This document shows, one piece after another, positions 1 through 64,000 of a DNA stretch of 64,000 bases. Position numbers and translations under genes: made by a program. Position 1 is the first letter of the stretch. The number at the start of each line of letters is the position of its first letter. This DNA is from Microbacterium suaedae (GTDB lineage Bacteria; Actinomycetota; Actinomycetes; Actinomycetales; Microbacteriaceae). The notes beneath the pieces were generated by a model, which was not told the origin of the DNA, made no database searches, and saw nothing but the letters and a program-made list of their open reading frames with translations. The stretch is from assembly GCF_003254645.1 (NCBI RefSeq), contig NZ_PNFD01000002.1, positions 310,001 through 374,000 on the forward strand, given 5' to 3'.

Positions 1-2
1 CG

Positions 3-422
3 GTCGCGGCCGAGCTCGCCGAGCGCGAGCGCGCCGACGAGGACATGCGCCTGGCCGGGCTGCGCGAGCGTCTTCTTGTCGCTCTCCGCGCGGACCCGCG
101 GATTCGCCTGCTCGGCGATCCAGCCCGCCGCCTCGCCTCGAATGTGCATCTGCTGCTGCCGGGTGCGACCGGCGAATCGATGCTCTATCTGCTCGACATG
201 TCGGGTGTGTCGGCGTCGACGGGCTCAGCGTGCCAGGCCGGCGTGACCGAGGCCTCGCACGTCGTCGAGGCGATGGGGATCCCGGGCGAGGCGCCGCGGC
301 AGGTGCTGCGTCTCACGATGGGGCCCGCGACGACCGCTGCGGACGTCGACGCGGCCGCGCAGGCGATCCTCTCCTCGTACGCGCGCCTGGTTCCGCCCGA
401 CGCGGATCCCGCGACCAGCTGA
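3..422 (+). CDS. Cysteine desulfurase (NifS/IscS type), C-terminal part
   Basis: This is the 3' end of a gene that begins before the window; the frame is open from base 3. Class V PLP-dependent aminotransferases of this type take sulfur from cysteine as a persulfide. The visible part has the catalytic-cysteine loop ASTGSACQAG followed by the usual SHVVEAMG stretch and a LRLTMG segment, which is the normal C-terminal domain order of the IscS/NifS family. The PLP lysine lies upstream and cannot be checked. It sits 18 bases before mnmA, whose product needs persulfide sulfur for tRNA thiolation, so it is probably the dedicated sulfur donor for that enzyme. Family assignment is firm; the exact symbol is not. 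Confidence 0.9.
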   Translation, partial: VAAELAERERADEDMRLAGLRERLLVALRADPRIRLLGDPARRLASNVHLLLPGATGESMLYLLDMSGVSASTGSACQAGVTEASHVVEAMGIPGEAPRQVLRLTMGPATTAADVDAAAQAILSSYARLVPPDADPATS

Positions 423-440
423 GCGATCTACACTCGCACC

Positions 441-1544
441 ATGCGAGTTCTTGCAGCGATGTCAGGCGGCGTCGACTCGGCGGTGGCTGCCGCGCGCGCG
501 GTTGATGCCGGTCACGATGTCGTCGGCGTGCACCTCGCGCTTTCGCGCGCCGGCGGAACGCTGCGCACGGGAAGCCGTGGCTGCTGCACCGTCGAAGACG
601 CGATGGACGCCCGCCGCGTCGCGGACCGGCTCGGCATCCCGTTCTATGTCTGGGACTTCTCGGAGCGTTTCCGCGACGACGTCATCGATGACTTCGTCGA
701 GGAGTACCGGGCGGGACGCACGCCGAACCCCTGCATGCGCTGCAACGAGCGGATCAAGTTCGCCGCGCTTCTCGAGCGCGCGCTCGAACTCGGTTTCGAT
801 CGAGTCTGCACGGGCCACTACGCGACGCTGATCGATGGCGCGGAGGGTCTCGAGCTGCACCGTTCGAGCGAGCAGGCGAAGGATCAGTCGTACGTACTCG
901 GCGTGCTCACCGCCGAGCAGCTGGCGCACACGCTGTTCCCTCTGGGGACGACTCCGTCGAAGGAGATCGTGCGCGCCGAGGCGGCGGAGCGCGGCTTCTC
1001 GGTCGCGAAGAAGCCGGACAGCTACGACATCTGTTTCATCCCTGACGGCGACACCCGCGGCTATCTCGCCGAGAAGGTGGGCGCCGAGCCGGGTGAGATC
1101 GTCGACCGCGCGGGGGAGGTCGTGGGTGCGCATGATGGCGCGCACGCCTTCACGGTCGGCCAGCGCAAGGGGCTGCGCCTGGGCACGCCGGCCTCCGACG
1201 GCAAGCCGCGTTTCGTGCTCGAGGTGCGGCCGGTCTCGAACACGGTCGTCGTCGGGCCGAAGGAGGCGCTCGCGGTCGCGGAGCTCTCGGGGAAGCGCTT
1301 CAGCTGGGCGGGCGCGGCGCCGCGCGACGTGGACGAGGAGTTCGCGTGCGATGTGCAGATCCGGGCACACGCGGATCCGGTTCCCGCCGTCGCCGTCGTA
1401 CGCGACGGTGCCCTGACGATCACGCCCCGCGAGCCGCTCACGGGTGTCGCGACGGGACAGACGGCCGTCATCTACGTCGGTACCCGGGTGCTTGGTCAGT
1501 GCACGATCGACCGCACAGTGAGCGCGGTGCCCGTTCCGGCGTGA
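441..1544 (+). CDS. mnmA: tRNA-specific 2-thiouridylase MnmA
   Basis: MnmA uses ATP and a persulfide to put the 2-thio group on U34 of tRNA-Lys, -Glu and -Gln in the cytoplasm. The protein has 367 residues, normal for the family. It opens with the PP-loop motif [10 protein letters not shown] at residues 8-17, has the first catalytic cysteine in [12 protein letters not shown] near residue 95, and the second in [11 protein letters not shown] near residue 196; the C-terminal beta-barrel follows. The start is an ATG preceded by TACACT at 429-434, six bases upstream, which fits a leaderless transcript. The cysteine desulfurase just upstream is the likely sulfur source and ligA follows on the same strand. 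Confidence 0.96.
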
Positions 1545-1573
1545 GCATTCGATTGTCAGAGGTGCGAATCTAG

Positions 1574-3997
<2,424 letters not shown>

Positions 3998-4030
3998 CAT
4001 TCTGCCTCTACAGCTTGCGATCCTGGAAAG

Positions 4031-4156
4031 AACCTGTGTAGCGTGACGAGGTCCCGCGGGAATGCCGTGGGCGAGACCACATGCTCGTCGCCGGTGAGAG
4101 CCGGCCCGGGGTACGGCTGCCGACCTGGCGGTCGTTGCCCGATCGGGCGGAGGACC
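4031..4156 (+). promoter_or_regulatory. Strongly folded leader RNA before putP
   Basis: The 163 bases between ligA and putP can form a chain of helices seen directly in the sequence. GTGACGAG (4043-4050) pairs with CTCGTCGC (4084-4091) and encloses CCCGCGG (4053-4059) paired with CCGTGGG (4065-4071). GCCGG/CCGGC (4090-4105), CGACC/GGTCG (4121-4134) and GCCC/GGGC (4137-4148) follow. The putative Shine-Dalgarno GGAGG (4149-4153) runs into GGACC (4152-4156), which is complementary to GGTCC at 4050-4054 inside the first helix, so two exclusive folds could expose or hide it. No known riboswitch consensus was recognised. Role in ligand sensing is inference. Confidence 0.5.
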
Positions 4157-4166
4157 ACACCCTAAG

Positions 4167-5696
4167 ATGTCACCACACACATACTTCATCATCGCGCTGG
4201 TCGTCTACTTCGCGGCCATGATCGGCATCGGCGTCTACGCGACGCTGAAGACGAAGAGCCACGAAGACTACATGCTCGGCGGGCGCAGCCTGCCGCCGGC
4301 CGTCGCGGCACTCAGCGCGGGCGCGTCTGACATGTCCGGCTGGCTCGTCATGGGTCTGCCGGGTGCGCTCTACGCGACGGGCCTCATCGAGGCCTGGATC
4401 GCGATCGGTCTCACGATCGGTGCCTACCTGAACTGGAAGCTGGTCGCGCCGCGTCTGCGCGCCTACACCGAGGTCTCGAAGAACTCGATCACGGTTCCGA
4501 GCTTCCTCGAGAACCGCACGCGCGACAAGTCGCACGTGCTGCGCATCGTCGCGGGCGTGATCATCCTCGTCTTCTTCACGCTGTACGTCTCGAGCGGCAT
4601 GGTCGCCGGCGGCAAGTACTTCGAGAGCTCGTTCAACGGTGACTACCTCACGGGCATGCTCCTCGTCGGTGGCGTCACGCTGCTGTACACGCTCTTCGGT
4701 GGCTTCCTCGGTGCGACCTACACCGACTTCGTGCAGGGCATCATGATCTTCGCCGCCCTGCTCATCGTTCCGGTCCTCGCGATCATCTCGATCGGTGACC
4801 TCGGACAGGTGGCTGAGGGAATCACGACGGTTGGCGCCTCGAACCTCGACTGGTTCGGCGGAGGCCTGTCGGCCGCGACGTTCCTCGGCATCATCTCGTC
4901 GCTGGCGTGGGGCCTCGGCTACTTCGGCCAGCCGCACATCATCGTGCGCTTCATGGCGCTGCGCACCCCGGGTGACGCGAAGGTCGCCCGCCGTATCGGC
5001 ATGGGCTGGATGATCCTGTCGCTGCTCGGCGGCGTGAGCACGGGTCTCATCGGTATCGCCTGGTTCAGCATCAAGGGCATCGAGCTGCCCGACCCCGAGA
5101 CGGTCGTGCTCGTCCTGGCGCAGAACCTCATGCACCCGCTCATCGCCGGTCTCGTGCTCGCGGCCGTGCTCGCGGCGATCATGTCGACGATCTCGAGCCA
5201 GCTCATCGTGTCGTCGTCCGCCCTCATCGAGGACGTCGCGCGCCTGGTGCTGAAGAAGGACGTCAAGGAGTCGGTGCTCGTCTGGCTCGGCCGCGCGGCC
5301 GTGCTCGTCATCGCCGTGATCGCGATCCTCATCGCGCTCGACTCCGAGGCGACCGTCCTCTCGCTCGTGGGCTTCGCGTGGGCCGGTTTCGGCGCCGCCT
5401 TCGGTCCGCTGATCATCCTCGCCCTGTTCTGGCGCAAGCTCACCAATGTGGGTGCGATTGTCGGAATGATCGCGGGTGCCGCGACGGCGTGGATCTGGGG
5501 CAAGGTGCTCTCGGGCGGGTTCTTCGACCTCTACGAGATTGTCCCCGGCTTCCTCATCAACCTCGTGCTCGCCGTCGTCGTCAGCCTGGCGACGCACAAG
5601 GCCGACACGAGCGACGACCAGGAGATCCAGAAGGAGTTCACGGACACCGGATCGATCATCCTCGCGGACGTCAAGAAGGGCAGCAAGTCGGCCTGA
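4167..5696 (+). CDS. putP: Sodium/proline symporter (SSS family)
   Basis: A 509-residue membrane protein of the sodium:solute symporter family, matching PutP in length and landmarks. It has about 13 hydrophobic segments, beginning with an N-terminal helix (HTYFIIALVVYFAAMIGIG), then the loop ending in LGGRSLPPAVAALSAGASDMSGW, which is the typical PutP signature for Na+ and proline binding in TM2. QPHIIVRFMA after TM6 is also characteristic. The C-terminus is a short charged tail. It probably imports proline with Na+ for osmoprotection or nutrition; the glycine betaine/proline ABC system lies 20 kb away. It stands alone between a structured leader and a strong terminator, so regulation probably acts on the leader. 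Confidence 0.92.
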   Translation: MSPHTYFIIALVVYFAAMIGIGVYATLKTKSHEDYMLGGRSLPPAVAALSAGASDMSGWLVMGLPGALYATGLIEAWIAIGLTIGAYLNWKLVAPRLRAYTEVSKNSITVPSFLENRTRDKSHVLRIVAGVIILVFFTLYVSSGMVAGGKYFESSFNGDYLTGMLLVGGVTLLYTLFGGFLGATYTDFVQGIMIFAALLIVPVLAIISIGDLGQVAEGITTVGASNLDWFGGGLSAATFLGIISSLAWGLGYFGQPHIIVRFMALRTPGDAKVARRIGMGWMILSLLGGVSTGLIGIAWFSIKGIELPDPETVVLVLAQNLMHPLIAGLVLAAVLAAIMSTISSQLIVSSSALIEDVARLVLKKDVKESVLVWLGRAAVLVIAVIAILIALDSEATVLSLVGFAWAGFGAAFGPLIILALFWRKLTNVGAIVGMIAGAATAWIWGKVLSGGFFDLYEIVPGFLINLVLAVVVSLATHKADTSDDQEIQKEFTDTGSIILADVKKGSKSA

Positions 5697-5717
5697 GCGA
5701 CGTAGAGCGCATCGCAG

Positions 5718-5758
5718 ACGGCGTCCCGTCGAGCCTCGGCTCGGCGGGACGCCGTTTG
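5718..5758 (+). terminator. Rho-independent terminator after putP
   Basis: A perfect 11-bp stem, ACGGCGTCCCG (5718-5728) with CGGGACGCCGT (5745-5755), is followed by TTGCG. It lies 21 bases after the putP stop. Confidence 0.8.
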
Positions 5759-5798
5759 CGTGCGCGAGGACCGCACGGACGCGCATACGATTGGTGAC

Positions 5799-7493
5799 GT
5801 GACTGACGCGTACGATCCTCCGCGCCCCTGGATTCACTCCTACGCTCCCGGAGTTCCCGAAGATCTCCCGCCGATGCGCGGATCCCTGATGGATCTCGTC
5901 GCCGAGTCGGCCGCTGACTACCCGAACGCTCCGGCGCTGGAGTTCTTCGGCCGCGTCACGAGCTACGCGGAGCTTGCGGCGGCGATCGAGCGCGCGGCCG
6001 CGGGGCTCCGCGCTCAGGGTGTGCGGAAGGGAGACCCCGTCGCACTCGTGCTGCCGAATTGTTCGCAGCACATCATCGCGTTCTACGCCGTGCTGCGGCT
6101 CGGCGCGATCGTCGTCGAGCACAATCCCCTCTATACGGCTCGCGAGCTGCGCAAGCAGTTCGAGGACCACGGTGCGAAGCACGCGATCGTGTGGAGCAAG
6201 GTGGCCCGAACCATCCAGGAGTTCCCCGACGACCTCGTCGTCGACTCGCTCGTTTCGGTCGACGTCACGCGGGGGATGCCCGCGCCGATGCGGGCGGCTC
6301 TGAGCCTGCCGATCCCGAAGCTGCGGGAGATGCGCGGGCAGCTCACCGAGAGGGTCCGCGGCGCGATCAGCTGGGAGGCGATCGCCGGGTACGCGCCGCT
6401 CGACGCATCGGTTCCCGGCCCCGAGACCGACGACATCGCGATCATCCAGTACACGAGCGGGACGACGGGCGATCCGAAGGGCGCCGCCCTCACGCACCGC
6501 AACCTCCTCGCGAACGCAGCGCAGGCGCGGGCATGGACGCCCGATGTCGCGCGGGGCGAGGGTGTCGTCGTCTACGCCGTCCTTCCGATGTTCCACGCGT
6601 ACGGGCTGACCCTGTGCCTCACGTTCGCGATGTCGCAGGCGGCTCGGCTCGTGCTGTTCCCGAAGTTCGACCCGGATATGGTCCTCAAGGTCACGAAGAA
6701 GAGGCCGGCGACGGTGCTGCCCGCCGTGCCCCCGATCGCGCGTCGCCTGCTGGCGCGCGCGCAGGAGAAGGGGATCTCACTCGCCGGCACGCAGATCGGC
6801 GTATCGGGTGCGATGGCCCTCGACGACGCCCTCGTCGTGCCCTGGGAGGAAGAGACCGGCGGCATGCTCGTCGAGGGCTACGGGCTGTCGGAGTGCTCGC
6901 CCGTGCTCATCGTGAACCCCGTCTCGGAAGACCGGAAGGCCGGGACGATCGGGTTGCCTCTTCCGGGAACCGAGTGCCGCGTCGTCGATCCTGACGAACC
7001 CGAGAAGGACGTCGCCCCGGGGCAGCCTGGCGAGCTGGTCGTACGCGGCCCGCAGGTGTTCAGCGGGTACTACGGGCGCCCAGAAGAGACGGAGCGCGCG
7101 TTCGTCGGTGGCTGGTTCCGCACGGGAGACATCGTGGAGATGGACGAGGACGGATTCTTCACCGTCGTCGACCGCATCAAGGAGCTCATCATCACGGGAG
7201 GGTTCAACGTGGCCCCGACCGAGGTCGAGATCGCCCTGCGCCAACACGCGTCGATCCACGAAGCCGCTGTCGTCGGGCTGCCGGGCAAGAACGGCGAGGA
7301 TGTCGTCGCCGCGGTCGTGCTCGACGAGGCGACGGAGATCGATGAGGAAGAGGTGCGCGAGTTCGTCAAGCGGATCCTCACGCCCTACAAGGCCCCGCGG
7401 CGGATCGTCGTCGTCGACGAACTGCCGACGTCGATGATCGGCAAGGTGCTGCGCCGCCAGGTCAAGGAACGGTTGCTCGCGTCGGACGACTGA
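5799..7493 (+). CDS. Long-chain fatty acid-CoA ligase (AMP-forming)
   Basis: An adenylate-forming enzyme of 564 residues that activates a carboxylic acid, most likely a long- or medium-chain fatty acid, to its acyl-CoA. The sequence shows the AMP-binding P-loop YTSGTTGDPKGA, the A5 motif EGYGLSECSP, the hinge region FRTGDIVEMDEDGF, ITGGFNVAPTEVE, and the catalytic lysine in SMIGKVLRRQVKE near the end. The GTG at 5799 is chosen because TACGAT ends seven bases upstream (5786-5791), as in other leaderless genes here; an in-frame ATG at 5760 would add 13 weak residues. A MarR-type repressor gene faces it tail to tail. Substrate chain length cannot be read from the sequence. Confidence 0.88.
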   Translation: MTDAYDPPRPWIHSYAPGVPEDLPPMRGSLMDLVAESAADYPNAPALEFFGRVTSYAELAAAIERAAAGLRAQGVRKGDPVALVLPNCSQHIIAFYAVLRLGAIVVEHNPLYTARELRKQFEDHGAKHAIVWSKVARTIQEFPDDLVVDSLVSVDVTRGMPAPMRAALSLPIPKLREMRGQLTERVRGAISWEAIAGYAPLDASVPGPETDDIAIIQYTSGTTGDPKGAALTHRNLLANAAQARAWTPDVARGEGVVVYAVLPMFHAYGLTLCLTFAMSQAARLVLFPKFDPDMVLKVTKKRPATVLPAVPPIARRLLARAQEKGISLAGTQIGVSGAMALDDALVVPWEEETGGMLVEGYGLSECSPVLIVNPVSEDRKAGTIGLPLPGTECRVVDPDEPEKDVAPGQPGELVVRGPQVFSGYYGRPEETERAFVGGWFRTGDIVEMDEDGFFTVVDRIKELIITGGFNVAPTEVEIALRQHASIHEAAVVGLPGKNGEDVVAAVVLDEATEIDEEEVREFVKRILTPYKAPRRIVVVDELPTSMIGKVLRRQVKERLLASDD

Positions 7494-7506
7494 TTCTCGG
7501 CGCCCG

Positions 7507-7950
7507 TCAGGCGACCTTCTGCGGGCCGGAGAACGGCGCGAGCACATCGCGAATGTCGGCGAGCTCCCGCGGGCTGAGCCCCGTCTGTGCCATGACCTCG
7601 CCGGGCACGTCGAGCGCTCGACCGCGGAGGGCTCGTCCGTCGTCCGTGAGGGTGATGTCAAGGCGGCGTTCGTCGTCCGGACGCCGCTCGCGCTGCACGA
7701 GGCCGATGCTCTCGAGGCGCTTGACGAGGGGAGAAGCCGTGGCCGGCTCGAGTGCGATGGTGCCGGCGAGGTCAGACAGGGAGCGCGGTGATCGCTCCCA
7801 GAGCGCGAGCATGACGAGATACTGGGGATGCGTGATTCCGAGAGGCTCGAGGATCGGTCGGTAGATCGAGACGATATTGCGCGCGGCTGTGACGAGCGCG
7901 AAGCACAGCTGATTGTCCAGGAGGAGGAGGTCGTCGCGCGGATCCGTCAT
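7507..7950 (-). CDS. MarR-family transcriptional regulator
   Basis: A 147-residue winged-helix regulator of the MarR family, which usually acts as a dimeric repressor released by small aromatic or fatty ligands. Visible parts are the N-terminal dimerisation helix (LLLLDNQLCFALVTAARNI), the winged helix around LSDLAGTIALEPATASPLVKRLE, the wing with RRPDDERRLDITLTDDGRAL, and the C-terminal helix. It is convergent with the acyl-CoA ligase gene and divergent from a small gene at 7992, sharing a 41-bp promoter region. It probably represses itself and that neighbour; control of the acyl-CoA ligase is possible but not shown. Confidence 0.88.
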   Translation of the reverse strand: MTDPRDDLLLLDNQLCFALVTAARNIVSIYRPILEPLGITHPQYLVMLALWERSPRSLSDLAGTIALEPATASPLVKRLESIGLVQRERRPDDERRLDITLTDDGRALRGRALDVPGEVMAQTGLSPRELADIRDVLAPFSGPQKVA

Positions 7951-7991
7951 AGGAGGATGTTACCTCGCAAAAGATAAGTACACTAAGGGTT
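7951..7991. promoter_or_regulatory. Divergent promoter region, candidate MarR operator
   Basis: The 41 bp between the MarR gene and the small gene at 7992 must hold both promoters. TACACT (7979-7984) lies seven bases before the ATG at 7992, fitting a leaderless start. An imperfect inverted repeat TAAGT-AC-ACTAA (7975-7986) overlaps it and is a candidate repressor site. Confidence 0.4.
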
Positions 7992-8213
7992 ATGGCACAC
8001 ACGAAGAAGCTGCGTGAACGGATCCGCGAGGCTGGCGGCTTCTATCAATGGGCCAACCAGACCCTCATCCGCATCGCCGGCCCCGCGCAGGTGGGGCCGT
8101 ACGGGCCGACGCCGACGCCGCGCTGTGAGCACTGCGGTCTGCGCAGAGAACAGCATGTCGAGGCGCCCGACGGAAGCCTGCGCTGTCCCGAAGGACCCGC
8201 GCCGGATGCGTAG
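7992..8213 (+). CDS. Small Cys-containing protein of unknown function
   Basis: A 73-residue basic protein not assigned to a family. It has an amphipathic N-terminal half (KKLRERIREAGGFYQWANQ) and a C-terminal CEHCGLRREQH stretch followed by a lone cysteine in LRCPEG, which resembles a small zinc knuckle with three visible cysteines and a histidine. The ATG follows a TACACT box by seven bases, so it is likely leaderless. It ends 9 bases before gatC and may be co-transcribed with gatCAB, although gatC has its own -10 box. The divergent MarR gene may control it. The reading is supported by codon bias and the promoter fit, not by homology. Confidence 0.6.
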   Translation: MAHTKKLRERIREAGGFYQWANQTLIRIAGPAQVGPYGPTPTPRCEHCGLRREQHVEAPDGSLRCPEGPAPDA

Positions 8214-8222
8214 ACTGGAGCG

Positions 8223-8522
8223 GTGTCTGAAATCACCCCCGATCTCGTGCGCCATCTCGGCGTGCTCGCCCGGATCAAGCTGTCCGACGAGGAGGTGACC
8301 AGCCTCACCGGCGAACTCGACGCCATCGTCGAGAACATCGCCAAGGTGAGCGAGGTGGCCACCGACGACGTCGCTCCGACGAGCCACCCGATTCCTCTTG
8401 AGAACGTCTTCCGGGCCGATGAGCCCGGTGAGATGCTCACGACCGAACAGGCGCTCCAGAACGCCCCCGACGCGGACGACGGTCGCTTCCGCGTCTCCGC
8501 GATTCTGGGAGAGGAGCAGTGA
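8223..8522 (+). CDS. gatC: Asp-tRNA(Asn)/Glu-tRNA(Gln) amidotransferase subunit C
   Basis: GatC is the small clamp subunit that holds GatA and GatB together in the transamidosome that turns Glu-tRNA(Gln) into Gln-tRNA(Gln), and Asp-tRNA(Asn) in some species. The 99 residues show the family pattern: an N-terminal helix ([21 protein letters not shown]), then [17 protein letters not shown], and the extended arm ending LRAD-like FRADEPGEM. The GTG start follows TAGACT (8211-8216) by six bases, so translation is probably leaderless. The stop overlaps the gatA ATG by one base (TGATG), indicating coupled translation of the three subunits. Confidence 0.95.
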
Positions 8523-10036
8523 TGGCGGATCTCACCCGGCTGACCGCGGCGGAGCTCGCGGCGGAGCTCGCGTCCGGCGCGGTCTCGAGCGTCGAGGCGA
8601 CGCAGGCGCACCTCGACCGTATTGCTCAGGTAGACGGTGATGTGGGCGCGTTCCTGCATGTGTCTGAGCACGCGATCGACCAGGCGAAGCGCATCGACGA
8701 CGCGCGCCAGGCAGGGGAGGAGCTCGCCGAGCTCGCGGGCGTCCCGCTCGCCGTGAAGGACGTGCTCGTCACGACCGACATGCCGTCGACCTCGGGCTCG
8801 AAGATCCTCGAGGGATACATGTCGCCGTACGACGCGACGGTCGTCGCGAAGTCGCGCGCCGCGGGCCTCATCCCGCTCGGCAAGACGAACATGGACGAGT
8901 TCGCGATGGGGTCCTCGACGGAGCACTCCGCGTACGGCCCCACGCGCAACCCGTGGGATCTCGACCGCATCCCCGGTGGTTCGGGCGGCGGATCCGCCGC
9001 CGCCGTCGCCGCGTTCGAGGCCCCGCTTGCGCTGGGCAGCGACACAGGCGGATCCATCCGCCAGCCCGCCCACGTCACGGGTACGGTCGGCATCAAGCCG
9101 ACGTACGGGGGAGTGAGCCGTTACGGCGCGATCGCGCTCGCCTCGAGCCTCGACCAGATCGGCCCGGTCTCGCGCACCGTGCTCGACGCAGGTCTTCTGC
9201 ACGACGTCATCGGCGGGCACGACCCGCACGACGCGACGAGCCTCGAGGGCGACTGGCCGTCGTTCGCGGCTGCGGCGCGCGAGGGCGCATCCGGTGAGGT
9301 CCTGAAGGGGCTCAAGGTCGGTGTCGTCCGCGAGCTGCAGGGCGAGGGCTTCCAGCCGGGCGTCTCCGAGTCGTTCGGCGCGTCGATCGCCGCCCTCGAG
9401 AAGGCGGGTGCCGAGATCGTCGAGATCAGCGCCCCGCACTTCGAGTACGCGATCGCGGCGTACTACCTGATCCTGCCGGCGGAGGCGTCGAGCAATCTCG
9501 CGAAGTTCGACTCGGTGCGTTTCGGCCTGCGCGTCGACGTGCCGGGCGGCACCGTCGAGGACGTCATGTCGGCGACGCGCGACGCGGGCTTCGGTCCGGA
9601 GGTCAAGCGCCGCATCATCCTCGGCACCTACGCGCTGTCGGCCGGATACTACGACGCGTACTACGGAAGCGCGCAGAAGGTGCGCACCCTGATCCAGCAG
9701 GACTTCGCGAACGCCTTCGCCGACGTCGACGTCATCGCGACCCCGTCTGCGCCGACGACGGCTTTCCGTCTCGGCGAGAAGCTCGACGATCCGCTCGCGA
9801 TGTACGCGAACGACCTCGCCACGATCCCCGCGAACCTCGCGGGCGTCCCCGGAATCTCGGTCCCGTCGGGGCTCGCGTCCGACGACGGGCTGCCCGTCGG
9901 GATCCAGTTCCTCGCTCCGGCTCGTGAGGACGCGCGCCTCTATCGCGTCGGCGCCGCGCTCGAGACGATTCTCACGGATGAGTGGGGTGGCCCGCTGCTC
10001 GACCGGGCTCCCGAGTTGAACGGAGGGACGCGCTGA
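8522..10036 (+). CDS. gatA: Asp-tRNA(Asn)/Glu-tRNA(Gln) amidotransferase subunit A
   Basis: GatA is the glutaminase subunit of the GatCAB transamidosome and belongs to the amidase signature family. The Ser-cisSer-Lys triad is visible: lysine in AVKDVLV near residue 79, the cis-serine in [12 protein letters not shown], and the nucleophile in [11 protein letters not shown]. Length is about 504 residues, normal. I start at the ATG at 8522, which overlaps the gatC stop; a GTG one codon earlier is possible. The stop overlaps the gatB ATG in a second TGATG junction. Presence of GatCAB suggests that Gln-tRNA(Gln) is made indirectly in this organism. Confidence 0.96.
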
Positions 10037-11547
10037 TGGCGACCGCGCTCATGGACTTCGACAAGGCGCTCGAGCTGTTCGAGCCCGTCATCGGGCTCGA
10101 AGTGCACATCGAGCTGAACACGAAGACGAAGATGTTCTCGTCGGCGGGCAACCCCGCCAACGAGGAGTTCCACGCGGCCGCGCCGAACACGCTGCTCGCG
10201 CCCGTCGACCTCGGGCTGCCGGGCTCGATGCCGGTCGTGAACCGCGAGGCTGTGCTGAGCTCGATCAGCCTCGGACTCGCCCTCGGCTGCTCGATCGCGC
10301 CGTCGAGCCGATTCGCCCGGAAGAACTACTTCTACCCGGACCTCGGCAAGAACTACCAGATCAGCCAGTATGACGAGCCGATCGCTTTCGAGGGATCCGT
10401 CGAGGTCGAGCTCACCGACGGCACGATCGTCGAGGTTCCGATCGAGCGCGCCCACATGGAAGAAGACGCCGGCAAGCTCACCCACCAGGGCGGATCCGCG
10501 GGCCGCATCCAGGGTGCATCGTCGTCCCTCGTCGACTACAACCGTGCGGGCGTTCCGCTCGTCGAGATCGTCACGAAGCCGATCTTCGGTGCAGAGGAGC
10601 GCGCGCCCGAGCTCGCGAAGGCGTATCTGCTGACGATCCGCGACATCGCGCGCTCGCTGGGCATCAGCGAGGCGCGTATGGAGCGCGGCAACGTCCGATG
10701 CGACGCGAACGTGTCGCTGCGGCCGCGGGGGGCCGAGGCCCTCGGCACGCGCACCGAGACGAAGAACGTCAACTCGATGCGCTCCGTCGAACGCGCCGTG
10801 CGGTACGAGATCCGGCGGCAGGCCGCGATCCTCTCGGCGGGCGGCTCGATCACCCAGGAGACGCGTCACTGGCACGAGGACACGGGCGAGACCTCGCCCG
10901 GCCGTCCGAAGTCCGATGCCGACGACTACCGCTACTTCCCGGAGCCCGATCTGCTTCCCGTCGCTCCGAGCGAGGAGCTCATCGAACAGCTGCGTGCGCG
11001 CCTGCCTGAGGCGCCCGCGGCGAAGCGGCGTCGGCTCAAGGGCGAGTGGGGCTTCACCGACCTCGAGTTTCAGGACGTCGCCAACGGCGGGCTGGTCGAC
11101 GAGGTCGAGGCGACGATCGCCGCGGGCGCGACTCCCGCGGCGGCGCGAAAGTGGTGGACGGGCGAGCTCACGCGCGTGGCGAACGCCGCCGATCGGGAGC
11201 CGTCCGGGCTCGTCAGCCCCGCGCACGTCGCCGAGCTGCAGAAGCTCATCGACGACGGGACGCTCACCGACAAGCTCGCGCGCCAGGTGCTCGAGGGAGT
11301 CGTCGCGGGCGAGGGATCCCCGCAGGAGGTAGTTGATGCCCGCGGCCTCGCTGTCGTGAGTGACGACGGTGCCCTTATCGCGGCGATCGACGAGGCCCTC
11401 CAGGCCCAGCCGGACGTCCTCGAGAAGATCAAGGGCGGCAAGGTACAGGCCGCTGGCGCGATCATCGGCGCCGTCATGAAGTCCATGAAGGGCCAGGCGG
11501 ACGCGGCCCGCGTGCGCGAGCTGATCCTCGAGCGCGCGCAGGCGTAG
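10036..11547 (+). CDS. gatB: Asp-tRNA(Asn)/Glu-tRNA(Gln) amidotransferase subunit B
   Basis: GatB binds the mischarged tRNA and performs the ATP-dependent amidation with ammonia tunnelled from GatA. The 503-residue protein has the family opening [21 protein letters not shown], the catalytic-core stretches [10 protein letters not shown] and [16 protein letters not shown], the [17 protein letters not shown] segment, and the C-terminal helical YqeY-like tail that contacts the tRNA elbow, ending in [20 protein letters not shown]. The ATG at 10036 is chosen because it overlaps the gatA stop (TGATG); an in-frame upstream ATG lies inside gatA. It is the last gene of the operon and is followed by a nested inverted repeat. 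Confidence 0.96.
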
Positions 11548-11558
11548 CCCGCACCAGC

Positions 11559-11623
11559 GAGTCCACAAGTCTCTTGCGTGTCCGCCGCGATTCGCGGTGG
11601 AATCGATGAAGACTTGTGGACTC
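11559..11623. repeat. Nested inverted repeat after gatB
   Basis: A perfect 14-bp inverted repeat, GAGTCCACAAGTCT (11559-11572) and AGACTTGTGGACTC (11610-11623), encloses a second hairpin TCCGCCGCG/CGCGGTGGA (11581-11601). It may terminate gatCAB transcription but lacks a T run and could be a dispersed palindromic element. Confidence 0.7.
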
Positions 11624-11641
11624 GGGCGGGGGACGGTGACG

Positions 11642-12799
11642 ATGCGTCGGACTTCCTTCGTGGCCACGGCGGTCGCCGCCGTTCTTCTCGCGGGGTGTGC
11701 GCCGGGCACGGGAACGGACGGGCCGGGGTCCTCTGCGCCCGAGACGCCGGCTCCGGTGCCCGCCGAGACGGCGCAGACGCCCTCCCCGACGCCGCCATCC
11801 GTCGCCGAACGCGCGGCCGCTCGGATCGCGTCGATGACGGTCCGGCAGAAGGCCGAGGCGGTCGTCATGGGATACGCGGCCGGGACGGATCCCGGAGTCC
11901 TCTCCGGATACGTCGAGGAGGGCCCGGCGGGCGTGATCCTCATGGGTGACAACATCCCGGCAGACGCCGCGTCCCTCGCGGAACTCACGTCCGCGATCGC
12001 TCGAACGACGGATCCGCCCCCTCTTGTGGCGATTGATCAGGAGGGCGGCGTGGTCTCCCGCCTGTCATGGGACGATCTTCCGTCGGCCCTTGACCTCAAG
12101 GGTGCAGATCCGGCCGCGATCGAGCAGGCGTTCTCCGCTCGCGGCGATCTGCTCGCCGAGGCCGGAGTCACTGTGAACTTCGGGGTGGTGGCCGATGTCC
12201 CGCGCGGCGATGGGTCGTTCATCTTCTCGCGGGCATTCGGCACGGAGCCGGAGAACGTCGCCGACGCCGTCGCGGCGGCCGTGCGCGGCGAGCGCGGGCG
12301 GGTCCGCACGACTCTCAAGCACTTCCCGGGCCACGGCGCGGCTGAAGGCGACTCGCACCACGTGATCCCCCAGACCGATATCTCCTACGACGCGTGGCGG
12401 GCGCGAGACGGAGCACCGTTCGCGGCGGGCATCGACGCGGGCGCCGAGCTCGTCATGATGGGACACCTGCGCTTCACGGCCGTCGATGATCGGCCGGCGT
12501 CGCTTTCGCCTGAGTGGTACAGGATCCTCCGTGAGGAACTCGGCTTCGACGGCGTGGCCGTCACCGACGATCTCGGGATGCTGATGTCATCAGGCGATCC
12601 CGCGTACGGCGATCCCGCGGACAATGCCGTCGCGGCCCTCGCAGCGGGCGCAGATCTCGTCCTCATGGTCGCCGGATCCGATCCGAGCACCGCGGGCGAC
12701 ATGATCGACGGCATCGTCGAGGCGGCGGGGGAGGGGGCTCTTCCCGCGGACCGCCTCGACGCTGCCGTCGAAAGGGTTCTCGCGCTGCGCCTCGAGTGA
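11642..12799 (+). CDS. GH3 beta-N-acetylglucosaminidase-like lipoprotein
   Basis: An exported glycoside hydrolase family 3 enzyme of the NagZ/beta-hexosaminidase branch that removes terminal GlcNAc, probably from peptidoglycan fragments at the cell surface. The N-terminus is a lipoprotein signal peptide with lipobox LLAGC, then a Pro/Thr/Glu linker. The catalytic (beta/alpha)8 domain shows DQEGGVVSRL, the flexible loop KHFPGHG with DSHHV carrying the acid/base His, and TDDLGM with the nucleophile Asp. The ATG at 11642 gives a standard signal peptide; an upstream ATG at 11597 would fall in the repeat between the genes. No partner genes flank it. Confidence 0.88.
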   Translation: MRRTSFVATAVAAVLLAGCAPGTGTDGPGSSAPETPAPVPAETAQTPSPTPPSVAERAAARIASMTVRQKAEAVVMGYAAGTDPGVLSGYVEEGPAGVILMGDNIPADAASLAELTSAIARTTDPPPLVAIDQEGGVVSRLSWDDLPSALDLKGADPAAIEQAFSARGDLLAEAGVTVNFGVVADVPRGDGSFIFSRAFGTEPENVADAVAAAVRGERGRVRTTLKHFPGHGAAEGDSHHVIPQTDISYDAWRARDGAPFAAGIDAGAELVMMGHLRFTAVDDRPASLSPEWYRILREELGFDGVAVTDDLGMLMSSGDPAYGDPADNAVAALAAGADLVLMVAGSDPSTAGDMIDGIVEAAGEGALPADRLDAAVERVLALRLE

Positions 12800-12810
12800 G
12801 AGGCGCCGCG

Positions 12811-13017
12811 CTACACCCGACGGAACTCGGGCCGGTCCGTGCCGGGCTTCAAATGGGAGATCAGGGCTCCCTTGGCGACCTCGAGCGTCGGGTACGCACC
12901 GATCTCGCGGCGGTCGGCCATGACGACATGGAACAGATCGTCTTCATGGCGGATCGAGCCGACGGCTCCGGCCTTCCCATATGCCATCCACAGCATGTCC
13001 ATCTGCGTTGCACTCAT
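12811..13017 (-). CDS. Small conserved-looking protein of unknown function
   Basis: A 68-residue protein not recognised as a known family. It is convergent with the GH3 lipoprotein gene, 11 bases apart, and its end falls just outside that gene, so it is not an overlap artefact. The composition is that of a folded cytoplasmic protein: a short beta-rich core (IRHEDDLFHVVMADRREIGA) followed by a helix (TLEVAKGALISHL). Single-domain proteins of this size with a YPTLEVAKGAL-like helix occur widely in Microbacteriaceae in my recollection, but no function is claimed. The dinB gene starts on the other strand about 100 bases away, so the two share a divergent promoter region. Confidence 0.6.
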   Translation of the reverse strand: MSATQMDMLWMAYGKAGAVGSIRHEDDLFHVVMADRREIGAYPTLEVAKGALISHLKPGTDRPEFRRV

Positions 13018-13121
13018 GGCGACTCCTCTCCTGAAGCGCGGTTCACACTGCTCGCGTGGGACTCACGGTACGCCCCCTTCGCGCGCACTTCCAGGGCTCT
13101 GCGCGGGAGAGAATGGACAGC

Positions 13122-14384
13122 ATGAGCAGGCAGGATGGATCCGGCAGACTCGTGTCGCGCGCGGGCGCGGACGACACGGGGGCGCGCATCCTGCACGTGG
13201 ATATGGACGCGTTCTACGTCGCCGTCGAGACGCTCTCAGACCCCTCGCTCGCGGGGCGTCCCGTGGTGATCGCGCACCCGGATGGGCGTTCGGTCGTTTC
13301 GAGCGCGTCGTATGAGGCGCGGCGCTACGGAGTTCGTTCGGCGATGCCGATCGGGATGGCGCTGCGCCTGTGCCCGAGGGCGATCGTCGTCCCGCCGACG
13401 TTCGACCGGTATCGCGAGGTGTCGGCGCAGGTCATGGATGTGTTCCGCAGCATCACTCCGCTCGTCGAGCCCCTGTCGATTGACGAAGCCTTCCTCGACG
13501 TCGGCGGTGCACGACTCCTCTGGGGCACGCCGGGCGAGATCGCCGCGCTCATCCGGCAGCGCGTGCGCGACGAGATCGGCATCACGTGCAGCGTGGGTGC
13601 GGCGGCGACGAAGCACGTCGCCAAGATGGCGTCGACGGCATCGAAGCCGGATGGGATGCTCGTCGTACCGGCTGCGCGTACGCATGAGTTTCTCGATCCA
13701 CGGCCGGCGGGATCCATGTGGGGAGTCGGTCCGAAAGCGGCCGAGGCGCTTTCGGCGCGCGCGATCCGCACGATCCGGGATGTGCGCGAGACGCCCGTGC
13801 ACGCCCTCGCACGCATCGTCGGGGAAGCGCAGGCGCAGCGGATCCACGAGCTCGCGCAGGGGCGCGACCCGCGCCGCATCGAGACCGAGCGGGTCGAGAA
13901 GAGCATCTCCCACGAAGAGACGTTCCACGAGGACGTCTCGGATCCGTCGCTTCTGCGCGCGGAGCTGCTGCGCCTTGCCGATCGGGTCGCCGTCCGTCTG
14001 CGGAAGGCGGGTGCGGAGGCCTCGGGCGTCGCCATCAAGCTGCGCTTCGAGGACTTCGGGACGATCACGCGCTCGCAGTCGCTGAGCGAGCCGACGGCCG
14101 TCGGGCAGCGCATCGCGCACGTGGCGCGCGAGCTCCTCGATGCGGTCGATCTGCGTGCCCCCGTCCGCCTCATCGGCGTGCGGGCGGAGCGCCTCATCCC
14201 GGCGGGGACGGCGGCTCTCGCGCTGTGGGACGACGACGGCGACTGGAAGCAGGTCGAAGGGGCGCTCGACCGGGCATCGGCGCGCTTCGGCGCGGGCTCG
14301 ATCACGCGGGCGTCCTTCCTCGCGAGCGAGAGTCGTTCTCGTCACGTTCCCGCCTTCGATCGACCACCGGAGGATTCCGACTGA
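13122..14384 (+). CDS. dinB: DNA polymerase IV (Y family)
   Basis: A translesion polymerase that bypasses damaged template bases with low fidelity. The 420-residue protein has the palm motif ILHVDMDAFYVAVE with the first metal-binding Asp, the fingers, the LSIDEAFLDV motif with the Asp-Glu pair, the helix-hairpin-helix region (MWGVGPKAAEALSA), and the little-finger domain ending in VRLIGVRAERL. It lacks an obvious C-terminal clamp-binding pentapeptide; the last 25 residues are low in structure. The start could be ATG 13113 or 13122; 13122 has a better distance to the GGGAGA at 13105-13110. No LexA-type site was recognised upstream. Confidence 0.93.
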   Translation: MSRQDGSGRLVSRAGADDTGARILHVDMDAFYVAVETLSDPSLAGRPVVIAHPDGRSVVSSASYEARRYGVRSAMPIGMALRLCPRAIVVPPTFDRYREVSAQVMDVFRSITPLVEPLSIDEAFLDVGGARLLWGTPGEIAALIRQRVRDEIGITCSVGAAATKHVAKMASTASKPDGMLVVPAARTHEFLDPRPAGSMWGVGPKAAEALSARAIRTIRDVRETPVHALARIVGEAQAQRIHELAQGRDPRRIETERVEKSISHEETFHEDVSDPSLLRAELLRLADRVAVRLRKAGAEASGVAIKLRFEDFGTITRSQSLSEPTAVGQRIAHVARELLDAVDLRAPVRLIGVRAERLIPAGTAALALWDDDGDWKQVEGALDRASARFGAGSITRASFLASESRSRHVPAFDRPPEDSD

Positions 14385-14402
14385 CGGGGTACTGTAGGTG
14401 CC

Positions 14403-14729
14403 ATGCCCAACATCGCGATCGAACTCGGCAAGCTCAGCGGCAATCTCGGCGTGAAGGCGGCCTACGGCGAGCAGCAGGATCTCGACGGCGTCAAGGTGCT
14501 TCCTGTGGCGGCGACGTGGTCCGGCTTCGGCGGCGGCTCCGACGAGGCGGGCAACGGCGGAGGCGGCGGGGGCGGATTCTCTCTTCCCGTGGGCGCCTAT
14601 ATCCGGCGCGGATCCGAGTTCCGCTTCGCGCCGAACGTCGTCACGCTCCTGGCGACACTCACCCCGTTTGTCTTCGTCGCGGGCCGCGCGCTGGGGTACG
14701 TCATCAAGTGCCTCAAGAAGAAGCGCTGA
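14403..14729 (+). CDS. GerW/YtfJ-like protein
   Basis: A 108-residue protein with the layout of the GerW (YtfJ) family: a short N-terminal domain (IAIELGKLSGNLGVKAAYG), a strand reading VLPVAATWSGFGGGS, a glycine tract of seven residues (GNGGGGGGGFSLPVGAY), and a C-terminal hydrophobic segment ending in a lysine cluster (IKCLKKKR). In Bacillus GerW is a sporulation protein; actinobacterial relatives have no assigned role. The C-terminal hydrophobic stretch (NVVTLLATLTPFVFVAGRAL) suggests membrane attachment. TACTGT lies seven bases before the ATG, pointing to leaderless expression. The downstream kinase gene overlaps its end by 22 bases. Confidence 0.65.
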   Translation: MPNIAIELGKLSGNLGVKAAYGEQQDLDGVKVLPVAATWSGFGGGSDEAGNGGGGGGGFSLPVGAYIRRGSEFRFAPNVVTLLATLTPFVFVAGRALGYVIKCLKKKR

Positions 14730-15286
14730 CGACGCACCTGAACGCGGCGGCGATCGACGGCGTCGTCGATGCGGCCGTCCGCGCGGTCGAGAAAGAGCGA
14801 CCCCGCGTGGGCCGCGTCGTGATCGATGGCCGCAGCGGGGCAGGGAAGACGACGGCCGCGAACCGAATCGCACGAGCCGTCGGCGCACGGGTCGTCTCGC
14901 TCGACGAGTTCTATCCAGGCTGGGAGGGTCTTGCCTCCGCGACCGTGATCGCCGCGGAGCTGGTCGCCGCGCACGCGGACGGGCGAGTGGGGAAGTATCG
15001 CCGGTGGGACTGGGAGACGGGCGAGTGGGACCCGACCCCGCAGCGCGTCGATCCTGATGTTCCGCTCGTGGTGGAAGGGTGCGGCAGCCTCACGGCAGCG
15101 ACTGCGGCGCGCGCAACGGCCGCGGTCTGGATGGACGGCGACGCCGCGGTGCGGCGGGCGGGCGCGATCGCGCGTGACGGTGATGCCTTCGAACCGTTCT
15201 GGGAGACCTGGGCGTGTCAGGAAGAGAAGCACATTCATGCCCACGACCCGCGGGCACTCGCGACGATCGCGGTCGACGTCGCCTGA
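14708..15286 (+). CDS. P-loop nucleoside kinase-like ATPase
   Basis: A 192-residue P-loop NTPase resembling uridine kinase/ATP-binding proteins of actinobacteria. It shows Walker A GRSGAGKTTAAN near residue 43, a DEFYPGWEGL motif matching the nucleoside-binding DxFY region of uridine kinases, and VVEGCGSL in place of Walker B. The C-terminus has a WETWACQEEKHI segment. The frame continues upstream into dinB in a shadow frame, so the start must be found by context: GTG 14708 overlaps the previous gene by 22 bases and is the only good start before Walker A. Substrate is unknown. It is convergent with the DUF2017 gene. Confidence 0.75.
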   Translation: MPQEEALTTHLNAAAIDGVVDAAVRAVEKERPRVGRVVIDGRSGAGKTTAANRIARAVGARVVSLDEFYPGWEGLASATVIAAELVAAHADGRVGKYRRWDWETGEWDPTPQRVDPDVPLVVEGCGSLTAATAARATAAVWMDGDAAVRRAGAIARDGDAFEPFWETWACQEEKHIHAHDPRALATIAVDVA

Positions 15287-15293
15287 TGGGCCG

Positions 15294-15779
15294 TCAGCCC
15301 GCGCGCTGCTCGGCGACCTGAACGAGGCCCTCCAGGCGGTAGCCGAGCCAGTCGTACAGACCGTAGCTCGGGTCGTCCTCGTCGTGCTCCGTGCTCTCGT
15401 CGTCGATGCCGAGGCGACTCGCGAGAACGAGACGAAGGGCGGCGAGCGTGCGCATCCATGCGTCGAGGTGGTCGCCCGCGATCGACACGTCGACGGGGGC
15501 GAGAGCCTCGTCGAGGTCCGCCTTCTCGATCTGAGAGAGATCTCCGCGCACAGCCGCGGCGTCGCGTGCGCGCCGCCCCAGCAGGTCGCCGCGCGTGACC
15601 TGCTGGAACTCACGGGAGGCGTCGGCGTCCTCCGGATACGCGTCGGGGGTGAGGCGCGCGAGCGCGGGATCCGCCGACGGATCCTGCTCGCTCACGAGCG
15701 CCTCGAACTGCGCGACGAGATCGTCGAGATGCGTCGCCTCGATCCGGGTGAGGGTGAGGATCACGAGGTCTTCGCTCAT
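15294..15779 (-). CDS. DUF2017 family protein
   Basis: A 161-residue protein matching the DUF2017 family, which in actinobacteria sits next to clpS. It begins with a beta strand (DLVILTLTRIEATHL), has a helix holding LDDLVAQFEALV, an acidic low-complexity middle, and a C-terminal helical part (LDAWMRTLAALRLVLASRLG then YDWLGYRLEGLVQVAE). Its function is not known; the constant link with ClpS suggests a role in regulated proteolysis, which is inference. The ATG overlaps the clpS stop by four bases (ATGA), so it is translationally coupled and is the last gene of a three-gene operon. Confidence 0.8.
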   Translation of the reverse strand: MSEDLVILTLTRIEATHLDDLVAQFEALVSEQDPSADPALARLTPDAYPEDADASREFQQVTRGDLLGRRARDAAAVRGDLSQIEKADLDEALAPVDVSIAGDHLDAWMRTLAALRLVLASRLGIDDESTEHDEDDPSYGLYDWLGYRLEGLVQVAEQRAG

Positions 15780-16066
15780 CGCGGCGCCTTTCGAACGGTG
15801 GCCCAGAGGCCGTAGTCGTGCATGGCCTGGGCGTGGAGCTCCATCTGCTCGCGCGCGCCCTCGGCGACGACGGCGTGGCCGTCGTGGTGGACGGACAGCA
15901 TGAGCTGCGTCGCGCGATCCTGCGAGTAGCCGAAGTAGGCCCGGAAGACGCGCACGACGTAGCTCATGAGGTTGACAGGGTCATCCCACACGACCGTCTG
16001 CCAGGGCGTGTCGGGATGCGAGGAGGCATCAATCGACTCGTCGGCCTCGGGCAGAACGGTGCTCAT
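15776..16066 (-). CDS. clpS: ClpS adaptor of the Clp protease
   Basis: ClpS delivers N-end-rule substrates to the ClpC-ClpP or ClpA-ClpP protease. The 96-residue product has an unstructured acidic N-terminus followed by the core: WQTVVWDDPVNLMSYVV with the Asp-Asp/Asn that hold the substrate N-terminus, then VHHDGHAVVAEG and a helix with REQMELHAQAMH. The ATG at 16066 is chosen because it overlaps the stop of the upstream metallopeptidase (TGATG); an ATG three codons earlier lies within that gene. The clpP1P2-clpX genes are 31 kb away. Confidence 0.93.
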   Translation of the reverse strand: MSTVLPEADESIDASSHPDTPWQTVVWDDPVNLMSYVVRVFRAYFGYSQDRATQLMLSVHHDGHAVVAEGAREQMELHAQAMHDYGLWATVRKAPR

Positions 16067-16407
16067 CAGGCCCATCCCAGCTCGTGCAGCCGTGCGTCGT
16101 CAATACCGTAGAAGTGCGCGATCTCGTGCACGAGCGTCGTGTGCACTTCGCTGCGTAGCGCCTCGACGGTGTCGCACTGCGCGAGGTGAGGCTCGCGGTA
16201 GACGATGATCCGGTCGGGGAGCTCGCCCATCCCGTAGCGGTCGCGTTCGGTGAGCGCGAGGCCGTCGTACAGCCCGAGCAGGTCGAGTGAGCCATCCTCG
16301 GGGCGGTCCTCAACGACGAAGATCACGTTGTCGAGGCCCTCGACCATGTCGTCGGGGAGCTGATCGAGTTCGTCGACCACGAGGGCTTCGAACTCATCCG
16401 CATCCAT
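16066..16407 (-). CDS. Minimal zincin metallopeptidase
   Basis: A 113-residue protein of the small metallopeptidase family (zincin-like, DUF1025-type). It begins MDADEFEALVVDELDQLPDD, contains a strand with DNVIFVVEDRPEDG, and ends with the zinc motif HEIAHFYGIDDARLHELG, an extended HExxHxxGxxD signature. It lacks a signal peptide, so it acts in the cytoplasm; its substrate is unknown. It is the first gene of the operon with clpS and DUF2017 and couples to clpS through a TGATG junction, which suggests a job in protein turnover. Confidence 0.85.
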   Translation of the reverse strand: MDADEFEALVVDELDQLPDDMVEGLDNVIFVVEDRPEDGSLDLLGLYDGLALTERDRYGMGELPDRIIVYREPHLAQCDTVEALRSEVHTTLVHEIAHFYGIDDARLHELGWA

Positions 16408-16529
16408 GAACCCAGCCTATCGGCGCGTGGCCTCCACGGAGACCGGGAAGCACCTCTCGCGCCCGGGATCCGGACGAGGCGCAGAAGGCTTCTTGTGCGC
16501 CGACGTACACCGGTGGAACGATGTGGGCC

Positions 16530-16955
16530 ATGAGCACTCAGGAACCAGTGATTGAGCTGTCGACCGAGGAGTCTTGGCAGCGACTGCGCTCCGCGGAACT
16601 CGGGCGTGTGGTGACACACGTGCGGGACACGGTCGACATCTTCCCGGTCAACTTCGTCGTCGATGGCGATGCCGTGGTGTTTCGCACGGCCGAGGGGTCC
16701 AAGCTCCTCGAGTTGACGATCAACGAGGACGTTCTGTTCGAGGCCGATGGACACAACGATGCCGAGGCATGGAGCGTCATCGTGCGAGGACACGCTCGTC
16801 GGCTCGAGCTGTCTGCCGAGATCGAGGCGGCCGATGCGCTGGCACTGCGACCCTGGGCACCGACGATGAAGCGCAACTATGTGCGCATCGAGGCAGACGA
16901 GATCACGGGTCGATGGTTTCCGCGGACAGAGGAGCCCGATCACAACCAGCCGTAG
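16530..16955 (+). CDS. Pyridoxamine 5'-phosphate oxidase family protein
   Basis: A 141-residue split-barrel flavin-binding protein of the PNPOx-like family. The N-terminal helix reads LSTEESWQRLRSAELGRVV, then the barrel strands FPVNFVVDGDAVVFRTAEG and a later WSVIVRGHARRLE, ending with a WFPRTEE tail near the C-terminus. Many actinobacterial members bind FMN or F420 and their substrate is unknown; this one is not close to PdxH in size. It stands alone, followed by a strong bidirectional terminator it shares with tRNA-His. The start at 16530 is preferred to 16521. Confidence 0.78.
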   Translation: MSTQEPVIELSTEESWQRLRSAELGRVVTHVRDTVDIFPVNFVVDGDAVVFRTAEGSKLLELTINEDVLFEADGHNDAEAWSVIVRGHARRLELSAEIEAADALALRPWAPTMKRNYVRIEADEITGRWFPRTEEPDHNQP

Positions 16956-16978
16956 GCGTGTCCTGCGGGCGGGAACGC

Positions 16979-17016
16979 AAGAGCCCGTCCGGTTGATCCC
17001 AACCGGACGGGCTCTT
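16979..17016. terminator. Bidirectional terminator
   Basis: A perfect 16-bp stem, AAGAGCCCGTCCGGTT (16979-16994) with AACCGGACGGGCTCTT (17001-17016), loop GATCCC. It can stop the PNPOx-family gene on the plus strand and tRNA-His on the minus strand. Confidence 0.85.
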
Positions 17017-17021
17017 CTCTG

Positions 17022-17094
17022 GGTGGCTGACGGGGCTTGAACCCGCGACCCCCGCGACCACAACGCGGTGCTCTACCAACTGAGCTACAGCCAC
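17022..17094 (-). tRNA. tRNA-His (GTG)
   Basis: Read on the minus strand the gene folds into a cloverleaf with acceptor GTGGCTG/CAGCCAC, D-arm GCTC/GAGC, anticodon loop TTGTGGT with anticodon GTG, and T-loop TTCAAGC. The base before the 5' end reads G and the discriminator is C, as expected for tRNA-His. CCA is not encoded. Confidence 0.95.
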
Positions 17095-17132
17095 CATGTT
17101 TCCCGCTCTCGCAGGGCAACCCGACTATTTTG

Positions 17133-17756
17133 TCATAGGTTCTCGGCGAACTCGTTCACGACATTCTCAGCAATCGCCTTCGCCTCGTCGCTGCTCGGGC
17201 CGGGCTCGGCCACGAAGGCCGCGCGGCGGTAGTAGCGGAGCTCACGGATGGACTCGCGGATGTCCGCGAGTGCTCGGTGGCCGCCATCCTTCTCCGGCGC
17301 CTGGAAGTACACGCGGGGCATCCAGCGGCGCGCGAGCTCTTTGATGCTCGAGACGTCGACATTGCGATAGTGCAGATAGGTGTCGAGCTCGGGCATGTAC
17401 TTCGCCAGGAACATCCTGTCGGTTCCGATCGTGTTCCCTGCGAGAGGAGCCTTGCGCTCCTGCGGCACGAAACGCGCGACGTACTCGAGCACGCGCCGCT
17501 CCGCCTCGGCCAGCGAGACACCGCGAGGGATCTCGATGTCGAGGCCGCTCGCGGCATGCATCTTCGTGACGAACTCACCCATGTTCTCGAGCGCGGCATC
17601 CGACGGCTTGATGACGATCTGGAGGCCGGGGTCGAGGATGTTCAGTTCGAAGTCCGTCACGATCACCGCGATCTCGACCAGCTCGTCAATGGAGGGGTCG
17701 AGGCCCGTCATCTCGCAGTCGATCCATACGAGTCGGTCGTTTTCTGACGTGCTCAC
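17133..17756 (-). CDS. orn: Oligoribonuclease
   Basis: Orn degrades 2-5 nt RNA fragments, including pGpG, in the last step of RNA turnover. The protein is a DEDDh exonuclease: motif I is WIDCEMTGLDP, motif II GNTIGTDRMFL, and motif III HRALADIRESI with the catalytic His and Asp; length is about 207 residues. I place the start at GTG 17756, which has GAGGAG just upstream, instead of the in-frame ATG at 17771 that has no ribosome site. It is flanked by tRNA-His and tRNA-Arg on the same strand. Confidence 0.95.
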   Translation of the reverse strand: MSTSENDRLVWIDCEMTGLDPSIDELVEIAVIVTDFELNILDPGLQIVIKPSDAALENMGEFVTKMHAASGLDIEIPRGVSLAEAERRVLEYVARFVPQERKAPLAGNTIGTDRMFLAKYMPELDTYLHYRNVDVSSIKELARRWMPRVYFQAPEKDGGHRALADIRESIRELRYYRRAAFVAEPGPSSDEAKAIAENVVNEFAENL

Positions 17757-17786
17757 CGCACTCCTCTTCATGGTTGTCGGCCGCTG

Positions 17787-17858
17787 TCCCCCAGGGGCGA
17801 TTCGAACACCCGACCAAAGGATTAGAAAGCCTCTGCTCTTCCACTGAGCTACTGGGGG
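17787..17858 (-). tRNA. tRNA-Arg (TCT)
   Basis: The minus strand folds with acceptor CCCCCAG/CTGGGGG, D-arm GCTC/GAGC, anticodon loop TTTCTAA giving anticodon TCT, and T-arm GGGTG/CGCCC with TTCGAAT. The anticodon stem has a C-T mismatch next to the loop and a G-T pair, so it is weaker than usual. Confidence 0.88.
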
Positions 17859-17980
17859 TCGTCACACCAGATTACCTGCCGCGGGTGAGGGGCCTTACGG
17901 ACCGTGTCGTGCGAACCCGGCGTACCGTGGAAGCGAGCGGTCGTGCGGGCCGTGGTTCACGCATGCAGGGAGACGAGAAC

Positions 17981-18526
17981 ATGCAGACTTTCGTGTTGGC
18001 GGGCGGTTGCTTCTGGTGCCTCGACGCGGCCTATCGCGCGCTGCGGGGGATTGAGAGCGTCGTCTCGGGATACACCGGCGGCGACAGCGCCGAGCCGAGC
18101 TATGAGCAGGTGTGCACGGGCACGACGGGGCATGCGGAGGCCGTGAGCGTCACCTTCGATCCCGACGTGATCCCGGCCGAGGTGATCCTCGACGCGTTCT
18201 TCACGATGCACGACCCGCGCCAGCTGAATCACCAGGGGGCAGACACGGGCACGCAGTACCGATCGGCGATGTTCCCCGCCGATGATGGGCAGCGCGAGGT
18301 CTTCGAGCGCGCGCGCGAGCGGGCGACGGACCTCTGGGATGCGCCGCTCGGCGACGTTGAGGGGACGCTCGTCACGACGATCGAGCCCCTCGGCCGGTTC
18401 TGGAGCGCCGAGGACTACCACCAGGACTTCTTCGCCAAGAACCCCGGCCAGGGATACTGCCTCGCCGTCGCGGTTCCCAAGGTCAACAAGGTGCGCGCTC
18501 GATTCTCGGAGTACCGGCGCGACTGA
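17981..18526 (+). CDS. msrA: Peptide methionine-S-sulfoxide reductase MsrA
   Basis: MsrA repairs oxidised methionine (S-epimer) in proteins. The 181-residue protein starts at once with the active-site motif AGGCFWCLDAAYRAL, followed by VVSGYTGGDSAEPSYEQVCTGTTGHAEAV, HDPRQLNHQG and GTQYRSAMFP, all typical of the family; YHQDFFAKNPGQGYC near the end holds the likely resolving cysteine. ATG 17981 is preferred to 17963 because GGGAGA sits 8 bases before it. It is a single gene between tRNA-Arg and ssb. Confidence 0.94.
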   Translation: MQTFVLAGGCFWCLDAAYRALRGIESVVSGYTGGDSAEPSYEQVCTGTTGHAEAVSVTFDPDVIPAEVILDAFFTMHDPRQLNHQGADTGTQYRSAMFPADDGQREVFERARERATDLWDAPLGDVEGTLVTTIEPLGRFWSAEDYHQDFFAKNPGQGYCLAVAVPKVNKVRARFSEYRRD

Positions 18527-18584
18527 GCAGGGAGGCGCTCCGGTCAGCGTGCTCACAACCGTGGATTCCGCGGTTTTTCTCCAC

Positions 18585-18619
18585 ATCGCCCCGTCTCGCC
18601 GAGCGCGAGACGGGGCGAT
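18585..18619 (+). terminator. Hairpin terminator after msrA
   Basis: A perfect 15-bp stem, ATCGCCCCGTCTCGC (18585-18599) with GCGAGACGGGGCGAT (18605-18619), lies 59 bases after msrA. A T run precedes it but none follows, so its efficiency is uncertain. Confidence 0.6.
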
Positions 18620-18679
18620 CGCGTCAGGCTGAGTTCGCCGGACGAGCCGCGGACGGCAGGAGAAAGGATGTGAGGGCCC

Positions 18680-19234
18680 ATGGCCGAGACGATCACGATC
18701 ACCGGGAATATCGCCACCGAGCCGACCGTACAGGCGACGGGTGAGGGGGTGACGTACACCCGCTTCCGCGTCGCGTGCACACAGCGCAAGCGCAATCCGG
18801 ACACGGGTGAATGGGTCGACGGAGAGTCCAACTGGTACACGGTCTACGCGTATCGGGCGCTGGCCGAGAACGCGATCAAGTCGCTGAGCAAGGGCATGCG
18901 TGTGATCGTGTCTGGCGCGTTGCGCGTGCGCGACTGGGAGCGCGACGAGCGCCGAGGCACGAACGTCGACGTGATGGCCGAGTCGCTCGGGCCGGACTTG
19001 CGGTGGGGCAGAGTGAAGTTCGAGTCGACGTCGACCGGTCGGCGGCGCGAGGACGAGCGCACCGAGCAGGTACCGGGAGTCGGAGACGAGTGGATGGCTC
19101 CGCCCGCTCAGGACACGGGCGCGAGCGGGGCAGGCGAGCTCCCACCCGAGGGCGGGGCCGGATCCGACGGGCAGGTGCCAATCGGGGAGGCGGAACGGGA
19201 GAGCGAGGCGGTCGGGGCGACGTCGCCGTTCTGA
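18680..19234 (+). CDS. ssb: Single-stranded DNA-binding protein
   Basis: A 184-residue SSB with one N-terminal OB fold, beginning ETITITGNIATEPTVQ and containing YTRFRVACTQRKRNPDTGEW, SNWYTVYAYRALAENAIKSL and GMRVIVSGALRVRDWE, the usual strand pattern. The long C-terminal half is a Gly/Pro/Glu-rich tail that ends in SPF rather than the DDIPF tip of replicative SSB, so it is probably a second, accessory SSB and may bind partner proteins less well. GGAGAAAGG lies upstream of the ATG. Confidence 0.88.
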   Translation: MAETITITGNIATEPTVQATGEGVTYTRFRVACTQRKRNPDTGEWVDGESNWYTVYAYRALAENAIKSLSKGMRVIVSGALRVRDWERDERRGTNVDVMAESLGPDLRWGRVKFESTSTGRRREDERTEQVPGVGDEWMAPPAQDTGASGAGELPPEGGAGSDGQVPIGEAERESEAVGATSPF

Positions 19235-19249
19235 TCGTAGGGTGAGAGG

Positions 19250-19741
19250 GTGAGCATCCGTCCGTCGCGCCTGATTGCCGCGCCCGCCCTCATCACCGTC
19301 CTCGCCCTGACCGCGTGCGGACCGGTCGGAGGCACAGCAGAGCCGACGCCCGATGCCACCCCGTCCGCCGAACCGTCCACTTCGGCGGATCCGACCCCCA
19401 CTTCAGATCCTGTCGCGTTCGTGGCGGAGGGAAGCGCGCGCGACAATCTGCCGGTCTTCCTCGCCGTGCTCGAACAGGCCTGGGAATCCGATGGGCGTGC
19501 GGAGGGTCGCACGTACGTCGATCTGCTCGTCGAGACCGGCTTCGACAAATCGGCCATGCAGGTCAGCAAAGACCTGTCGACGGTCGGGAATCCGGCAGAG
19601 ACGATGATGGTGTCGGTGAAGTGGAGCGAGACGGCGTGCCTCGTCGGTCAGTTCGGTCCCGACACGCCGCAGCCGGTCGCGACGGTTCTCGAGCCGACCG
19701 ACGGCGTGTGCATCCCGGGTGAGACCGCCGCGATCGAGTGA
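19250..19741 (+). CDS. Lipoprotein with DUF6993-like domain
   Basis: A 163-residue secreted lipoprotein. The signal peptide ends in lipobox LTAC, followed by a Pro/Thr/Ser-rich spacer of about 30 residues (PTPDATPSAEPSTSADPTPT), which would extend it from the membrane. The C-terminal domain contains two cysteines (ETACLVGQFG and DGVCIPGE) that could form a disulfide outside the cell. I recognise the domain as DUF6993-like, common in Microbacteriaceae and of unknown function. The GTG start is six bases after TAGGGT (19238-19243), consistent with leaderless expression. Confidence 0.75.
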   Translation: MSIRPSRLIAAPALITVLALTACGPVGGTAEPTPDATPSAEPSTSADPTPTSDPVAFVAEGSARDNLPVFLAVLEQAWESDGRAEGRTYVDLLVETGFDKSAMQVSKDLSTVGNPAETMMVSVKWSETACLVGQFGPDTPQPVATVLEPTDGVCIPGETAAIE

Positions 19742-19801
19742 AGACTTCATCGCGCGGGGGCGCGGGGATCGGGCGTCCGGCACCGTAGACTGGATGCCAA
19801 C

Positions 19802-21484
19802 ATGGCTGAGTACATTTACCAGATGGTCCGCGCCCGCAAGAAGGTGGGCGACAAGCTGATCCTCGACGACGTGACGATGTCGTTCTTCCCGGGAGCGAAG
19901 ATCGGCATGGTCGGCCCGAACGGCGCCGGAAAGTCGACGATCCTGAAGATCATGGCCGGTCTCGACCAGCCGTCGAACGGCGAGGCGACGCTCACGCCGG
20001 GCTTCTCCGTGGGCATCCTCATGCAGGAGCCCGAGCTCGACGAGTCGAAGACCGTCCTCGAGAACGTGCAGGATGGCGTCGGCGAGATCAAGGCGAAGAT
20101 CGACCGATTCAATGAGATCTCGAGCCTCATGGCCGAGCCCGACGCCGATTTCGACTCGCTGCTCGCCGAGATGGGCACGCTGCAGGAAGAGATCGACAAC
20201 GCCGACGCGTGGGATCTCGACGCGCAGCTCGAACAGGCCATGGACGCGCTGCGCACGCCTCCGGGCGACGAGCGCATCGAGCACCTCTCCGGCGGCGAGA
20301 AGCGCCGCGTGGCGCTGTGCAAGCTGCTGCTTGAGAAGCCTGATCTGCTTCTGCTCGACGAGCCGACGAACCACCTCGACGCCGAGAGCGTGCTGTGGCT
20401 CGAGCAGCACCTTCAGAAGTATCCCGGTGCGGTGATCGCGATCACCCACGACCGGTACTTCCTCGACCACGTCGCCGAGTGGATCGCGGAGGTCGATCGC
20501 GGTCGTCTCTACCCGTACGAGGGCAACTACTCGACGTACCTCGAGAAGAAGTCCGAGCGCCTCGAGGTGCAGGGCAAGAAGGACCAGAAGCTCCAGAAGC
20601 GCCTCAAGGAGGAGCTGGAGTGGGTCAAGTCGAACACGAAGGGCCGCCAGGCGAAGTCGAAGGCCCGTCTCGCCCGCTACGAGGAGATGGCCACCGAGGC
20701 CGAGCGCACGAAGAAGCTCGACTTCGAGGAGATCCAGATCCCCGCCGGGCCGCGCCTCGGAAACATCGTCATCGAGGCGAGGGGGCTCAAGAAGGGCTTC
20801 GGCGACCGGGTCCTCATCGACGACCTGAGCTTCAGCCTCCCGCCGAACGGCATCGTCGGCGTGATCGGTCCCAACGGTGTCGGCAAGACGACCCTGTTCA
20901 AGACGATCGTCGGTCTCGAACCGATCGACGACGGCGAGCTCAAGATCGGCGAGACGGTCAAGCTCAGCTACGTCGACCAGACGCGTGGTGGGATCGACCC
21001 CAACAAGACCCTGTGGGAGGTCGTCTCAGACGGTCTCGACATCATGATGGTGGGTAAGACCGAGGTGCCCTCGCGCGCCTATGTGTCGAAGTTCGGCTTC
21101 AAGGGCCCGGACCAGCAGAAGAAGGCCGGGGTGCTCTCGGGTGGTGAGCGCAACCGCCTCAATCTCGCGCTCACGCTCAAGCAAGGCGGCAACGTGCTGC
21201 TGCTCGACGAGCCGACGAACGACCTCGACGTCGAGACGCTCCAGTCTCTCGAGAACGCACTTCTCGAGTTCCCGGGCTGCGCCGTGGTGGTGACGCACGA
21301 CCGGTGGTTCCTCGACCGCGTTGCGACGCACATCCTCGCCTACGAGGGAACCGACGAGAACCCGTCGAAGTGGTACTGGTTCGAGGGGAACTTCGAGGCC
21401 TACGAGCAGAACAAGATCGAGCGACTCGGTCCCGATGCCGCGCGCCCGCACCGGATGACGCACCGGAAGCTCACTCGCGACTGA
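19802..21484 (+). CDS. ettA: Energy-dependent translational throttle protein EttA (ABC-F)
   Basis: EttA is an ABC-F ATPase that binds the ribosomal E site and gates the first peptide bond according to ATP/ADP. The 560-residue protein has two ABC domains without membrane helices: Walker A GPNGAGKSTILK and signature LSGGEKRRVAL in the first, GPNGVGKTTLFK and LSGGERNRLNLAL in the second, each followed by LLLDEPT. Between them lies the charged P-site tRNA interaction arm region (KLQKRLKEELEWVKSNTKGR). Start ATG 19802 is clear. A terminator follows directly. Confidence 0.95.
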   Translation: MAEYIYQMVRARKKVGDKLILDDVTMSFFPGAKIGMVGPNGAGKSTILKIMAGLDQPSNGEATLTPGFSVGILMQEPELDESKTVLENVQDGVGEIKAKIDRFNEISSLMAEPDADFDSLLAEMGTLQEEIDNADAWDLDAQLEQAMDALRTPPGDERIEHLSGGEKRRVALCKLLLEKPDLLLLDEPTNHLDAESVLWLEQHLQKYPGAVIAITHDRYFLDHVAEWIAEVDRGRLYPYEGNYSTYLEKKSERLEVQGKKDQKLQKRLKEELEWVKSNTKGRQAKSKARLARYEEMATEAERTKKLDFEEIQIPAGPRLGNIVIEARGLKKGFGDRVLIDDLSFSLPPNGIVGVIGPNGVGKTTLFKTIVGLEPIDDGELKIGETVKLSYVDQTRGGIDPNKTLWEVVSDGLDIMMVGKTEVPSRAYVSKFGFKGPDQQKKAGVLSGGERNRLNLALTLKQGGNVLLLDEPTNDLDVETLQSLENALLEFPGCAVVVTHDRWFLDRVATHILAYEGTDENPSKWYWFEGNFEAYEQNKIERLGPDAARPHRMTHRKLTRD

Positions 21485-21494
21485 ACATGACGAG

Positions 21495-21533
21495 GAACGC
21501 CCCCGAATCCGAGAAGGAATCGGGGGCGTTCTT
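21495..21533 (+). terminator. Terminator after ettA
   Basis: GAACGCCCCCGA-ATCC and GGA-ATCGGGGGCGTTC form a 16-bp stem with loop GAGAA, followed by TTCGTGG, 11 bases after the ettA stop. Confidence 0.85.
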
Positions 21534-21553
21534 CGTGGTGCCGCGTGCGGGGA

Positions 21554-22111
21554 TCAGATCGCGGATCCTTCGCCGAGGCGATGCCATGTGCGATTGTGAT
21601 GAACCAGCGGGCCGGCCTCGTGCTCGGGACTGCGAGCGATTGCTCCCTCGCGCGCGTGGGCGACGATGACCGTGGAGCCGCCGGCCTGGATGCGGTCGAC
21701 GATGGTCGCCCGCGTCCAGGCGCGGACACCGTGGTACACGGGTTCGCCAGTGATGAGACGCGTCCAGCGGTCGCGGTCGGCGAATCTGTCGGCGCCGCTG
21801 GTGGCGGCGAGCTCGGCGAGATCGAGATCGTCGGCGTCGAGGAGATGCACGACCACCGAATCTGCGGCGATGATCGACGGGGCTGCCGATGACCGGGCGG
21901 AGACGGAGAAAATCAGCAGCGGTGGGTCGAGGCTGATCGACGCGACGGAACTCGCGGTGAGCGCGACGGGGCCGGCAGATCCCTCTGCGGTGATCACCGA
22001 GACGCCGCTGGGGTGGCCGCGGAACAGCGATGCGAAGCCCTCCGCATCGATCCGCGTGGCGGTGGACTGAGGTGCGGCGCCTGCTGCGCGTGAGGTGGTG
22101 AGAGTTGTCAT
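21554..22111 (-). CDS. Flavin reductase-like FMN-binding protein
   Basis: A 185-residue protein of the flavin reductase (split-barrel) family, which reduces FMN/FAD with NAD(P)H and hands it to partner oxygenases. Motifs include FRGHPSGVSVITAEG, ALTASSVASISLDPPLLIFSV and FADRDRW, then VAHAREGAI near the end. It is the last gene of the mesX-mesD cluster, 31 bases after mesD. Because MesD enzymes need oxygen and MesX, a flavin reductase in the same operon suggests that reduced flavin feeds this system; that is inference. ATG 22111 is chosen over 22150, which would overlap mesD. Confidence 0.85.
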   Translation of the reverse strand: MTTLTTSRAAGAAPQSTATRIDAEGFASLFRGHPSGVSVITAEGSAGPVALTASSVASISLDPPLLIFSVSARSSAAPSIIAADSVVVHLLDADDLDLAELAATSGADRFADRDRWTRLITGEPVYHGVRAWTRATIVDRIQAGGSTVIVAHAREGAIARSPEHEAGPLVHHNRTWHRLGEGSAI

Positions 22112-22142
22112 CGTGTGTGGTCTGCTTCGCTCCGGAACCCGC

Positions 22143-23168
22143 TCAGGCAAGTTCCGCTCGGATGATCTGCGCGCCCGCTGCCAGCGCGATCATCTTGTCC
22201 CGCGACACCTCTCGGGCCAGCGGCGCCATGCCGCAGTTCGTACTCGGGCGCAGCCTGTCGGCGTCGACGAAGGGCAGCACGCCCCGAAGCGTCGCCGCTA
22301 CCTCCTCCGGAGTCTCGATTCTGGGGCTTGCGACGTCGATCGCTCCGACCATCACGTTCTTGCCCCGAAGGAGCTCGATGAGATCGACAGGGACACGAGA
22401 ATTGTGGCGCTCCAGCGACACTGTGTCGATTGACGACTGCTGCAGCAGCGGGAACGACTCCTCGTACTGGCGCCACTCGGATCCGAGTGTCGCCTTCCAG
22501 TCGTTGTTGGCCTTGATGCCGTACCCGTAGCAGATGTGCACGACAGTCTCGGCCCGCAGCCCCTCGGCGGCGCGCTCGAGCGCGGCCACGCCCCACTCCT
22601 TCAGATCATCGAAGAAGACGTTGAACGCCGGCTCGTCGAACTGGATGATGTCGACGCCCGCCGCCTCCAGCTCCCTCGCCTCCTGATTGAGGATCTTCGC
22701 GAACTCCCACGCGAGCTTCTCGCGGCTCCCGTAGTGACGATCGGACAGCGTGTCGATCATCGTCATGGGGCCGGGGAGCGCCCACTTGATCGGCCGATCG
22801 GTCTTCTCCCGGAGATCCTTCGCGTCGTCTACGAAGACCGACCGCTCGCGGCCCACCGCCCCGACGACCGTCGGGACACTCGCGTCGTAGCGGTCGCGGA
22901 TCCGCACCGTCTCGCGCTTGTCGAAGTCGACCCCGCTGAGGTGCTCGATAAAGGTCGTGACGAAGTGCTGACGGGTCTGCTCGCCATCGCTGACGATGTC
23001 GATGCCGGCGTCGAGCTGTTCGTCGGCTGCCAGCCGCAGTGCGCGTCGCTTGCCTTCGGCGAGCTCCGCACCCTCGAGCTTCCAAGGGGACCAGAGAGTC
23101 TCGGGCTCCGCGAGCCAAGCGGGCTTGGGCAGGCTGCCGACGATCGAGGTGGGAAGGTTCGTGTTCAT
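22143..23168 (-). CDS. mesD: Folate-independent (core) methionine synthase, MesD type
   Basis: A 341-residue protein equal to the C-terminal catalytic barrel of cobalamin-independent methionine synthase MetE, without the N-terminal folate-binding half. The zinc ligands are visible: His and Cys in ETVVHICYGYG, Glu in VSLERHNSRVP and Cys in PSTNCGMAP. It starts NLPTSIVGSLPKPAWL. Such core enzymes do not use methyl-folate; the family found beside a DUF1852 gene (MesX) is called MesD and works only with it and with oxygen. The GGAG upstream of ATG 23168 and 24 bases separating it from mesX indicate co-translation in one operon. Confidence 0.88.
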   Translation of the reverse strand: MNTNLPTSIVGSLPKPAWLAEPETLWSPWKLEGAELAEGKRRALRLAADEQLDAGIDIVSDGEQTRQHFVTTFIEHLSGVDFDKRETVRIRDRYDASVPTVVGAVGRERSVFVDDAKDLREKTDRPIKWALPGPMTMIDTLSDRHYGSREKLAWEFAKILNQEARELEAAGVDIIQFDEPAFNVFFDDLKEWGVAALERAAEGLRAETVVHICYGYGIKANNDWKATLGSEWRQYEESFPLLQQSSIDTVSLERHNSRVPVDLIELLRGKNVMVGAIDVASPRIETPEEVAATLRGVLPFVDADRLRPSTNCGMAPLAREVSRDKMIALAAGAQIIRAELA

Positions 23169-23192
23169 CCTGATTCTCCGCGTCCTATCCGG

Positions 23193-24194
23193 TCAGAGCG
23201 AGCGAGCGGCGGCCCACCGATCCAGAACGTCCTGGTACGGCTTCATGAAGTGCTCCTCGGTGAACTTCCCCTGCTCGACGCCCAGGCGGCTGCGCTCCTC
23301 GCGGTCGTACGTGACGTCGGGCGTCGAGAAGTCGGGATTCTGCAGGCTGGGCCGATACACCTCACCGGCGGCCGTGTGGGCGTTGTAGATCTCCGGGCGG
23401 TAGATCTTCTGGAACGCCTCCATCGTGCTGATCGTGCCGATCAGCGCCAGATCGGAGTGGTCGGACGTCAGGCTCCCCTGGTGGTAGAACGCGAGAGGAG
23501 CGACCGAGCCGCGCGGCATGAAGTACCGAACCTGCTGACCCATCTTGCCGAAGTAGAGGTCGGTCAGCGAGTCGGCATCGTGCGTGTACTCCCATCCGAG
23601 GACGGGGTGCCGGTGCTCGGTGCGACGGTACTCTCGGCTTGTCGAGACGCTGATGCAGACCACGGGCGGCTGGGAGAACCTTTCGCGGTATGCGTCGGAG
23701 GCGACGAAGTGCTGGAACAGCTTCCCGTGCAGCTCGCCGAAGTCGTCGGGGAGCCCCGGACCGGTTGAACTCGCCTTGTGCGCGGGCAGCACGACGCTGA
23801 AGTCGTAGTCGCGGACGTACGACGAGAAGTTGTTCCCCGTGATCCCCGTGATGCGCTCGCCGGTCGTCCTGTCGAGGATCTGCACGTCGAGCATCTCGAT
23901 CAGCGGGACACCTGCGCCGTGGCCGGTGCCAGCGGCGTCGATGTGCAGGTCCACCGAGACGATGTCGAGCTCCACGGCATAGCGGTTCCGCTGCGGGTTG
24001 TCATGATCGGCGAGGTCGTTCACGCGGTCATCGATCATCTTCAGGACGTTGCGGAGATTCTGCCGGCGCCCCTCGCCTCGAGCGAGGTTCGCGAAGTTCG
24101 TCGTGACGCGGGAGCCGGCCGACGGGGAGTACTCCTCGTCGAATCGGGTGGTGCTGATGCTGAACGTCAGGTCGGTCGCCGTTGTCGTCGTCAT
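23193..24194 (-). CDS. mesX: MesX (DUF1852), partner of MesD
   Basis: A 333-residue protein of family DUF1852, named MesX where studied because it is required with MesD to make methionine. It reads LTFSISTTRFDEEYSPS near the start, then TTNFANLARGEGRRQNLRN, a conserved-looking HGAGVPLIEMLDVQILDR stretch and VVCISVSTSREYRRTEHRHP. No cofactor motif is recognised. ATG 24194 is preceded by GAGG at a six-base spacing; the ATG 15 codons upstream lacks this. The upstream palindromes at 24281-24321 and the LysR gene indicate local regulation. Confidence 0.88.
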   Translation of the reverse strand: MTTTTATDLTFSISTTRFDEEYSPSAGSRVTTNFANLARGEGRRQNLRNVLKMIDDRVNDLADHDNPQRNRYAVELDIVSVDLHIDAAGTGHGAGVPLIEMLDVQILDRTTGERITGITGNNFSSYVRDYDFSVVLPAHKASSTGPGLPDDFGELHGKLFQHFVASDAYRERFSQPPVVCISVSTSREYRRTEHRHPVLGWEYTHDADSLTDLYFGKMGQQVRYFMPRGSVAPLAFYHQGSLTSDHSDLALIGTISTMEAFQKIYRPEIYNAHTAAGEVYRPSLQNPDFSTPDVTYDREERSRLGVEQGKFTEEHFMKPYQDVLDRWAAARSL

Positions 24195-24280
24195 CCGATG
24201 CCTCGATTCCTCGTGGTGAGTCGTGGGGTGGGTTCGCACCCGGTGAACTCACTGTAGGTGGCACCAACGGCTATAGCCCC

Positions 24281-24321
24281 ATAGGAATGCTCCGCGGCTT
24301 GACATAGGTGATTCCTATGTC
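24281..24321 (-). promoter_or_regulatory. Palindromic LysR-type operator before mesX
   Basis: GACATAGG (24301-24308) and CCTATGTC (24314-24321) form a perfect 8-bp palindrome with a 5-base spacer; ATAGGAAT at 24291-24298 is a further half-site in inverted orientation to ATTCCTAT at 24311-24318. Spaced half-sites of this kind are typical of LysR regulators. The palindrome overlaps the stop codon of the LysR gene. Confidence 0.55.
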
Positions 24322-25274
24322 AGGAGCTCGACGCCGAAGCTGACGACGACATCGCGCATCTCGGCGACGAATCGCTCGGCCTGCGCTGTGAGTGGCATGG
24401 ATCCGTGCCCGATCCATCCGATCTCGATGCGTTCGTCGACATCGAGCGGGATGGCGACGATCGATGGATCGAGATCGTCCGAGATGATGCCGGTGGAGAT
24501 GGTGTACCCATCGAGACCGATCATGAGATTGAAGATGGTGGCGCGGTCGCTCACCCGGATGTCCTGCTTCGATGACCTGGTGGAGAGGATCTCCTCGGCG
24601 AAGTAGAAAGAGTTGTTCGCCCCCTGGTCGAAGGTGAGCCGAGGGAGATCCTCGAGGTCTTCGAGGGTGACGCGCTCGCTCTCCGCGAGCGGGTTCGTCC
24701 GCGCGACGAAGATATGCGGTGTGGCACGAAACAGCGGGGTGAAGGCCAGCCCGGACTCGCGCAGGAGCTTGTCGATGACGTTCCGGTTGAAGTCGTTGCG
24801 ATAGAGCACTCCGATCTCACTCCGGAGCGTGCGGACGTCTTCGATGATGTCCCAGGTGCGCGTCTCGCGGAGGGTGAACGCGTATTCCGCCGCATCAGAC
24901 CCCTTCACCATCCGGACGAATGCGTCGACGACGAACGAGTAGTGCTGCGCAGAGACGGCGAGGAGGCGGCGTGACGGTGGACGCCCCAGGTAGTGCTGTT
25001 CCAGGAGTTCCGCCTGCTCGACGACCTGGCGGGCGTAACCGAGGAACTCGGTGCCGTCCTCCGTGAGAGTCGCGCCGCGGGCCGAACGTTCGAGGAGGGC
25101 GCGGCCGACGCGGCGCTCGAGATCCTTCATCGCGGCGGACATCGTCGGCTGCGAGACGTAGAGAAGATCCGCGGCTGCGGTGATGGATCCTTCGGCGGCG
25201 ACCTCGACGAAGTACCGGAGCTGCTGCAGGGTGATCCCGTTCGCTGTCCCGATTCCGTCGCGCGCCATAGCCAC
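24315..25274 (-). CDS. LysR-family transcriptional regulator
   Basis: A 319-residue LysR regulator with the N-terminal winged helix (ITLQQLRYFVEVAAEGSITA then LYVSQPTMSAAMKDLERRVG) and a two-lobe effector-binding domain (RLLAVSAQHYSFVVDAF onward). It is transcribed in the same direction as mesX-mesD and ends 120 bases before mesX, with a palindromic operator overlapping its own stop. It probably controls the mes operon in response to a methionine-pathway metabolite such as homocysteine or O-acetylhomoserine; the ligand is a guess from context. The ATG 25274 may be replaced by ATG 25268. Confidence 0.9.
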   Translation of the reverse strand: MAMARDGIGTANGITLQQLRYFVEVAAEGSITAAADLLYVSQPTMSAAMKDLERRVGRALLERSARGATLTEDGTEFLGYARQVVEQAELLEQHYLGRPPSRRLLAVSAQHYSFVVDAFVRMVKGSDAAEYAFTLRETRTWDIIEDVRTLRSEIGVLYRNDFNRNVIDKLLRESGLAFTPLFRATPHIFVARTNPLAESERVTLEDLEDLPRLTFDQGANNSFYFAEEILSTRSSKQDIRVSDRATIFNLMIGLDGYTISTGIISDDLDPSIVAIPLDVDERIEIGWIGHGSMPLTAQAERFVAEMRDVVVSFGVELLT

Positions 25275-25356
25275 AAGCTATCGCACTGCGGTGGCGGCGG
25301 AAGAGGAACGACAGTGTCGACCAGCTCCGTCCGAGCACCCGCCCCCCCACGAAGAA

Positions 25357-25385
25357 GCGCCCCTGAGAACGAATCCCAGGGGCGC
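25357..25385 (-). terminator. Terminator of the betaine transporter operon
   Basis: GCGCCCCTG (25357-25365) and CAGGGGCGC (25377-25385) form a 9-bp stem; on the minus strand it is followed by TTCTTCGT. It lies 17 bases after the last transporter gene. Confidence 0.8.
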
Positions 25386-25402
25386 TGCACGAACGGGTGA
25401 GA

Positions 25403-26293
25403 TTACTCCACGACCCACTCGAACTCGTCGCCGTAGTCGGCGAGCCATGCGTCGATGGCCTCCGGCTCCTCGCCGTCACCGAATTCATTCACCACGGTGT
25501 TCTCGAGCGCGCCATACTGCTCATCATTCAGCGTGATCTGCGCCATGAGATCCGCGGCTTCGGGGAAGTCGTCGCTGAAGCCCTTGTGCGCGAGGAAGTG
25601 AAGCCCCTCGGTGGCTCCCATTCCTTCCTTCGGGTCATCCAGGTCCTTCAGGCCGTATTCCTCGTACGCCCAGAAGGGACGCCACAGTGTGACGACGATG
25701 TCCTCTTCGTTGTTGACGGCGTCTTCAAGCGCGGTGAGCATCGCCGCGAGAGACGACGAAGTGAGTGTGTACTCGTCGCCCAGCTGATAGGCGGGAAAGA
25801 GGCTCTCCTCCGCCATCGTCGCAGTTCCCGAGCTCGGCTCGATCGTGTAGATCCGACCGTCGAATCGATCCGCCTGCCCGTGGAGATCCTCGACGGCGTC
25901 GATGTCGACGTAATCGGGTACCGCGAGCGTTCCGTGCGCATTGTCGTAGTAGGTGCCGATGTCCTCGATACGGTCGCCGTACTTCTCGATGTAGGCCGCC
26001 TGCGAGATGTCGGACCAGGCAGAGGGGTAGATGTCGACATCTCCCTCGGCGAGCGCGGTGTACAGCAGCCCGGGCTCCGTGAGCTCTTCGAGCTCCACGG
26101 CGTAGCCCATCTTCTCGAACTGATCCTGGAGCAGATACGCGTTGTTGACGGCGTCGGTCCACGACGGCAGGAAGCCGACCGTGATGGTCTCCTCCTCTGC
26201 GGCGGTGGTGGTCTCGCTTCCGCACCCGGAGAGGGCGAGGAGCGCGGCCGATCCGAGTGCTGCAGCGGTCAGGATACGGGGAGAAAAGCGCAT
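25403..26293 (-). CDS. Glycine betaine/proline ABC transporter substrate-binding lipoprotein (second copy)
   Basis: A 296-residue OpuAC/ProX-type binding protein with lipoprotein signal (lipobox ALSGC). The mature part shows VGFLPSWTDAVNN, YPSAWSDISQAAY and VVTLWRPFWAYEEYGLKDL with aromatic residues that typically cage quaternary ammonium groups. It is the last gene of the operon and is about half identical by eye to the binding protein encoded just upstream. The ATG at 26293 gives a normal signal peptide; ATG 26308 is possible. The two copies may differ in substrate (betaine versus proline or choline), which cannot be read here. Confidence 0.88.
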   Translation of the reverse strand: MRFSPRILTAAALGSAALLALSGCGSETTTAAEEETITVGFLPSWTDAVNNAYLLQDQFEKMGYAVELEELTEPGLLYTALAEGDVDIYPSAWSDISQAAYIEKYGDRIEDIGTYYDNAHGTLAVPDYVDIDAVEDLHGQADRFDGRIYTIEPSSGTATMAEESLFPAYQLGDEYTLTSSSLAAMLTALEDAVNNEEDIVVTLWRPFWAYEEYGLKDLDDPKEGMGATEGLHFLAHKGFSDDFPEAADLMAQITLNDEQYGALENTVVNEFGDGEEPEAIDAWLADYGDEFEWVVE

Positions 26294-26338
26294 GGGCCTC
26301 TCTTTCATATTCGTCTCGTGGTTCTGTGTCGCAAGAAA

Positions 26339-26371
26339 GTGGGGCGCCACGAGCAGATCGCGGCGCCCCAC
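26339..26371 (-). terminator. Hairpin between the two binding-protein genes
   Basis: GTGGGGCGCC (26339-26348) and GGCGCCCCAC (26362-26371) form a perfect 10-bp stem, with TTTCTTGCG following on the minus strand. It may reduce expression of the downstream copy by partial termination. Confidence 0.65.
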
Positions 26372-26403
26372 TTCGTGTGCGGGGTAGCCCCCGCGTCACT
26401 GAG

Positions 26404-27324
26404 TTACTCGGTGACGAGCGTGTCGAACGCCTCGGAGTTCGCCTCGATCCACTCGTCGATGGCGGCGGACTTGTCATCCTCGCCCTCGTACTCGTTCACG
26501 ACGGTGTCCTCCAGCGCCGCGTACTGAGCGTCATCGAGCTTGATGCCGGCGATGAGTTCCGCGGCCTCCGGGTTCGCCTCGGCGAAGCCCGAGGTGCCGA
26601 GGAAGTGGAGACCCTCGGGCTCGCCCATGGCGCCCTCGGGGTCCTCGAGGTCCTTCACGTCGTACGTGTCGTTCGCCCAGAACGGACGCCACAGCGTCAC
26701 GACGATCTCTTCCTCGTTCTGGATCGCGGTGTCGAGCTCCGTGAGCATGCCAGCCGTCGAGCTGGTGACGAGCTCGAACTCGTCTCCGAGCTCGTACGTC
26801 GGGATCATCGAGTCCTGCGTCTGGGCCGTGAGGCCGGCACCGGGCTCGATGCCGACGATGCGGCCGTCGAGCAGGTCGCCGTTGCCCTTGAGATCCTCGA
26901 TCGAGTCGAACTGCGAGTACGACGGCACCGCGATCGTGAGCTTCGCGTTGTCGTAGTACGTGCCGAGGTCCTCGATGTCGTCGCCGTACTCGTTCATGTA
27001 CTCGGCGTGGGTGAGCTCAGGCCAGGCCGACGGGTAGATGTCGACGTCGCCCTGAGCAAGGGCCGTGTAGAGCGGGCCGGCCTCGGTGAGGTCGGTCATC
27101 TCGACGGTGTAGCCGAGCTTGGTGAGCTGGTCTTCGAGCAGCCAAGCGGTGCTGAGGCCGTCGGTCCACGCAGGCAGGAAGCCGAGCGTGATCGTGCCCA
27201 TGGCCTCGCCGTCGCCGGAGCCCGTGTCTCCGTTGTCTCCGCCGTCGGAGGAGCAGCCGGAGAGCGCGAGCGCGGCGGTGGCCCCGAGTGCGATGAATCC
27301 TGTGAGGTGGCGCTTCTTCATCAT
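26404..27324 (-). CDS. Glycine betaine/proline ABC transporter substrate-binding lipoprotein (first copy)
   Basis: A 306-residue binding lipoprotein (lipobox ALSGC) of the glycine betaine OpuAC family. The ligand-binding domain shows LGFLPAWTDGLSTAW, YPSAWPELTHAEYM, TYYDNAKLTIAVP and VVTLWRPFWANDTYDVKDL. An acidic, Gly-rich spacer (SSDGGDNGDTGSGDG) separates it from the anchor. It follows the permease gene by 128 bases and precedes the second copy by 110, with a hairpin between the two genes. The strongly acidic composition suits an extracellular protein. Confidence 0.9.
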   Translation of the reverse strand: MMKKRHLTGFIALGATAALALSGCSSDGGDNGDTGSGDGEAMGTITLGFLPAWTDGLSTAWLLEDQLTKLGYTVEMTDLTEAGPLYTALAQGDVDIYPSAWPELTHAEYMNEYGDDIEDLGTYYDNAKLTIAVPSYSQFDSIEDLKGNGDLLDGRIVGIEPGAGLTAQTQDSMIPTYELGDEFELVTSSTAGMLTELDTAIQNEEEIVVTLWRPFWANDTYDVKDLEDPEGAMGEPEGLHFLGTSGFAEANPEAAELIAGIKLDDAQYAALEDTVVNEYEGEDDKSAAIDEWIEANSEAFDTLVTE

Positions 27325-27452
27325 GATGATGTTTCCTTTCCTCCCGTGCCGAGGCAGCGGGCGTTGGGGATCCTCTCGAGCAATCCTGCTCGGAGAAGAA
27401 CGGACGAGGTCCGCTCAGGTCTGTGTCGGTATGCGATTGATACGGGACGGGT

Positions 27453-28430
27453 TCAGGCGCCGCCGCCGACCGGCGCGCGCCGGGGCGAGGCCTTGGCGCG
27501 CTCGGCTTCCTCTGCGGCCTGGGCGGCTTCAGCGTCAGCCCGTGCACTGCGCGCCGCGGCGCGGCGGCGGCTGATCGTGCCGATGAGCGACGCGGGATAC
27601 TCGGACGGATTTCCGAGTGCCGCTGTGACGCGGTCGAGGAAGACCGCGAGGATGACGACGCCGAGGCCTGCTTCGACGCCCTGCGCGATGTCGATCGTGG
27701 AGATCGCCGCGACGACCTCCTTGCCGAGGCCGTCGGCTCCCGCCATGCCGGCGATGACCGCCATCGACAGCGCGAGCATGATGACCTGGTTGACACCGGC
27801 CATGATCGTGGGAAGAGCGAGAGGCAGCTGGATTCCACGGAGGATCTGCCCGGGCGCCGCTCCGAACGCGTGCCCGGCTTCCACCGTCTCGCTGTCGACG
27901 CCGCGGATCCCGAGCTCGGTCAGGCGTACGCCCGGAGGCATCGAGAAGATCACGGTCGCGACGAGGCCGGGAACGACCCCGATGCTGAAGAACACGATCG
28001 CGGGGATGAGATAGACGAAGGCGGGCATCGTCTGCATGAAGTCGAGGATCGGCTTCAGGACCGTCTGCACGGCGGCGTTTCGTGCCGACCAGATGCCGAG
28101 CGGAACCGAGATGACGATCGCGACGAGCGCGGCCATCAGGACGAGCGCGAGCGTCTGCATCGCCGGAACCCACATGTCCATCCCGACGATCAGGACGAAT
28201 GTGATGGCTGTCCCGACCGCGAGCTGCCACGACCGGAAGAGCCAGCTGATGAGTGCCGCGACGATGATGGCGACGGGGATCGGCGTGGCGAGCAGGACGT
28301 CGGTGAGCGTATCGACGAGCCAGCTGACGACCATCGTGATGAGGTCGAGCAGCCACTCGAGGTTCTCTTTGACCCAGTCGACGGCGGTATCTACCCATTG
28401 GCCGACAGGGATCCGGAAGTTCTCGAACAT
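27453..28430 (-). CDS. Glycine betaine/proline ABC transporter permease
   Basis: A 325-residue inner-membrane permease of the OpuAB/ProW type with six or seven hydrophobic helices. The coupling loop VEAGHAFGAAPGQILRGIQL is the EAA motif that contacts the ATPase; MQTMPAFVYLIPAIVFFSIG is characteristic of ProW permeases. The C-terminus is a charged Ala/Arg-rich tail (RRRAAARSARADAEAAQAAE) that probably stays in the cytoplasm. The ATG overlaps the ATPase gene stop (TGATG), so the two are coupled. Confidence 0.92.
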   Translation of the reverse strand: MFENFRIPVGQWVDTAVDWVKENLEWLLDLITMVVSWLVDTLTDVLLATPIPVAIIVAALISWLFRSWQLAVGTAITFVLIVGMDMWVPAMQTLALVLMAALVAIVISVPLGIWSARNAAVQTVLKPILDFMQTMPAFVYLIPAIVFFSIGVVPGLVATVIFSMPPGVRLTELGIRGVDSETVEAGHAFGAAPGQILRGIQLPLALPTIMAGVNQVIMLALSMAVIAGMAGADGLGKEVVAAISTIDIAQGVEAGLGVVILAVFLDRVTAALGNPSEYPASLIGTISRRRAAARSARADAEAAQAAEEAERAKASPRRAPVGGGA

Positions 28431-29746
28431 CAGCGGGCCTCCTCGTGTCCGGTCGCGGGGGAGTCGACGGGGCGACCATCCTCGCTGTCCGCGAGCACCT
28501 GGTCGATGACTGTCGTCGGCACGGGCTGCGCCGGGAGCGTGATCTCCTCAGTTGACCCGGGGCCCGGGCCGAGAGCCGCGAGCAGTGTCATGCGGGGGAT
28601 CACGCCGACGAGCTTGCCCGCTTCGTCGACCACCGCGACGGCGAGCTTCGACTCGACGGCCGGGATGAACAGATCCATCAGCACATCGTCGACGTTGACG
28701 GTCGTCGCGTCGTTCTTGATGGCGCCCTGGATCGAACGCTCGCCCTTGCGGACGAGCTTCAGCGCGTCCCGGTCCTCGAGCGTGCCGAGGAGCTTCCGGT
28801 CGCGGTCGACCACGTATACGGCGCTCAGGAAGGCGTCGCGCATCGTCTTCAGAGCCGTGCGCGGGCCGGCCGTCGACGAGACGACCGCGATCGGCTTCTC
28901 CATGACGTTGCCGGCCGTGAGCACACGGGCGCGGTCGACATCCTGGACGAACTGCTCGACATAGTCGTTCGCCGGGTCCGTGAGGATGTCCTCAGGGCTG
29001 CCGACCTGCACGATCCGGCCGTCGCGCATCACGGCGATGCGGTCGCCGAGGAACATTGCCTCGTTGAGATCGTGCGTGATGAAGATGATGGTCTTGTGCA
29101 GCTTCTGCTGCAGCTCGAGGAGCTGTTCCTGCATCTCGCGGCGGATGAGCGGGTCGAGCGCGCTGAACGCCTCGTCCATCAGCATGATGTCAGTGTCGGC
29201 GCAGAGCGCGCGGGCGATGCCGACGCGCTGCTGCATTCCGCCCGACAGCTGGCTCGGGAACTTCTCGCCCCAGCCGCCGAGGCCGACGAGGTCGAGGATT
29301 TCGTTCGCCTTGTCGAGGCGCTCGCGCTTGCCGACGCCCTGCAGCTCCAGCGGGTACGCGACGTTGTCGGCGACCGTTCGGTGGGGGAGCAGCGCGAAGT
29401 GCTGGAACACCATCGAGATGTGGTCGCGGCGGATCGCGCGCAGGGCCTTGTCGGAGATCGTCGTGATCTCCTGATCCCCGATCGTGAGCGTGCCTGCGGT
29501 CGCATCGTGCAGACCATTGATCATGCGGATCAGTGTCGACTTGCCCGAGCCCGACAGGCCCATGACGACGAAGATCTCTCCTCGCTGCACTTCGAACGAG
29601 GCGTCGATGACGGCGGCGGTCGCGCCGTCGAGTTCCTCCCGCGGCGTTCCCGCGCGGAGCTTGTCCACTGCTTCCTGCGTGCGGCGGCCGAAGACCTTGT
29701 AGAGGCCGTTGGCCTTCACCAGCACGTCGTTGTTTTTCTCTGTCAC
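28430..29746 (-). CDS. Glycine betaine/proline ABC transporter ATPase with CBS domains
   Basis: A 438-residue OpuAA/ProV-type ATPase, first gene of the import operon. It has Walker A GLSGSGKSTLIRM, Q-loop, signature LSGGMQQRVGIARAL and Walker B IMLMDEAFSALDP. The C-terminal 140 residues hold a CBS pair (FLSAVYVVDRDRKLLGTLED and LAVAVVDEAGKLVGVIPR), which in OpuA senses ionic strength or c-di-AMP. It starts with GTG after AGGAG. Together with the permease and two binding proteins it forms an osmoprotectant importer; osmotic regulation is likely but no element was recognised. Confidence 0.93.
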   Translation of the reverse strand: MTEKNNDVLVKANGLYKVFGRRTQEAVDKLRAGTPREELDGATAAVIDASFEVQRGEIFVVMGLSGSGKSTLIRMINGLHDATAGTLTIGDQEITTISDKALRAIRRDHISMVFQHFALLPHRTVADNVAYPLELQGVGKRERLDKANEILDLVGLGGWGEKFPSQLSGGMQQRVGIARALCADTDIMLMDEAFSALDPLIRREMQEQLLELQQKLHKTIIFITHDLNEAMFLGDRIAVMRDGRIVQVGSPEDILTDPANDYVEQFVQDVDRARVLTAGNVMEKPIAVVSSTAGPRTALKTMRDAFLSAVYVVDRDRKLLGTLEDRDALKLVRKGERSIQGAIKNDATTVNVDDVLMDLFIPAVESKLAVAVVDEAGKLVGVIPRMTLLAALGPGPGSTEEITLPAQPVPTTVIDQVLADSEDGRPVDSPATGHEEAR

Positions 29747-29923
29747 GTTCTCCTGCGACGAGCGCGTCCTTCATGACGCAACATGCGCGCTCGGCCCTCG
29801 GGTTGGCGGATCGTGATTGATCGACCCCAGCGGCCGTGTCGGACGCGACACCGCGGGACGAGGAATCGGAAGCCGGGTTGCGTGTCGACATTCCTACATT
29901 CCTGACAGCCCTAGAATAGCGGG

Positions 29924-30013
29924 GTGCGAGAACACCGATCGCACATGCGGCCAGATTTCGTCGTCGTCTGTCGAACTCAGAGTGGCGTCTGTCCGCCGAG
30001 ATGCGTGGAATGA
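29924..30013 (+). CDS. Putative leader peptide upstream of sufS
   Basis: A 29-codon leaderless frame starting with GTG 29924, six bases after TAGAAT (29912-29917), the same spacing as in several core genes here. It reads MREHRSHMRP then DFVVVCRTQSGVCPPRCVE, with three Cys codons in its last 14 positions. Actinobacterial leader peptides with a basic start and an R..VD..R..S..C core precede sulfur-assimilation genes, and this matches that shape. Ribosome stalling at Cys codons could control sufSU, whose cysteine desulfurase consumes cysteine. It ends 163 bases before sufS. The role is inference. Confidence 0.45.
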   Translation: MREHRSHMRPDFVVVCRTQSGVCPPRCVE

Positions 30014-30176
30014 CGCGAAAAATGGGGCACCGTCGTGTTGTCCGTCGAGCCTCGGGACGTTATGGAATCGTGAGCGCGAGGTCTCCGAGCGTTCACGTGA
30101 GCGTCACGTCGACGCCGGGACGCTCGGGATGCGGGAAGATGGAGGGACACCCCTCGTCCACCAGGGAGCTCACTCG

Positions 30177-31430
30177 ATGCCCACAGCCCTCGGCGCGCCC
30201 GTGCGCGCGGACTTCCCGTTCTTCCAGGCGCACCCCGACGCCGTCTATCTCGACACGGGGGCGACGTCGCAGCGCCCGGCCGCCGTGCTCGACGCGGAGG
30301 TCGACTTCGTCCGCAGCGACTATGCGGCGGTGCATCGCGGATCCAGCATGGCGACGGGTGAGGCAACCTGGGCGTTCGAGAACGCGCGTGAGCAGGTGGC
30401 CGGCTTCGTCGGCGCCGGCGAGCGCGAGATCGCCTGGGCACAGAACGCGACCGATGCGCTGAACATGATCTCCCTCGGGATGGCGGACGCTTCGGCCGGA
30501 GTCGGTGACGATCGCTTCGCGCTCAGGGAAGGCGACGAGATCGTCGTGACCCAGGCCGAGCACCACGCGAACCTCATCCCGTGGCAGCGGCTCGCGGCCA
30601 AGACCGGCGCGACGCTGCGTTGGGCCCCGGTCGACGAGAGCGGCGTCTGGACGATCGACGGATTGCGCGAGCTCGTCTCGTCCCGCACGCGCATCATTGC
30701 GTTCGCTCACGTGTCGAACGTCACGGGCCTGATCGCGCCCGTCGCGGACATCGTGGCGATCGCTCGCGAGTTCGGTGCGCTCACGGTGCTCGACGCCTGC
30801 CAGTCCGTCCCGCACATGCCTGTCGACCTCGCCGACCTCGGCGTCGACTTCGCCGTCTTCTCGTCGCACAAGATGCTCGGACCGACGGGCATCGGCGCGC
30901 TCTACGGGCGCGCCGAGCTTCTCGACGCCCTCCCGCCCGCGCGCACAGGCGGATCCATGATCACGGTCGTGTCGATGGAGCAGGCTGACTTCCTTCCCGC
31001 GCCGCACCGCTTCGAGGCGGGCACGCAGCCCGTCAGTCAGGCCGTCGGATTCGGCGCCGCCGCCGCCTATCTGCAGGGCCTCGGCATGGACGAGGTCTTC
31101 CGGCACGAGCACGAGATCGCCTCGGCGCTCGTCGAGGCGGTCGAATCCGTCCCGGGCGTCCGCCTCATCGGGCCGGCAGCGGGGCAGCCCCGTGCCGCCC
31201 TCGCCAGCTTCCTCGTCGACGGCGTGCACGCGCACGACGTCGGCCAATTCCTCGACGATAGGGGGATCACCGTGAGAACCGGACATCACTGTGCCCAGCC
31301 GCTGCACCGCGCGCTCGGGACGGCCGCATCGACTCGCGCGAGCGCGGGCGTCTACTCCTCGGCGGATGACGTCGAGGCGCTGCGAGTTGCCCTCGGCGAC
31401 GTGCGCGGATTCTTTGGGGCCGACCGATGA
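30177..31430 (+). CDS. sufS: Cysteine desulfurase SufS
   Basis: A 417-residue PLP enzyme of the SufS branch that makes a protein-bound persulfide from cysteine for Fe-S cluster assembly. It shows YLDTGATSQRPAAVLDA near the start, ANLIPWQRLA, the PLP-binding lysine in FSSHKMLGPTGIGALYGR, and the catalytic cysteine in RTGHHCAQPLHRALG, the SufS-type short loop. ATG 30177 is chosen from the GGGAG eight bases upstream; the frame is open for another 120 codons but that part is low-quality and contains the leader-peptide region. Its stop overlaps sufU (ATGA), so both are coupled. Confidence 0.95.
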   Translation: MPTALGAPVRADFPFFQAHPDAVYLDTGATSQRPAAVLDAEVDFVRSDYAAVHRGSSMATGEATWAFENAREQVAGFVGAGEREIAWAQNATDALNMISLGMADASAGVGDDRFALREGDEIVVTQAEHHANLIPWQRLAAKTGATLRWAPVDESGVWTIDGLRELVSSRTRIIAFAHVSNVTGLIAPVADIVAIAREFGALTVLDACQSVPHMPVDLADLGVDFAVFSSHKMLGPTGIGALYGRAELLDALPPARTGGSMITVVSMEQADFLPAPHRFEAGTQPVSQAVGFGAAAAYLQGLGMDEVFRHEHEIASALVEAVESVPGVRLIGPAAGQPRAALASFLVDGVHAHDVGQFLDDRGITVRTGHHCAQPLHRALGTAASTRASAGVYSSADDVEALRVALGDVRGFFGADR

Positions 31431-31864
31431 GCGGGCTCGAGTCGATGTACCAGGAGCTGATCCTGGACCACGCGAAGACCCCCGAGGGCAAGGGCGATCC
31501 GTCGAATCACCCCTTCACGCACCACGAGTTGAACCCGTCGTGCGGCGACGAGATCACGCTCGGCATCACGGTTGAAGATGGTCGCATCTCGGGGCTTGAA
31601 TGGGATGGCCAGGGGTGCAGCATCTCGATGTCGTCCGCGTCGATCATGAGCGAGCTGCTCTCGGGGGCGACGCGCGACGAGGCCCTCGCGCGGATCGACG
31701 AGTTCCGCGAGATGATGCGCTCCCGCGGTAAGGTCGAGCCGAGCGAGGATCTGGGCGACGCCGCCGCGTTCCAGAACACCGCGAAGTACGTGATGCGCGT
31801 CAAGTGCGCCATGCTCGCGTGGGTCGCTCTCGAAGCCGACCTCAAGGCCTCCCTCGCGGCCTGA
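31427..31864 (+). CDS. sufU: SufU sulfur-transfer / Fe-S assembly protein
   Basis: A 145-residue SufU that accepts sulfur from SufS through a zinc-swap with its own cysteines. The three cysteines and the Asp are visible: NPSCGDEITLG, GQGCSISMSSASIM and VMRVKCAMLAWVAL. The 18-20 residue insertion that separates SufU from IscU is present in the region around LLSGATRDEALARIDEF. It overlaps sufS by four bases. The remaining suf genes are not in the window. Confidence 0.93.
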   Translation: MSGLESMYQELILDHAKTPEGKGDPSNHPFTHHELNPSCGDEITLGITVEDGRISGLEWDGQGCSISMSSASIMSELLSGATRDEALARIDEFREMMRSRGKVEPSEDLGDAAAFQNTAKYVMRVKCAMLAWVALEADLKASLAA

Positions 31865-31868
31865 TCCG

Positions 31869-32738
31869 TCAGGCGTCCGCGGGCGTGCGCGCCATGATCT
31901 CTTGCGCGACGCTGGCGACGAGCGCGCCGTCGCGAGAGAAGATGCGGCCGACGTTCATGCCGCGGCCGCCCTGAGAAGTGGGCGACTCGGCGACGTAGAG
32001 AAGCCACTCGTCGACCCGGGCAAAGCGGTGCCACCAGATCGCGTGGTCGAGGCTCGCTGAGCGCAGACCGGGCGTCCGCCAGGGAACGCCGTTCGCACGC
32101 AGCGTCGGCTCTTGGATCGTGAAGTCACTCATGTAGGCGAGGATCGTCCGGTGGAGGGACGGGTCGTCGTCCAGGCGTTCGCGGATTCGGATCCAGGTGG
32201 CCTGGTGCGGCGTCTGCTCCGGCACATCGAGGAAGATCGCTCCGTCGACGTGGCGTGCCTCGATGGGGTTCGCGCGCAGCAGCCGGGATGCGTCTCCGAG
32301 CTCCTGCTCGGCCGAGGGCAGATCCTCCGGCGCCGGTGCCTCGGGCATCGCGAACTGATGCTGCATCCCCGGATCCTCGTCCTGGAACGAGATGATGCCG
32401 CTGAAAATCGGTGCGCCGCTCTGGTAGGCCTGCACCCGGCGGCGCGAGAAGGAGCGGCCATCGTGGATCCGCTCGACCGCGAAGGTCGTCGGCAGCGTGA
32501 CGTCGCCCGGGCGCAGGAAGTAGCCGTGCAGGGAGTGCGGGAAGCGGTCTTCGGCGATCGTGCGCGTCGCCGCGGTGACGCACTGCGCGACAACCTGACC
32601 ACCGAACACGCGCCCCGTCGGCATCGGGTGGGACGCACCGACGAAGATGTCCTCGTGCGTGCGCGCTCCGGTCTCATCGAGCTGGAGCACTCCCATGAGC
32701 ATGTCGATCGGGTCACTCGGATACTCGATGCCGCTCAT
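31869..32738 (-). CDS. tesB: Acyl-CoA thioesterase II (TesB family)
   Basis: A 289-residue double-hotdog thioesterase that hydrolyses medium- and long-chain acyl-CoA. The first hotdog contains VFGGQVVAQCVTAATRTI and HSLHGYFLRPGD, the second LDHAIWWHRFARVDEWLLY with the catalytic Asp-Thr/Ser-Gln region. ATG 32738 has AAGGAG at a four-base spacing. It is convergent with sufU, four bases apart. It probably balances acyl-CoA pools made by ligases such as the one at 5.8 kb. Confidence 0.92.
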   Translation of the reverse strand: MSGIEYPSDPIDMLMGVLQLDETGARTHEDIFVGASHPMPTGRVFGGQVVAQCVTAATRTIAEDRFPHSLHGYFLRPGDVTLPTTFAVERIHDGRSFSRRRVQAYQSGAPIFSGIISFQDEDPGMQHQFAMPEAPAPEDLPSAEQELGDASRLLRANPIEARHVDGAIFLDVPEQTPHQATWIRIRERLDDDPSLHRTILAYMSDFTIQEPTLRANGVPWRTPGLRSASLDHAIWWHRFARVDEWLLYVAESPTSQGGRGMNVGRIFSRDGALVASVAQEIMARTPADA

Positions 32739-32820
32739 GGGGCTCCTTCTCATGACGTGGGATCTGACCTGCGGCGACACAGAGGCGTCTGCCCAGGCGC
32801 GCGTCAATAGTCTAGGGAGG

Positions 32821-33486
32821 GTGAGTGAGCGACTGGTTCTGGCGGATTCCGGATCGGCGCGCGACGCCCTGACCTTCTCCGGGCGGGCGGCGCGCATCGG
32901 CGACGAGGGCGTGCGTGTGCAGGCGCGCGGCGGCGTGCTCGCGATGACGGCTGCGGCCCTCGCGCCGCAGGGGCTGCTCGATCGCACTCCGACGGTGCTC
33001 GCGATGCGCGTGCTCCGGGCCGACCCCGAGCTCGAGTGCGACTTCGTCGTGGCTGAGCTCAGCGAGACCGACCACGAGAGTCAGGTCGGACTTCCCGAGC
33101 AGGCGATGGCTCCCGCGTGGGCCGGCGTGGCGCCGCCGCGGGCCGGTTGGGAGCGCGTGGGCGAGCTCGACGCGGCCACGCTCGCGTCGCGCGCGCAGTG
33201 GGGAATCGCGGCCGTCGCCCACCAGGTGCCGACGGACGCGGGCGAGGACGCCGTGCGCGTCGTGCGCGGATCCGTGTGGGGCCAGCCCGACGACGACCTG
33301 GGCGGTCTGCCGCTCGGGGTCGCGTTCGCGGCCTTCTCGTTCGGGTTCATCGCGGGCGAGGAGCGTGCGACGGTCTTCACATCGGGTCGCTGGACGCGCG
33401 TCTCGCTCGCCCGAGGTCACGTGCTCTCGCGTGGCCCCGCGGTCTCGGGCCTCACCTCGGTGCGGACGACGGGCGGCACTGCCTGA
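32821..33486 (+). CDS. Unknown cytoplasmic protein
   Basis: A 221-residue protein not assigned to a family. It has no signal peptide or clear membrane segment; the region FAAFSFGFIAGEERATVFTSGRW near the end is hydrophobic but short. Ala-, Arg- and Val-rich composition is like the core proteins here, so it is a native gene. GTG 32821 lies seven bases after TAGTCT, which fits a leaderless start, and divergent tesB begins 82 bases away. A 12-bp inverted repeat after the gene marks its terminator. Confidence 0.7.
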   Translation: MSERLVLADSGSARDALTFSGRAARIGDEGVRVQARGGVLAMTAAALAPQGLLDRTPTVLAMRVLRADPELECDFVVAELSETDHESQVGLPEQAMAPAWAGVAPPRAGWERVGELDAATLASRAQWGIAAVAHQVPTDAGEDAVRVVRGSVWGQPDDDLGGLPLGVAFAAFSFGFIAGEERATVFTSGRWTRVSLARGHVLSRGPAVSGLTSVRTTGGTA

Positions 33487-33495
33487 CGAGCTGCC

Positions 33496-33541
33496 GCCAC
33501 GACACGCCATGTCTCCGCGCGGGCGTAGAGCGTGTCGTGGC
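33496..33541. terminator. Bidirectional terminator
   Basis: GCCACGACACGC (33496-33507) and GCGTGTCGTGGC (33530-33541) form a perfect 12-bp stem between the convergent unknown gene and the globin gene. Confidence 0.7.
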
Positions 33542-33558
33542 GACCGGCGTCTGAGCGG

Positions 33559-33963
33559 CTACTTCTCGAACGTGTTGACCATCGCGTAGGCGGCGCGTTC
33601 GAGGTAGTCCCACAGCGTCGCCTCGTGCACAGGCGAGAGCTCGGCCTCGTCGAGTGCCGTGCGCATGCAGCGCAGCCAGCGGTCGCGCGCATCGGGGTTG
33701 ACGTGGAACGGCATGTGCCGCATCCGCAGGCGCGGATGCCCGCGCTGCTCGCTGTACGTCGCCGGCCCGCCCCAGTACTGCTCGAGGAAGAGGAGCAGAC
33801 GTTCGGCGGCGGGGCCGAGGTCCTCCTCCGGGTACATCGGCTTCAGGACCTCGTCCTGAGCGACCTCCCGGTAGAAGACATCGACGATCCGGCGGAACGT
33901 CTCGCGACCGCCCACCTGCTCGTAGAAGGTGGGCGGCCCTCCGGTCTTCTGGATCTCGACCAT
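33559..33963 (-). CDS. glbO: Group II truncated haemoglobin
   Basis: A 134-residue truncated globin of group II (TrHbO). It shows [19 protein letters not shown], the CD/E region [44 protein letters not shown] with the proximal His region, and a C-terminal helix. These proteins bind O2 and NO and protect respiration. The ATG overlaps the pepN stop (TGATG), so it is translated with the aminopeptidase. Length and motifs are as expected; the physiological ligand is not known. Confidence 0.92.
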
Positions 33964-36527
33964 CAGTCCTGTGCGTCCGCTTCGGCGTCGCGGGACTGGG
34001 CCGCGAGCGCGCGTTCGACGCCCGCGAGGTTCTCTGCGACGATGCGGCGCAGGGCGGCGGGCGCCTCGGCGTTCTCGCGCAGCCACGCCCGGGTCGTGTC
34101 CCGCAGCTCGATGTTCGCGAGGGGAGCGGGGTAGAGAAGCTCGAGGAGGTACGACGCGATCTGGAACGTCCGCTGCTCCCACACCGGCAGAAGCATGTCG
34201 AAGTACCGCGGGACGAAGGCCTCGAGGTCGTCGCGCGTTGCCGGGTGGACGAATCCCGCCGACGCGGCGCGCACCACCGTGTTCGGCAGCTCGTCGCTGT
34301 CGACGAGCGCTGCCCACTCCTTCTGCTTGCTCTCGGCGCCGGGCAGAGCCGCACGGGCCTGCGCGGCGAACTCGCCGCCCTTCGCGGTGTTGTCCGCGGA
34401 GAGGGCCTCGTCGATCTCGGCGCGTCCGATCGCGCCGCCCGAGGCGAGCGAGACGAGCAGCTGCCACGAGAGGTCCTGGTCGATGTCGAGCCCGGGAAGC
34501 TCGAGGGATCCGTCGCGCAGCTGCCGCACGCGATCCCAGTGCTCGGAGCGCGACGCCGCGAGCGCGAACGCCGTCGCGAGCTGCAGCTGCATGTCGCTGC
34601 CGGGAGCCGCCTTCTCGAGGAGGCTCCACAGTCCGTCGGCGACCTTCGCGCGCTGCGCCTCGCGCGTGTCCGGCGCCACATAGCTGTGGGCGGCGAGCCG
34701 CACCTGTGCGAGCGTCGTGCGCACGGTCGTCGACTCGGTCTCCGTGCCGAGGCCGGCGAGGACGAGGTCGATGTAGTCGCGCGCCGTCATCTCGCCGTCG
34801 CGCGTCATGTCCCAGGCCGCTCCCCAGACGAGCGAGCGGGCGAGCGGATCCGCGATGTCGGCGATGTGCGCGATCGCCGTGGCGAGGCTCTGGTCGTCGA
34901 GGCGGATCTTCGCGTATGCGAGGTCTTCGTCGTTGAGCAGCACGAGTGCGGGCCGCCGATGCCCGACGAGCTCGGGAATCTCGGTGAGATCGCCGTCGAT
35001 GTCGACCTCGACGTGGTGCGTGCGCTCGAGCGAGTCGCCGCGCATCTCGTAGAAGCCGATGCCCATGCGATGCGGTCGGATCGTCGGGTGATCGGCGGGC
35101 GCCGTCTGCATGACGGCGAATCGCGTGATGATGCCGTCGACATCGTCATCGATGACGGGCGAGACGGTGTTCACGCCGGCCGTCTCGAGCCACTTCGCCG
35201 TCCAGGTCTTGAGGTCGCGGCCACTCGTGCGCTCGAGCTCGACGAGCAGGTCGTCGAGCCTCGTGTTCTGATAGGCGTGCTTACGGAAGTAGGCCCCGAC
35301 ACCTGCGAAGAACGCCTCAATGCCGACGTAGGCGGCAAGCTGCTTGAGAACGGATCCGCCCTTGGCATAGGTGATGCCGTCGAAGTTGACCTGGACGTCC
35401 TCGAGATCGGAGATCTCGGCGACGACGGGATGCGTGGACGGCAGCTGATCCTGCTTGTAGGCCCAGGTCTTCTCCATCGCGTTGAACGTGGTCCACGCTT
35501 CGGTCCACTCGGTGGCCTCGGCCGTCGCGATCGTCGACGCCCACTCCGCGAACGACTCGTTGAGCCAGAGGTCGTTCCACCACTTCATCGTCACAAGGTC
35601 GCCGAACCACATGTGCGCGAGCTCGTGGAGGATCGTGACGACACGACGCTCCTTGACGGCGTCGGTGACCTTGCTGCGGAACACGTAGGTCTCGGTGAAG
35701 GTGACGCAGCCGGCGTTCTCCATCGCGCCCGCGTTGAACTCGGGGACGAAGAGCTGGTCGTACTTCGCGAACGGGTAGGGGACTCCGAACTTCTCCTCGT
35801 AGTAGGCGAAGCCCTGCTTCGTCTTCTCGAAGATGTAGTCGGCATCCATATCGGCCCAGAGGCTCTTGCGTGCGAAGACGCCGAGAGGGATCGTGCGTCC
35901 CTCGCTGTTGACGAGCTCGTCTCGGACCTCCTCGTAGGGCCCGGCGACGAGCGCCGTGATGTACGACGAAATACGCGGCGTCGGCTCGAAGCCCCAGGTT
36001 GCGGATCCGCCCTCCTCGTGGGGGATGGGCTCGGGCGTGGGCTGGTTCGAGACGACCTTCCACTCCTTGGGCGCGGTCACCGTGAACTGGAACGTCGCCT
36101 TGAGGTCGGGCTGCTCGAACACCGCGAACACACGCCGCGAGTCGGGAACCTCGAACTGCGTGTACAGGTAGGCCTCACCGTCGACCGGGTCGACGAAGCG
36201 GTGCAGCCCCTCGCCGGTGTGCGTGTACTCGCAGTCGGCGTCGACGATCAGCTCGTTCGACTCCTCGAGGTCGTTGAGCACGATGCGCGAGTCGGCGTAG
36301 ATGTCGGACGGGGCTAGCTCGCGCCCGTTCAGCGTGACCTCGCGCAGGTCGCGCGCGATGAGGTCGATGAACGTGGTCGCGCCGGGAGTCGCGTCGAACC
36401 GCACGACGCTGCGCGATCCGAACACCTCCTCGCCCTTCGTGAGATCGAGCGCGACCTCGTAGCTTCGGGTGGCGACGACTCCTGCGCGCTCTTCGGCTTC
36501 GACGCGAGTGAGGTTCTCTCCAGGCAC
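33963..36527 (-). CDS. pepN: Aminopeptidase N (M1 family)
   Basis: An 854-residue cytoplasmic metallo-aminopeptidase that removes N-terminal residues from peptides. It contains the exopeptidase motif [15 protein letters not shown], zinc motif [17 protein letters not shown] with the second-shell Glu in WLNESFAEW, and a long helical C-terminal ERAP1-like domain. The start is placed at GTG 36527, giving [15 protein letters not shown], because GGGAG sits eight bases before it; ATG 36542 lacks a ribosome site. It couples to glbO downstream and is divergent from hemH. Confidence 0.95.
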
Positions 36528-36668
36528 TGTGGCTGCTCCCATGAGTTCGTCGGGGGATCCGCCCGCGCGCGGTCGGCGACGCAGGCAACTGCTACAGCCT
36601 ACGTTGCTCCTTCCAGACCTGGATGAGTGCTGAGCCGGTCGGTGCGGATTCGGTGCGAATATAGATCT

Positions 36669-37895
36669 GTGACAGTCGACCCACAGCACTCCTCAGCGCA
36701 GTCAGACCAGACCGTCCTCTATGCGTCGCCCGCGGCGGCATCGGGAGCGCCCTTCGTCGAGACGCCGACGGCGTACGACGCGGTCCTGCTCGCGAGTTTC
36801 GGCGGACCCGAAGGGCAGGACGACGTGATCCCGTTCCTGCGCAACGTCACGAGTGGCCGGGGAATCCCGGACGAGCGCCTCGAAGAGGTGGCAACGCACT
36901 ATCGCCACTTCGGAGGCGTCAGTCCGATCAACGACCAGAACCGCGAGCTCCTCGCGGCACTGCGTGCGGAGATCGTGAGCCGCGGACTGGATCTGCCCGT
37001 CTACTGGGGCAATCGCAATTGGGATCCGATGCTGGAGGCCGCGGTCTCCGAGGCCTACGCTGACGGTCATCGCACGGTCCTCGCCCTCGCGACGAGCGCC
37101 TACAGCTCGTACTCGAGCGACAGGCAGTACCGCGAGGACATCGCCCGGGTGCTCGGATCGGGCGAGGGCGGCACGGGGCTCGGTGACGGCGACGACCCGA
37201 TGACGATCGACAAGGTGCGCCTCTTCTTCGACCACCCGGGATTCGTCGAGCCCTTCTTCGAGGGCATCCGCGACGCCGTGGTGGCATGGCTCGAAGCCGG
37301 ACGTCCGGCCCGCGAGATCCGCTTGCTGTTCTCGACGCATTCGGTGCCGCTCGCCGACGCCGAACGCTCGGGGCCGCGCGACGTCGACTTCGGCGAGGGC
37401 GGCGCGTACGCGGCCCAGCATCGCGCTGTCGCGGCGCACCTGGTCGCGCGGTTGCGCGAGGAGATCCCGGCAGCCGCCGAGATCGACTGGTCGCTCGTGT
37501 ACCAGTCTCGTTCCGGCCCGCCGTCGCAGCCGTGGCTCGAGCCCGATGTGAACGATGTCATCGCGGGCCTGCCCGACGAGGGCGTCACCGCCGTCGCCGT
37601 CGTTCCGCTCGGATTCGTCAGCGACCACATGGAGGTCATGTGGGATCTCGACAACGAGGCGAAGGAGTCGGCCGAGGAAGCGGGCCTCGCGTTCGCGCGC
37701 ACGCGTACGCCGGGCTCGCACCCGGCGTACGTGGCAGGCCTCGTCGACCTCATCGAGGAACGAATCCACGGCACACCAGCCGCCGAGCGGCCGCACCTGA
37801 CGGAGCTCGGGCCGTGGTTCGATGTGAGCCGCCCGGGAAGTGACGAGAACGTCCGCCTCGGTTTCCGGCCCGCAGCCGCGGGCATCGCGCCCTGA
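36669..37895 (+). CDS. hemH: Ferrochelatase (probably coproporphyrin ferrochelatase)
   Basis: A 408-residue ferrochelatase that inserts Fe2+ into a porphyrin; in actinobacteria the substrate is usually coproporphyrin III (CpfC). The sequence shows YDAVLLASFGGPEGQDDV, PVYWGNRNWDPMLE, LLFSTHSVPLADAE with the catalytic His, and GFVSDHMEVMWDLDNEAKE with the Glu. An N-terminal extension of about 35 residues precedes the core. GTG 36669 is chosen because AATATAGAT lies just upstream and no ribosome site is present, as for leaderless genes. Residues for a 2Fe-2S cluster were not evident. Confidence 0.93.
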   Translation: MTVDPQHSSAQSDQTVLYASPAAASGAPFVETPTAYDAVLLASFGGPEGQDDVIPFLRNVTSGRGIPDERLEEVATHYRHFGGVSPINDQNRELLAALRAEIVSRGLDLPVYWGNRNWDPMLEAAVSEAYADGHRTVLALATSAYSSYSSDRQYREDIARVLGSGEGGTGLGDGDDPMTIDKVRLFFDHPGFVEPFFEGIRDAVVAWLEAGRPAREIRLLFSTHSVPLADAERSGPRDVDFGEGGAYAAQHRAVAAHLVARLREEIPAAAEIDWSLVYQSRSGPPSQPWLEPDVNDVIAGLPDEGVTAVAVVPLGFVSDHMEVMWDLDNEAKESAEEAGLAFARTRTPGSHPAYVAGLVDLIEERIHGTPAAERPHLTELGPWFDVSRPGSDENVRLGFRPAAAGIAP

Positions 37896-37918
37896 GCGGA
37901 TACGGCAGAATCGTCACC

Positions 37919-38419
37919 ATGCGCATCCATATCGCGACGGATCACGCCGGCCTCGAGTTCTCTGACCGACTGCAGGAGCATCTGGTCTCCCAGGGGCACG
38001 CGGTCGTCGACCACGGCCCCGACCACTACGACGCCCTCGACGACTACCCGGCGTTCTGCATCCGGGCCGCTCAGGCAGTCGTGGCAGATCAGCGTTCGGG
38101 CACCGAGGCGCTGGGCGTCGTGTTCGGCGGCTCCGGAAACGGCGAGCAGATCGCCGCGAACAAGGTCGAGGGCATCCGCGCGGCGCTCGTGTGGAATCTG
38201 TCGACGGCCGAGCTCGCCCGCGAGCACAACGACGCGAACGTCATCGCCATCGGAGCGCGCCAGCACACGGTCGAGGAAGTGTTCTCGTTCGTCGATCGCT
38301 TCATCGCGACATCGTTCCCGGGTGAAGAGCGCCACGCTCGTCGCATCGCTCAGGTGGGCGCCTACGAGCGCGACGGCGAGCTCGTCGACGGCCCGGCACC
38401 TCGCGAACGGAGCGTGTAG
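37919..38419 (+). CDS. rpiB: Ribose-5-phosphate isomerase B
   Basis: A 166-residue RpiB/LacAB-family isomerase that interconverts ribose 5-phosphate and ribulose 5-phosphate. It shows the N-terminal IHIATDHAGLEFSDRL, VVFGGSGNGEQIAANKVEGI with the active-site region, and HNDANVIAIGARQHTVEE. The ATG follows CAGAAT by seven bases, so it is likely leaderless. It is followed five bases later by the nei-type gene, so the two are co-transcribed. Confidence 0.93.
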   Translation: MRIHIATDHAGLEFSDRLQEHLVSQGHAVVDHGPDHYDALDDYPAFCIRAAQAVVADQRSGTEALGVVFGGSGNGEQIAANKVEGIRAALVWNLSTAELAREHNDANVIAIGARQHTVEEVFSFVDRFIATSFPGEERHARRIAQVGAYERDGELVDGPAPRERSV

Positions 38420-38423
38420 CGGG

Positions 38424-39425
38424 ATGCCCGAGGGGCATTCCGTCCATCGCATCGCCCGCCAGTTCGACCGCAACTTCACGGGGCGGTCCGTCGCTGTGTC
38501 GAGCCCGCAGGGGCGATTCGCCGACGGCGCTGCCCTCCTCGACGGGCGGAGGATGTCGCGGGCGATGGCCGTCGGGAAACAGATGTTCCTCGAGTTCGAC
38601 GGAGACCGCTGGCTGCGCGTGCACCTCGGGCTGTACGGGGCGTGGGACTTCGCGGGGGAGATCCTCGTGGATCCGACGATCGCGTCGGCCAATGGGCGTA
38701 TGGGGCAGACGAATCAGCGCGGGACCGATCTCGAGGAAGCCATTCACGACGACGCGGGCGAGAACTCCCTCGCCTCGATCGGCGCTCCGCGGAAGACGCG
38801 CGGACACGTACGCATGTCCGAGCAGACGAAGGGCGTCGACGACGGGGCCGAGCTCGAATGGCCGCCGCCCGTCGTCGGGCAGGTTCGCGCGCGGCTCATG
38901 ACGGAGGTGACGTGCGCCGATCTGCGTGGCCCGACGGCGTGCGTCGTAGAGACTCCCGAGCAGATCGACGCCGTGCTCGACCGGCTCGGTCCGGATCCGC
39001 TCGTGGGGGATCCGCGCGAGAACGAGGAGCGCTTCGTCGCCGCCGTCCGTCGCCGCGGCGTCGCGATCGGTCAGCTGCTCATGGACCAGGCCGTCGTGAG
39101 CGGCATCGGCAACGTCTATCGCGCCGAGATGCTCTTCCGCGCGGCGCTCGATCCGCACACGCCGGGTCGACGTGTGCCCGAGGACGTCGTGCGCGGACTG
39201 TGGCATGACTGGACGGAGCTGCTCCGCATCGGCGTCGAGACCGGTCAGATGATGACGATGGACGGTCTCACGGGGGAGGAGTGGCGTCGCGCCATGGCGA
39301 GCCGAGACGATCGCCACTGGGTATACCACCGGGCTGGCCTGCCGTGCCGCCGGTGCGGGACCGAGATCGCGCTCGAAGAGATGCAGGCGCGCAAGCTGTA
39401 CTGGTGCCCTGGCTGTCAGAAGTGA
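38424..39425 (+). CDS. Fpg/Nei-family DNA glycosylase
   Basis: A 333-residue base-excision repair glycosylase/AP lyase. It begins PEGHSVHRIA, where Pro is the catalytic N-terminal residue after Met removal and Glu2-Gly-His marks the Nei branch. Further features are VGKQMFLEFDG, the helix-two-turn-helix VVSGIGNVYRAEML, and a C-terminal zinc finger CRRCG...CPGCQ with four cysteines. The 50-residue insertion before LMTEVTCADLRG is long for the family. It is the second gene after rpiB. Confidence 0.9.
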   Translation: MPEGHSVHRIARQFDRNFTGRSVAVSSPQGRFADGAALLDGRRMSRAMAVGKQMFLEFDGDRWLRVHLGLYGAWDFAGEILVDPTIASANGRMGQTNQRGTDLEEAIHDDAGENSLASIGAPRKTRGHVRMSEQTKGVDDGAELEWPPPVVGQVRARLMTEVTCADLRGPTACVVETPEQIDAVLDRLGPDPLVGDPRENEERFVAAVRRRGVAIGQLLMDQAVVSGIGNVYRAEMLFRAALDPHTPGRRVPEDVVRGLWHDWTELLRIGVETGQMMTMDGLTGEEWRRAMASRDDRHWVYHRAGLPCRRCGTEIALEEMQARKLYWCPGCQK

Positions 39426-39441
39426 CCCGCGAAGGGGAGAC

Positions 39442-40950
39442 ATGCATATCGGAGAGAACGTCGACGTCATCGCGAACGCGCGCATCGCGGGGGAGGGGCG
39501 CGAGCTCCTCGCCCACCCGCACACCGCGCGCGACGGCCTGTTCGATCTCTGGGTGACGGGCGGTCGGATCTCCGACATCGCGCCGTCAGGCAATCTGCGC
39601 CCGCGCGGAGCCGTTCTCGACGCGGAGGGCGCATGGGTCGTTCCCGGACTGTGGGATCACCACGTGCACTTCCTGCAGTGGGCGCTGGCATCGAGCAGGC
39701 CCTCGGTCGAGCACGCCGGCTCACCCGCAGAGGCGGCCGCGTTCGCCGCGGGGATTACCCCGCAAGCGGACGGACGGCGCGTGCTCTCTCGGCTCGCGAC
39801 AGCGCTCTGGGAGGCGGAGCCGACACGAGCGGTGCTCGACGCTGCGACAGGCGATGTGCCGAGCTATCTCCTCGGCGTCGACGTGCACTCCGTGTGGATG
39901 AACGAGGCTGCATTCCGCCGGGAGGGAATCGCGCCGACCGAGAGCGGACTCGTGCGCGAGTCTGCGGCATTCGAAGTGATCGATCGGCTCGATGACGTCG
40001 AGGGATCCGTCGCCGATGCGGCGCATGTCGAGGTCGCGCGGCGCGCGGCGGCGCGCGGCGTCGTCGGGATCTGGGATCTCGAGTTCGGTGAGAACCACGC
40101 CCCGTGGCGCCGACGCTCGGATGCCGGGTGGGACGCGCTGCGGGTGTTCTCGAACGTCTACCCCGACGATCTGGAGGACGTACTCGCGCAGGGCCTGGCG
40201 ACGGGCGATCCTCTCGCCGCGAATCCGCTTGTGCGACTGGGCATGCTGAAGGTCATCGGTGACGGTGCGCTCGCGAGCGGGACTGCGGCCACATCGCACG
40301 ACTACGACGCGCACCCGCATCATCGCGGCGTACTCGGAGCCTCGCCGGAGCAGATGGCCGATCTCGTTGCGCGGGCGGCGGCCGGTGGCATCGCGACGAC
40401 GATCCACGCGATCGGCGACGCCGCGAACACCGCCGCGCTGGATGCGTTCGCGCGATGCGACGTGCCCGGGCGCATCGAGCACGCGCAGCTCGTCTCGGCG
40501 AGCGACATCCCGCGCTTCGCGCGTCTCGGCGTCGACGCGAGCGTGCAGCCTCAGCACCTCATCGACGATCGCGAGCTCACCGATCGCTTCTGGGCGAATC
40601 AGCCGGCGCGGCCCTATCCACTGCGCGATCTGCGGGACGCAGAAGCGAATCTCCTGCTCGGATCCGATGCGCCCGTGTCGCCGCTCGACCCGTGGATCCA
40701 GATGTCAGCGGCCGTGTTCCGCACGGACGACGCGCAGGATCCGTGGCAGCCGGAGCAGGCTCTCGAAGCGCGCACGGCCCTCGCCGCGTCGACGGAGGGC
40801 GGATCGGCGGATCCGGTCGCGATCGAGCCGGGGGCGGTGGCCGACCTCGCCGTCGTCGCGCACGATCCGCTCGTCGCGACGCGAGATGAACTGCGTGCGA
40901 TGCCCGTCGCCGCGACGATGATCGGCGGCCGGTTGACGCACCTCGGGTGA
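39442..40950 (+). CDS. Amidohydrolase 3 family protein (YtcJ-like)
   Basis: A 502-residue metal-dependent hydrolase of the amidohydrolase superfamily, subfamily 3. It has the N-terminal metal site WDHHVHFLQWAL, a carboxylate/Lys region LKVIGDGALASGTA, HAIGDAANTAALDAF, HAQLVSASDIPRF and QPQHLIDDRE, and the Asp in LLLGSDAPVSPLDPW. The C-terminal GAVADLAVVAHDPL rebuilds the small beta domain. Substrate is unknown; related proteins act on N-substituted formamides or amides. It starts 17 bases after the glycosylase gene and ends the operon, followed by a nested repeat. Confidence 0.85.
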   Translation: MHIGENVDVIANARIAGEGRELLAHPHTARDGLFDLWVTGGRISDIAPSGNLRPRGAVLDAEGAWVVPGLWDHHVHFLQWALASSRPSVEHAGSPAEAAAFAAGITPQADGRRVLSRLATALWEAEPTRAVLDAATGDVPSYLLGVDVHSVWMNEAAFRREGIAPTESGLVRESAAFEVIDRLDDVEGSVADAAHVEVARRAAARGVVGIWDLEFGENHAPWRRRSDAGWDALRVFSNVYPDDLEDVLAQGLATGDPLAANPLVRLGMLKVIGDGALASGTAATSHDYDAHPHHRGVLGASPEQMADLVARAAAGGIATTIHAIGDAANTAALDAFARCDVPGRIEHAQLVSASDIPRFARLGVDASVQPQHLIDDRELTDRFWANQPARPYPLRDLRDAEANLLLGSDAPVSPLDPWIQMSAAVFRTDDAQDPWQPEQALEARTALAASTEGGSADPVAIEPGAVADLAVVAHDPLVATRDELRAMPVAATMIGGRLTHLG

Positions 40951-40958
40951 CCCGAGCC

Positions 40959-41045
40959 TCACCAGATTCGGAGATCTCACGAGATTCGGATCCTTTCGGC
41001 GGATCCGCCCGCGATTCGTGAGATCTCCGCATTTCGTGAGCCCGC
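40959..41045. repeat. Nested and duplicated inverted repeat
   Basis: CGGAGATCTCACGA (40969-40982) is the exact complement of TCGTGAGATCTCCG (41016-41029), enclosing a second hairpin CGGATCC/GGATCCG (40987-41007). Each arm is also a tandem duplication: CAC(C/G)AGATTCGGA occurs twice on the left and ATTTCGTGAG-like units twice on the right. It lies between convergent genes and may end transcription or be a mobile palindrome. Confidence 0.7.
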
Positions 41046-41048
41046 TCA

Positions 41049-41089
41049 CGCACGCGGCCCCGCCGCCCGGAGGCGACGGGGCCGTGCGC
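41049..41089 (-). terminator. Terminator of dps
   Basis: A GC-rich near-perfect hairpin around GGCCCCG (41056-41062) and CGGGGCC (41077-41083), 12 bases after the dps stop on the minus strand. Confidence 0.65.
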
Positions 41090-41100
41090 GATGCGTCAGA

Positions 41101-41583
41101 TCACTCTGCGACGTGGGCCACGAGGAACCAGCGGTCCTTCTCGAGGCCGGCCTTGATGCCGATCGCGATGTCCTGGCTCGTGAGGTCGATCTCGTCCAGG
41201 CCGTCGATCGCGGCGTCGAGGTCGGCGATGACGGCGTCGATGTCCTTGACGACGCCGGCGATGATCTCGTCGGACTGCGCGAATCCGGCAGGGGCGCCCG
41301 TCTCCGAGACCTTCGCGGCGACCTTGTCGATGCGCGAGTCGATCGGCAGGCCCAGAGCGACGATGCGCTCCGCGGCCTCGTCAGCCCATCCGCCCGCGTG
41401 GTCGACGAGCGTGTCGAGGAACTCGTGCACGCCGACGAAGTTGGCGCCGCGGACGTGCCAGTGCGCCTGCTTTCCGTTCACCGTGAGCGCCTCGAGCCCG
41501 AGGACGATCGGGGAGAGGAACTGCGAGCTGGCGGCGGCGACGGTCGGGTCGGCGGCGGTGGTTGCGATGGTGGTCTTACCCAT
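41101..41583 (-). CDS. dps: Dps-family DNA-binding ferritin
   Basis: A 160-residue Dps that forms dodecamers, oxidises Fe2+ with H2O2 and protects DNA in starvation. The ferroxidase ligands are visible in KQAHWHVRGANFVGVHEFLD and HAGGWADEAAERIVALG. The N-terminus is short and weakly charged (MGKTTIATTAADP), so DNA binding may be modest. ATG 41583 has GGGGACC upstream; the extra codons of the open frame before it are not supported. The next gene is a large regulator on the same strand but distant by 150 bases in the opposite gene order, so dps has its own promoter. Confidence 0.93.
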   Translation of the reverse strand: MGKTTIATTAADPTVAAASSQFLSPIVLGLEALTVNGKQAHWHVRGANFVGVHEFLDTLVDHAGGWADEAAERIVALGLPIDSRIDKVAAKVSETGAPAGFAQSDEIIAGVVKDIDAVIADLDAAIDGLDEIDLTSQDIAIGIKAGLEKDRWFLVAHVAE

Positions 41584-41735
41584 GATGGTCCCCTTCTTTT
41601 GGTTCGAGACGGGATGATCGGTTCCCGCGTCATGGTCAACGTTACTCGTCTGGCTCCCGCGCGCAAGCAAGGAAAGCCTCGTTTGAATCTGGGTGTGACC
41701 TGGGGAAAGTGAGCCTGTCCTCAGTGAGGAAGGCC

Positions 41736-44567
41736 TTACCTCGACGACGTTCCGATGCGGGCGGCCTCGGTGCGATTCGCGGTGCCGAGCTTCCGGAGCA
41801 CAGCCGATACGTGCACGCTGACCGTCTTCGCGCTGATGAAGAGGCGTTCGGCGATCTCGCGGTTCGTCAGCCCGTCGGTGAGAAGGGCGAGAATCTGTTC
41901 CTCCCGCGGAGTGAGCGACGATCCTGTGCGCGTGCGACCGGGAGTGAATCCCGACTCGCGAGCAAGACGCTCGGCGTGATCAACGAGCAGGCCCGTTCCG
42001 CGTGCGCGGGCGAGCGTCAGTGCCTCCTCGAGCGCGTCCGCTGATGCGCGGCGTTCCCCCGCACGGAGCAGCGCCTCGGCGTGCCGGATCCGTACGTACG
42101 GGGAGACGACACTCAGGAGGCGCGGGTCGTCCGCGACGACCGCGGCTTCCGCCCAGGCCGGAGCGTCGTCGGAATCCTCCGCGCGGATGATCGGCTCCCA
42201 GGCGGAGGCGGAGGGCCACCACGAGAACTTCGCCACGTGGGCGCGAAGACGTCGCATCTCGCGCTGCGGGTCGAGCCCGGGGACCGTCGTTCGCCGGGCG
42301 AGCGCGATCGTGCGGGCAGCGGTCCACGCGAACGGGAAGACGTGGGCGGCGTCGAACGCACCACCCGGGGCGATGAACATCTCCTGCGATGCGTCCCAGG
42401 CGGCTGCTGCGTCCGTGCGGGCGAGGGCCAGATCGGCGCGGACCCGCGCGACCTCGAGCCGGGACTGCTGGTCGATCGGCGCGAGGGCGGTGAACGTCCT
42501 GTCCTCCGCGGCGAGCGTCGCGGTGGCGGCGTCGAGTTCTCCCGTCCAGGTGAGCACAGAGGCCTTGGCGCGCGCGAGGTACGAGCGATAGGTCGATGGC
42601 GGTGAGAGCGCGAGGGCGCCGCCGATCTCAGAGCGCGCCTCGCTCCAACGCCCGAGCGCGATGAGCGGATCGGCGGCGTTGCTCGCGAGGATCACGCCGG
42701 ATGTGCGGTCGATACCGCGGCGGCGGGCGCCGGCGATGCCCTCGCGGGCAATGGCGAGCGCGCGCTCATGATCGCCCGTGCGCTCGGCGAGGTCGGAAGC
42801 GTTGACCCAGTACCGGATCATCGCGCCCGAGTGATCCTCCGCGAGCGCGCGCGCCCGCTCCATCCCCGCGTAGGCATCGGTGATGCGACCGAGCGACCCA
42901 TACGAGCGCGCGGCGAGGTTGACCGCGATCGATTCCAGGAGGGGATTGCCGATCTCTCGTGCGAGTGCGGCGCCCTGATCGGCGACCTCGCACGCTTCGG
43001 CGATCTGCCCGATGAGCATGAGCCGACCTGCGAGGGAGGTCATCGCGGACGCGCGCAGGCTCTGCACCTCGCGTGACGGTTCGAGTTCCGCGAGGATCTC
43101 GAGAGATCCGCGATAGGCCTCGACCGCGCCGGGCCGGGCCAGAAGGCTCAACGTCTTCCCGCGCCCATTCAGCAGATGGGCCGCGTCGAGCGAACCGGCC
43201 GGGGCGTGGGAACGCGCGCCATCGATGAGGCGCAGCGCGCGTTCGGCGTCGCCAGCGTTTCGCAGATGGGAGGCGGTGCGACCGGTGAGCTCGATCCGCG
43301 ACATTCGCGCGAGACGCTCGGCATCGGGGACGGCATCCCACAGGGCGAGTGCCCGCTCGCCGTGCTGCGCGGCCGACGCGAACGCGAAGGCGGCGCGGGC
43401 GGCGCGTGTCGCCTCGATCCACGCGGGAAACGCGCGTGCCGCGTCACGGGCGCCATCCCAGTGCGAAGCGATCGCGGCGAGCTGCCCTTCGTCGCCCGCG
43501 CCGTATTCGAGAGCCTCGGCGTAGCGTGCGTGAAGGAGCTGTAACTCGCCCGGCATGACGTCTCCGAGGATCGCCTCTCCGACGAGCGCGTGTCGGAACG
43601 CGCAGACCTGGCCGTCGAGGACGATGAGCCGCTCGCGCGCCGCTTCCCGCAGGGCGTCGTCCGGATCCGCGACGGCGTCGTCGAGCACGCGGATCAGCAG
43701 CTCGTGTCGAACCCGGATCCCGCCGACGGCCATGTGGCGCAGAACCCGCTGCGCATCGGCCGACAGGCGTTCGTATCGCACGAGCAGCAGCTCGCGAAGT
43801 CCGTCGGGCAGTCGCGCGTCGTCGCCGAGCGCGACGACCTCTTCCAGGTAGAACGGCACGCCGTCGCTGCGCTCGACGAAGCGATCAAGCTCCGCCGGTG
43901 ACGGTGTGCGTCCGCTCAGGGCCGTCGTCAGCCGGCGCACGTCATCGCGGTCGAGAGGGTCGAGCGCAATGCGGGTCGCCCCTCGGTCGCGACCGAGCTC
44001 TCGGAGGAACCCACGCACAGGATCCGTTCGCCCGACGTCCTCCGGTCGTGCCGTGATGATGAGCAGGATCCGCGCAGCCGGAGGCACTCGCACGAGCGCG
44101 CGGATGACGCCCAGGCTCGCCGGATCGACCCAGTGCAGATCCTCGATTGCGAGCATGAGCGGCCGTTCTCGCGCGGCGTCCTCGAGAAGGAGGGCGATCG
44201 CCTCGTTGACCTGGGCCGCGGTCGAATCGCCGACGTCGCCGTCGGCAAGCTGGGGGAACAGTCCCTGCAATGCGCGATAGCCGGCCCCCGTGATTCGACG
44301 AAGCTCTTCGGGGTCGCGTTCGGCGACGATCGGGCGCAGCGCCCCCGCGATCGAGGCGTAGGCTGCGCCGTCATCGACGCAGCGACCTTCGACGACGCGT
44401 ACGTCGGCTCGACGCGCGGCGAGCTCTGAGAGAAGACGAGTCTTGCCGATACCCGCTTCGCCCTCTACGAGCGCTGTGCGCAGGGCGCCGTCTGCGTCGT
44501 CCAGGGCGCGGGCGAGCGCCTCAAGAGCGTCCTCTCGCCCGACGAGCGGGGTGCGTGGGGTCGTCAC
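41736..44567 (-). CDS. Large LuxR-family regulator with AAA ATPase (LAL)
   Basis: A 943-residue LAL-type activator. It has an N-terminal STAND/AAA ATPase (LVGREDALEALARAL, Walker A EGEAGIGKTRLLS, Walker B LMLAIEDLHWVDP), a long TPR-like helical middle for ligand or protein contacts, and a C-terminal LuxR HTH (LTPREEQILALLTDGLTNRE, then IAERLFISAKTVSVHVSAVL). Such proteins activate local operons on binding a metabolite, as MalT does with maltotriose; no target is evident beside it. The GTG at 44567 overlaps the stop of a small upstream gene by four bases, so the two are coupled. Confidence 0.9.
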   Translation of the reverse strand: MTTPRTPLVGREDALEALARALDDADGALRTALVEGEAGIGKTRLLSELAARRADVRVVEGRCVDDGAAYASIAGALRPIVAERDPEELRRITGAGYRALQGLFPQLADGDVGDSTAAQVNEAIALLLEDAARERPLMLAIEDLHWVDPASLGVIRALVRVPPAARILLIITARPEDVGRTDPVRGFLRELGRDRGATRIALDPLDRDDVRRLTTALSGRTPSPAELDRFVERSDGVPFYLEEVVALGDDARLPDGLRELLLVRYERLSADAQRVLRHMAVGGIRVRHELLIRVLDDAVADPDDALREAARERLIVLDGQVCAFRHALVGEAILGDVMPGELQLLHARYAEALEYGAGDEGQLAAIASHWDGARDAARAFPAWIEATRAARAAFAFASAAQHGERALALWDAVPDAERLARMSRIELTGRTASHLRNAGDAERALRLIDGARSHAPAGSLDAAHLLNGRGKTLSLLARPGAVEAYRGSLEILAELEPSREVQSLRASAMTSLAGRLMLIGQIAEACEVADQGAALAREIGNPLLESIAVNLAARSYGSLGRITDAYAGMERARALAEDHSGAMIRYWVNASDLAERTGDHERALAIAREGIAGARRRGIDRTSGVILASNAADPLIALGRWSEARSEIGGALALSPPSTYRSYLARAKASVLTWTGELDAATATLAAEDRTFTALAPIDQQSRLEVARVRADLALARTDAAAAWDASQEMFIAPGGAFDAAHVFPFAWTAARTIALARRTTVPGLDPQREMRRLRAHVAKFSWWPSASAWEPIIRAEDSDDAPAWAEAAVVADDPRLLSVVSPYVRIRHAEALLRAGERRASADALEEALTLARARGTGLLVDHAERLARESGFTPGRTRTGSSLTPREEQILALLTDGLTNREIAERLFISAKTVSVHVSAVLRKLGTANRTEAARIGTSSR

Positions 44568-44767
44568 GCCGTCATTCTGCCAGCGGTGCGCGCCCAGACG
44601 GTGCGGAGCCAACTGCCGCGATCCCGACGCGGGCGTGCGGCCTGGTCGAGGCCGACCTGGCCGTGCGGATCGCGTTCGCGCGCGAGTCGCTCGGACGCGA
44701 TGCGCCGTTCGGCCTCGCGAACGTGCGCCTCGTACTGGATGAGGGCGAAGGTGTGATTCCCGTGCAT
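44564..44767 (-). CDS. Small basic protein coupled to the LAL regulator
   Basis: A 67-residue Arg-rich protein of unknown family. It is supported by a very good ribosome site (GAGGAGG six bases before ATG 44767) and by the GTGA overlap with the LAL gene. The first half reads TFALIQYEAHVREAERRIAS, a predicted helix; the second half is basic and probably unstructured. It may help translate or modulate the regulator; small helical proteins of this make-up are frequent in Microbacteriaceae as far as I recall. Confidence 0.6.
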   Translation of the reverse strand: MHGNHTFALIQYEAHVREAERRIASERLARERDPHGQVGLDQAARPRRDRGSWLRTVWARTAGRMTA

Positions 44768-44893
44768 GCTGCCTCCTCGGTGGGCGTGTCTCCACGGTCC
44801 GCTCTGAGGAGGGGGCTCGGCATCGGACGGATTCCCTATCTTCGGGGCTGCGAAGTGTCTGAGGATCCGGGGCTCCCGAGTAGGGTCGGCCCC

Positions 44894-45424
44894 ATGACGG
44901 TCTCAGATCAGGCGACGGTCCGTGGTTTTCGTGGGGCGATTCCCGAGGCCCACGAGACGGCGTACGTCGCCGAGGGTGCGCGGATCATCGGCGACGTCGC
45001 GATCGCGGAGGAGGCGAGTGTCTGGTGCAACGCCGTCCTGCGCGGCGATGTGTCGTCGATACGGATCGGCCGCGGTAGCAATCTGCAGGACAACGTGACG
45101 GTGCACGTCGATGCCCAGCACCCGACGGTGCTCGGGGACTTCGTCTCGGTCGGGCACGGCGCGGTGGTCCACGGCTGCGAGATCGGCGATGGATCCCTGA
45201 TCGGGATGGGGAGCGTCGTACTCTCCGGCGCGCGGATCGGCGCCTCCTGCCTCGTCGCCGGCGGCGCGGTGGTGCTCGAGGGGACCGAGATCCCGCCGCG
45301 GTCCCTCGTCGCCGGGGTCCCCGCGAAAGTACGGCGCGCCCTGACTGATGAAGAGGTCGCCCGGATCCGCGACAATGCTGTGCGCTATGTCGGCTACGCG
45401 AAAGAGCACGCTGCGGAGATGTGA
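44894..45424 (+). CDS. Gamma-class carbonic anhydrase-like protein
   Basis: A 176-residue left-handed beta-helix protein of the gamma-carbonic anhydrase/PaaY family. The hexapeptide repeats run from ARIIGDVAIAEEASVWCNAV to GASCLVAGGAVVLEG, and histidines in NVTVHVDAQH and VGHGAVVHGCEIG match the three zinc ligands between subunits of the trimer. The proton-shuttle loop of Cam is absent, so activity as carbonic anhydrase is uncertain. ATG 44894 is seven bases after TAGGGT (44881-44886), suggesting leaderless expression. Confidence 0.88.
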   Translation: MTVSDQATVRGFRGAIPEAHETAYVAEGARIIGDVAIAEEASVWCNAVLRGDVSSIRIGRGSNLQDNVTVHVDAQHPTVLGDFVSVGHGAVVHGCEIGDGSLIGMGSVVLSGARIGASCLVAGGAVVLEGTEIPPRSLVAGVPAKVRRALTDEEVARIRDNAVRYVGYAKEHAAEM

Positions 45425-45504
45425 CGCGCCCGGGAGGTCGGGCGGTTCGGGACCATCCCACAGGATCCGATAGACTCGTCCGAGTCGCCTGCACGGGCGG
45501 CCGC

Positions 45505-45575
45505 GGGGATGTAGCTCAATGGTAGAGCCCCAGTCTTCCAAACTGGTCACGCGGGTTCGATTCCCGTCATCCCCT
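45505..45575 (+). tRNA. tRNA-Gly (TCC)
   Basis: Acceptor GGGGATG/CATCCCC, D-arm GCTC/GAGC, anticodon stem CAGTC...ACTGG with loop CTTCCAA giving anticodon TCC, T-arm GCGGG/CCCGT with TTCGATT, discriminator T as expected for glycine. Confidence 0.95.
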
Positions 45576-45580
45576 CATCT

Positions 45581-45615
45581 GGACCCTGGTTGGTGCCACG
45601 CACCTTCCAGGGTCC
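45581..45615 (+). terminator. Terminator after tRNA-Gly
   Basis: GGACCCTGG (45581-45589) pairs with CCAGGGTCC (45607-45615), followed by TTTGCGTTCTT. Confidence 0.85.
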
Positions 45616-45670
45616 TTTGCGTTCTTCTCGGCCCCGGATGTCGCCTTGGGCTATCGGGCACGTTCACGTC

Positions 45671-45772
45671 GGCAACACAATGCAGTCAATCTGCAGATTG
45701 CCGCCATCTGCGGGCCCGATGCTCTGCGGGGTCTGAGTCAGACCCCATTCAGATCGACTGCGTTGTGCTGTC
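45671..45772. repeat. Large imperfect palindrome between tRNA-Gly and tRNA-Pro
   Basis: A 23-bp left arm beginning GGCAACACAATGCAGTC (45671-45693) matches the complement of the right arm (45750-45772) at 19 of 23 positions. The 56-base interior carries a perfect 19-bp palindrome GGGGTCTGAGTCAGACCCC (45728-45746) and ATCTGC/GCAGAT pairs. Two mutated arms around an inner hairpin look like an old miniature mobile element. Confidence 0.6.
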
Positions 45773-45850
45773 TCGTTATCTGTGAGGATCCGGCGTGCGC
45801 GTCAGCTAGACTCGTCGAGGCCGTTTCGTGTTCCCAACGCGTGGAATCCG

Positions 45851-45924
45851 CGGGGCGTAGCTCAGCTTGGTAGAGCGCCCGCTTTGGGAGCGGGAGGTCG
45901 CAGGTTCAAATCCTGTCGCCCCGA
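45851..45924 (+). tRNA. tRNA-Pro (TGG)
   Basis: Acceptor CGGGGCG/CGCCCCG, D-arm GCTC/GAGC, anticodon stem CCCGC/GCGGG with loop TTTGGGA giving anticodon TGG, T-loop TTCAAAT, discriminator A. Confidence 0.95.
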
Positions 45925-45998
45925 CGTCCGGCCCATTCCAGACCTCAGCCCGTGGCGCAGCTCGTCGTGGGCGACGCAACAAGGAGAAGCGAACCAGC

Positions 45999-47336
45999 AT
46001 GGTGAACACCACCGTCGAGAAGCTGGGCCCGACGCGGGTCAAGCTGCACATCACGGTCACGCCCGACGAGCTCAAGCCGAGCATCGACCACGCCTACTCG
46101 CACATCGCGAAGGATGTCGAGATCCCGGGCTTCCGCAAGGGCAAGGTGCCGGCTCCGATCATCGACCAGCGCATCGGTCGCGGCGCCGTCATCGAGCACG
46201 CCGTCAACGAGGGCCTCGACGGATTCTTCCGCGACGCCGTTGTCGAGAACGAGCTGCAGATCCTGGGGCGTCCGCAGGCTGATGTGACGACCTGGCCGGC
46301 GGAGAAGGACTTCTCGGGTGACCTCGAGGTCGACATCGAGGTCGATGTCGCGCCCGAGTTCGAGGTCCCGGATCTCGAGAACCTGAAGGTCACCGTCGAC
46401 GCCGTCGAGGTTGATGACGCCGCCGTCGACGCCGAGCTCGAGGAGCTCCGCGCTCGCTTCGGCACGCTCGTCCCCGTCGACCGCCCCGCATCGAAGGGCG
46501 ACTTCGTCGAGCTCGACCTCGTCGCGACCATCGGCGACGACGAGATCGATCGCGCTGAGGGCGTCTCCTACGAGGTCGGCTCCGGCGAGCTGCTCGAGGG
46601 TACGGACGAGGCGATCGACTCGCTCACTGCGGGCGAGGAGACGACCTTCCGCTCGAAGCTCGTCGGCGGCGACCGCGCCGGCGAAGAGGCTGAGGTCAAG
46701 GTGCTCGTCAAGGCCGTCAAGGAGCGCGAGCTCCCCGAGGCCGACGACGACTTCGCGCAGATGGCGAGCGAGTTCGACACCGTCGCCGAGCTGCGTGAGT
46801 CGCTCGCGGAGCAGGCCAAGCAGAAGAGCACCTTCTCGCAGGGTTCGGCCGCGCGTGACAAGCTCGTCGAGCAGCTGCTCGACGCCGTTGAGCTGCCGGT
46901 TCCGGAGAGCGTCATCGAGGACGAGGTGCACCGTCACCTCGAGCAGGAGAACCGCCTCGAGGACGACGAGCACCGCGCCGAGGTGACGGAGGCGAGCGAG
47001 AAGCAGTTCCGCACGCAGCTCCTCTTCGACCGGATCGCGAAGGAGCTCGACGTTCAGGTCTCGCAGGACGAGTTCACCCAGTACCTCATCCAGGCCTCGA
47101 GCCAGTACGGCATGAGCCCGCAGGACTTCATCCAGGCGCTGCAGCAGGGCAACCAGCTGCAGGCGGTCATGGGCGACGTCGCGCGCAACAAGGCGATCTC
47201 CGTGGTTCTCGCGAAGGCCGAGGTCGTCGACTCGAACGGTGACGCCGTCGACCTCTCGGGCTTCGTCCCCTCCGAGGACGACGAGGTGGAGGAGGCGGAG
47301 GAGTCGGCTGACGCCGACACCGAAGACGCCAAGTGA
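45999..47336 (+). CDS. tig: Trigger factor
   Basis: The ribosome-bound chaperone and prolyl isomerase of 445 residues. The N-terminal ribosome-docking domain holds the signature [17 protein letters not shown] (residues about 44-60); a FKBP-like PPIase domain ([18 protein letters not shown]) and the helical C-terminal arms follow. The acidic tail ([20 protein letters not shown]) is long. ATG 45999 follows AAGGAG at a rather long spacing of 12. It comes directly after tRNA-Pro and before clpP1P2-clpX, the usual order. Confidence 0.96.
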
Positions 47337-47354
47337 TCTGATCGGATCGCGTGT

Positions 47355-47392
47355 CGAGAGGGCCGCTCGCCTGCGTGGCGACGGCCCTCTCG
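47355..47392 (+). terminator. Terminator after tig
   Basis: CGAGAGGGCCG (47355-47365) pairs with CGGCCCTCTCG (47382-47392) with an inner TCGCC/GGCGA extension. Confidence 0.85.
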
Positions 47393-47493
47393 CCGTGTCC
47401 GGACGGTACATCGTATGCCCACGGCGAACACGGCCGGAGTGACGTGGAGCCGCCGGTAGTGTCATATCGACGCCACACCTGAATGGAGTGAGA

Positions 47494-48087
47494 ATGCCTG
47501 AACCGCTGATGGCACAGAGTGTCTTCGACCAGCTGCTGAAGGACCGGATCATCTGGCTGGGATCCGAGGTCCGCGACGAGAACGCGAATGAGATCTGCGC
47601 CAAGATCCTTCTGCTCGCCGCCGAGGACTCGAAGAAGGACATCTACCTCTACATCAACTCGCCCGGTGGCTCGATCACCGCCGGCATGGCCATCTACGAC
47701 ACCATGCAGTTCGTGCCGAACGACATCGTCACGGTCGGCATTGGCATGGCGGCGTCTATGGGCCAGCTTCTGCTCACGAGCGGGACGAAGGGCAAGCGCT
47801 ACATCACGCCCAACGCGCGCGTCCTGCTCCACCAGCCGCACGGCGGCTTCGGTGGCACCGCGAGCGATATCAAGACGCAGGCCGAGCTGATCGTCTCGAT
47901 GAAGAACCGCCTCGCCGAGATCACGGCGTCGCAGACCGGCAAGACCGTCGAGCAGATCAACGAGGACGGCGACCGCGACCACTGGTTCACGGCCGAGGAA
48001 GCCCTCGACTACGGCTTCGTCGACCACATCCGCGAGAGCGCGAGCGACGTGGCCGGCGGCGGCGGCACCGAGCGCGAGTCGAACTGA
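47494..48087 (+). CDS. clpP1: ClpP1 protease subunit
   Basis: The first of two ClpP subunits, which in actinobacteria assemble into one mixed ClpP1P2 tetradecamer. The 197-residue protein has the catalytic serine in [12 protein letters not shown], the histidine in [12 protein letters not shown], and the aspartate in [11 protein letters not shown]. The [18 protein letters not shown] strand region is typical. ATG 47494 has GGAG five bases upstream and gives the N-terminus [14 protein letters not shown]; a GTG two codons earlier is less likely. clpP2 follows after 23 bases. Confidence 0.95.
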
Positions 48088-48110
48088 TCAAGCAAGGGAT
48101 TTCTCTGACG

Positions 48111-48767
48111 ATGCACACTCCATACACCCCGACGTCCCAGGGCCTGCAGGTTCCGTCGAGCCGCTACATCCTCCCGCAGTTCGAGGAGCGCACGGCGTAC
48201 GGCTACAAGCGCCAGGACCCGTACAACAAGCTGTTCGAAGATCGCGTGATCTTCCTCGGCGTGCAGGTCGACGACGCGTCGGCCGACGATGTCATGGCGC
48301 AGCTTCTCGTGCTCGAGAGCCAGGACCCCGACCGCGACATCATCATGTACATCAACTCGCCCGGCGGCTCGTTCACGGCGATGACGGCGATCTACGACAC
48401 GATGCAGTACATCTCGCCCGAGATCCAGACGGTCGTGCTCGGCCAGGCTGCTTCGGCCGCGTCGGTGCTCCTCGCCGCGGGCGCGCCCGGCAAGCGCCTC
48501 GCGCTTCCGAACGCACGCATCCTGATGCACCAGCCCTCGATCGGCGGATCCGGCCACGGCCAGGCCTCCGACATCGAGATCCAGGCCGCCGAGATCACGC
48601 GCATGCGCACGTGGCTTGAGGAGACCATGGCGAAGCACACGAACAAGTCGGCGGAGGAGGTCCACAAGGACATCGACCGCGACAAGATCATCGGTGCGCA
48701 GGAGGCCGTTGAGTACGGTGTCGTCGACCAGGTCCTCACGACCCGCAAGCGCGGACCCGTCAGCTGA
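48111..48767 (+). CDS. clpP2: ClpP2 protease subunit
   Basis: The second ClpP subunit of 218 residues with serine in VLGQAASAASVLL, histidine in ILMHQPSIGGSG and aspartate in HKDIDRDKIIG. A longer N-terminus than in ClpP1 (SSRYILPQFEERTAYGYKRQ) follows the pattern of ClpP2, which docks ClpX. It is co-transcribed with clpP1 and followed by a terminator, so clpX is expressed separately. Confidence 0.95.
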   Translation: MHTPYTPTSQGLQVPSSRYILPQFEERTAYGYKRQDPYNKLFEDRVIFLGVQVDDASADDVMAQLLVLESQDPDRDIIMYINSPGGSFTAMTAIYDTMQYISPEIQTVVLGQAASAASVLLAAGAPGKRLALPNARILMHQPSIGGSGHGQASDIEIQAAEITRMRTWLEETMAKHTNKSAEEVHKDIDRDKIIGAQEAVEYGVVDQVLTTRKRGPVS

Positions 48768-48787
48768 TCGGTCCCACGCGTCGACAT

Positions 48788-48819
48788 CGCGCCCCGTCCG
48801 GTTCGCCGGGCGGGGCGCG
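48788..48819 (+). terminator. Terminator after clpP2
   Basis: CGCGCCCCGTCCGG (48788-48801) and CCGGGCGGGGCGCG (48806-48819) form a 14-bp stem with a TTCG tetraloop. Confidence 0.8.
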
Positions 48820-48928
48820 TCGTCGTCGGGTGACGCGCCGGGTATCCGACACCCCGCTGCGGTCGAATGTCGGAGGTTGCGACTAACCTGGAAGGACACC
48901 GCGACCAGACCTCGTAAGGAGTGATCGC

Positions 48929-50200
<1,272 letters not shown>

Positions 50201-50208
50201 GCGCGCCC

Positions 50209-50871
50209 TTAGATCAGTCCCAGTTCCCTGGCGCGCGCCCCGGCCTGGAATCGCGAATCCGCGCCGAGCGCCGTCATCAGGTCGGCCACTCGGCGTCGGT
50301 AGGTGCGCACGCTCAGCCCGAGTTCTCGAGCGGCGGCCTCATCCTTCACGCCGCGACCGAGCAGATCGAGCACCTGCGGAGCGATGAGCCGGATCTCCGC
50401 GGCTGTGGCGTCGTACGCGGCCAGATCCGTCGCCGAGCGCCAGGCGGCATCGAAGAGGGAACGGATCCCGAGGACGGTCTCGCGCTGAGTGATGAGGCTG
50501 TAGGAGCGCGCGCCGAAGCGCATATCGCCGGAGAGGATCGCGAGACGCCCGTCGATGATGACCGTCTCGTTCACCTCCTCGCTCGTGACGCGGATGTCAA
50601 CCTGTGGATGGTCGAGAACGACGGACATGCGCTGCGTCCACGCTGGATCCAGGAGCATCGCCGTGCGGTAGACCTTGCGGACCTGAGCGTCGTGGCGGGG
50701 CGGCGGCGGACCATCGCCGGTGCCCTGCGTCCATCTCCACGCGGCGAGCGTGTTCGTCGCGCAGTCGAGGGTCGTCGCGTTCTCCAGCAGGTGCGCTGTG
50801 CGCCGGTACACCTCCTCCTCGCCGTGCACCACCGTGACGCCGCCAGCGGTCGCCCTCGTCGAGTTCCTCAT
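50209..50871 (-). CDS. LuxR-type HTH regulator
   Basis: A 220-residue regulator with a C-terminal LuxR-like HTH (DEAAARELGLSVRTYRRRVA, then DLMTALGADSRFQAGARA). The N-terminal part resembles the PLD-like sensor domain of some actinobacterial regulators, with EVYRRTAHLLENATTLDC and EVNETVIIDGRLAILSGD. It is divergent from an aldo-keto reductase gene, with an array of inverted repeats between them; it probably controls that gene and itself. ATG 50871 is the best start in a frame that remains open upstream through the promoter region. Confidence 0.8.
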   Translation of the reverse strand: MRNSTRATAGGVTVVHGEEEVYRRTAHLLENATTLDCATNTLAAWRWTQGTGDGPPPPRHDAQVRKVYRTAMLLDPAWTQRMSVVLDHPQVDIRVTSEEVNETVIIDGRLAILSGDMRFGARSYSLITQRETVLGIRSLFDAAWRSATDLAAYDATAAEIRLIAPQVLDLLGRGVKDEAAARELGLSVRTYRRRVADLMTALGADSRFQAGARARELGLI

Positions 50872-50893
50872 GTCGTCCACACTCCTCGCTCGA

Positions 50894-50932
50894 CCACGCA
50901 ACTTCTGTATGCGTGGCAACAACCTGCCACGC
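50894..50932. promoter_or_regulatory. Operator array between regulator and aldo-keto reductase
   Basis: Three half-sites alternate in orientation: CCACGCA (50894-50900), TGCGTGGCA (50910-50918) and TGCCACGC (50925-50932). The first two and the last two each form an inverted repeat sharing the middle one. They fill the 97-bp divergent promoter region, so they are the likely binding sites of the LuxR-type regulator. Confidence 0.6.
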
Positions 50933-50968
50933 TCGGAGATTCCGACGTCCGCATCCCAGGCTGATGAC

Positions 50969-51898
50969 ATGACGATCCACGAGACGACCGTGACCACCTC
51001 CGCGACAGACACGGGCACCTGGCGACTCGGCGACCGCGAGGTCCGCCGCATCGGATTCGGGGCGATGCGCCTGACCGGCATGCCGTCGGATGAGAGTCCC
51101 CGCGAGCGAGAGACGGCGATCGCCGTTCTGCGACGAGCGGTCGAGCTCGGCGTGAACCACATCGACACCGCCGCGTTCTACTTCCACCAGACCCGATCAG
51201 CAAACGAGCTCATCAGCACGGCCGTGCAGCCCTACCGCGAGGAGCTGGTGATCGCCACCAAGGTCGGTGCGAGCCGGTCCCGGGCTGGCGAGTTCGAACG
51301 ATACGCCCGACCCGACGAGCTGCGAGACCAGGTGGAGGAGAACATCCGCCAGCTCGGCCTCGACCACCTCGACGTCGTCAATCTGCGCTGGGGGACAGGC
51401 CGGGAGAAGGAGACGGGCTCTGTGGCCGAGCACGTCGGCGCCCTCGTCGAACTGCGCGAAGCGGGCCTCCTCGCGCATATCGGCGTGTCCAATGTCTCGG
51501 CTGAGCAGATCGCGGAGGCGATGGCGATCACGCCGATCGTCGAGGTGCAGAATCGCTATGGTCTCACCGAACGCGACGATGACGACATCGTCGCGCTCAC
51601 GGGAGAACATGGCATCGCCTTCGTGCCGTTCCTCTCGATGGGGGCTGCCATCCCCGGTGCCGTCCCGGGCGGCACGGCGGACACGTCCGGGGAGTCCCAG
51701 GTCACGGCCGTCGCCCAGGCGCACGGCGCCACACCCGCGCAGGTCCGACTCGCATGGACCTTGCATCGCGGTTCCCACGTGATCGCCATCCCCGGAACAG
51801 GAGACGTGGCGCATCTCGAGGAGAACGTCGCCGCCGGCGAGATCGCCCTCACTGACGACGAGCTCGCGCGGCTGGACGCGATCGTCCCGTCAAGCTGA
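50969..51898 (+). CDS. Aldo-keto reductase
   Basis: A 309-residue NADPH-dependent oxidoreductase with a TIM barrel. Catalytic residues are visible: Asp in GVNHIDTAAFY with the Tyr, Lys in LVIATKVGASR; the expected His position reads Asn-Leu-Arg in DVVNLRWG, a common variant in this branch. The cofactor-binding end is HVIAIPGTGDVAHLEENV. Likely acts on small aldehydes or ketones; the substrate is unknown. Divergent from the regulator at 50.2-50.9 kb, with operator repeats in between, so expression is probably induced. Confidence 0.9.
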   Translation: MTIHETTVTTSATDTGTWRLGDREVRRIGFGAMRLTGMPSDESPRERETAIAVLRRAVELGVNHIDTAAFYFHQTRSANELISTAVQPYREELVIATKVGASRSRAGEFERYARPDELRDQVEENIRQLGLDHLDVVNLRWGTGREKETGSVAEHVGALVELREAGLLAHIGVSNVSAEQIAEAMAITPIVEVQNRYGLTERDDDDIVALTGEHGIAFVPFLSMGAAIPGAVPGGTADTSGESQVTAVAQAHGATPAQVRLAWTLHRGSHVIAIPGTGDVAHLEENVAAGEIALTDDELARLDAIVPSS

Positions 51899-51913
51899 CG
51901 GGACGGATGGGGC

Positions 51914-51940
51914 GGGCGCCGGTCGTGACGACCGGCGCCC
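51914..51940. terminator. Bidirectional terminator
   Basis: GGGCGCCGGTCG (51914-51925) and CGACCGGCGCCC (51929-51940) form a 12-bp stem between convergent genes. Confidence 0.8.
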
Positions 51941-51949
51941 GTCGTGATC

Positions 51950-52183
51950 TCAGTCCATCGGGTCGAACGTCGACACGGTCGCGGCGCCGTCGGCATCGAC
52001 GGTCACCTCGATTCCGCTGTCGAGCTCGGCGATGGGGCGCGATTCGAGCCACGTGAGGGTCCACATGGGCATCGGTCCCACGTGCGGCAGAGCCGCCTCG
52101 ACCTTCGCGATCTCGTCGCGCATCACGGCGGGGAGGTCCGACGGGGGATCCCCGCCGGCCTGCCATCGGGTGCCCAGCTGCAT
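51950..52183 (-). CDS. Small protein encoded after valS
   Basis: A 77-residue acidic protein of unknown family. The ATG is two bases after the valS stop and has GGAGG upstream within the valS end, so it is co-translated with valS. It holds a helix (LPAVMRDEIAKVEAALPHVG) and a beta-like half with TWLESRPIAELDSGIEVTVD. Nothing links it to aminoacylation except position. Confidence 0.7.
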   Translation of the reverse strand: MQLGTRWQAGGDPPSDLPAVMRDEIAKVEAALPHVGPMPMWTLTWLESRPIAELDSGIEVTVDADGAATVSTFDPMD

Positions 52184-52185
52184 GA

Positions 52186-54753
52186 TCAGGCCTCCTGTTC
52201 CTCGAGTGCGATCGACGCTACCTGCAACTCGTCACCCGAGGTGAGAGCGAGCTCGGCGATGCGCCCGACTGCTCGCAGATCCTGTTCCGCGAGGCGCAGC
52301 AGCGCGAGCTGCGACTCGGGTGCGACGATCTCGGCCGTCGCGACCGGGGTGCGCTGCGACGCCTTCGCCTCCGTCTTGGCGCGCCGGATGCCGATGAGCG
52401 CCTGCGAGGCCGCTGCGAGCACGTCGGGGTCGCCGCCGAGATCGGACGGCATCGGCCACGCGGCCGCGTGCACGGATCCCTCTTCGAACCAGCTCCACGT
52501 CTCCTCCGTCGCGAAGGAGAGGACCGGGGCGAGCAGGCGCAGGATGGTCGAGAGGGCCGTGCGCAGGGCGACAGCCGCGGAGGCGCCCGCGGCGCCGCCC
52601 TCGTATGCGCGCTCCTTCACGAGCTCGAGGTAGTCGTCGCAGAACGTCCAGAAGAACGCCTCCGAGACCTCGAGAGCGCGTGCGTGATCGTACTCGTCGA
52701 GAGCGGTCGTCGCCTGGGCGACGACGCGGTCGAGGGCGGCGAGCATCGACAGATCGAGCGGCTCGGTGACGGATGCTCCGGCGGGGGCCTCGAAGCCGAG
52801 CGCGAACTTCGCCGCGTTCAGCACCTTGATCGCGAGACGACGGCCGATCTTGATCTGCGTCGGGTTCTGCGGGTCGAAGGCCGCGTCGGTGCCGAGCCGG
52901 CTCGAGGCCGCCCAGTAGCGCACCGCGTCGGAGCCGTGCTTGTCGAGGATGTCGGCGGGCGTGACGACGTTGCCCTTCGACTTCGACATCTTCTTCCGGT
53001 CGGGGTCGACGATGAAGCCGGAGATCGCGGCGTGGCTCCACGGCGCGCGGTCGTCCTCGAGCGCGCTGCGCAGCAGCGTCGAGAACAGCCACGTACGGAT
53101 GATGTCCTGGCCCTGCGGGCGCAGATCGAACGGCGCGACGAGATTCCAGAGCTCGTCGTCGCTCTTCCAATGCCCGGCGAGCTGCGGCGTGAGCGAGGAC
53201 GTCGCCCACGTGTCGAAGACGTCGGTCTCGGCCTCGAAGCCGCCCGGCACGCCCCGCTGATCTTCGGAGTAGCCGCTCGGAACATCGCTCGAGGGATCCA
53301 CGGGGAGGGACGCGGCGTCGGGGACGAGGACGCGGTCGTAGTCGCGCTCTCCGTTCTCGTCGAGGCCGTACCAGACGGGGATCGGCACTCCGAAGAAGCG
53401 CTGGCGCGACACGAGCCAGTCGCCCGTGAGGCCGTTCACCCAGTTCTCGTAGCGGACGCGCATGAACTCGGGGTGCCAGTCGATCTGCTCACCGAACGCC
53501 AGCAGCTTCGCGCGGAGCTCCTCGTCGCGGGCGCCGTTGCGGATGTACCACTGGCGGGTCGAGACGATCTCGAGCGGACGGTCGCCCTTCTCGAAGAACT
53601 TGACGGGGTGGGTGAACTGCTCGCCAGTCTGGACGAGCTCGCCCGACTCGTCGAGGAGCTCGACGATGCGCTTCTGCGCGCTGAACACGGTCTTGCCCGC
53701 GAGCTCGCCGTACGCGTCGGTGCCGCGCTCGCTCGTGATGACATCGGGGGCGTCGGCGACGACGCGGCCGTCCTTGCCGATGATGGTGCGGTTGGGCAGG
53801 TCGAGCTCGCGCCACCAGATGATGTCGTTCATGTCACCGAAGGTGCAGATCATCGCGATGCCCGAGCCCTTGTCGGGCTGGGCGGCCGTGTGTGCGAGGA
53901 CGGGGACCTCGACGTCGAACAGGGGCGTGCGGACGGTCGATCCGAAGTGCGGCTGGTAGCGCTCGTCGTCGGGGTGGGCGACGAGGGCGACGCACGCGGC
54001 GAGCAGCTCAGGGCGCGTCGTCTCGATGAGGATGTCGCCCGATCCGTCGGTCTTGTGGAACGCCAGCCGGTGGTAAGCGGCAGGCCGATCGCGGTCCTCG
54101 AGCTCGGCCTGTGCGATCGCCGAGCGGAAATCGATGTCCCACAGTGTCGGCGCCAGGGCCTGGTAGGCCTCGCCGCGCTCGATGTTGTTCAGGAACGCCG
54201 CCTGGCTCGTGCGGATCGTCTCGTCGGAGATCGTGCGGTAGTTCTGCGTCCAGTCGACCGACAGGCCCAGCTGGCGCCACAGCTCCTCGAACTTCTCCTC
54301 GTCCTCGAGCGTGAGCTTCTCGCAGAGCTCGGTGAAGTTGCGGCGGCTGATCGGCACCTGATCCGCGGCCTTGATGTTCTTCGTGGTGCCCTCGAAGGGG
54401 GGCGTGAAGTCGGCGTCGTACGGCAGCGACGGGTCGCAGCGCACGCCGTAGTAGTTCTGCACGCGGCGCTCGGTCGGCAGGCCGTTGTCGTCCCATCCGA
54501 TCGGGTAGAACACGTGCTTGCCGCGCATGCGCTCGAAGCGCGCCTTCACATCGGTGTGGGTGTAGCTGAACACGTGTCCGATGTGGAGAGATCCCGAGGC
54601 CGTCGGCGGGGGAGTGTCGACCGAGAAGACGCCATTGCGGCCCACCTGCTGAGCGGCGGCGCGGTCGAAACGGTACGTGCCGTCGGTCTCCCAGCGCTCA
54701 CCCCACTTCGTCTCGAGTCCCTCGAGTTTGGGCTTGTCGGGCATCTCGGCCAT
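52186..54753 (-). CDS. valS: Valyl-tRNA synthetase
   Basis: A class I synthetase of 855 residues charging tRNA-Val. It shows TPPPTASGSLHIGHVFSYTH with the HIGH motif, an editing domain (CP1) with SGIAMICTFGDMNDI, and KKMSKSKGNVVTP with the KMSKS motif. The C-terminus is shorter than in E. coli ValS and lacks an evident long coiled-coil arm, typical of the shorter actinobacterial/IleS-like branch. ATG 54753 has GAGGAG eight bases upstream. It is the last clear core gene before the island. Confidence 0.95.
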   Translation of the reverse strand: MAEMPDKPKLEGLETKWGERWETDGTYRFDRAAAQQVGRNGVFSVDTPPPTASGSLHIGHVFSYTHTDVKARFERMRGKHVFYPIGWDDNGLPTERRVQNYYGVRCDPSLPYDADFTPPFEGTTKNIKAADQVPISRRNFTELCEKLTLEDEEKFEELWRQLGLSVDWTQNYRTISDETIRTSQAAFLNNIERGEAYQALAPTLWDIDFRSAIAQAELEDRDRPAAYHRLAFHKTDGSGDILIETTRPELLAACVALVAHPDDERYQPHFGSTVRTPLFDVEVPVLAHTAAQPDKGSGIAMICTFGDMNDIIWWRELDLPNRTIIGKDGRVVADAPDVITSERGTDAYGELAGKTVFSAQKRIVELLDESGELVQTGEQFTHPVKFFEKGDRPLEIVSTRQWYIRNGARDEELRAKLLAFGEQIDWHPEFMRVRYENWVNGLTGDWLVSRQRFFGVPIPVWYGLDENGERDYDRVLVPDAASLPVDPSSDVPSGYSEDQRGVPGGFEAETDVFDTWATSSLTPQLAGHWKSDDELWNLVAPFDLRPQGQDIIRTWLFSTLLRSALEDDRAPWSHAAISGFIVDPDRKKMSKSKGNVVTPADILDKHGSDAVRYWAASSRLGTDAAFDPQNPTQIKIGRRLAIKVLNAAKFALGFEAPAGASVTEPLDLSMLAALDRVVAQATTALDEYDHARALEVSEAFFWTFCDDYLELVKERAYEGGAAGASAAVALRTALSTILRLLAPVLSFATEETWSWFEEGSVHAAAWPMPSDLGGDPDVLAAASQALIGIRRAKTEAKASQRTPVATAEIVAPESQLALLRLAEQDLRAVGRIAELALTSGDELQVASIALEEQEA

Positions 54754-55242
54754 GCGCGGAACTCCTCGCGATATGTGCGGCACGGTGTCTGCGTGCCAGA
54801 TGTGGTGGGAACGCGCGCCAGTCTACCCGCGCCGGATCGGGCGATGTCGGGAACATGGTGAAGTGACACTAGATGTAACGCCGAACCGCGATTTTGGGCG
54901 CCGCCGGGCGTGCTTTTCCGTGACAATTTCCGTGATCGGCGCTCGATGACGATGGCCCGGTTCCGGCCTGCCCCCGTACGGAGGCATCCCGGGCTCGACT
55001 CGCGGAGCTTGCACCGTCACCGCACGGATGGGAGGTCGTTGCTGGGAAAGCAGCCGGATGTCGACCATCTTTAGGTCCTTCTTGCGACGATCACACCACC
55101 GGCGCCCAGGGCACAGCGGTACCCAGCTGTCGGGGATGCGGAGCGGAGAGTCCCATTCCCCAGTGATCGATCTCCCCATTGAACAACGTCTTCAATGCAC
55201 AGCAATGGGCTGGGGGTCGCCGACCTACGCTTGAATGCTTGC
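54754..55242. other. Gene-free junction between core and island
   Basis: 489 bases with no supported gene. The valS side carries its ribosome site. Base composition becomes more mixed near 54,860. CATTGAA (55177-55183) and TTCAATG (55191-55197) form a 7-bp inverted repeat about 45 bases before the next gene and could be part of its promoter. No direct repeat or tRNA that would mark an att site was found. Confidence 0.5.
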
Positions 55243-58221
55243 ATGGGAAAGAGCAGAAAATCTAGTAGAAACAAGCGGCCTCGATCTCGACCGCGCGCGG
55301 TGAGCGCCACGCAACGGGAGCCAGACGCACTCGAACAGGTCTTTTCAGCGTATGATCCGGACGAGCTCTGGACGTTGATATTCGCCGCCGCCACGTCCCC
55401 GGGCAACAGGCATCGATCGGTGACATTGGGAAGCAGCTTCGCGGCCGCACTACGAGCCTCCGCCGCTCCGGCATCAGACGAGTACCAGCCGCTGCCGTCG
55501 ATCCAAGCACTGTCCGATCTAGCGGCTACCATCTATGGGATCGGCCCGGCGCGTGAAGACTTCATTCCCACCGACCCGACCCGAACAGCCTTCCTCGCCG
55601 TCGGCTCTGAGCCACTGCGTGCGGTTCCTGGCCTCACCGAACGGCCGGTCGCCGACCTCACGCGTGCGCTCAGAATGGCAGAAGCGGTGGACGGTCGCCT
55701 CCACCGGCGATTTCGATTCGGTATCGCGAACGTGGTGAACGTAGCGATGAGGTACGGCGATCTCTGCGTCCGACACCTAGCGGACGCTTGGGTGCCGGCC
55801 CCAGACCTCAAGCTCAACGATGACGTTTTGTTACCGGACGCTGAACACGAAGCGACGCGGGTCTTTCTCAACCTGGACCCCCTCGACCACATCGAACTCG
55901 GTGAGGCGGACAGAAAGGCTCTGGAATGGATGACGAACTCCGCAAGTGAGGCCGTATTCGATGCTGAGAGTCCGTCCAGTCCGTTCGGAAGGTTCCTTCG
56001 CTTTGGTGACTCAGCGGGCGCATTCCGATGGGTGCCGCCACTCTTCATCCCAGAGATCATGGCTCATGCCGTCCAAGAACTGGTATCCGCGCTCGATCGA
56101 GACGGGCATGCGCGACGGGCACTCCGGAGTTCTTGCCTGAACCAGATCCGCCAGGCCCTATGGCGCTTTTCCAACAGCTTGATCGAAGCCCCTCCCAGCA
56201 GCGAAGGTGTCGATTCCCCGATTCGAGGGATTGACGTTCAGTGGCTGGTGCCGGTGAACCCATCCACCTGCATAGCTGTCTCGGTCATTCATGTTCCCGA
56301 CCTGGGGTCCACTCCACCGCCCCGCATCGGCTCAGTGGAGCTGGCGAAACAGATGAGGTCGCAATCCGGCCCTGTTTCGGTGCGCATGGGGGGAGGGCGA
56401 CAAAGAACCATCAGTCCGGGCGCGGAGGTCATCCCGCTGACGGTGTTCGTCGCGGCCGGTCACATCGCTGTGCCCCAGGCGGTCGGCGAAGCTAACCTCG
56501 CGCTCGAAGACCTGACCTGGATCGCGGAAACGGCCACGTCCGACGATGATCTCTACGCATTCGCGCGGGATCTGAGCGCTCCCGATTTCCCCGAGAGTTT
56601 CGGGTGGGAGGCGATCAACTACTGGGAGCCATGGAAGGCCAATGGTAAGTCGTTCTTCAAGGGCGGTGTGGTACCTACTGCCGTCTACTTTGAAGCGCAT
56701 GCGGGCGAGGCCGAGTGGGATCGAGCAGTAGAGCTATCGGATCTCGAAATGGCGCTCCTCAGGGTTGGGCTTCCCCCGATTCGAGACCTCCGAGCAGCAG
56801 AGGTCGCCCCGGGACCCGTCGCAAACGTCGCGGTGATCGCAGGTGACTCCAGGTACGATGCCACCCGCGGCGTCGTCACCGCGCCGGGTGTTGACGGGTG
56901 GTCCCTCGCTCTCACCGAACCCCCCGTTGCCGTGGCACGGACGAGCCTGGAGGAACTGTCTGCCGACCACCGACGGTTCGTCTTCGACTTATGCGGCGGA
57001 CTAATCTACGGCTTTGCTGCGCTTGGTGATCGATGGCGTTCCGCGCACCAGGCGATCGATGTGCCCGGATACGTCCTCTATCTCCACACATCGGAAACGG
57101 TCTCGGGTGAATCAACCAGCGTGGTCACGCCGTATCTCGCCCCGCACGCACGTGCCGTCGATGAACCAGTCAACGTTTTGTGGCGCATCGATGTCGAGGG
57201 ATTCGCAGATTCGGCGAATGGAGATCCGCACGCGGCGAATCTCCTAACAGGGGACGCAGTGTTCGATCTGCTCCGCGTGGGAGGCATGGATGTCGAAGCG
57301 GCGGCGGCGCTCCGCGACCAGTGGCGTACAGCGAAGCCCTTTCTCATCCTGGAGATGAAGCAGGCGCGGACCACTCTCAATCACCTGCCTGATCCGTGGC
57401 GTCTACGACCCTCTGACGAGAGCCGCATGGTCGCGGCTTTGGGGCGACGACTCCACGGTGCCGGCGTCGAACCTGGAGAGTACCGAGCGGACGACGCGAA
57501 TCGACTTATCCGCGAACATCTTGCGCCCCTTGCTCTCGAAACTCTGATGGAAGGAATCAGGAGACACGACGTGAGCGAGGTGGTGTTGACGGGGATGGAG
57601 CAGCTGGCGAGATTAATGGACAGCGCTATTCATCAGCAAGACGATCTGTCCCGAGTCGCAGCGAACCTCTCGACCGAATGGGATCCGCTCACCCGCACCG
57701 CCGAGCTCTCGGCGGAGACACTTCAGCTTCGTCAATGCAACGAGATCGTGGTGGAAGCCGCCTTGCGCCTCCTGGACGCGCCGGCGGAAGCGAAGCCGAT
57801 CACTCCTCAGGCGTGGAGCGGTCTTCTTGCCGCCGCAGACGCGTACCTCACCGCGACCACACTGAGCGAACGGATGTATCACCAAGTCGCGCCTGCAGTC
57901 ATCAACCTCAGCCCGATGTACGAGCTGGCCGTCGACGACGATTCGCATCCCGACGCATCGGCGTGGGGTCTGCGTAACGACGAATTGAGCCGTGCGGCCG
58001 CAAGCGTTCGGCTGTATGGCACTCAAGATGACGATTCGCTGCAACAGGCGAACGAAGGAGACGACGTCGAGGGTGCTTTCCAGCAGGCATGGGGGGGGCG
58101 ACGTCGCAGGACATGCTCTCCGCCCTCGCCGCTCTCGCAAAGTGGGAGACGTTCGAGCCAGGCAGAACGACCGCGCACGTCACCGTGGCCGAAGCAACAG
58201 CATGGGTATGTGACGCGCTAG
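55243..58221 (+). CDS. Large protein of unknown family, N-terminal part of a frameshifted gene
   Basis: A 992-codon frame starting MGKSRKSSRNKRPRSR, a basic tail, then a mainly helical protein with no domain I recognise. The first ~950 residues read naturally up to the sequence DVEGAFQQAWGG at 58098. After this the frame turns into an Arg/Ser/Pro-rich string typical of a wrong frame. The natural continuation lies one base back, in the frame at 58089-59003. The switch is at a run of eight G (58091-58098) and the codons there are GGG GGG preceded by G, a possible slippery heptamer. The two frames together would encode about 1,250 residues ending in a nuclease. Likely an anti-phage or plasmid-defence protein, from context only. 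Confidence 0.7.
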   Translation: MGKSRKSSRNKRPRSRPRAVSATQREPDALEQVFSAYDPDELWTLIFAAATSPGNRHRSVTLGSSFAAALRASAAPASDEYQPLPSIQALSDLAATIYGIGPAREDFIPTDPTRTAFLAVGSEPLRAVPGLTERPVADLTRALRMAEAVDGRLHRRFRFGIANVVNVAMRYGDLCVRHLADAWVPAPDLKLNDDVLLPDAEHEATRVFLNLDPLDHIELGEADRKALEWMTNSASEAVFDAESPSSPFGRFLRFGDSAGAFRWVPPLFIPEIMAHAVQELVSALDRDGHARRALRSSCLNQIRQALWRFSNSLIEAPPSSEGVDSPIRGIDVQWLVPVNPSTCIAVSVIHVPDLGSTPPPRIGSVELAKQMRSQSGPVSVRMGGGRQRTISPGAEVIPLTVFVAAGHIAVPQAVGEANLALEDLTWIAETATSDDDLYAFARDLSAPDFPESFGWEAINYWEPWKANGKSFFKGGVVPTAVYFEAHAGEAEWDRAVELSDLEMALLRVGLPPIRDLRAAEVAPGPVANVAVIAGDSRYDATRGVVTAPGVDGWSLALTEPPVAVARTSLEELSADHRRFVFDLCGGLIYGFAALGDRWRSAHQAIDVPGYVLYLHTSETVSGESTSVVTPYLAPHARAVDEPVNVLWRIDVEGFADSANGDPHAANLLTGDAVFDLLRVGGMDVEAAAALRDQWRTAKPFLILEMKQARTTLNHLPDPWRLRPSDESRMVAALGRRLHGAGVEPGEYRADDANRLIREHLAPLALETLMEGIRRHDVSEVVLTGMEQLARLMDSAIHQQDDLSRVAANLSTEWDPLTRTAELSAETLQLRQCNEIVVEAALRLLDAPAEAKPITPQAWSGLLAAADAYLTATTLSERMYHQVAPAVINLSPMYELAVDDDSHPDASAWGLRNDELSRAAASVRLYGTQDDDSLQQANEGDDVEGAFQQAWGGRRRRTCSPPSPLSQSGRRSSQAERPRTSPWPKQQHGYVTR

Positions 58222-59003
58222 GCCCGGGCGCGGATGAGTTACAGAGTACGCGTGTCGAAGCCGCTATCGGGATGCTCACGAGCACGGCCGTCCAGATGCA
58301 AGCCGTGGAATGGAGGCCCTGGCAAACGCGCACACGGCGTCATCGGCTCCTCGTGCAACCGGTGGTGCAAGACTTGGACGGAAGACTCATTGTCAGCCCG
58401 CAGTACTTGCTGACGTCCTTTCAGGTCTACTACCGCCACCTGCTCCAAGGCGTTCTTCCCTGGGCGGGGGACGTTCCTCAGCCTGTCACCGACGCGCTTG
58501 CGGGCCGCCGTGCGCGCCGCAACATTCGGTTCGAAAGGTCCCTCCAAGTACGGCTGGAGCAACTCGGATACGCCACGGTCGCCCGCGTGAAACCCAACGA
58601 CCACGCGCGGCTCGGCGTGCCGACTCTCACTACCGAAGTTGACCTCGTGTGCGGCCGCGCTGGCGATAGCACCGTGTGGCTGATTGAGGCAAAAGACCCC
58701 GCATCGGTTCACGGATTCGCCGAGACGGCGCGCCAACTGCGCTCCTTCTTCCGGGACCAGGTAGGAGCCCGCGGGACCAAGCCCTGCTACACCACACAGC
58801 TGTCCCGCAAGGAGAGCGAACTAGCACCCCACGTCGCGAGCATTGCGGCGCACCTCGGGCTCGGCGACCCGCCCGACGGCGAGCAGTTTCGCCTGAGCAC
58901 GCTCTTCGTAACTCGAAATCTCACTCCGGCGAGTTACGTCGACGAGCGGTATCGGGTTGAGACGGCGGCGGATTTTCTTGCAGCTCGAGGCCAAGCCGCG
59001 TAG
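58089..59003 (+). CDS. PD-(D/E)XK nuclease domain, C-terminal part of the frameshifted gene
   Basis: A 304-codon frame that continues the preceding gene in the -1 frame. It contains a restriction-endonuclease-like fold: helix with RFERSLQVRLEQLGYATVA, then TTEVDLVCG with Asp185 and VWLIEAKDP with Glu200 and Lys202 (numbering from ATG 58089), the D-x(14)-E-x-K arrangement of PD-(D/E)XK enzymes. The Mrr/NERD-like order suggests cleavage of DNA. An ATG overlapping the G run allows separate initiation, so it could also be made as a free nuclease subunit. It ends facing a decayed antitoxin-like gene. Confidence 0.7.
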   Translation: MGGATSQDMLSALAALAKWETFEPGRTTAHVTVAEATAWVCDALGPGADELQSTRVEAAIGMLTSTAVQMQAVEWRPWQTRTRRHRLLVQPVVQDLDGRLIVSPQYLLTSFQVYYRHLLQGVLPWAGDVPQPVTDALAGRRARRNIRFERSLQVRLEQLGYATVARVKPNDHARLGVPTLTTEVDLVCGRAGDSTVWLIEAKDPASVHGFAETARQLRSFFRDQVGARGTKPCYTTQLSRKESELAPHVASIAAHLGLGDPPDGEQFRLSTLFVTRNLTPASYVDERYRVETAADFLAARGQAA

Positions 59004-59026
59004 ACGACCTGCGAGCGGCGGCGCCA

Positions 59027-59752
59027 TCAGAGCAGACACCGACACCCATCCCTTGTCTTCAAAAGGTCGATGGTCTCGCTCGGGCGCGGCACGACTTTCC
59101 CCGGCGAGGACAGACTGAACTGCCACGACGGAAACCGCTTCGACTGGGAGACACCAACCGCGTGCAATTCTCCGCGATCGGCGGCCGCGAAGAGAGAAGC
59201 ACCGTTCGTGTTCAAGAAGGTGGACGTCGCGGCTGCCGGCATGCTCTGATGCAGGCTCGTCTGAAGAGGCCCGCCGCAACCGCCGCGAGGCCCCGCGAGC
59301 GACCCGAGTCGACGTCGGCTCGAATGTCTCCGGGGTGAACGTCTTGGACTGGACAAGGTAGCTGATCTCCTGAGGCGTCAACTCCTCCTGATCCGCGATC
59401 GGTCGCTCAGCAAGCTGGTCCGTCAGCGCCCGAACCATGAGATCACCGTCGGTATTCCAACGGCAACGGCGTCAGCAAACGCTGCGACCACGTCGTTGGA
59501 TGACCGTGCTGCCGCAGGCGGGTCCGCGGCTGCCTTCAGCCGGGCGATCGCATACCTGTCGAGCTTCTCGCAGATGCCCGGCGCGAACCCCGACCCGCAG
59601 CTTCTGCATCCAAACCCCGCAAGGCGCCGAAGATCTTCCTGCGGTGACGTCAGCGACGTCGTTGGCGAGCGATACTGTGGCCGAATGACGGAAGATGTGC
59701 GGGTTCTGATCGAAGCCGAGCGCGCGCATCGAGGAGAGCGCCATGTTCTCAA
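59027..59752 (-). pseudogene. Decayed antitoxin-like DNA-binding protein
   Basis: On the minus strand three frames together spell one protein. 59752 to about 59460 reads ICEKLDRYAIARLKAAADPP; about 59438 to 59300 reads LMVRALTDQLAERPI and ELTPQEISYLVQSKTFTPE; about 59260 to 59030 reads SLFAAADRGELHAV then KRFPSWQFSLSSPGKVVP. The order (helical N-terminus, LT..EI.YL..S..FTPE.., then fP.WQF..lPgl) is that of a common actinobacterial antitoxin-like DNA-binding family. At least two frameshifts separate the parts. No toxin gene remains beside it. Confidence 0.5.
59673..59687 (+). promoter_or_regulatory. Candidate promoter of the SLATT/CD-NTase pair
   Basis: TACTGT (59673-59678) lies six bases before ATG 59685, the leaderless spacing seen in core genes. 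That ATG opens a 27-codon frame ending at 59768 and overlapping the SLATT start, which could couple translation. No convincing -35 was found. Confidence 0.35.
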
Positions 59753-60180
59753 CCGAGGGTCAGATTGAGGCGAGCAAAATATGGACCGGGCTCCACTGGA
59801 TCCTCGGCGGCGGCACCGCGATCGCCAGCGGCGTCACGGCAGTGCTGACCTTCGCCTTGGGAGGTCTCCAGGTACTCGCGGGATGCTTGGCACTGCTCGC
59901 GGCGATCACCGCGGCCGTACACGTCACGCTGCGACCGGACAAGCGAGCGGAGCGCACTCAGGCGGATGCGGCGCGATACAAAGCCCTGCAGGGCGCTGCG
60001 CGCCGGCTCGCCATTGACCTCGCAACTCGTCCGGTCGACGACGCTCGCACGGACCTGAACACGCTCGCCGCCGAGGTGGACGCCCTGAACACGTCGGCCG
60101 ATCCAATCCCCGGGCGAGCATACTGGCGAGCCAGGAAGAACATCGAAAACGGCGGTCAGACTTTCCAGGTCGACGTGTGA
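59743..60180 (+). CDS. SLATT-domain two-transmembrane effector
   Basis: A 145-residue protein with two adjacent membrane helices near the N-terminus (about residues 17-38, IWTGLHWILGGGTAIASGVT onward, and 40-62, LQVLAGCLALLAAITAAVHV) and a helical cytosolic part with AARYKALQGAARRLAIDLA. This is the SLATT layout (SMODS and SLOG-associating two-TM effector), predicted to form pores in the inner membrane when a nucleotide second messenger is made. GAGGAG precedes ATG 59743. Its stop overlaps the GTG of the CD-NTase by four bases, so the pair is one unit, like a minimal CBASS operon. Confidence 0.72.
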   Translation: MFSTEGQIEASKIWTGLHWILGGGTAIASGVTAVLTFALGGLQVLAGCLALLAAITAAVHVTLRPDKRAERTQADAARYKALQGAARRLAIDLATRPVDDARTDLNTLAAEVDALNTSADPIPGRAYWRARKNIENGGQTFQVDV

Positions 60181-61001
60181 CCACGGTCACTGGCTACCTC
60201 ACCTTCGTCGCCTCCGTGGCGACCCCGACTGACGCGGATCGTGCACGCGCAAGCCTGCACCGGAGTGCAATCGAGCGGCGCCTGAAGGCTGATCTCGGAG
60301 TCTTCTACATCTTCGAGACGGGGTCGTAGTCTCACGACACAGCCGCCTCTCCCTGGAGCGACGTGGACTACTTCGCATCAATGCCCGGTGTGCGTCTGCA
60401 GACGAGCGCGGGAGATCTGGAGAGGATTCGAGCCGCACTCTCTCTCGAATTCCCGGACGTATACGCGCATGTCGACCGGCCCGTGGTGAAGCTGACGTTT
60501 CCGGATGGCCCGTATATGGAGATTGCGCCGGCGCACTACGTCGGTGACGATGACAACGACATCCCTGATCCGACTGGCGCGGGCTGGAGACGCAGCAGCC
60601 CGACCAAGCACAGAGAGTACGTCAACGAGTCGAAGAGGCAGGTGCCTCAGACGAAGCGATTCGTGCGCCTGCTTAAGGAGTAGAAGCACAAGCAGCACGT
60701 TCCCATCTCTTCGCTATATCTCGAGATGCGTGCGGCAAAGCCCGTCCGAGACAACAAGCCCTGTGTTGACGTGTACGACTTCGCGTGGTTCTTCCGCGAT
60801 CTTGAGAGAAACAGTCTCGCCGATATGAACGATCCGAGCCGGTTCGATGGTCGGCGCATCGTTGCGGTGGACGATTCCGAGCGCGCGACGGCTCGAGAGT
60901 CGGTGCGGATAACCGCCGAGGTCACGAAGTTGACCCTCGAATGCCACAAGAACGGCAACGAGGCCCTAGCGGTCGAGGCAATGAAGATCCTCTTCACTTA
61001 G
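60177..61001 (+). pseudogene. CD-NTase (SMODS nucleotidyltransferase) with two in-frame TAG codons
   Basis: Starting at GTG 60177, one frame runs 274 codons and is broken only by TAG at 60327-60329 (codon 51) and 60681-60683 (codon 169). It shows the nucleotidyltransferase signature FETGS-(TAG)-SHDTAASPWSDVDYF, i.e. GS then DxD, the third carboxylate in FPDGPYMEIAPAHYV, and the SMODS helix VRLLKE-(TAG)-KHKQHVPISSLYLEM. In relatives the residue after LLK(E/A) is tryptophan and that after GS is aromatic, so each TAG could be TGG with one G-to-A change. Such enzymes make cyclic di- or trinucleotides on phage infection. As read it is inactive unless amber codons are read through. Confidence 0.72.
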
Positions 61002-61083
61002 CGGGCCACTTACCGCCCAGACCCCGGTGAACGCGCGCCGCGCGTGAAGCGGACGGGCCCCCGGGCTGGCGAACGGTAGGACG

Positions 61084-61120
61084 CTGACGGACGGCCTAGT
61101 TTCAGGGCATAATGGTGCGC
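61084..61120 (+). promoter_or_regulatory. Promoter of the PIN-domain gene
   Basis: CTGACG (61084-61089) and CATAAT (61108-61113) are 18 bases apart, with ATG 61121 seven bases after the -10 box, fitting a leaderless transcript. The gene therefore has its own promoter after the CD-NTase. Confidence 0.5.
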
Positions 61121-62224
61121 ATGCTCGTCGTTGTGCTCGATACCAACGCCGTCCACAGCGACCCGTGGCTGGCTAGTCCGCCAGGCAAGAAGCTCCTGGA
61201 CCTGGCCGCGAGCGGATCCTGCGTGGTCGTGTACCCGCAGGTGGTGATCGACGAGTTGCTTCGACAACGCCGAGAGGCGGCCGATCGTGCTCACAGCGAG
61301 GCGGCCAAGGGGGTCGGCGACATGGCGAAGTCCGGCGTCGACGTCAGACAGACGATCGCTGACCTGGAGGCGAGCTTCGCCGGGATCGGCGCGGACCTGC
61401 TTTCGGCATTCGGGGCAGTGCTGAAACGCGACAACGTCACTGCCGAGCCTGTGCCAGATGTGGCCGCAACGGAAATCCTCAAGCGAGACCTTGCACGTCG
61501 GCGACCGTTCATTGAGATCGATTTCAAGCAGAAGCCCGCATCGGTGGGCTTCCGCGACACCCTGATCTGGGAGACGGTGCTCGCTATTCTGGCCCGGGAC
61601 AACGAGCGGAAGATATTGTTCGTGACCGCGGACAAGGGGTTCCTGTCCGTGGATTCGAAGACGCTTCACCAACATCTGCTCGAGGATCTCGACGAACGTG
61701 GGATCGGACGCAATCGCGTCGGGAGTGTGAAGAACGTTCCGCATGCGATTGCCGAAGTCGAAGCAGCAGATCATGCTGCGCTGGTGACTGCGGCTACCGA
61801 TGCCCTCTACGAACTCGCGGATCGGGAGATCTCACAGCAGATGGGCTACGGCGGCGACTACGACTATCCGGACTTTGTGAAGTTCGAAGTCCCCGCAATG
61901 GAGGGCGGCTCCATCAGCTATATCGATCAGACGACGGAGTTCGAGTTCGCCCGACAGCCCGGTTCAGTCGCCGTCACCGCCACAGCCGATGCGCTCATCT
62001 ATATCGAGGGCCCCGTCTTCAAGGGAGACTGGTTCATCGACGGAGGCGAATCTATGAGCCTCTCGGGCGAGCTTAACGATCACTACTTCGAAGCAAGCAG
62101 CGAGATCGCGGTGCGGGTCGTCGTCGAGCTCGACACGAGCGGAGACAGCCCCCAAGCTCTCAGCATCCAGCTCGAGGATCTGCCCTCATCGTCCAGCGGG
62201 TCGGAGGAGACAGAGACGGCTTGA
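61121..62224 (+). CDS. PIN-domain (DUF4935-like) putative ribonuclease
   Basis: A 367-residue protein with an N-terminal PIN-like nuclease domain: LVVVLDTNAVHSDPW (first Asp), VVIDELLRQRREAA (Glu), FRDTLIWETVLAIL and ILFVTADKGFL (further acidic residues). The C-terminal 130 residues are beta-rich and acidic, ending in a Ser/Glu tail. PIN proteins of the DUF4935 type occur in defence islands and toxin systems and are thought to cut RNA; the target is unknown. ATG 61121 matches the promoter; ATG 61112 three codons earlier is possible. It is the only fully intact large gene of the island. Confidence 0.8.
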   Translation: MLVVVLDTNAVHSDPWLASPPGKKLLDLAASGSCVVVYPQVVIDELLRQRREAADRAHSEAAKGVGDMAKSGVDVRQTIADLEASFAGIGADLLSAFGAVLKRDNVTAEPVPDVAATEILKRDLARRRPFIEIDFKQKPASVGFRDTLIWETVLAILARDNERKILFVTADKGFLSVDSKTLHQHLLEDLDERGIGRNRVGSVKNVPHAIAEVEAADHAALVTAATDALYELADREISQQMGYGGDYDYPDFVKFEVPAMEGGSISYIDQTTEFEFARQPGSVAVTATADALIYIEGPVFKGDWFIDGGESMSLSGELNDHYFEASSEIAVRVVVELDTSGDSPQALSIQLEDLPSSSSGSEETETA

Positions 62225-62495
62225 GGACGAGGAGGCGGAGCGTTCGGAGCCATTCGGATGGCGGTTCTCCCGTGCCACGTGCGGTTGAGAGCGGGAAATA
62301 GTACTGCTGATCGACCCCGGTGGTGATGAAGACGGCGGCACGGCGGATCGGCCGGACACTCCGCGGGCGCGTGCGCCCAGGGGCGGTGTGCTGGGCGGGT
62401 TGGCCGGCGCGGAAGATTTTGTGTCTGAGTGCCGAAAGGTAGGGCAATGTCGGAGCTTTCGACCACACTGATGTGAGTACAGGTGGAATACGACA
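62225..62495. other. Gap between the PIN gene and the IS element
   Basis: 271 bases without a supported gene. Open frames on the minus strand have the Arg/Pro-rich composition of chance frames. No terminator was recognised. Confidence 0.4.
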
Positions 62496-63778
62496 GGGTC
62501 TGCTGAACGGATAGGTGACAGGGGTTAGTCAGACCGCGAGGGCCATGGACGGTCTCATCGTGGCCTCGAACTCGACCGGGGTCAACTTCCCCAGACGGGC
62601 CTGCCGCCTGCGCCGGTGGTAGGTGCGTTCGATCCAAGTCACGATCGTGATGCGCAGTTCCTCACGCGTCGCCCAGGATCGCCGGTTGGGGACGTTCTTC
62701 TGTAGGAGACTGAAGAACGATTCCATCGCGGCGTTGTCGCCGGCCGCGCCGACTCTGCCCATCGACCCGACCAGGCTGTGACGGGCCAGCGCACGCACGG
62801 TCTTCCGAGCGCGAAATTGGCTTCCTCTGTCGCTGTGAACGACACAGCCAGCGACGTCACCGCGCAACGCGACTGCGTTGTCGATGGCGTTCACGACCAG
62901 GCGGGACTTCATCCTCGAATCGATCGAATAGCCGACGATCTTGCCGGAGAAGGCGTCCCTGATCGCGCAGAGGTAGAGCTTGCCCTCGCCGGTCTTGTGC
63001 TCGCTGATGTCCGTCAGCCACAGCCGGTTCGGCGTATCGGCGACGAACTCTCGTTGTACGAGATCGTCGTGCATGGGCGGACCAGGCCTCTTGCCCGCCC
63101 CGCGGGCCTTCTTCTTCCCGAACGCCGACCACCAGCCGTTTCGCGAGGTGATCTTCCATGCCGTCCGGTCCGACATCGCTTCCCCCGGCGTTGCGGGCTT
63201 CGTCGGCGAGGAATCGGTGCCCTAACTCGGGATCGTCCCGGTGGGCGTCGAACAGCGCGCTCGCGCGATACGCCTCGGTCAGTTCAGCCTCGGTGATTGG
63301 GCTCTTCAGCCAGCGGCAGTTCGGCTGGCGAGCGAGCTTCAGTACCCGGCACGTCACCGCGACGGGGATCCCGTCGACGGCGAGCTCCGTCACGAGCGGG
63401 TAGAGCCATTTCCCGGCAGATGCGCCTGGGACAGACACGCGGTCGCTCGGCGGAGGACCTCGTTCTCCTGCTCGAGGAGACGGATCCGCTTGTTCGCCTC
63501 CCGCAGCTGCTCGGTCTGCGCCGTGGTCGGCATCGCGGCGGTCGGATCCGTGTCGCCGCGGTCGATGCGAGCGCGTTGGAGCCACTTCTGCAGCGTCATG
63601 GGGTGAACGCGAAGTCCTTCGCGATCTGCTCGATCGTGACGCCGGACTCACGGTTCTCTGCGACGCGCACGTCGTCGTCGCGGAACTCCTGAGGGTAGGG
63701 AGCGGGCATGGTGTCATCCTTCCGGGCACGCCCTCCGGGCACGCCATCTCAGATGTCACCTACTCGTTCAGCAGACCC
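62496..63778 (-). mobile_element. IS3-family insertion sequence
   Basis: A 1.28-kb element bounded by 25-bp inverted repeats: the left end starts GGGTCTGCTGAACGGATAGG (62496-62520) and the right end (63754-63778) is its complement with two mismatches. It carries an IS3-type orfA/orfB on the minus strand with a DDE transposase. No certain target duplication was seen, so exact ends may differ by one or two bases. Confidence 0.85.
62529..63709 (-). pseudogene. IS3 transposase OrfA-OrfB, frameshifted
   Basis: OrfA begins at ATG 63709 (PAPYPQEFRDDDVRVAENRE, the HTH), stops at 63596 and continues in another frame as MTLQKWLQRA and IRLLEQENEVLRRAT. A normal -1 switch at GGGAAATGG joins it to OrfB (KWLYPLVTELAVDG). 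OrfB then shifts again near 63186, where GGGGG stands where GGGG would keep frame, and continues as SDRTAWKITSRNGWW. The DDE residues are visible in RLWLTDISEHKTGEGKLYL, GCVVHSDRGSQF and GDNAAMESFFSLL. With two extra frameshifts the element is probably inactive, unless these are sequence errors. Confidence 0.8.
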
Positions 63779-63879
63779 CCAGAGCCCAATCGCTCCTGCA
63801 TCTGCCGCTGATGTTCCTCCCGCGAGAGGCGCAACTTCCGTAAGGCGTCGGCGTTTCGTGACACACGGTGGCACCTCAT
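63779..63879 (-). other. Possible coding fragment cut by the IS element
   Basis: From ATG 63879 the minus strand reads MRCHRVSRNADALRKLRLSR and on for 33 codons into the IS end. It has a helical, basic character like the start of a DNA-binding protein, but no continuation was found on the other side of the IS. It overlaps the repeat TGACACA/TGTGTCA described next. Confidence 0.25.
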
Positions 63880-63915
63880 CAGAGCTTTGTGTCATCCAAA
63901 GGCCGGTTGTGTCAC
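63858..63915. repeat. GTGACACA inverted repeats near the IS
   Basis: GTGACACA occurs near 63858 and its complement TGTGTCAC near 63908, with a further TGTGTCA at 63888. Repeated TGTGTCAC boxes are often seen at the ends of IS21-like elements, so this may be the end of a second, lost element. Confidence 0.3.
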
Positions 63916-63971
63916 CGGGACGCGTCCCGACAGGAGAGGCCTTGTGCGCGGACGCCCATCGCGCTAACGTG

Positions 63972-63985
63972 CAACCAAATGGTTG
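63972..63985. promoter_or_regulatory. ArsR-type operator at the window edge
   Basis: CAACCAAATGGTTG is a palindrome with 6-bp arms (CAACCA/TGGTTG) followed at once by TAGATAG, a plausible -10 box. This form is typical of operators for small ArsR-family repressors in actinobacteria. The regulated gene would start beyond base 64000. Confidence 0.45.
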
Positions 63986-64000
63986 TAGATAGTGAGTTGA

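Follow-up and report, generated by a model that had tools for sequence, protein, structure and literature searches.

A probable recently broken gene for an Upx-like PD-(D/E)XK nuclease protein in Microbacterium suaedae

A coding sequence of Microbacterium suaedae loses its reading frame at a run of eight Gs (G8), and the −1 frame continues it with a PD-(D/E)XK nuclease motif. What protein did this gene specify, and is the split a programmed signal, a switch, an error of the assembly, or damage? To address these questions we analyzed a stretch of 64,000 nucleotides from contig NZ_PNFD01000002.1, hereafter the window, together with relatives of the split gene and of its neighbors. Our analyses indicate that the locus is probably a recently broken copy of a gene for a single-gene, Upx-like anti-phage nuclease.

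One gene in two reading frames

The features of the locus are collected in Table 1. ORF1 is listed from an ATG at 55195, with the ATG at 55243 in the same frame, and past the G8 run it carries ∼40 nonsense residues up to a stop codon at 58219–58221. The bases at 58090–58099 read T-GGGGGGGG-C, and ORF2, which lies in the −1 frame, has its own ATG at 58089. An earlier note, made from the window alone, had set the start at ATG 55243, and rightly so: the start motif [MV]G[RKQ][SN]K is conserved in all 12 loci examined and, in L011–L015, is aligned with that codon. The alignments also confirmed what the note had described downstream, namely loss of the frame from 55243 at G8 and its continuation in the −1 frame with D185…E200-x-K202 (ORF2 numbering). 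In alignment A4, whose first column is ORF2 residue 5, these residues are the invariant positions D181, E196, and K198. All 12 full-length members share the D and E-x-K without variation, as do all 11 rows of the alignment that includes the window.

Table 1. Coordinates of the split nuclease gene and of neighboring features in the window
Feature	Position	Strand	Remark
Split coding sequence, whole	55243–59003	+	Two frames joined at G8
N-terminal and middle part (∼952 residues) of Upx-like protein, frame 0	55243–58098	+	Start set from relatives
G8 run, site of frame loss	58091–58098	+	Base comparison with ten aligned relatives
ORF2: 304 C-terminal residues, winged-helix-like part and PD-(D/E)XK nuclease, D/E/K intact	58089–59003	+	
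Small convergent gene, decayed copy, several indels, C-terminal end lost	59017–59536	−	Comparison with relatives
SLATT/2TM CBASS-type effector, frame open	59743–60180	+	
CBASS oligonucleotide-cyclase gene, in-frame TAG at 60327 and 60681	60183–61001	+	
PIN-domain protein, frame open	61112–62224	+	
IS3-family transposase (integrase core)	62529–63176	−	

Both halves of the split gene align lengthwise with single-frame close relatives at ∼88 to 92% protein identity (88 to 92% for the N-terminal and middle part against three aligned close relatives), so the split is not a chance juxtaposition of two frames. A search of the genus found the gene in 14 of 366 Microbacterium genomes. In 11 of these 14 it is a single open frame for ∼1,250 residues, where open means at least 1,268 codons from stop to stop. 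The N-terminal half was found in twelve named relatives, 10 of whose loci are open to the end. Homologs in one frame, for which the earlier note had proposed a search, therefore exist within the genus, and they support its view of one ∼1,250-residue gene ending in a PD-(D/E)XK nuclease. The converse possibility is that the homologs are two separate conserved genes forming an operon, or that the protein is split and its halves reassemble. ORF2 does have its own ATG, and the downstream half keeps its catalytic residues, but no split at the junction is seen in any of the ten aligned close relatives, and we hold this to be the least probable of the explanations considered.

The gene is sporadic in distribution, occurring in 4 of 398 genomes of a family-wide sample that includes the window genome. 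The phage records searched contained no relative, and a search of viral_contigs with two short peptide patterns matched 12 stretches, none of which was confirmed; a viral or phage origin was rejected on these grounds. A plasmid search returned 11 records, all from Streptomyces, with partial and distant matches. Three of these sequences (L032–L034) were excluded from the alignments, and one of the three, L033, had no Upx match in NCBIfam.

Base differences and selection around the G run

The window genome comprises 3.35 Mb in 11 contigs and contains eight exact G8/C8 runs, counted on both strands and at exact length only. No homopolymer in the window is longer than G8, and no other one reaches eight. 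At the junction, nine of ten aligned relatives have GGGGAG, G001 has an in-frame G6, and the window has G8. Thus a run longer than four is found in 2 of the 11 sequences compared, the window being one of them, and several of the nine GGGGAG sequences are nearly identical to one another. The two extra bases are the sole indel of the window coding sequence in a comparison with five relatives, among them three near-identical ones. As the relatives have six bases where the window has eight, the most direct interpretation is that two Gs have been gained, and not, as the earlier note had suggested among other possibilities, that one G is missing. On this base comparison, G8 is a run formed by a silent A-to-G change to which two Gs were added, presumably in that order. 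In a gene tree (FastTree, midpoint root), the window copy is sister to G965 plus G001. Because the junction of G965 is GGGGAG, the A-to-G change would have arisen twice, been reversed, or been exchanged.

The earlier note had also raised programmed −1 frameshifting, and with it transcript slippage, by which a short and a long product would be made by design. G-GGG-GGG is indeed a possible frame-0 slip site, at which slippage into the −1 frame would yield the full-length protein plus one glycine. However, the slip site is not conserved, being absent in nine of ten aligned relatives, 11 of the 14 gene-bearing genomes of the genus use one frame, and the 81 bases of RNA that follow fold no better than shuffled RNA (z 0.35). 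Programmed frameshifting was rejected on the absence of the site and of structure, and we consider this class of explanation very improbable.

To gauge whether the separated downstream half is still constrained, we compared replacement and silent changes. Pairwise dN/dS values for the downstream half were 0.174 to 0.260 between the window and L011, L014, and L015, compared with 0.145 to 0.164 among these three relatives. Window-specific replacement and silent changes stood at 15:16 downstream and 16:38 upstream, and the downstream counts for the relatives were 7:7 (L014), 4:5 (L015), and 11:23 (L011). Constraint is still present in the downstream half of the window copy, with no clear drift; its ratio is higher, yet far from neutral, the changes are few, and the downstream ratios of L014 and L015 resemble it. 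The lack of clear drift implies a young break, a reversible one, or one that is not real.

A reversible break would be expected of phase variation, in which the G run toggles the full-length nuclease by slipped-strand mispairing and the strain was sequenced in its off state. Consistent with this, the gene is not in neutral drift, a long G run lies inside a gene that is otherwise without indels, and G001, a member of another lineage, has its in-frame G6 at the same place. Moreover, run-based switching of restriction genes is reported for other bacteria. The run itself, however, is not conserved, since G4 is the upper limit in nine of the ten aligned relatives; the genome, with only eight exact G8/C8 runs, gives no sign of a switchable gene set; and the lesions in neighboring genes, described below, are not all run changes. 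Phase variation is therefore unlikely.

A break that is not real would be an assembly or sequencing error, with the strain having an in-frame run and an intact gene. The site is a homopolymer, the gene has no other indel, and the downstream codons are still under constraint, as an error would predict. Against this, eight Gs make a short run for accurate reads to get wrong, the difference from the relatives amounts to two bases, and the lesions of the neighbors, which include nonsense codons, exceed what a run error explains. We judge an error improbable as well. Decay of the gene thus ranks first among the explanations, followed by phase variation and assembly error, which are about equal.

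Relation of the protein family to Upx

Upx is an anti-phage protein. It is represented by NCBIfam model NF042954, PADLOC model PDLC02221, and PDB entry 9wuf ("Cryo-EM structure of Upx"). ORF2 matched Upx weakly in both model libraries (PADLOC, E 2.6e-6; NCBIfam, E 3.9e-6). The PADLOC match was also obtained with the full-length relatives L015, L016, L017, and L020 (four of the four given), as well as with L024 and L026, and PADLOC gave no Upx match for L025. The best stretches of the matches of the window family all lie in the C-terminal part, and the first 950 residues had no significant match in the libraries used. Family members with a match scored 18 to 27 bits against the Upx models. Specifically, ORF2 scored 24.3 bits and the full-length relative L016 23.9 bits against NF042954, the curated cut-off of which is 1900; given ∼24 bits against that cut-off, we term the protein Upx-like, not Upx.

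For a profile comparison, we gathered five Upx-like proteins as a yardstick. One of them, from Salmonella, corresponds to the C-terminal 844 residues of Upx itself, scoring 1483 bits against the Upx model and matching 9wuf residues 429–1272; the Upx tail, sought in E. coli genomes, gave no match there. Alignment of the window family to the Upx-like proteins with hhalign gave a probability of 99.3% and an E value of 3e-20 over columns 389–1244 (802 columns), and swapped controls gave 0.1% and 0.4%. Piecewise, the probability was 98.0% for residues 940–1252 and 95.2% for residues 640–950, weak for residues 390–700 (3.1%), and 0.1% for residues 1–390, where nothing was detected. Hence, of the earlier statement that the first ∼950 residues belong to no known family, the part covering residues 1–390 holds at the level of sequence, and the part covering residues 640–950, which are Upx-like, does not. 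A search of the PDB by sequence with the window-family profile returned 9wuf as the sole match with E ≤ 1 (E 3.1e-9, profile positions 659–1168). These profile matches indicate that the window family and Upx are remotely related, a relation established for the C-terminal half. Upx-like proteins from Deinococcus (L029, L030), Bosea (L035), and a genome of the same phylum (G739, L027) have a similar length, layout, and nuclease motif, and L029, L035, and L027 score higher against the Upx models than the window family does (110, 283, and 126 bits, respectively). These proteins link the window family to Upx.

The predicted folds were in line with the profile matches. A model of the C-terminal 300 residues (pLDDT 75.6) gave a single Foldseek match below 0.001, to 9wuf (E 5.5e-8), which was also the top match by Z (12.2, rmsd 5.2 over 257 residues, 14% identity). 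Next by Z were AF1548 (8.5), FokI (7.7), and other proteins that are nucleases by title, mostly over model residues 124–300. Residues 1–133 of the model matched Cdt1 and Muk proteins (Z 5.8 to 6.7), for which reason this part is called winged-helix-like. The model of residues 1–947 was poor (pLDDT 45.8); nevertheless, 9wuf alone fell below 0.001 in its Foldseek search (E 1.1e-4, the next being 0.53), with a Z of 13.4 over model residues 28–946 and an rmsd of 17.8. The models weakly suggest that the N-terminal third, too, may be related to Upx.

Upx and the window family are alike in being single proteins of ∼1,250 residues in which a winged-helix-like part precedes a C-terminal PD-(D/E)XK nuclease, and in sharing a homologous middle and C-terminal region, the homology being clear on its own for residues 640–1252. 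They are unlike in that residues 1–390 have no detectable sequence relation and in that the window copy is broken. By contrast, FokI, EndoMS, the Hjc resolvases, McrC, and Can2/Card1, all of the PD-(D/E)XK fold, resemble the window family in the nuclease part only, with Z values of 5.8 to 7.7 that, being under 8, may reflect a common arrangement only, and they have different domain sets. The libraries used matched neither an NTPase nor a ring-nucleotide sensor domain in the window family. Literature searches found no phage assay of the family, and among the matches listed for searches naming Upx, none dealt with its mechanism or structure. A role of the putative nuclease as a single-gene defense protein is plausible.

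Neighboring genes and loss of the nuclease gene

In five close named relatives, the gene lies within a common block of neighbors. In the L015 copy of this block, Pfam searches placed a RES domain upstream of the nuclease gene and an AAA/NACHT-like NTPase on its downstream side; the small gene next to that for the RES protein gave no more than a weak helix-turn-helix match. Neighbor families that extend past the close group were each found in 2 to 5 of 16 loci. As for Upx, no conserved partner gene stands beside the nuclease gene.

The small convergent gene 3′ of the nuclease gene is open in five of five named close relatives and broken in the window. The CBASS cyclase gene is likewise in three pieces, corresponding to profile positions 5–51, 54–173, and 176–279 of 287. 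Because the adjacent gene and the nearby cyclase are also broken, decay is the best reading of the split nuclease gene. The homology of the window to L011, L014, L015, and G001 is confined to 55184–59536. Since the cyclase lies outside this common stretch, its decay need not be tied to that of the nuclease gene, for which it is circumstantial support.

Three of the 14 gene-bearing genomes, those of the window, G934, and G887, carry disrupted copies, and the lesion differs in each. The G934 copy (apparently that of L013) has a 1-base deletion near the gene end. The G887 copy is interrupted after about residue 75–79, and its match also ends near residue 1105, beside another frame that we read as transposase-like, a label taken from no library. 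L018 carries an in-frame stop. The idea that lesions cluster in the C-terminal third was considered and dropped, since the N-terminal search showed G887 to be broken near residue 75–79 too.

In the intact relatives, the ∼1,250-residue protein comprises a long N-terminal and middle region, a winged-helix-like part, and the C-terminal PD-(D/E)XK nuclease. The long region may sense infection or foreign DNA and then release the nuclease, which would cut DNA, no fixed partner gene being involved. In the window strain, G6 would have arisen by a silent A-to-G change, and two further Gs would have been added, most simply via slipped-strand mispairing, leaving a truncated protein of ∼990 residues without the nuclease. 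With such a product the system would be off, except insofar as slippage let some full-length protein through. We infer that the window copy is most likely inactive, just as we infer DNA cleavage, sensing, and defense; the truncated product could still be acting. In a more far-reaching scenario, which we consider improbable, a costly Upx-like single-protein nuclease of the Micrococcales would be repeatedly turned off, here reversibly via a new G run, and the window would hold a defense island in which the nuclease and the CBASS cyclase are near-intact but silenced.

If the relation to Upx extends to function, the Upx kind of single-gene defense would reach into a diverged actinobacterial branch, far below the library cut-off. 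The aligned intact relatives provide a set for testing which parts of the N-terminal region sense phage, and the broken window copy would be an ordinary example of the loss of such genes.

Window and Arthrobacter relative

The only breaks in the reading frame of the CBASS cyclase gene in the window are two in-frame TAG codons, and the gene is adjoined by that of a SLATT effector, the frame of which is open. A single in-frame stop lies between the long region and the nuclease part in the Arthrobacter relative L018.

Coordinates of the features described
Feature	Sequence	Positions	Strand
SLATT effector	window	59743-60180	
CBASS cyclase	window	60183-61001	
In-frame TAG codons	window	60327, 60681	
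In-frame stop	L018	12983-12985	
Nuclease-part match	L032	4851-5741	
N-terminal match	L034	3713-5179	
Small genes with RES-domain gene	L015	8359-9839, 13838-14710	minus
AAA/NACHT-like NTPase	L015	14751-17501	

Partial matches on Streptomyces plasmids

Two Streptomyces plasmids carry genes matching the Upx-like family in part: a short gene on L032 matches only its nuclease part, and a gene on L034, directly followed by an IS3 transposase, only its N-terminal part.

Neighbors of the nuclease gene in close relatives

In close relatives such as L015, the nuclease gene is bordered by two small genes that are homologous to each other. Nearby is the gene of an AAA/NACHT-like NTPase of 916 residues, which finds only weak matches in the libraries. 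The downstream small-gene copy stands alone. The upstream copy overlaps a RES-domain gene, and together these two look like a toxin–antitoxin pair.
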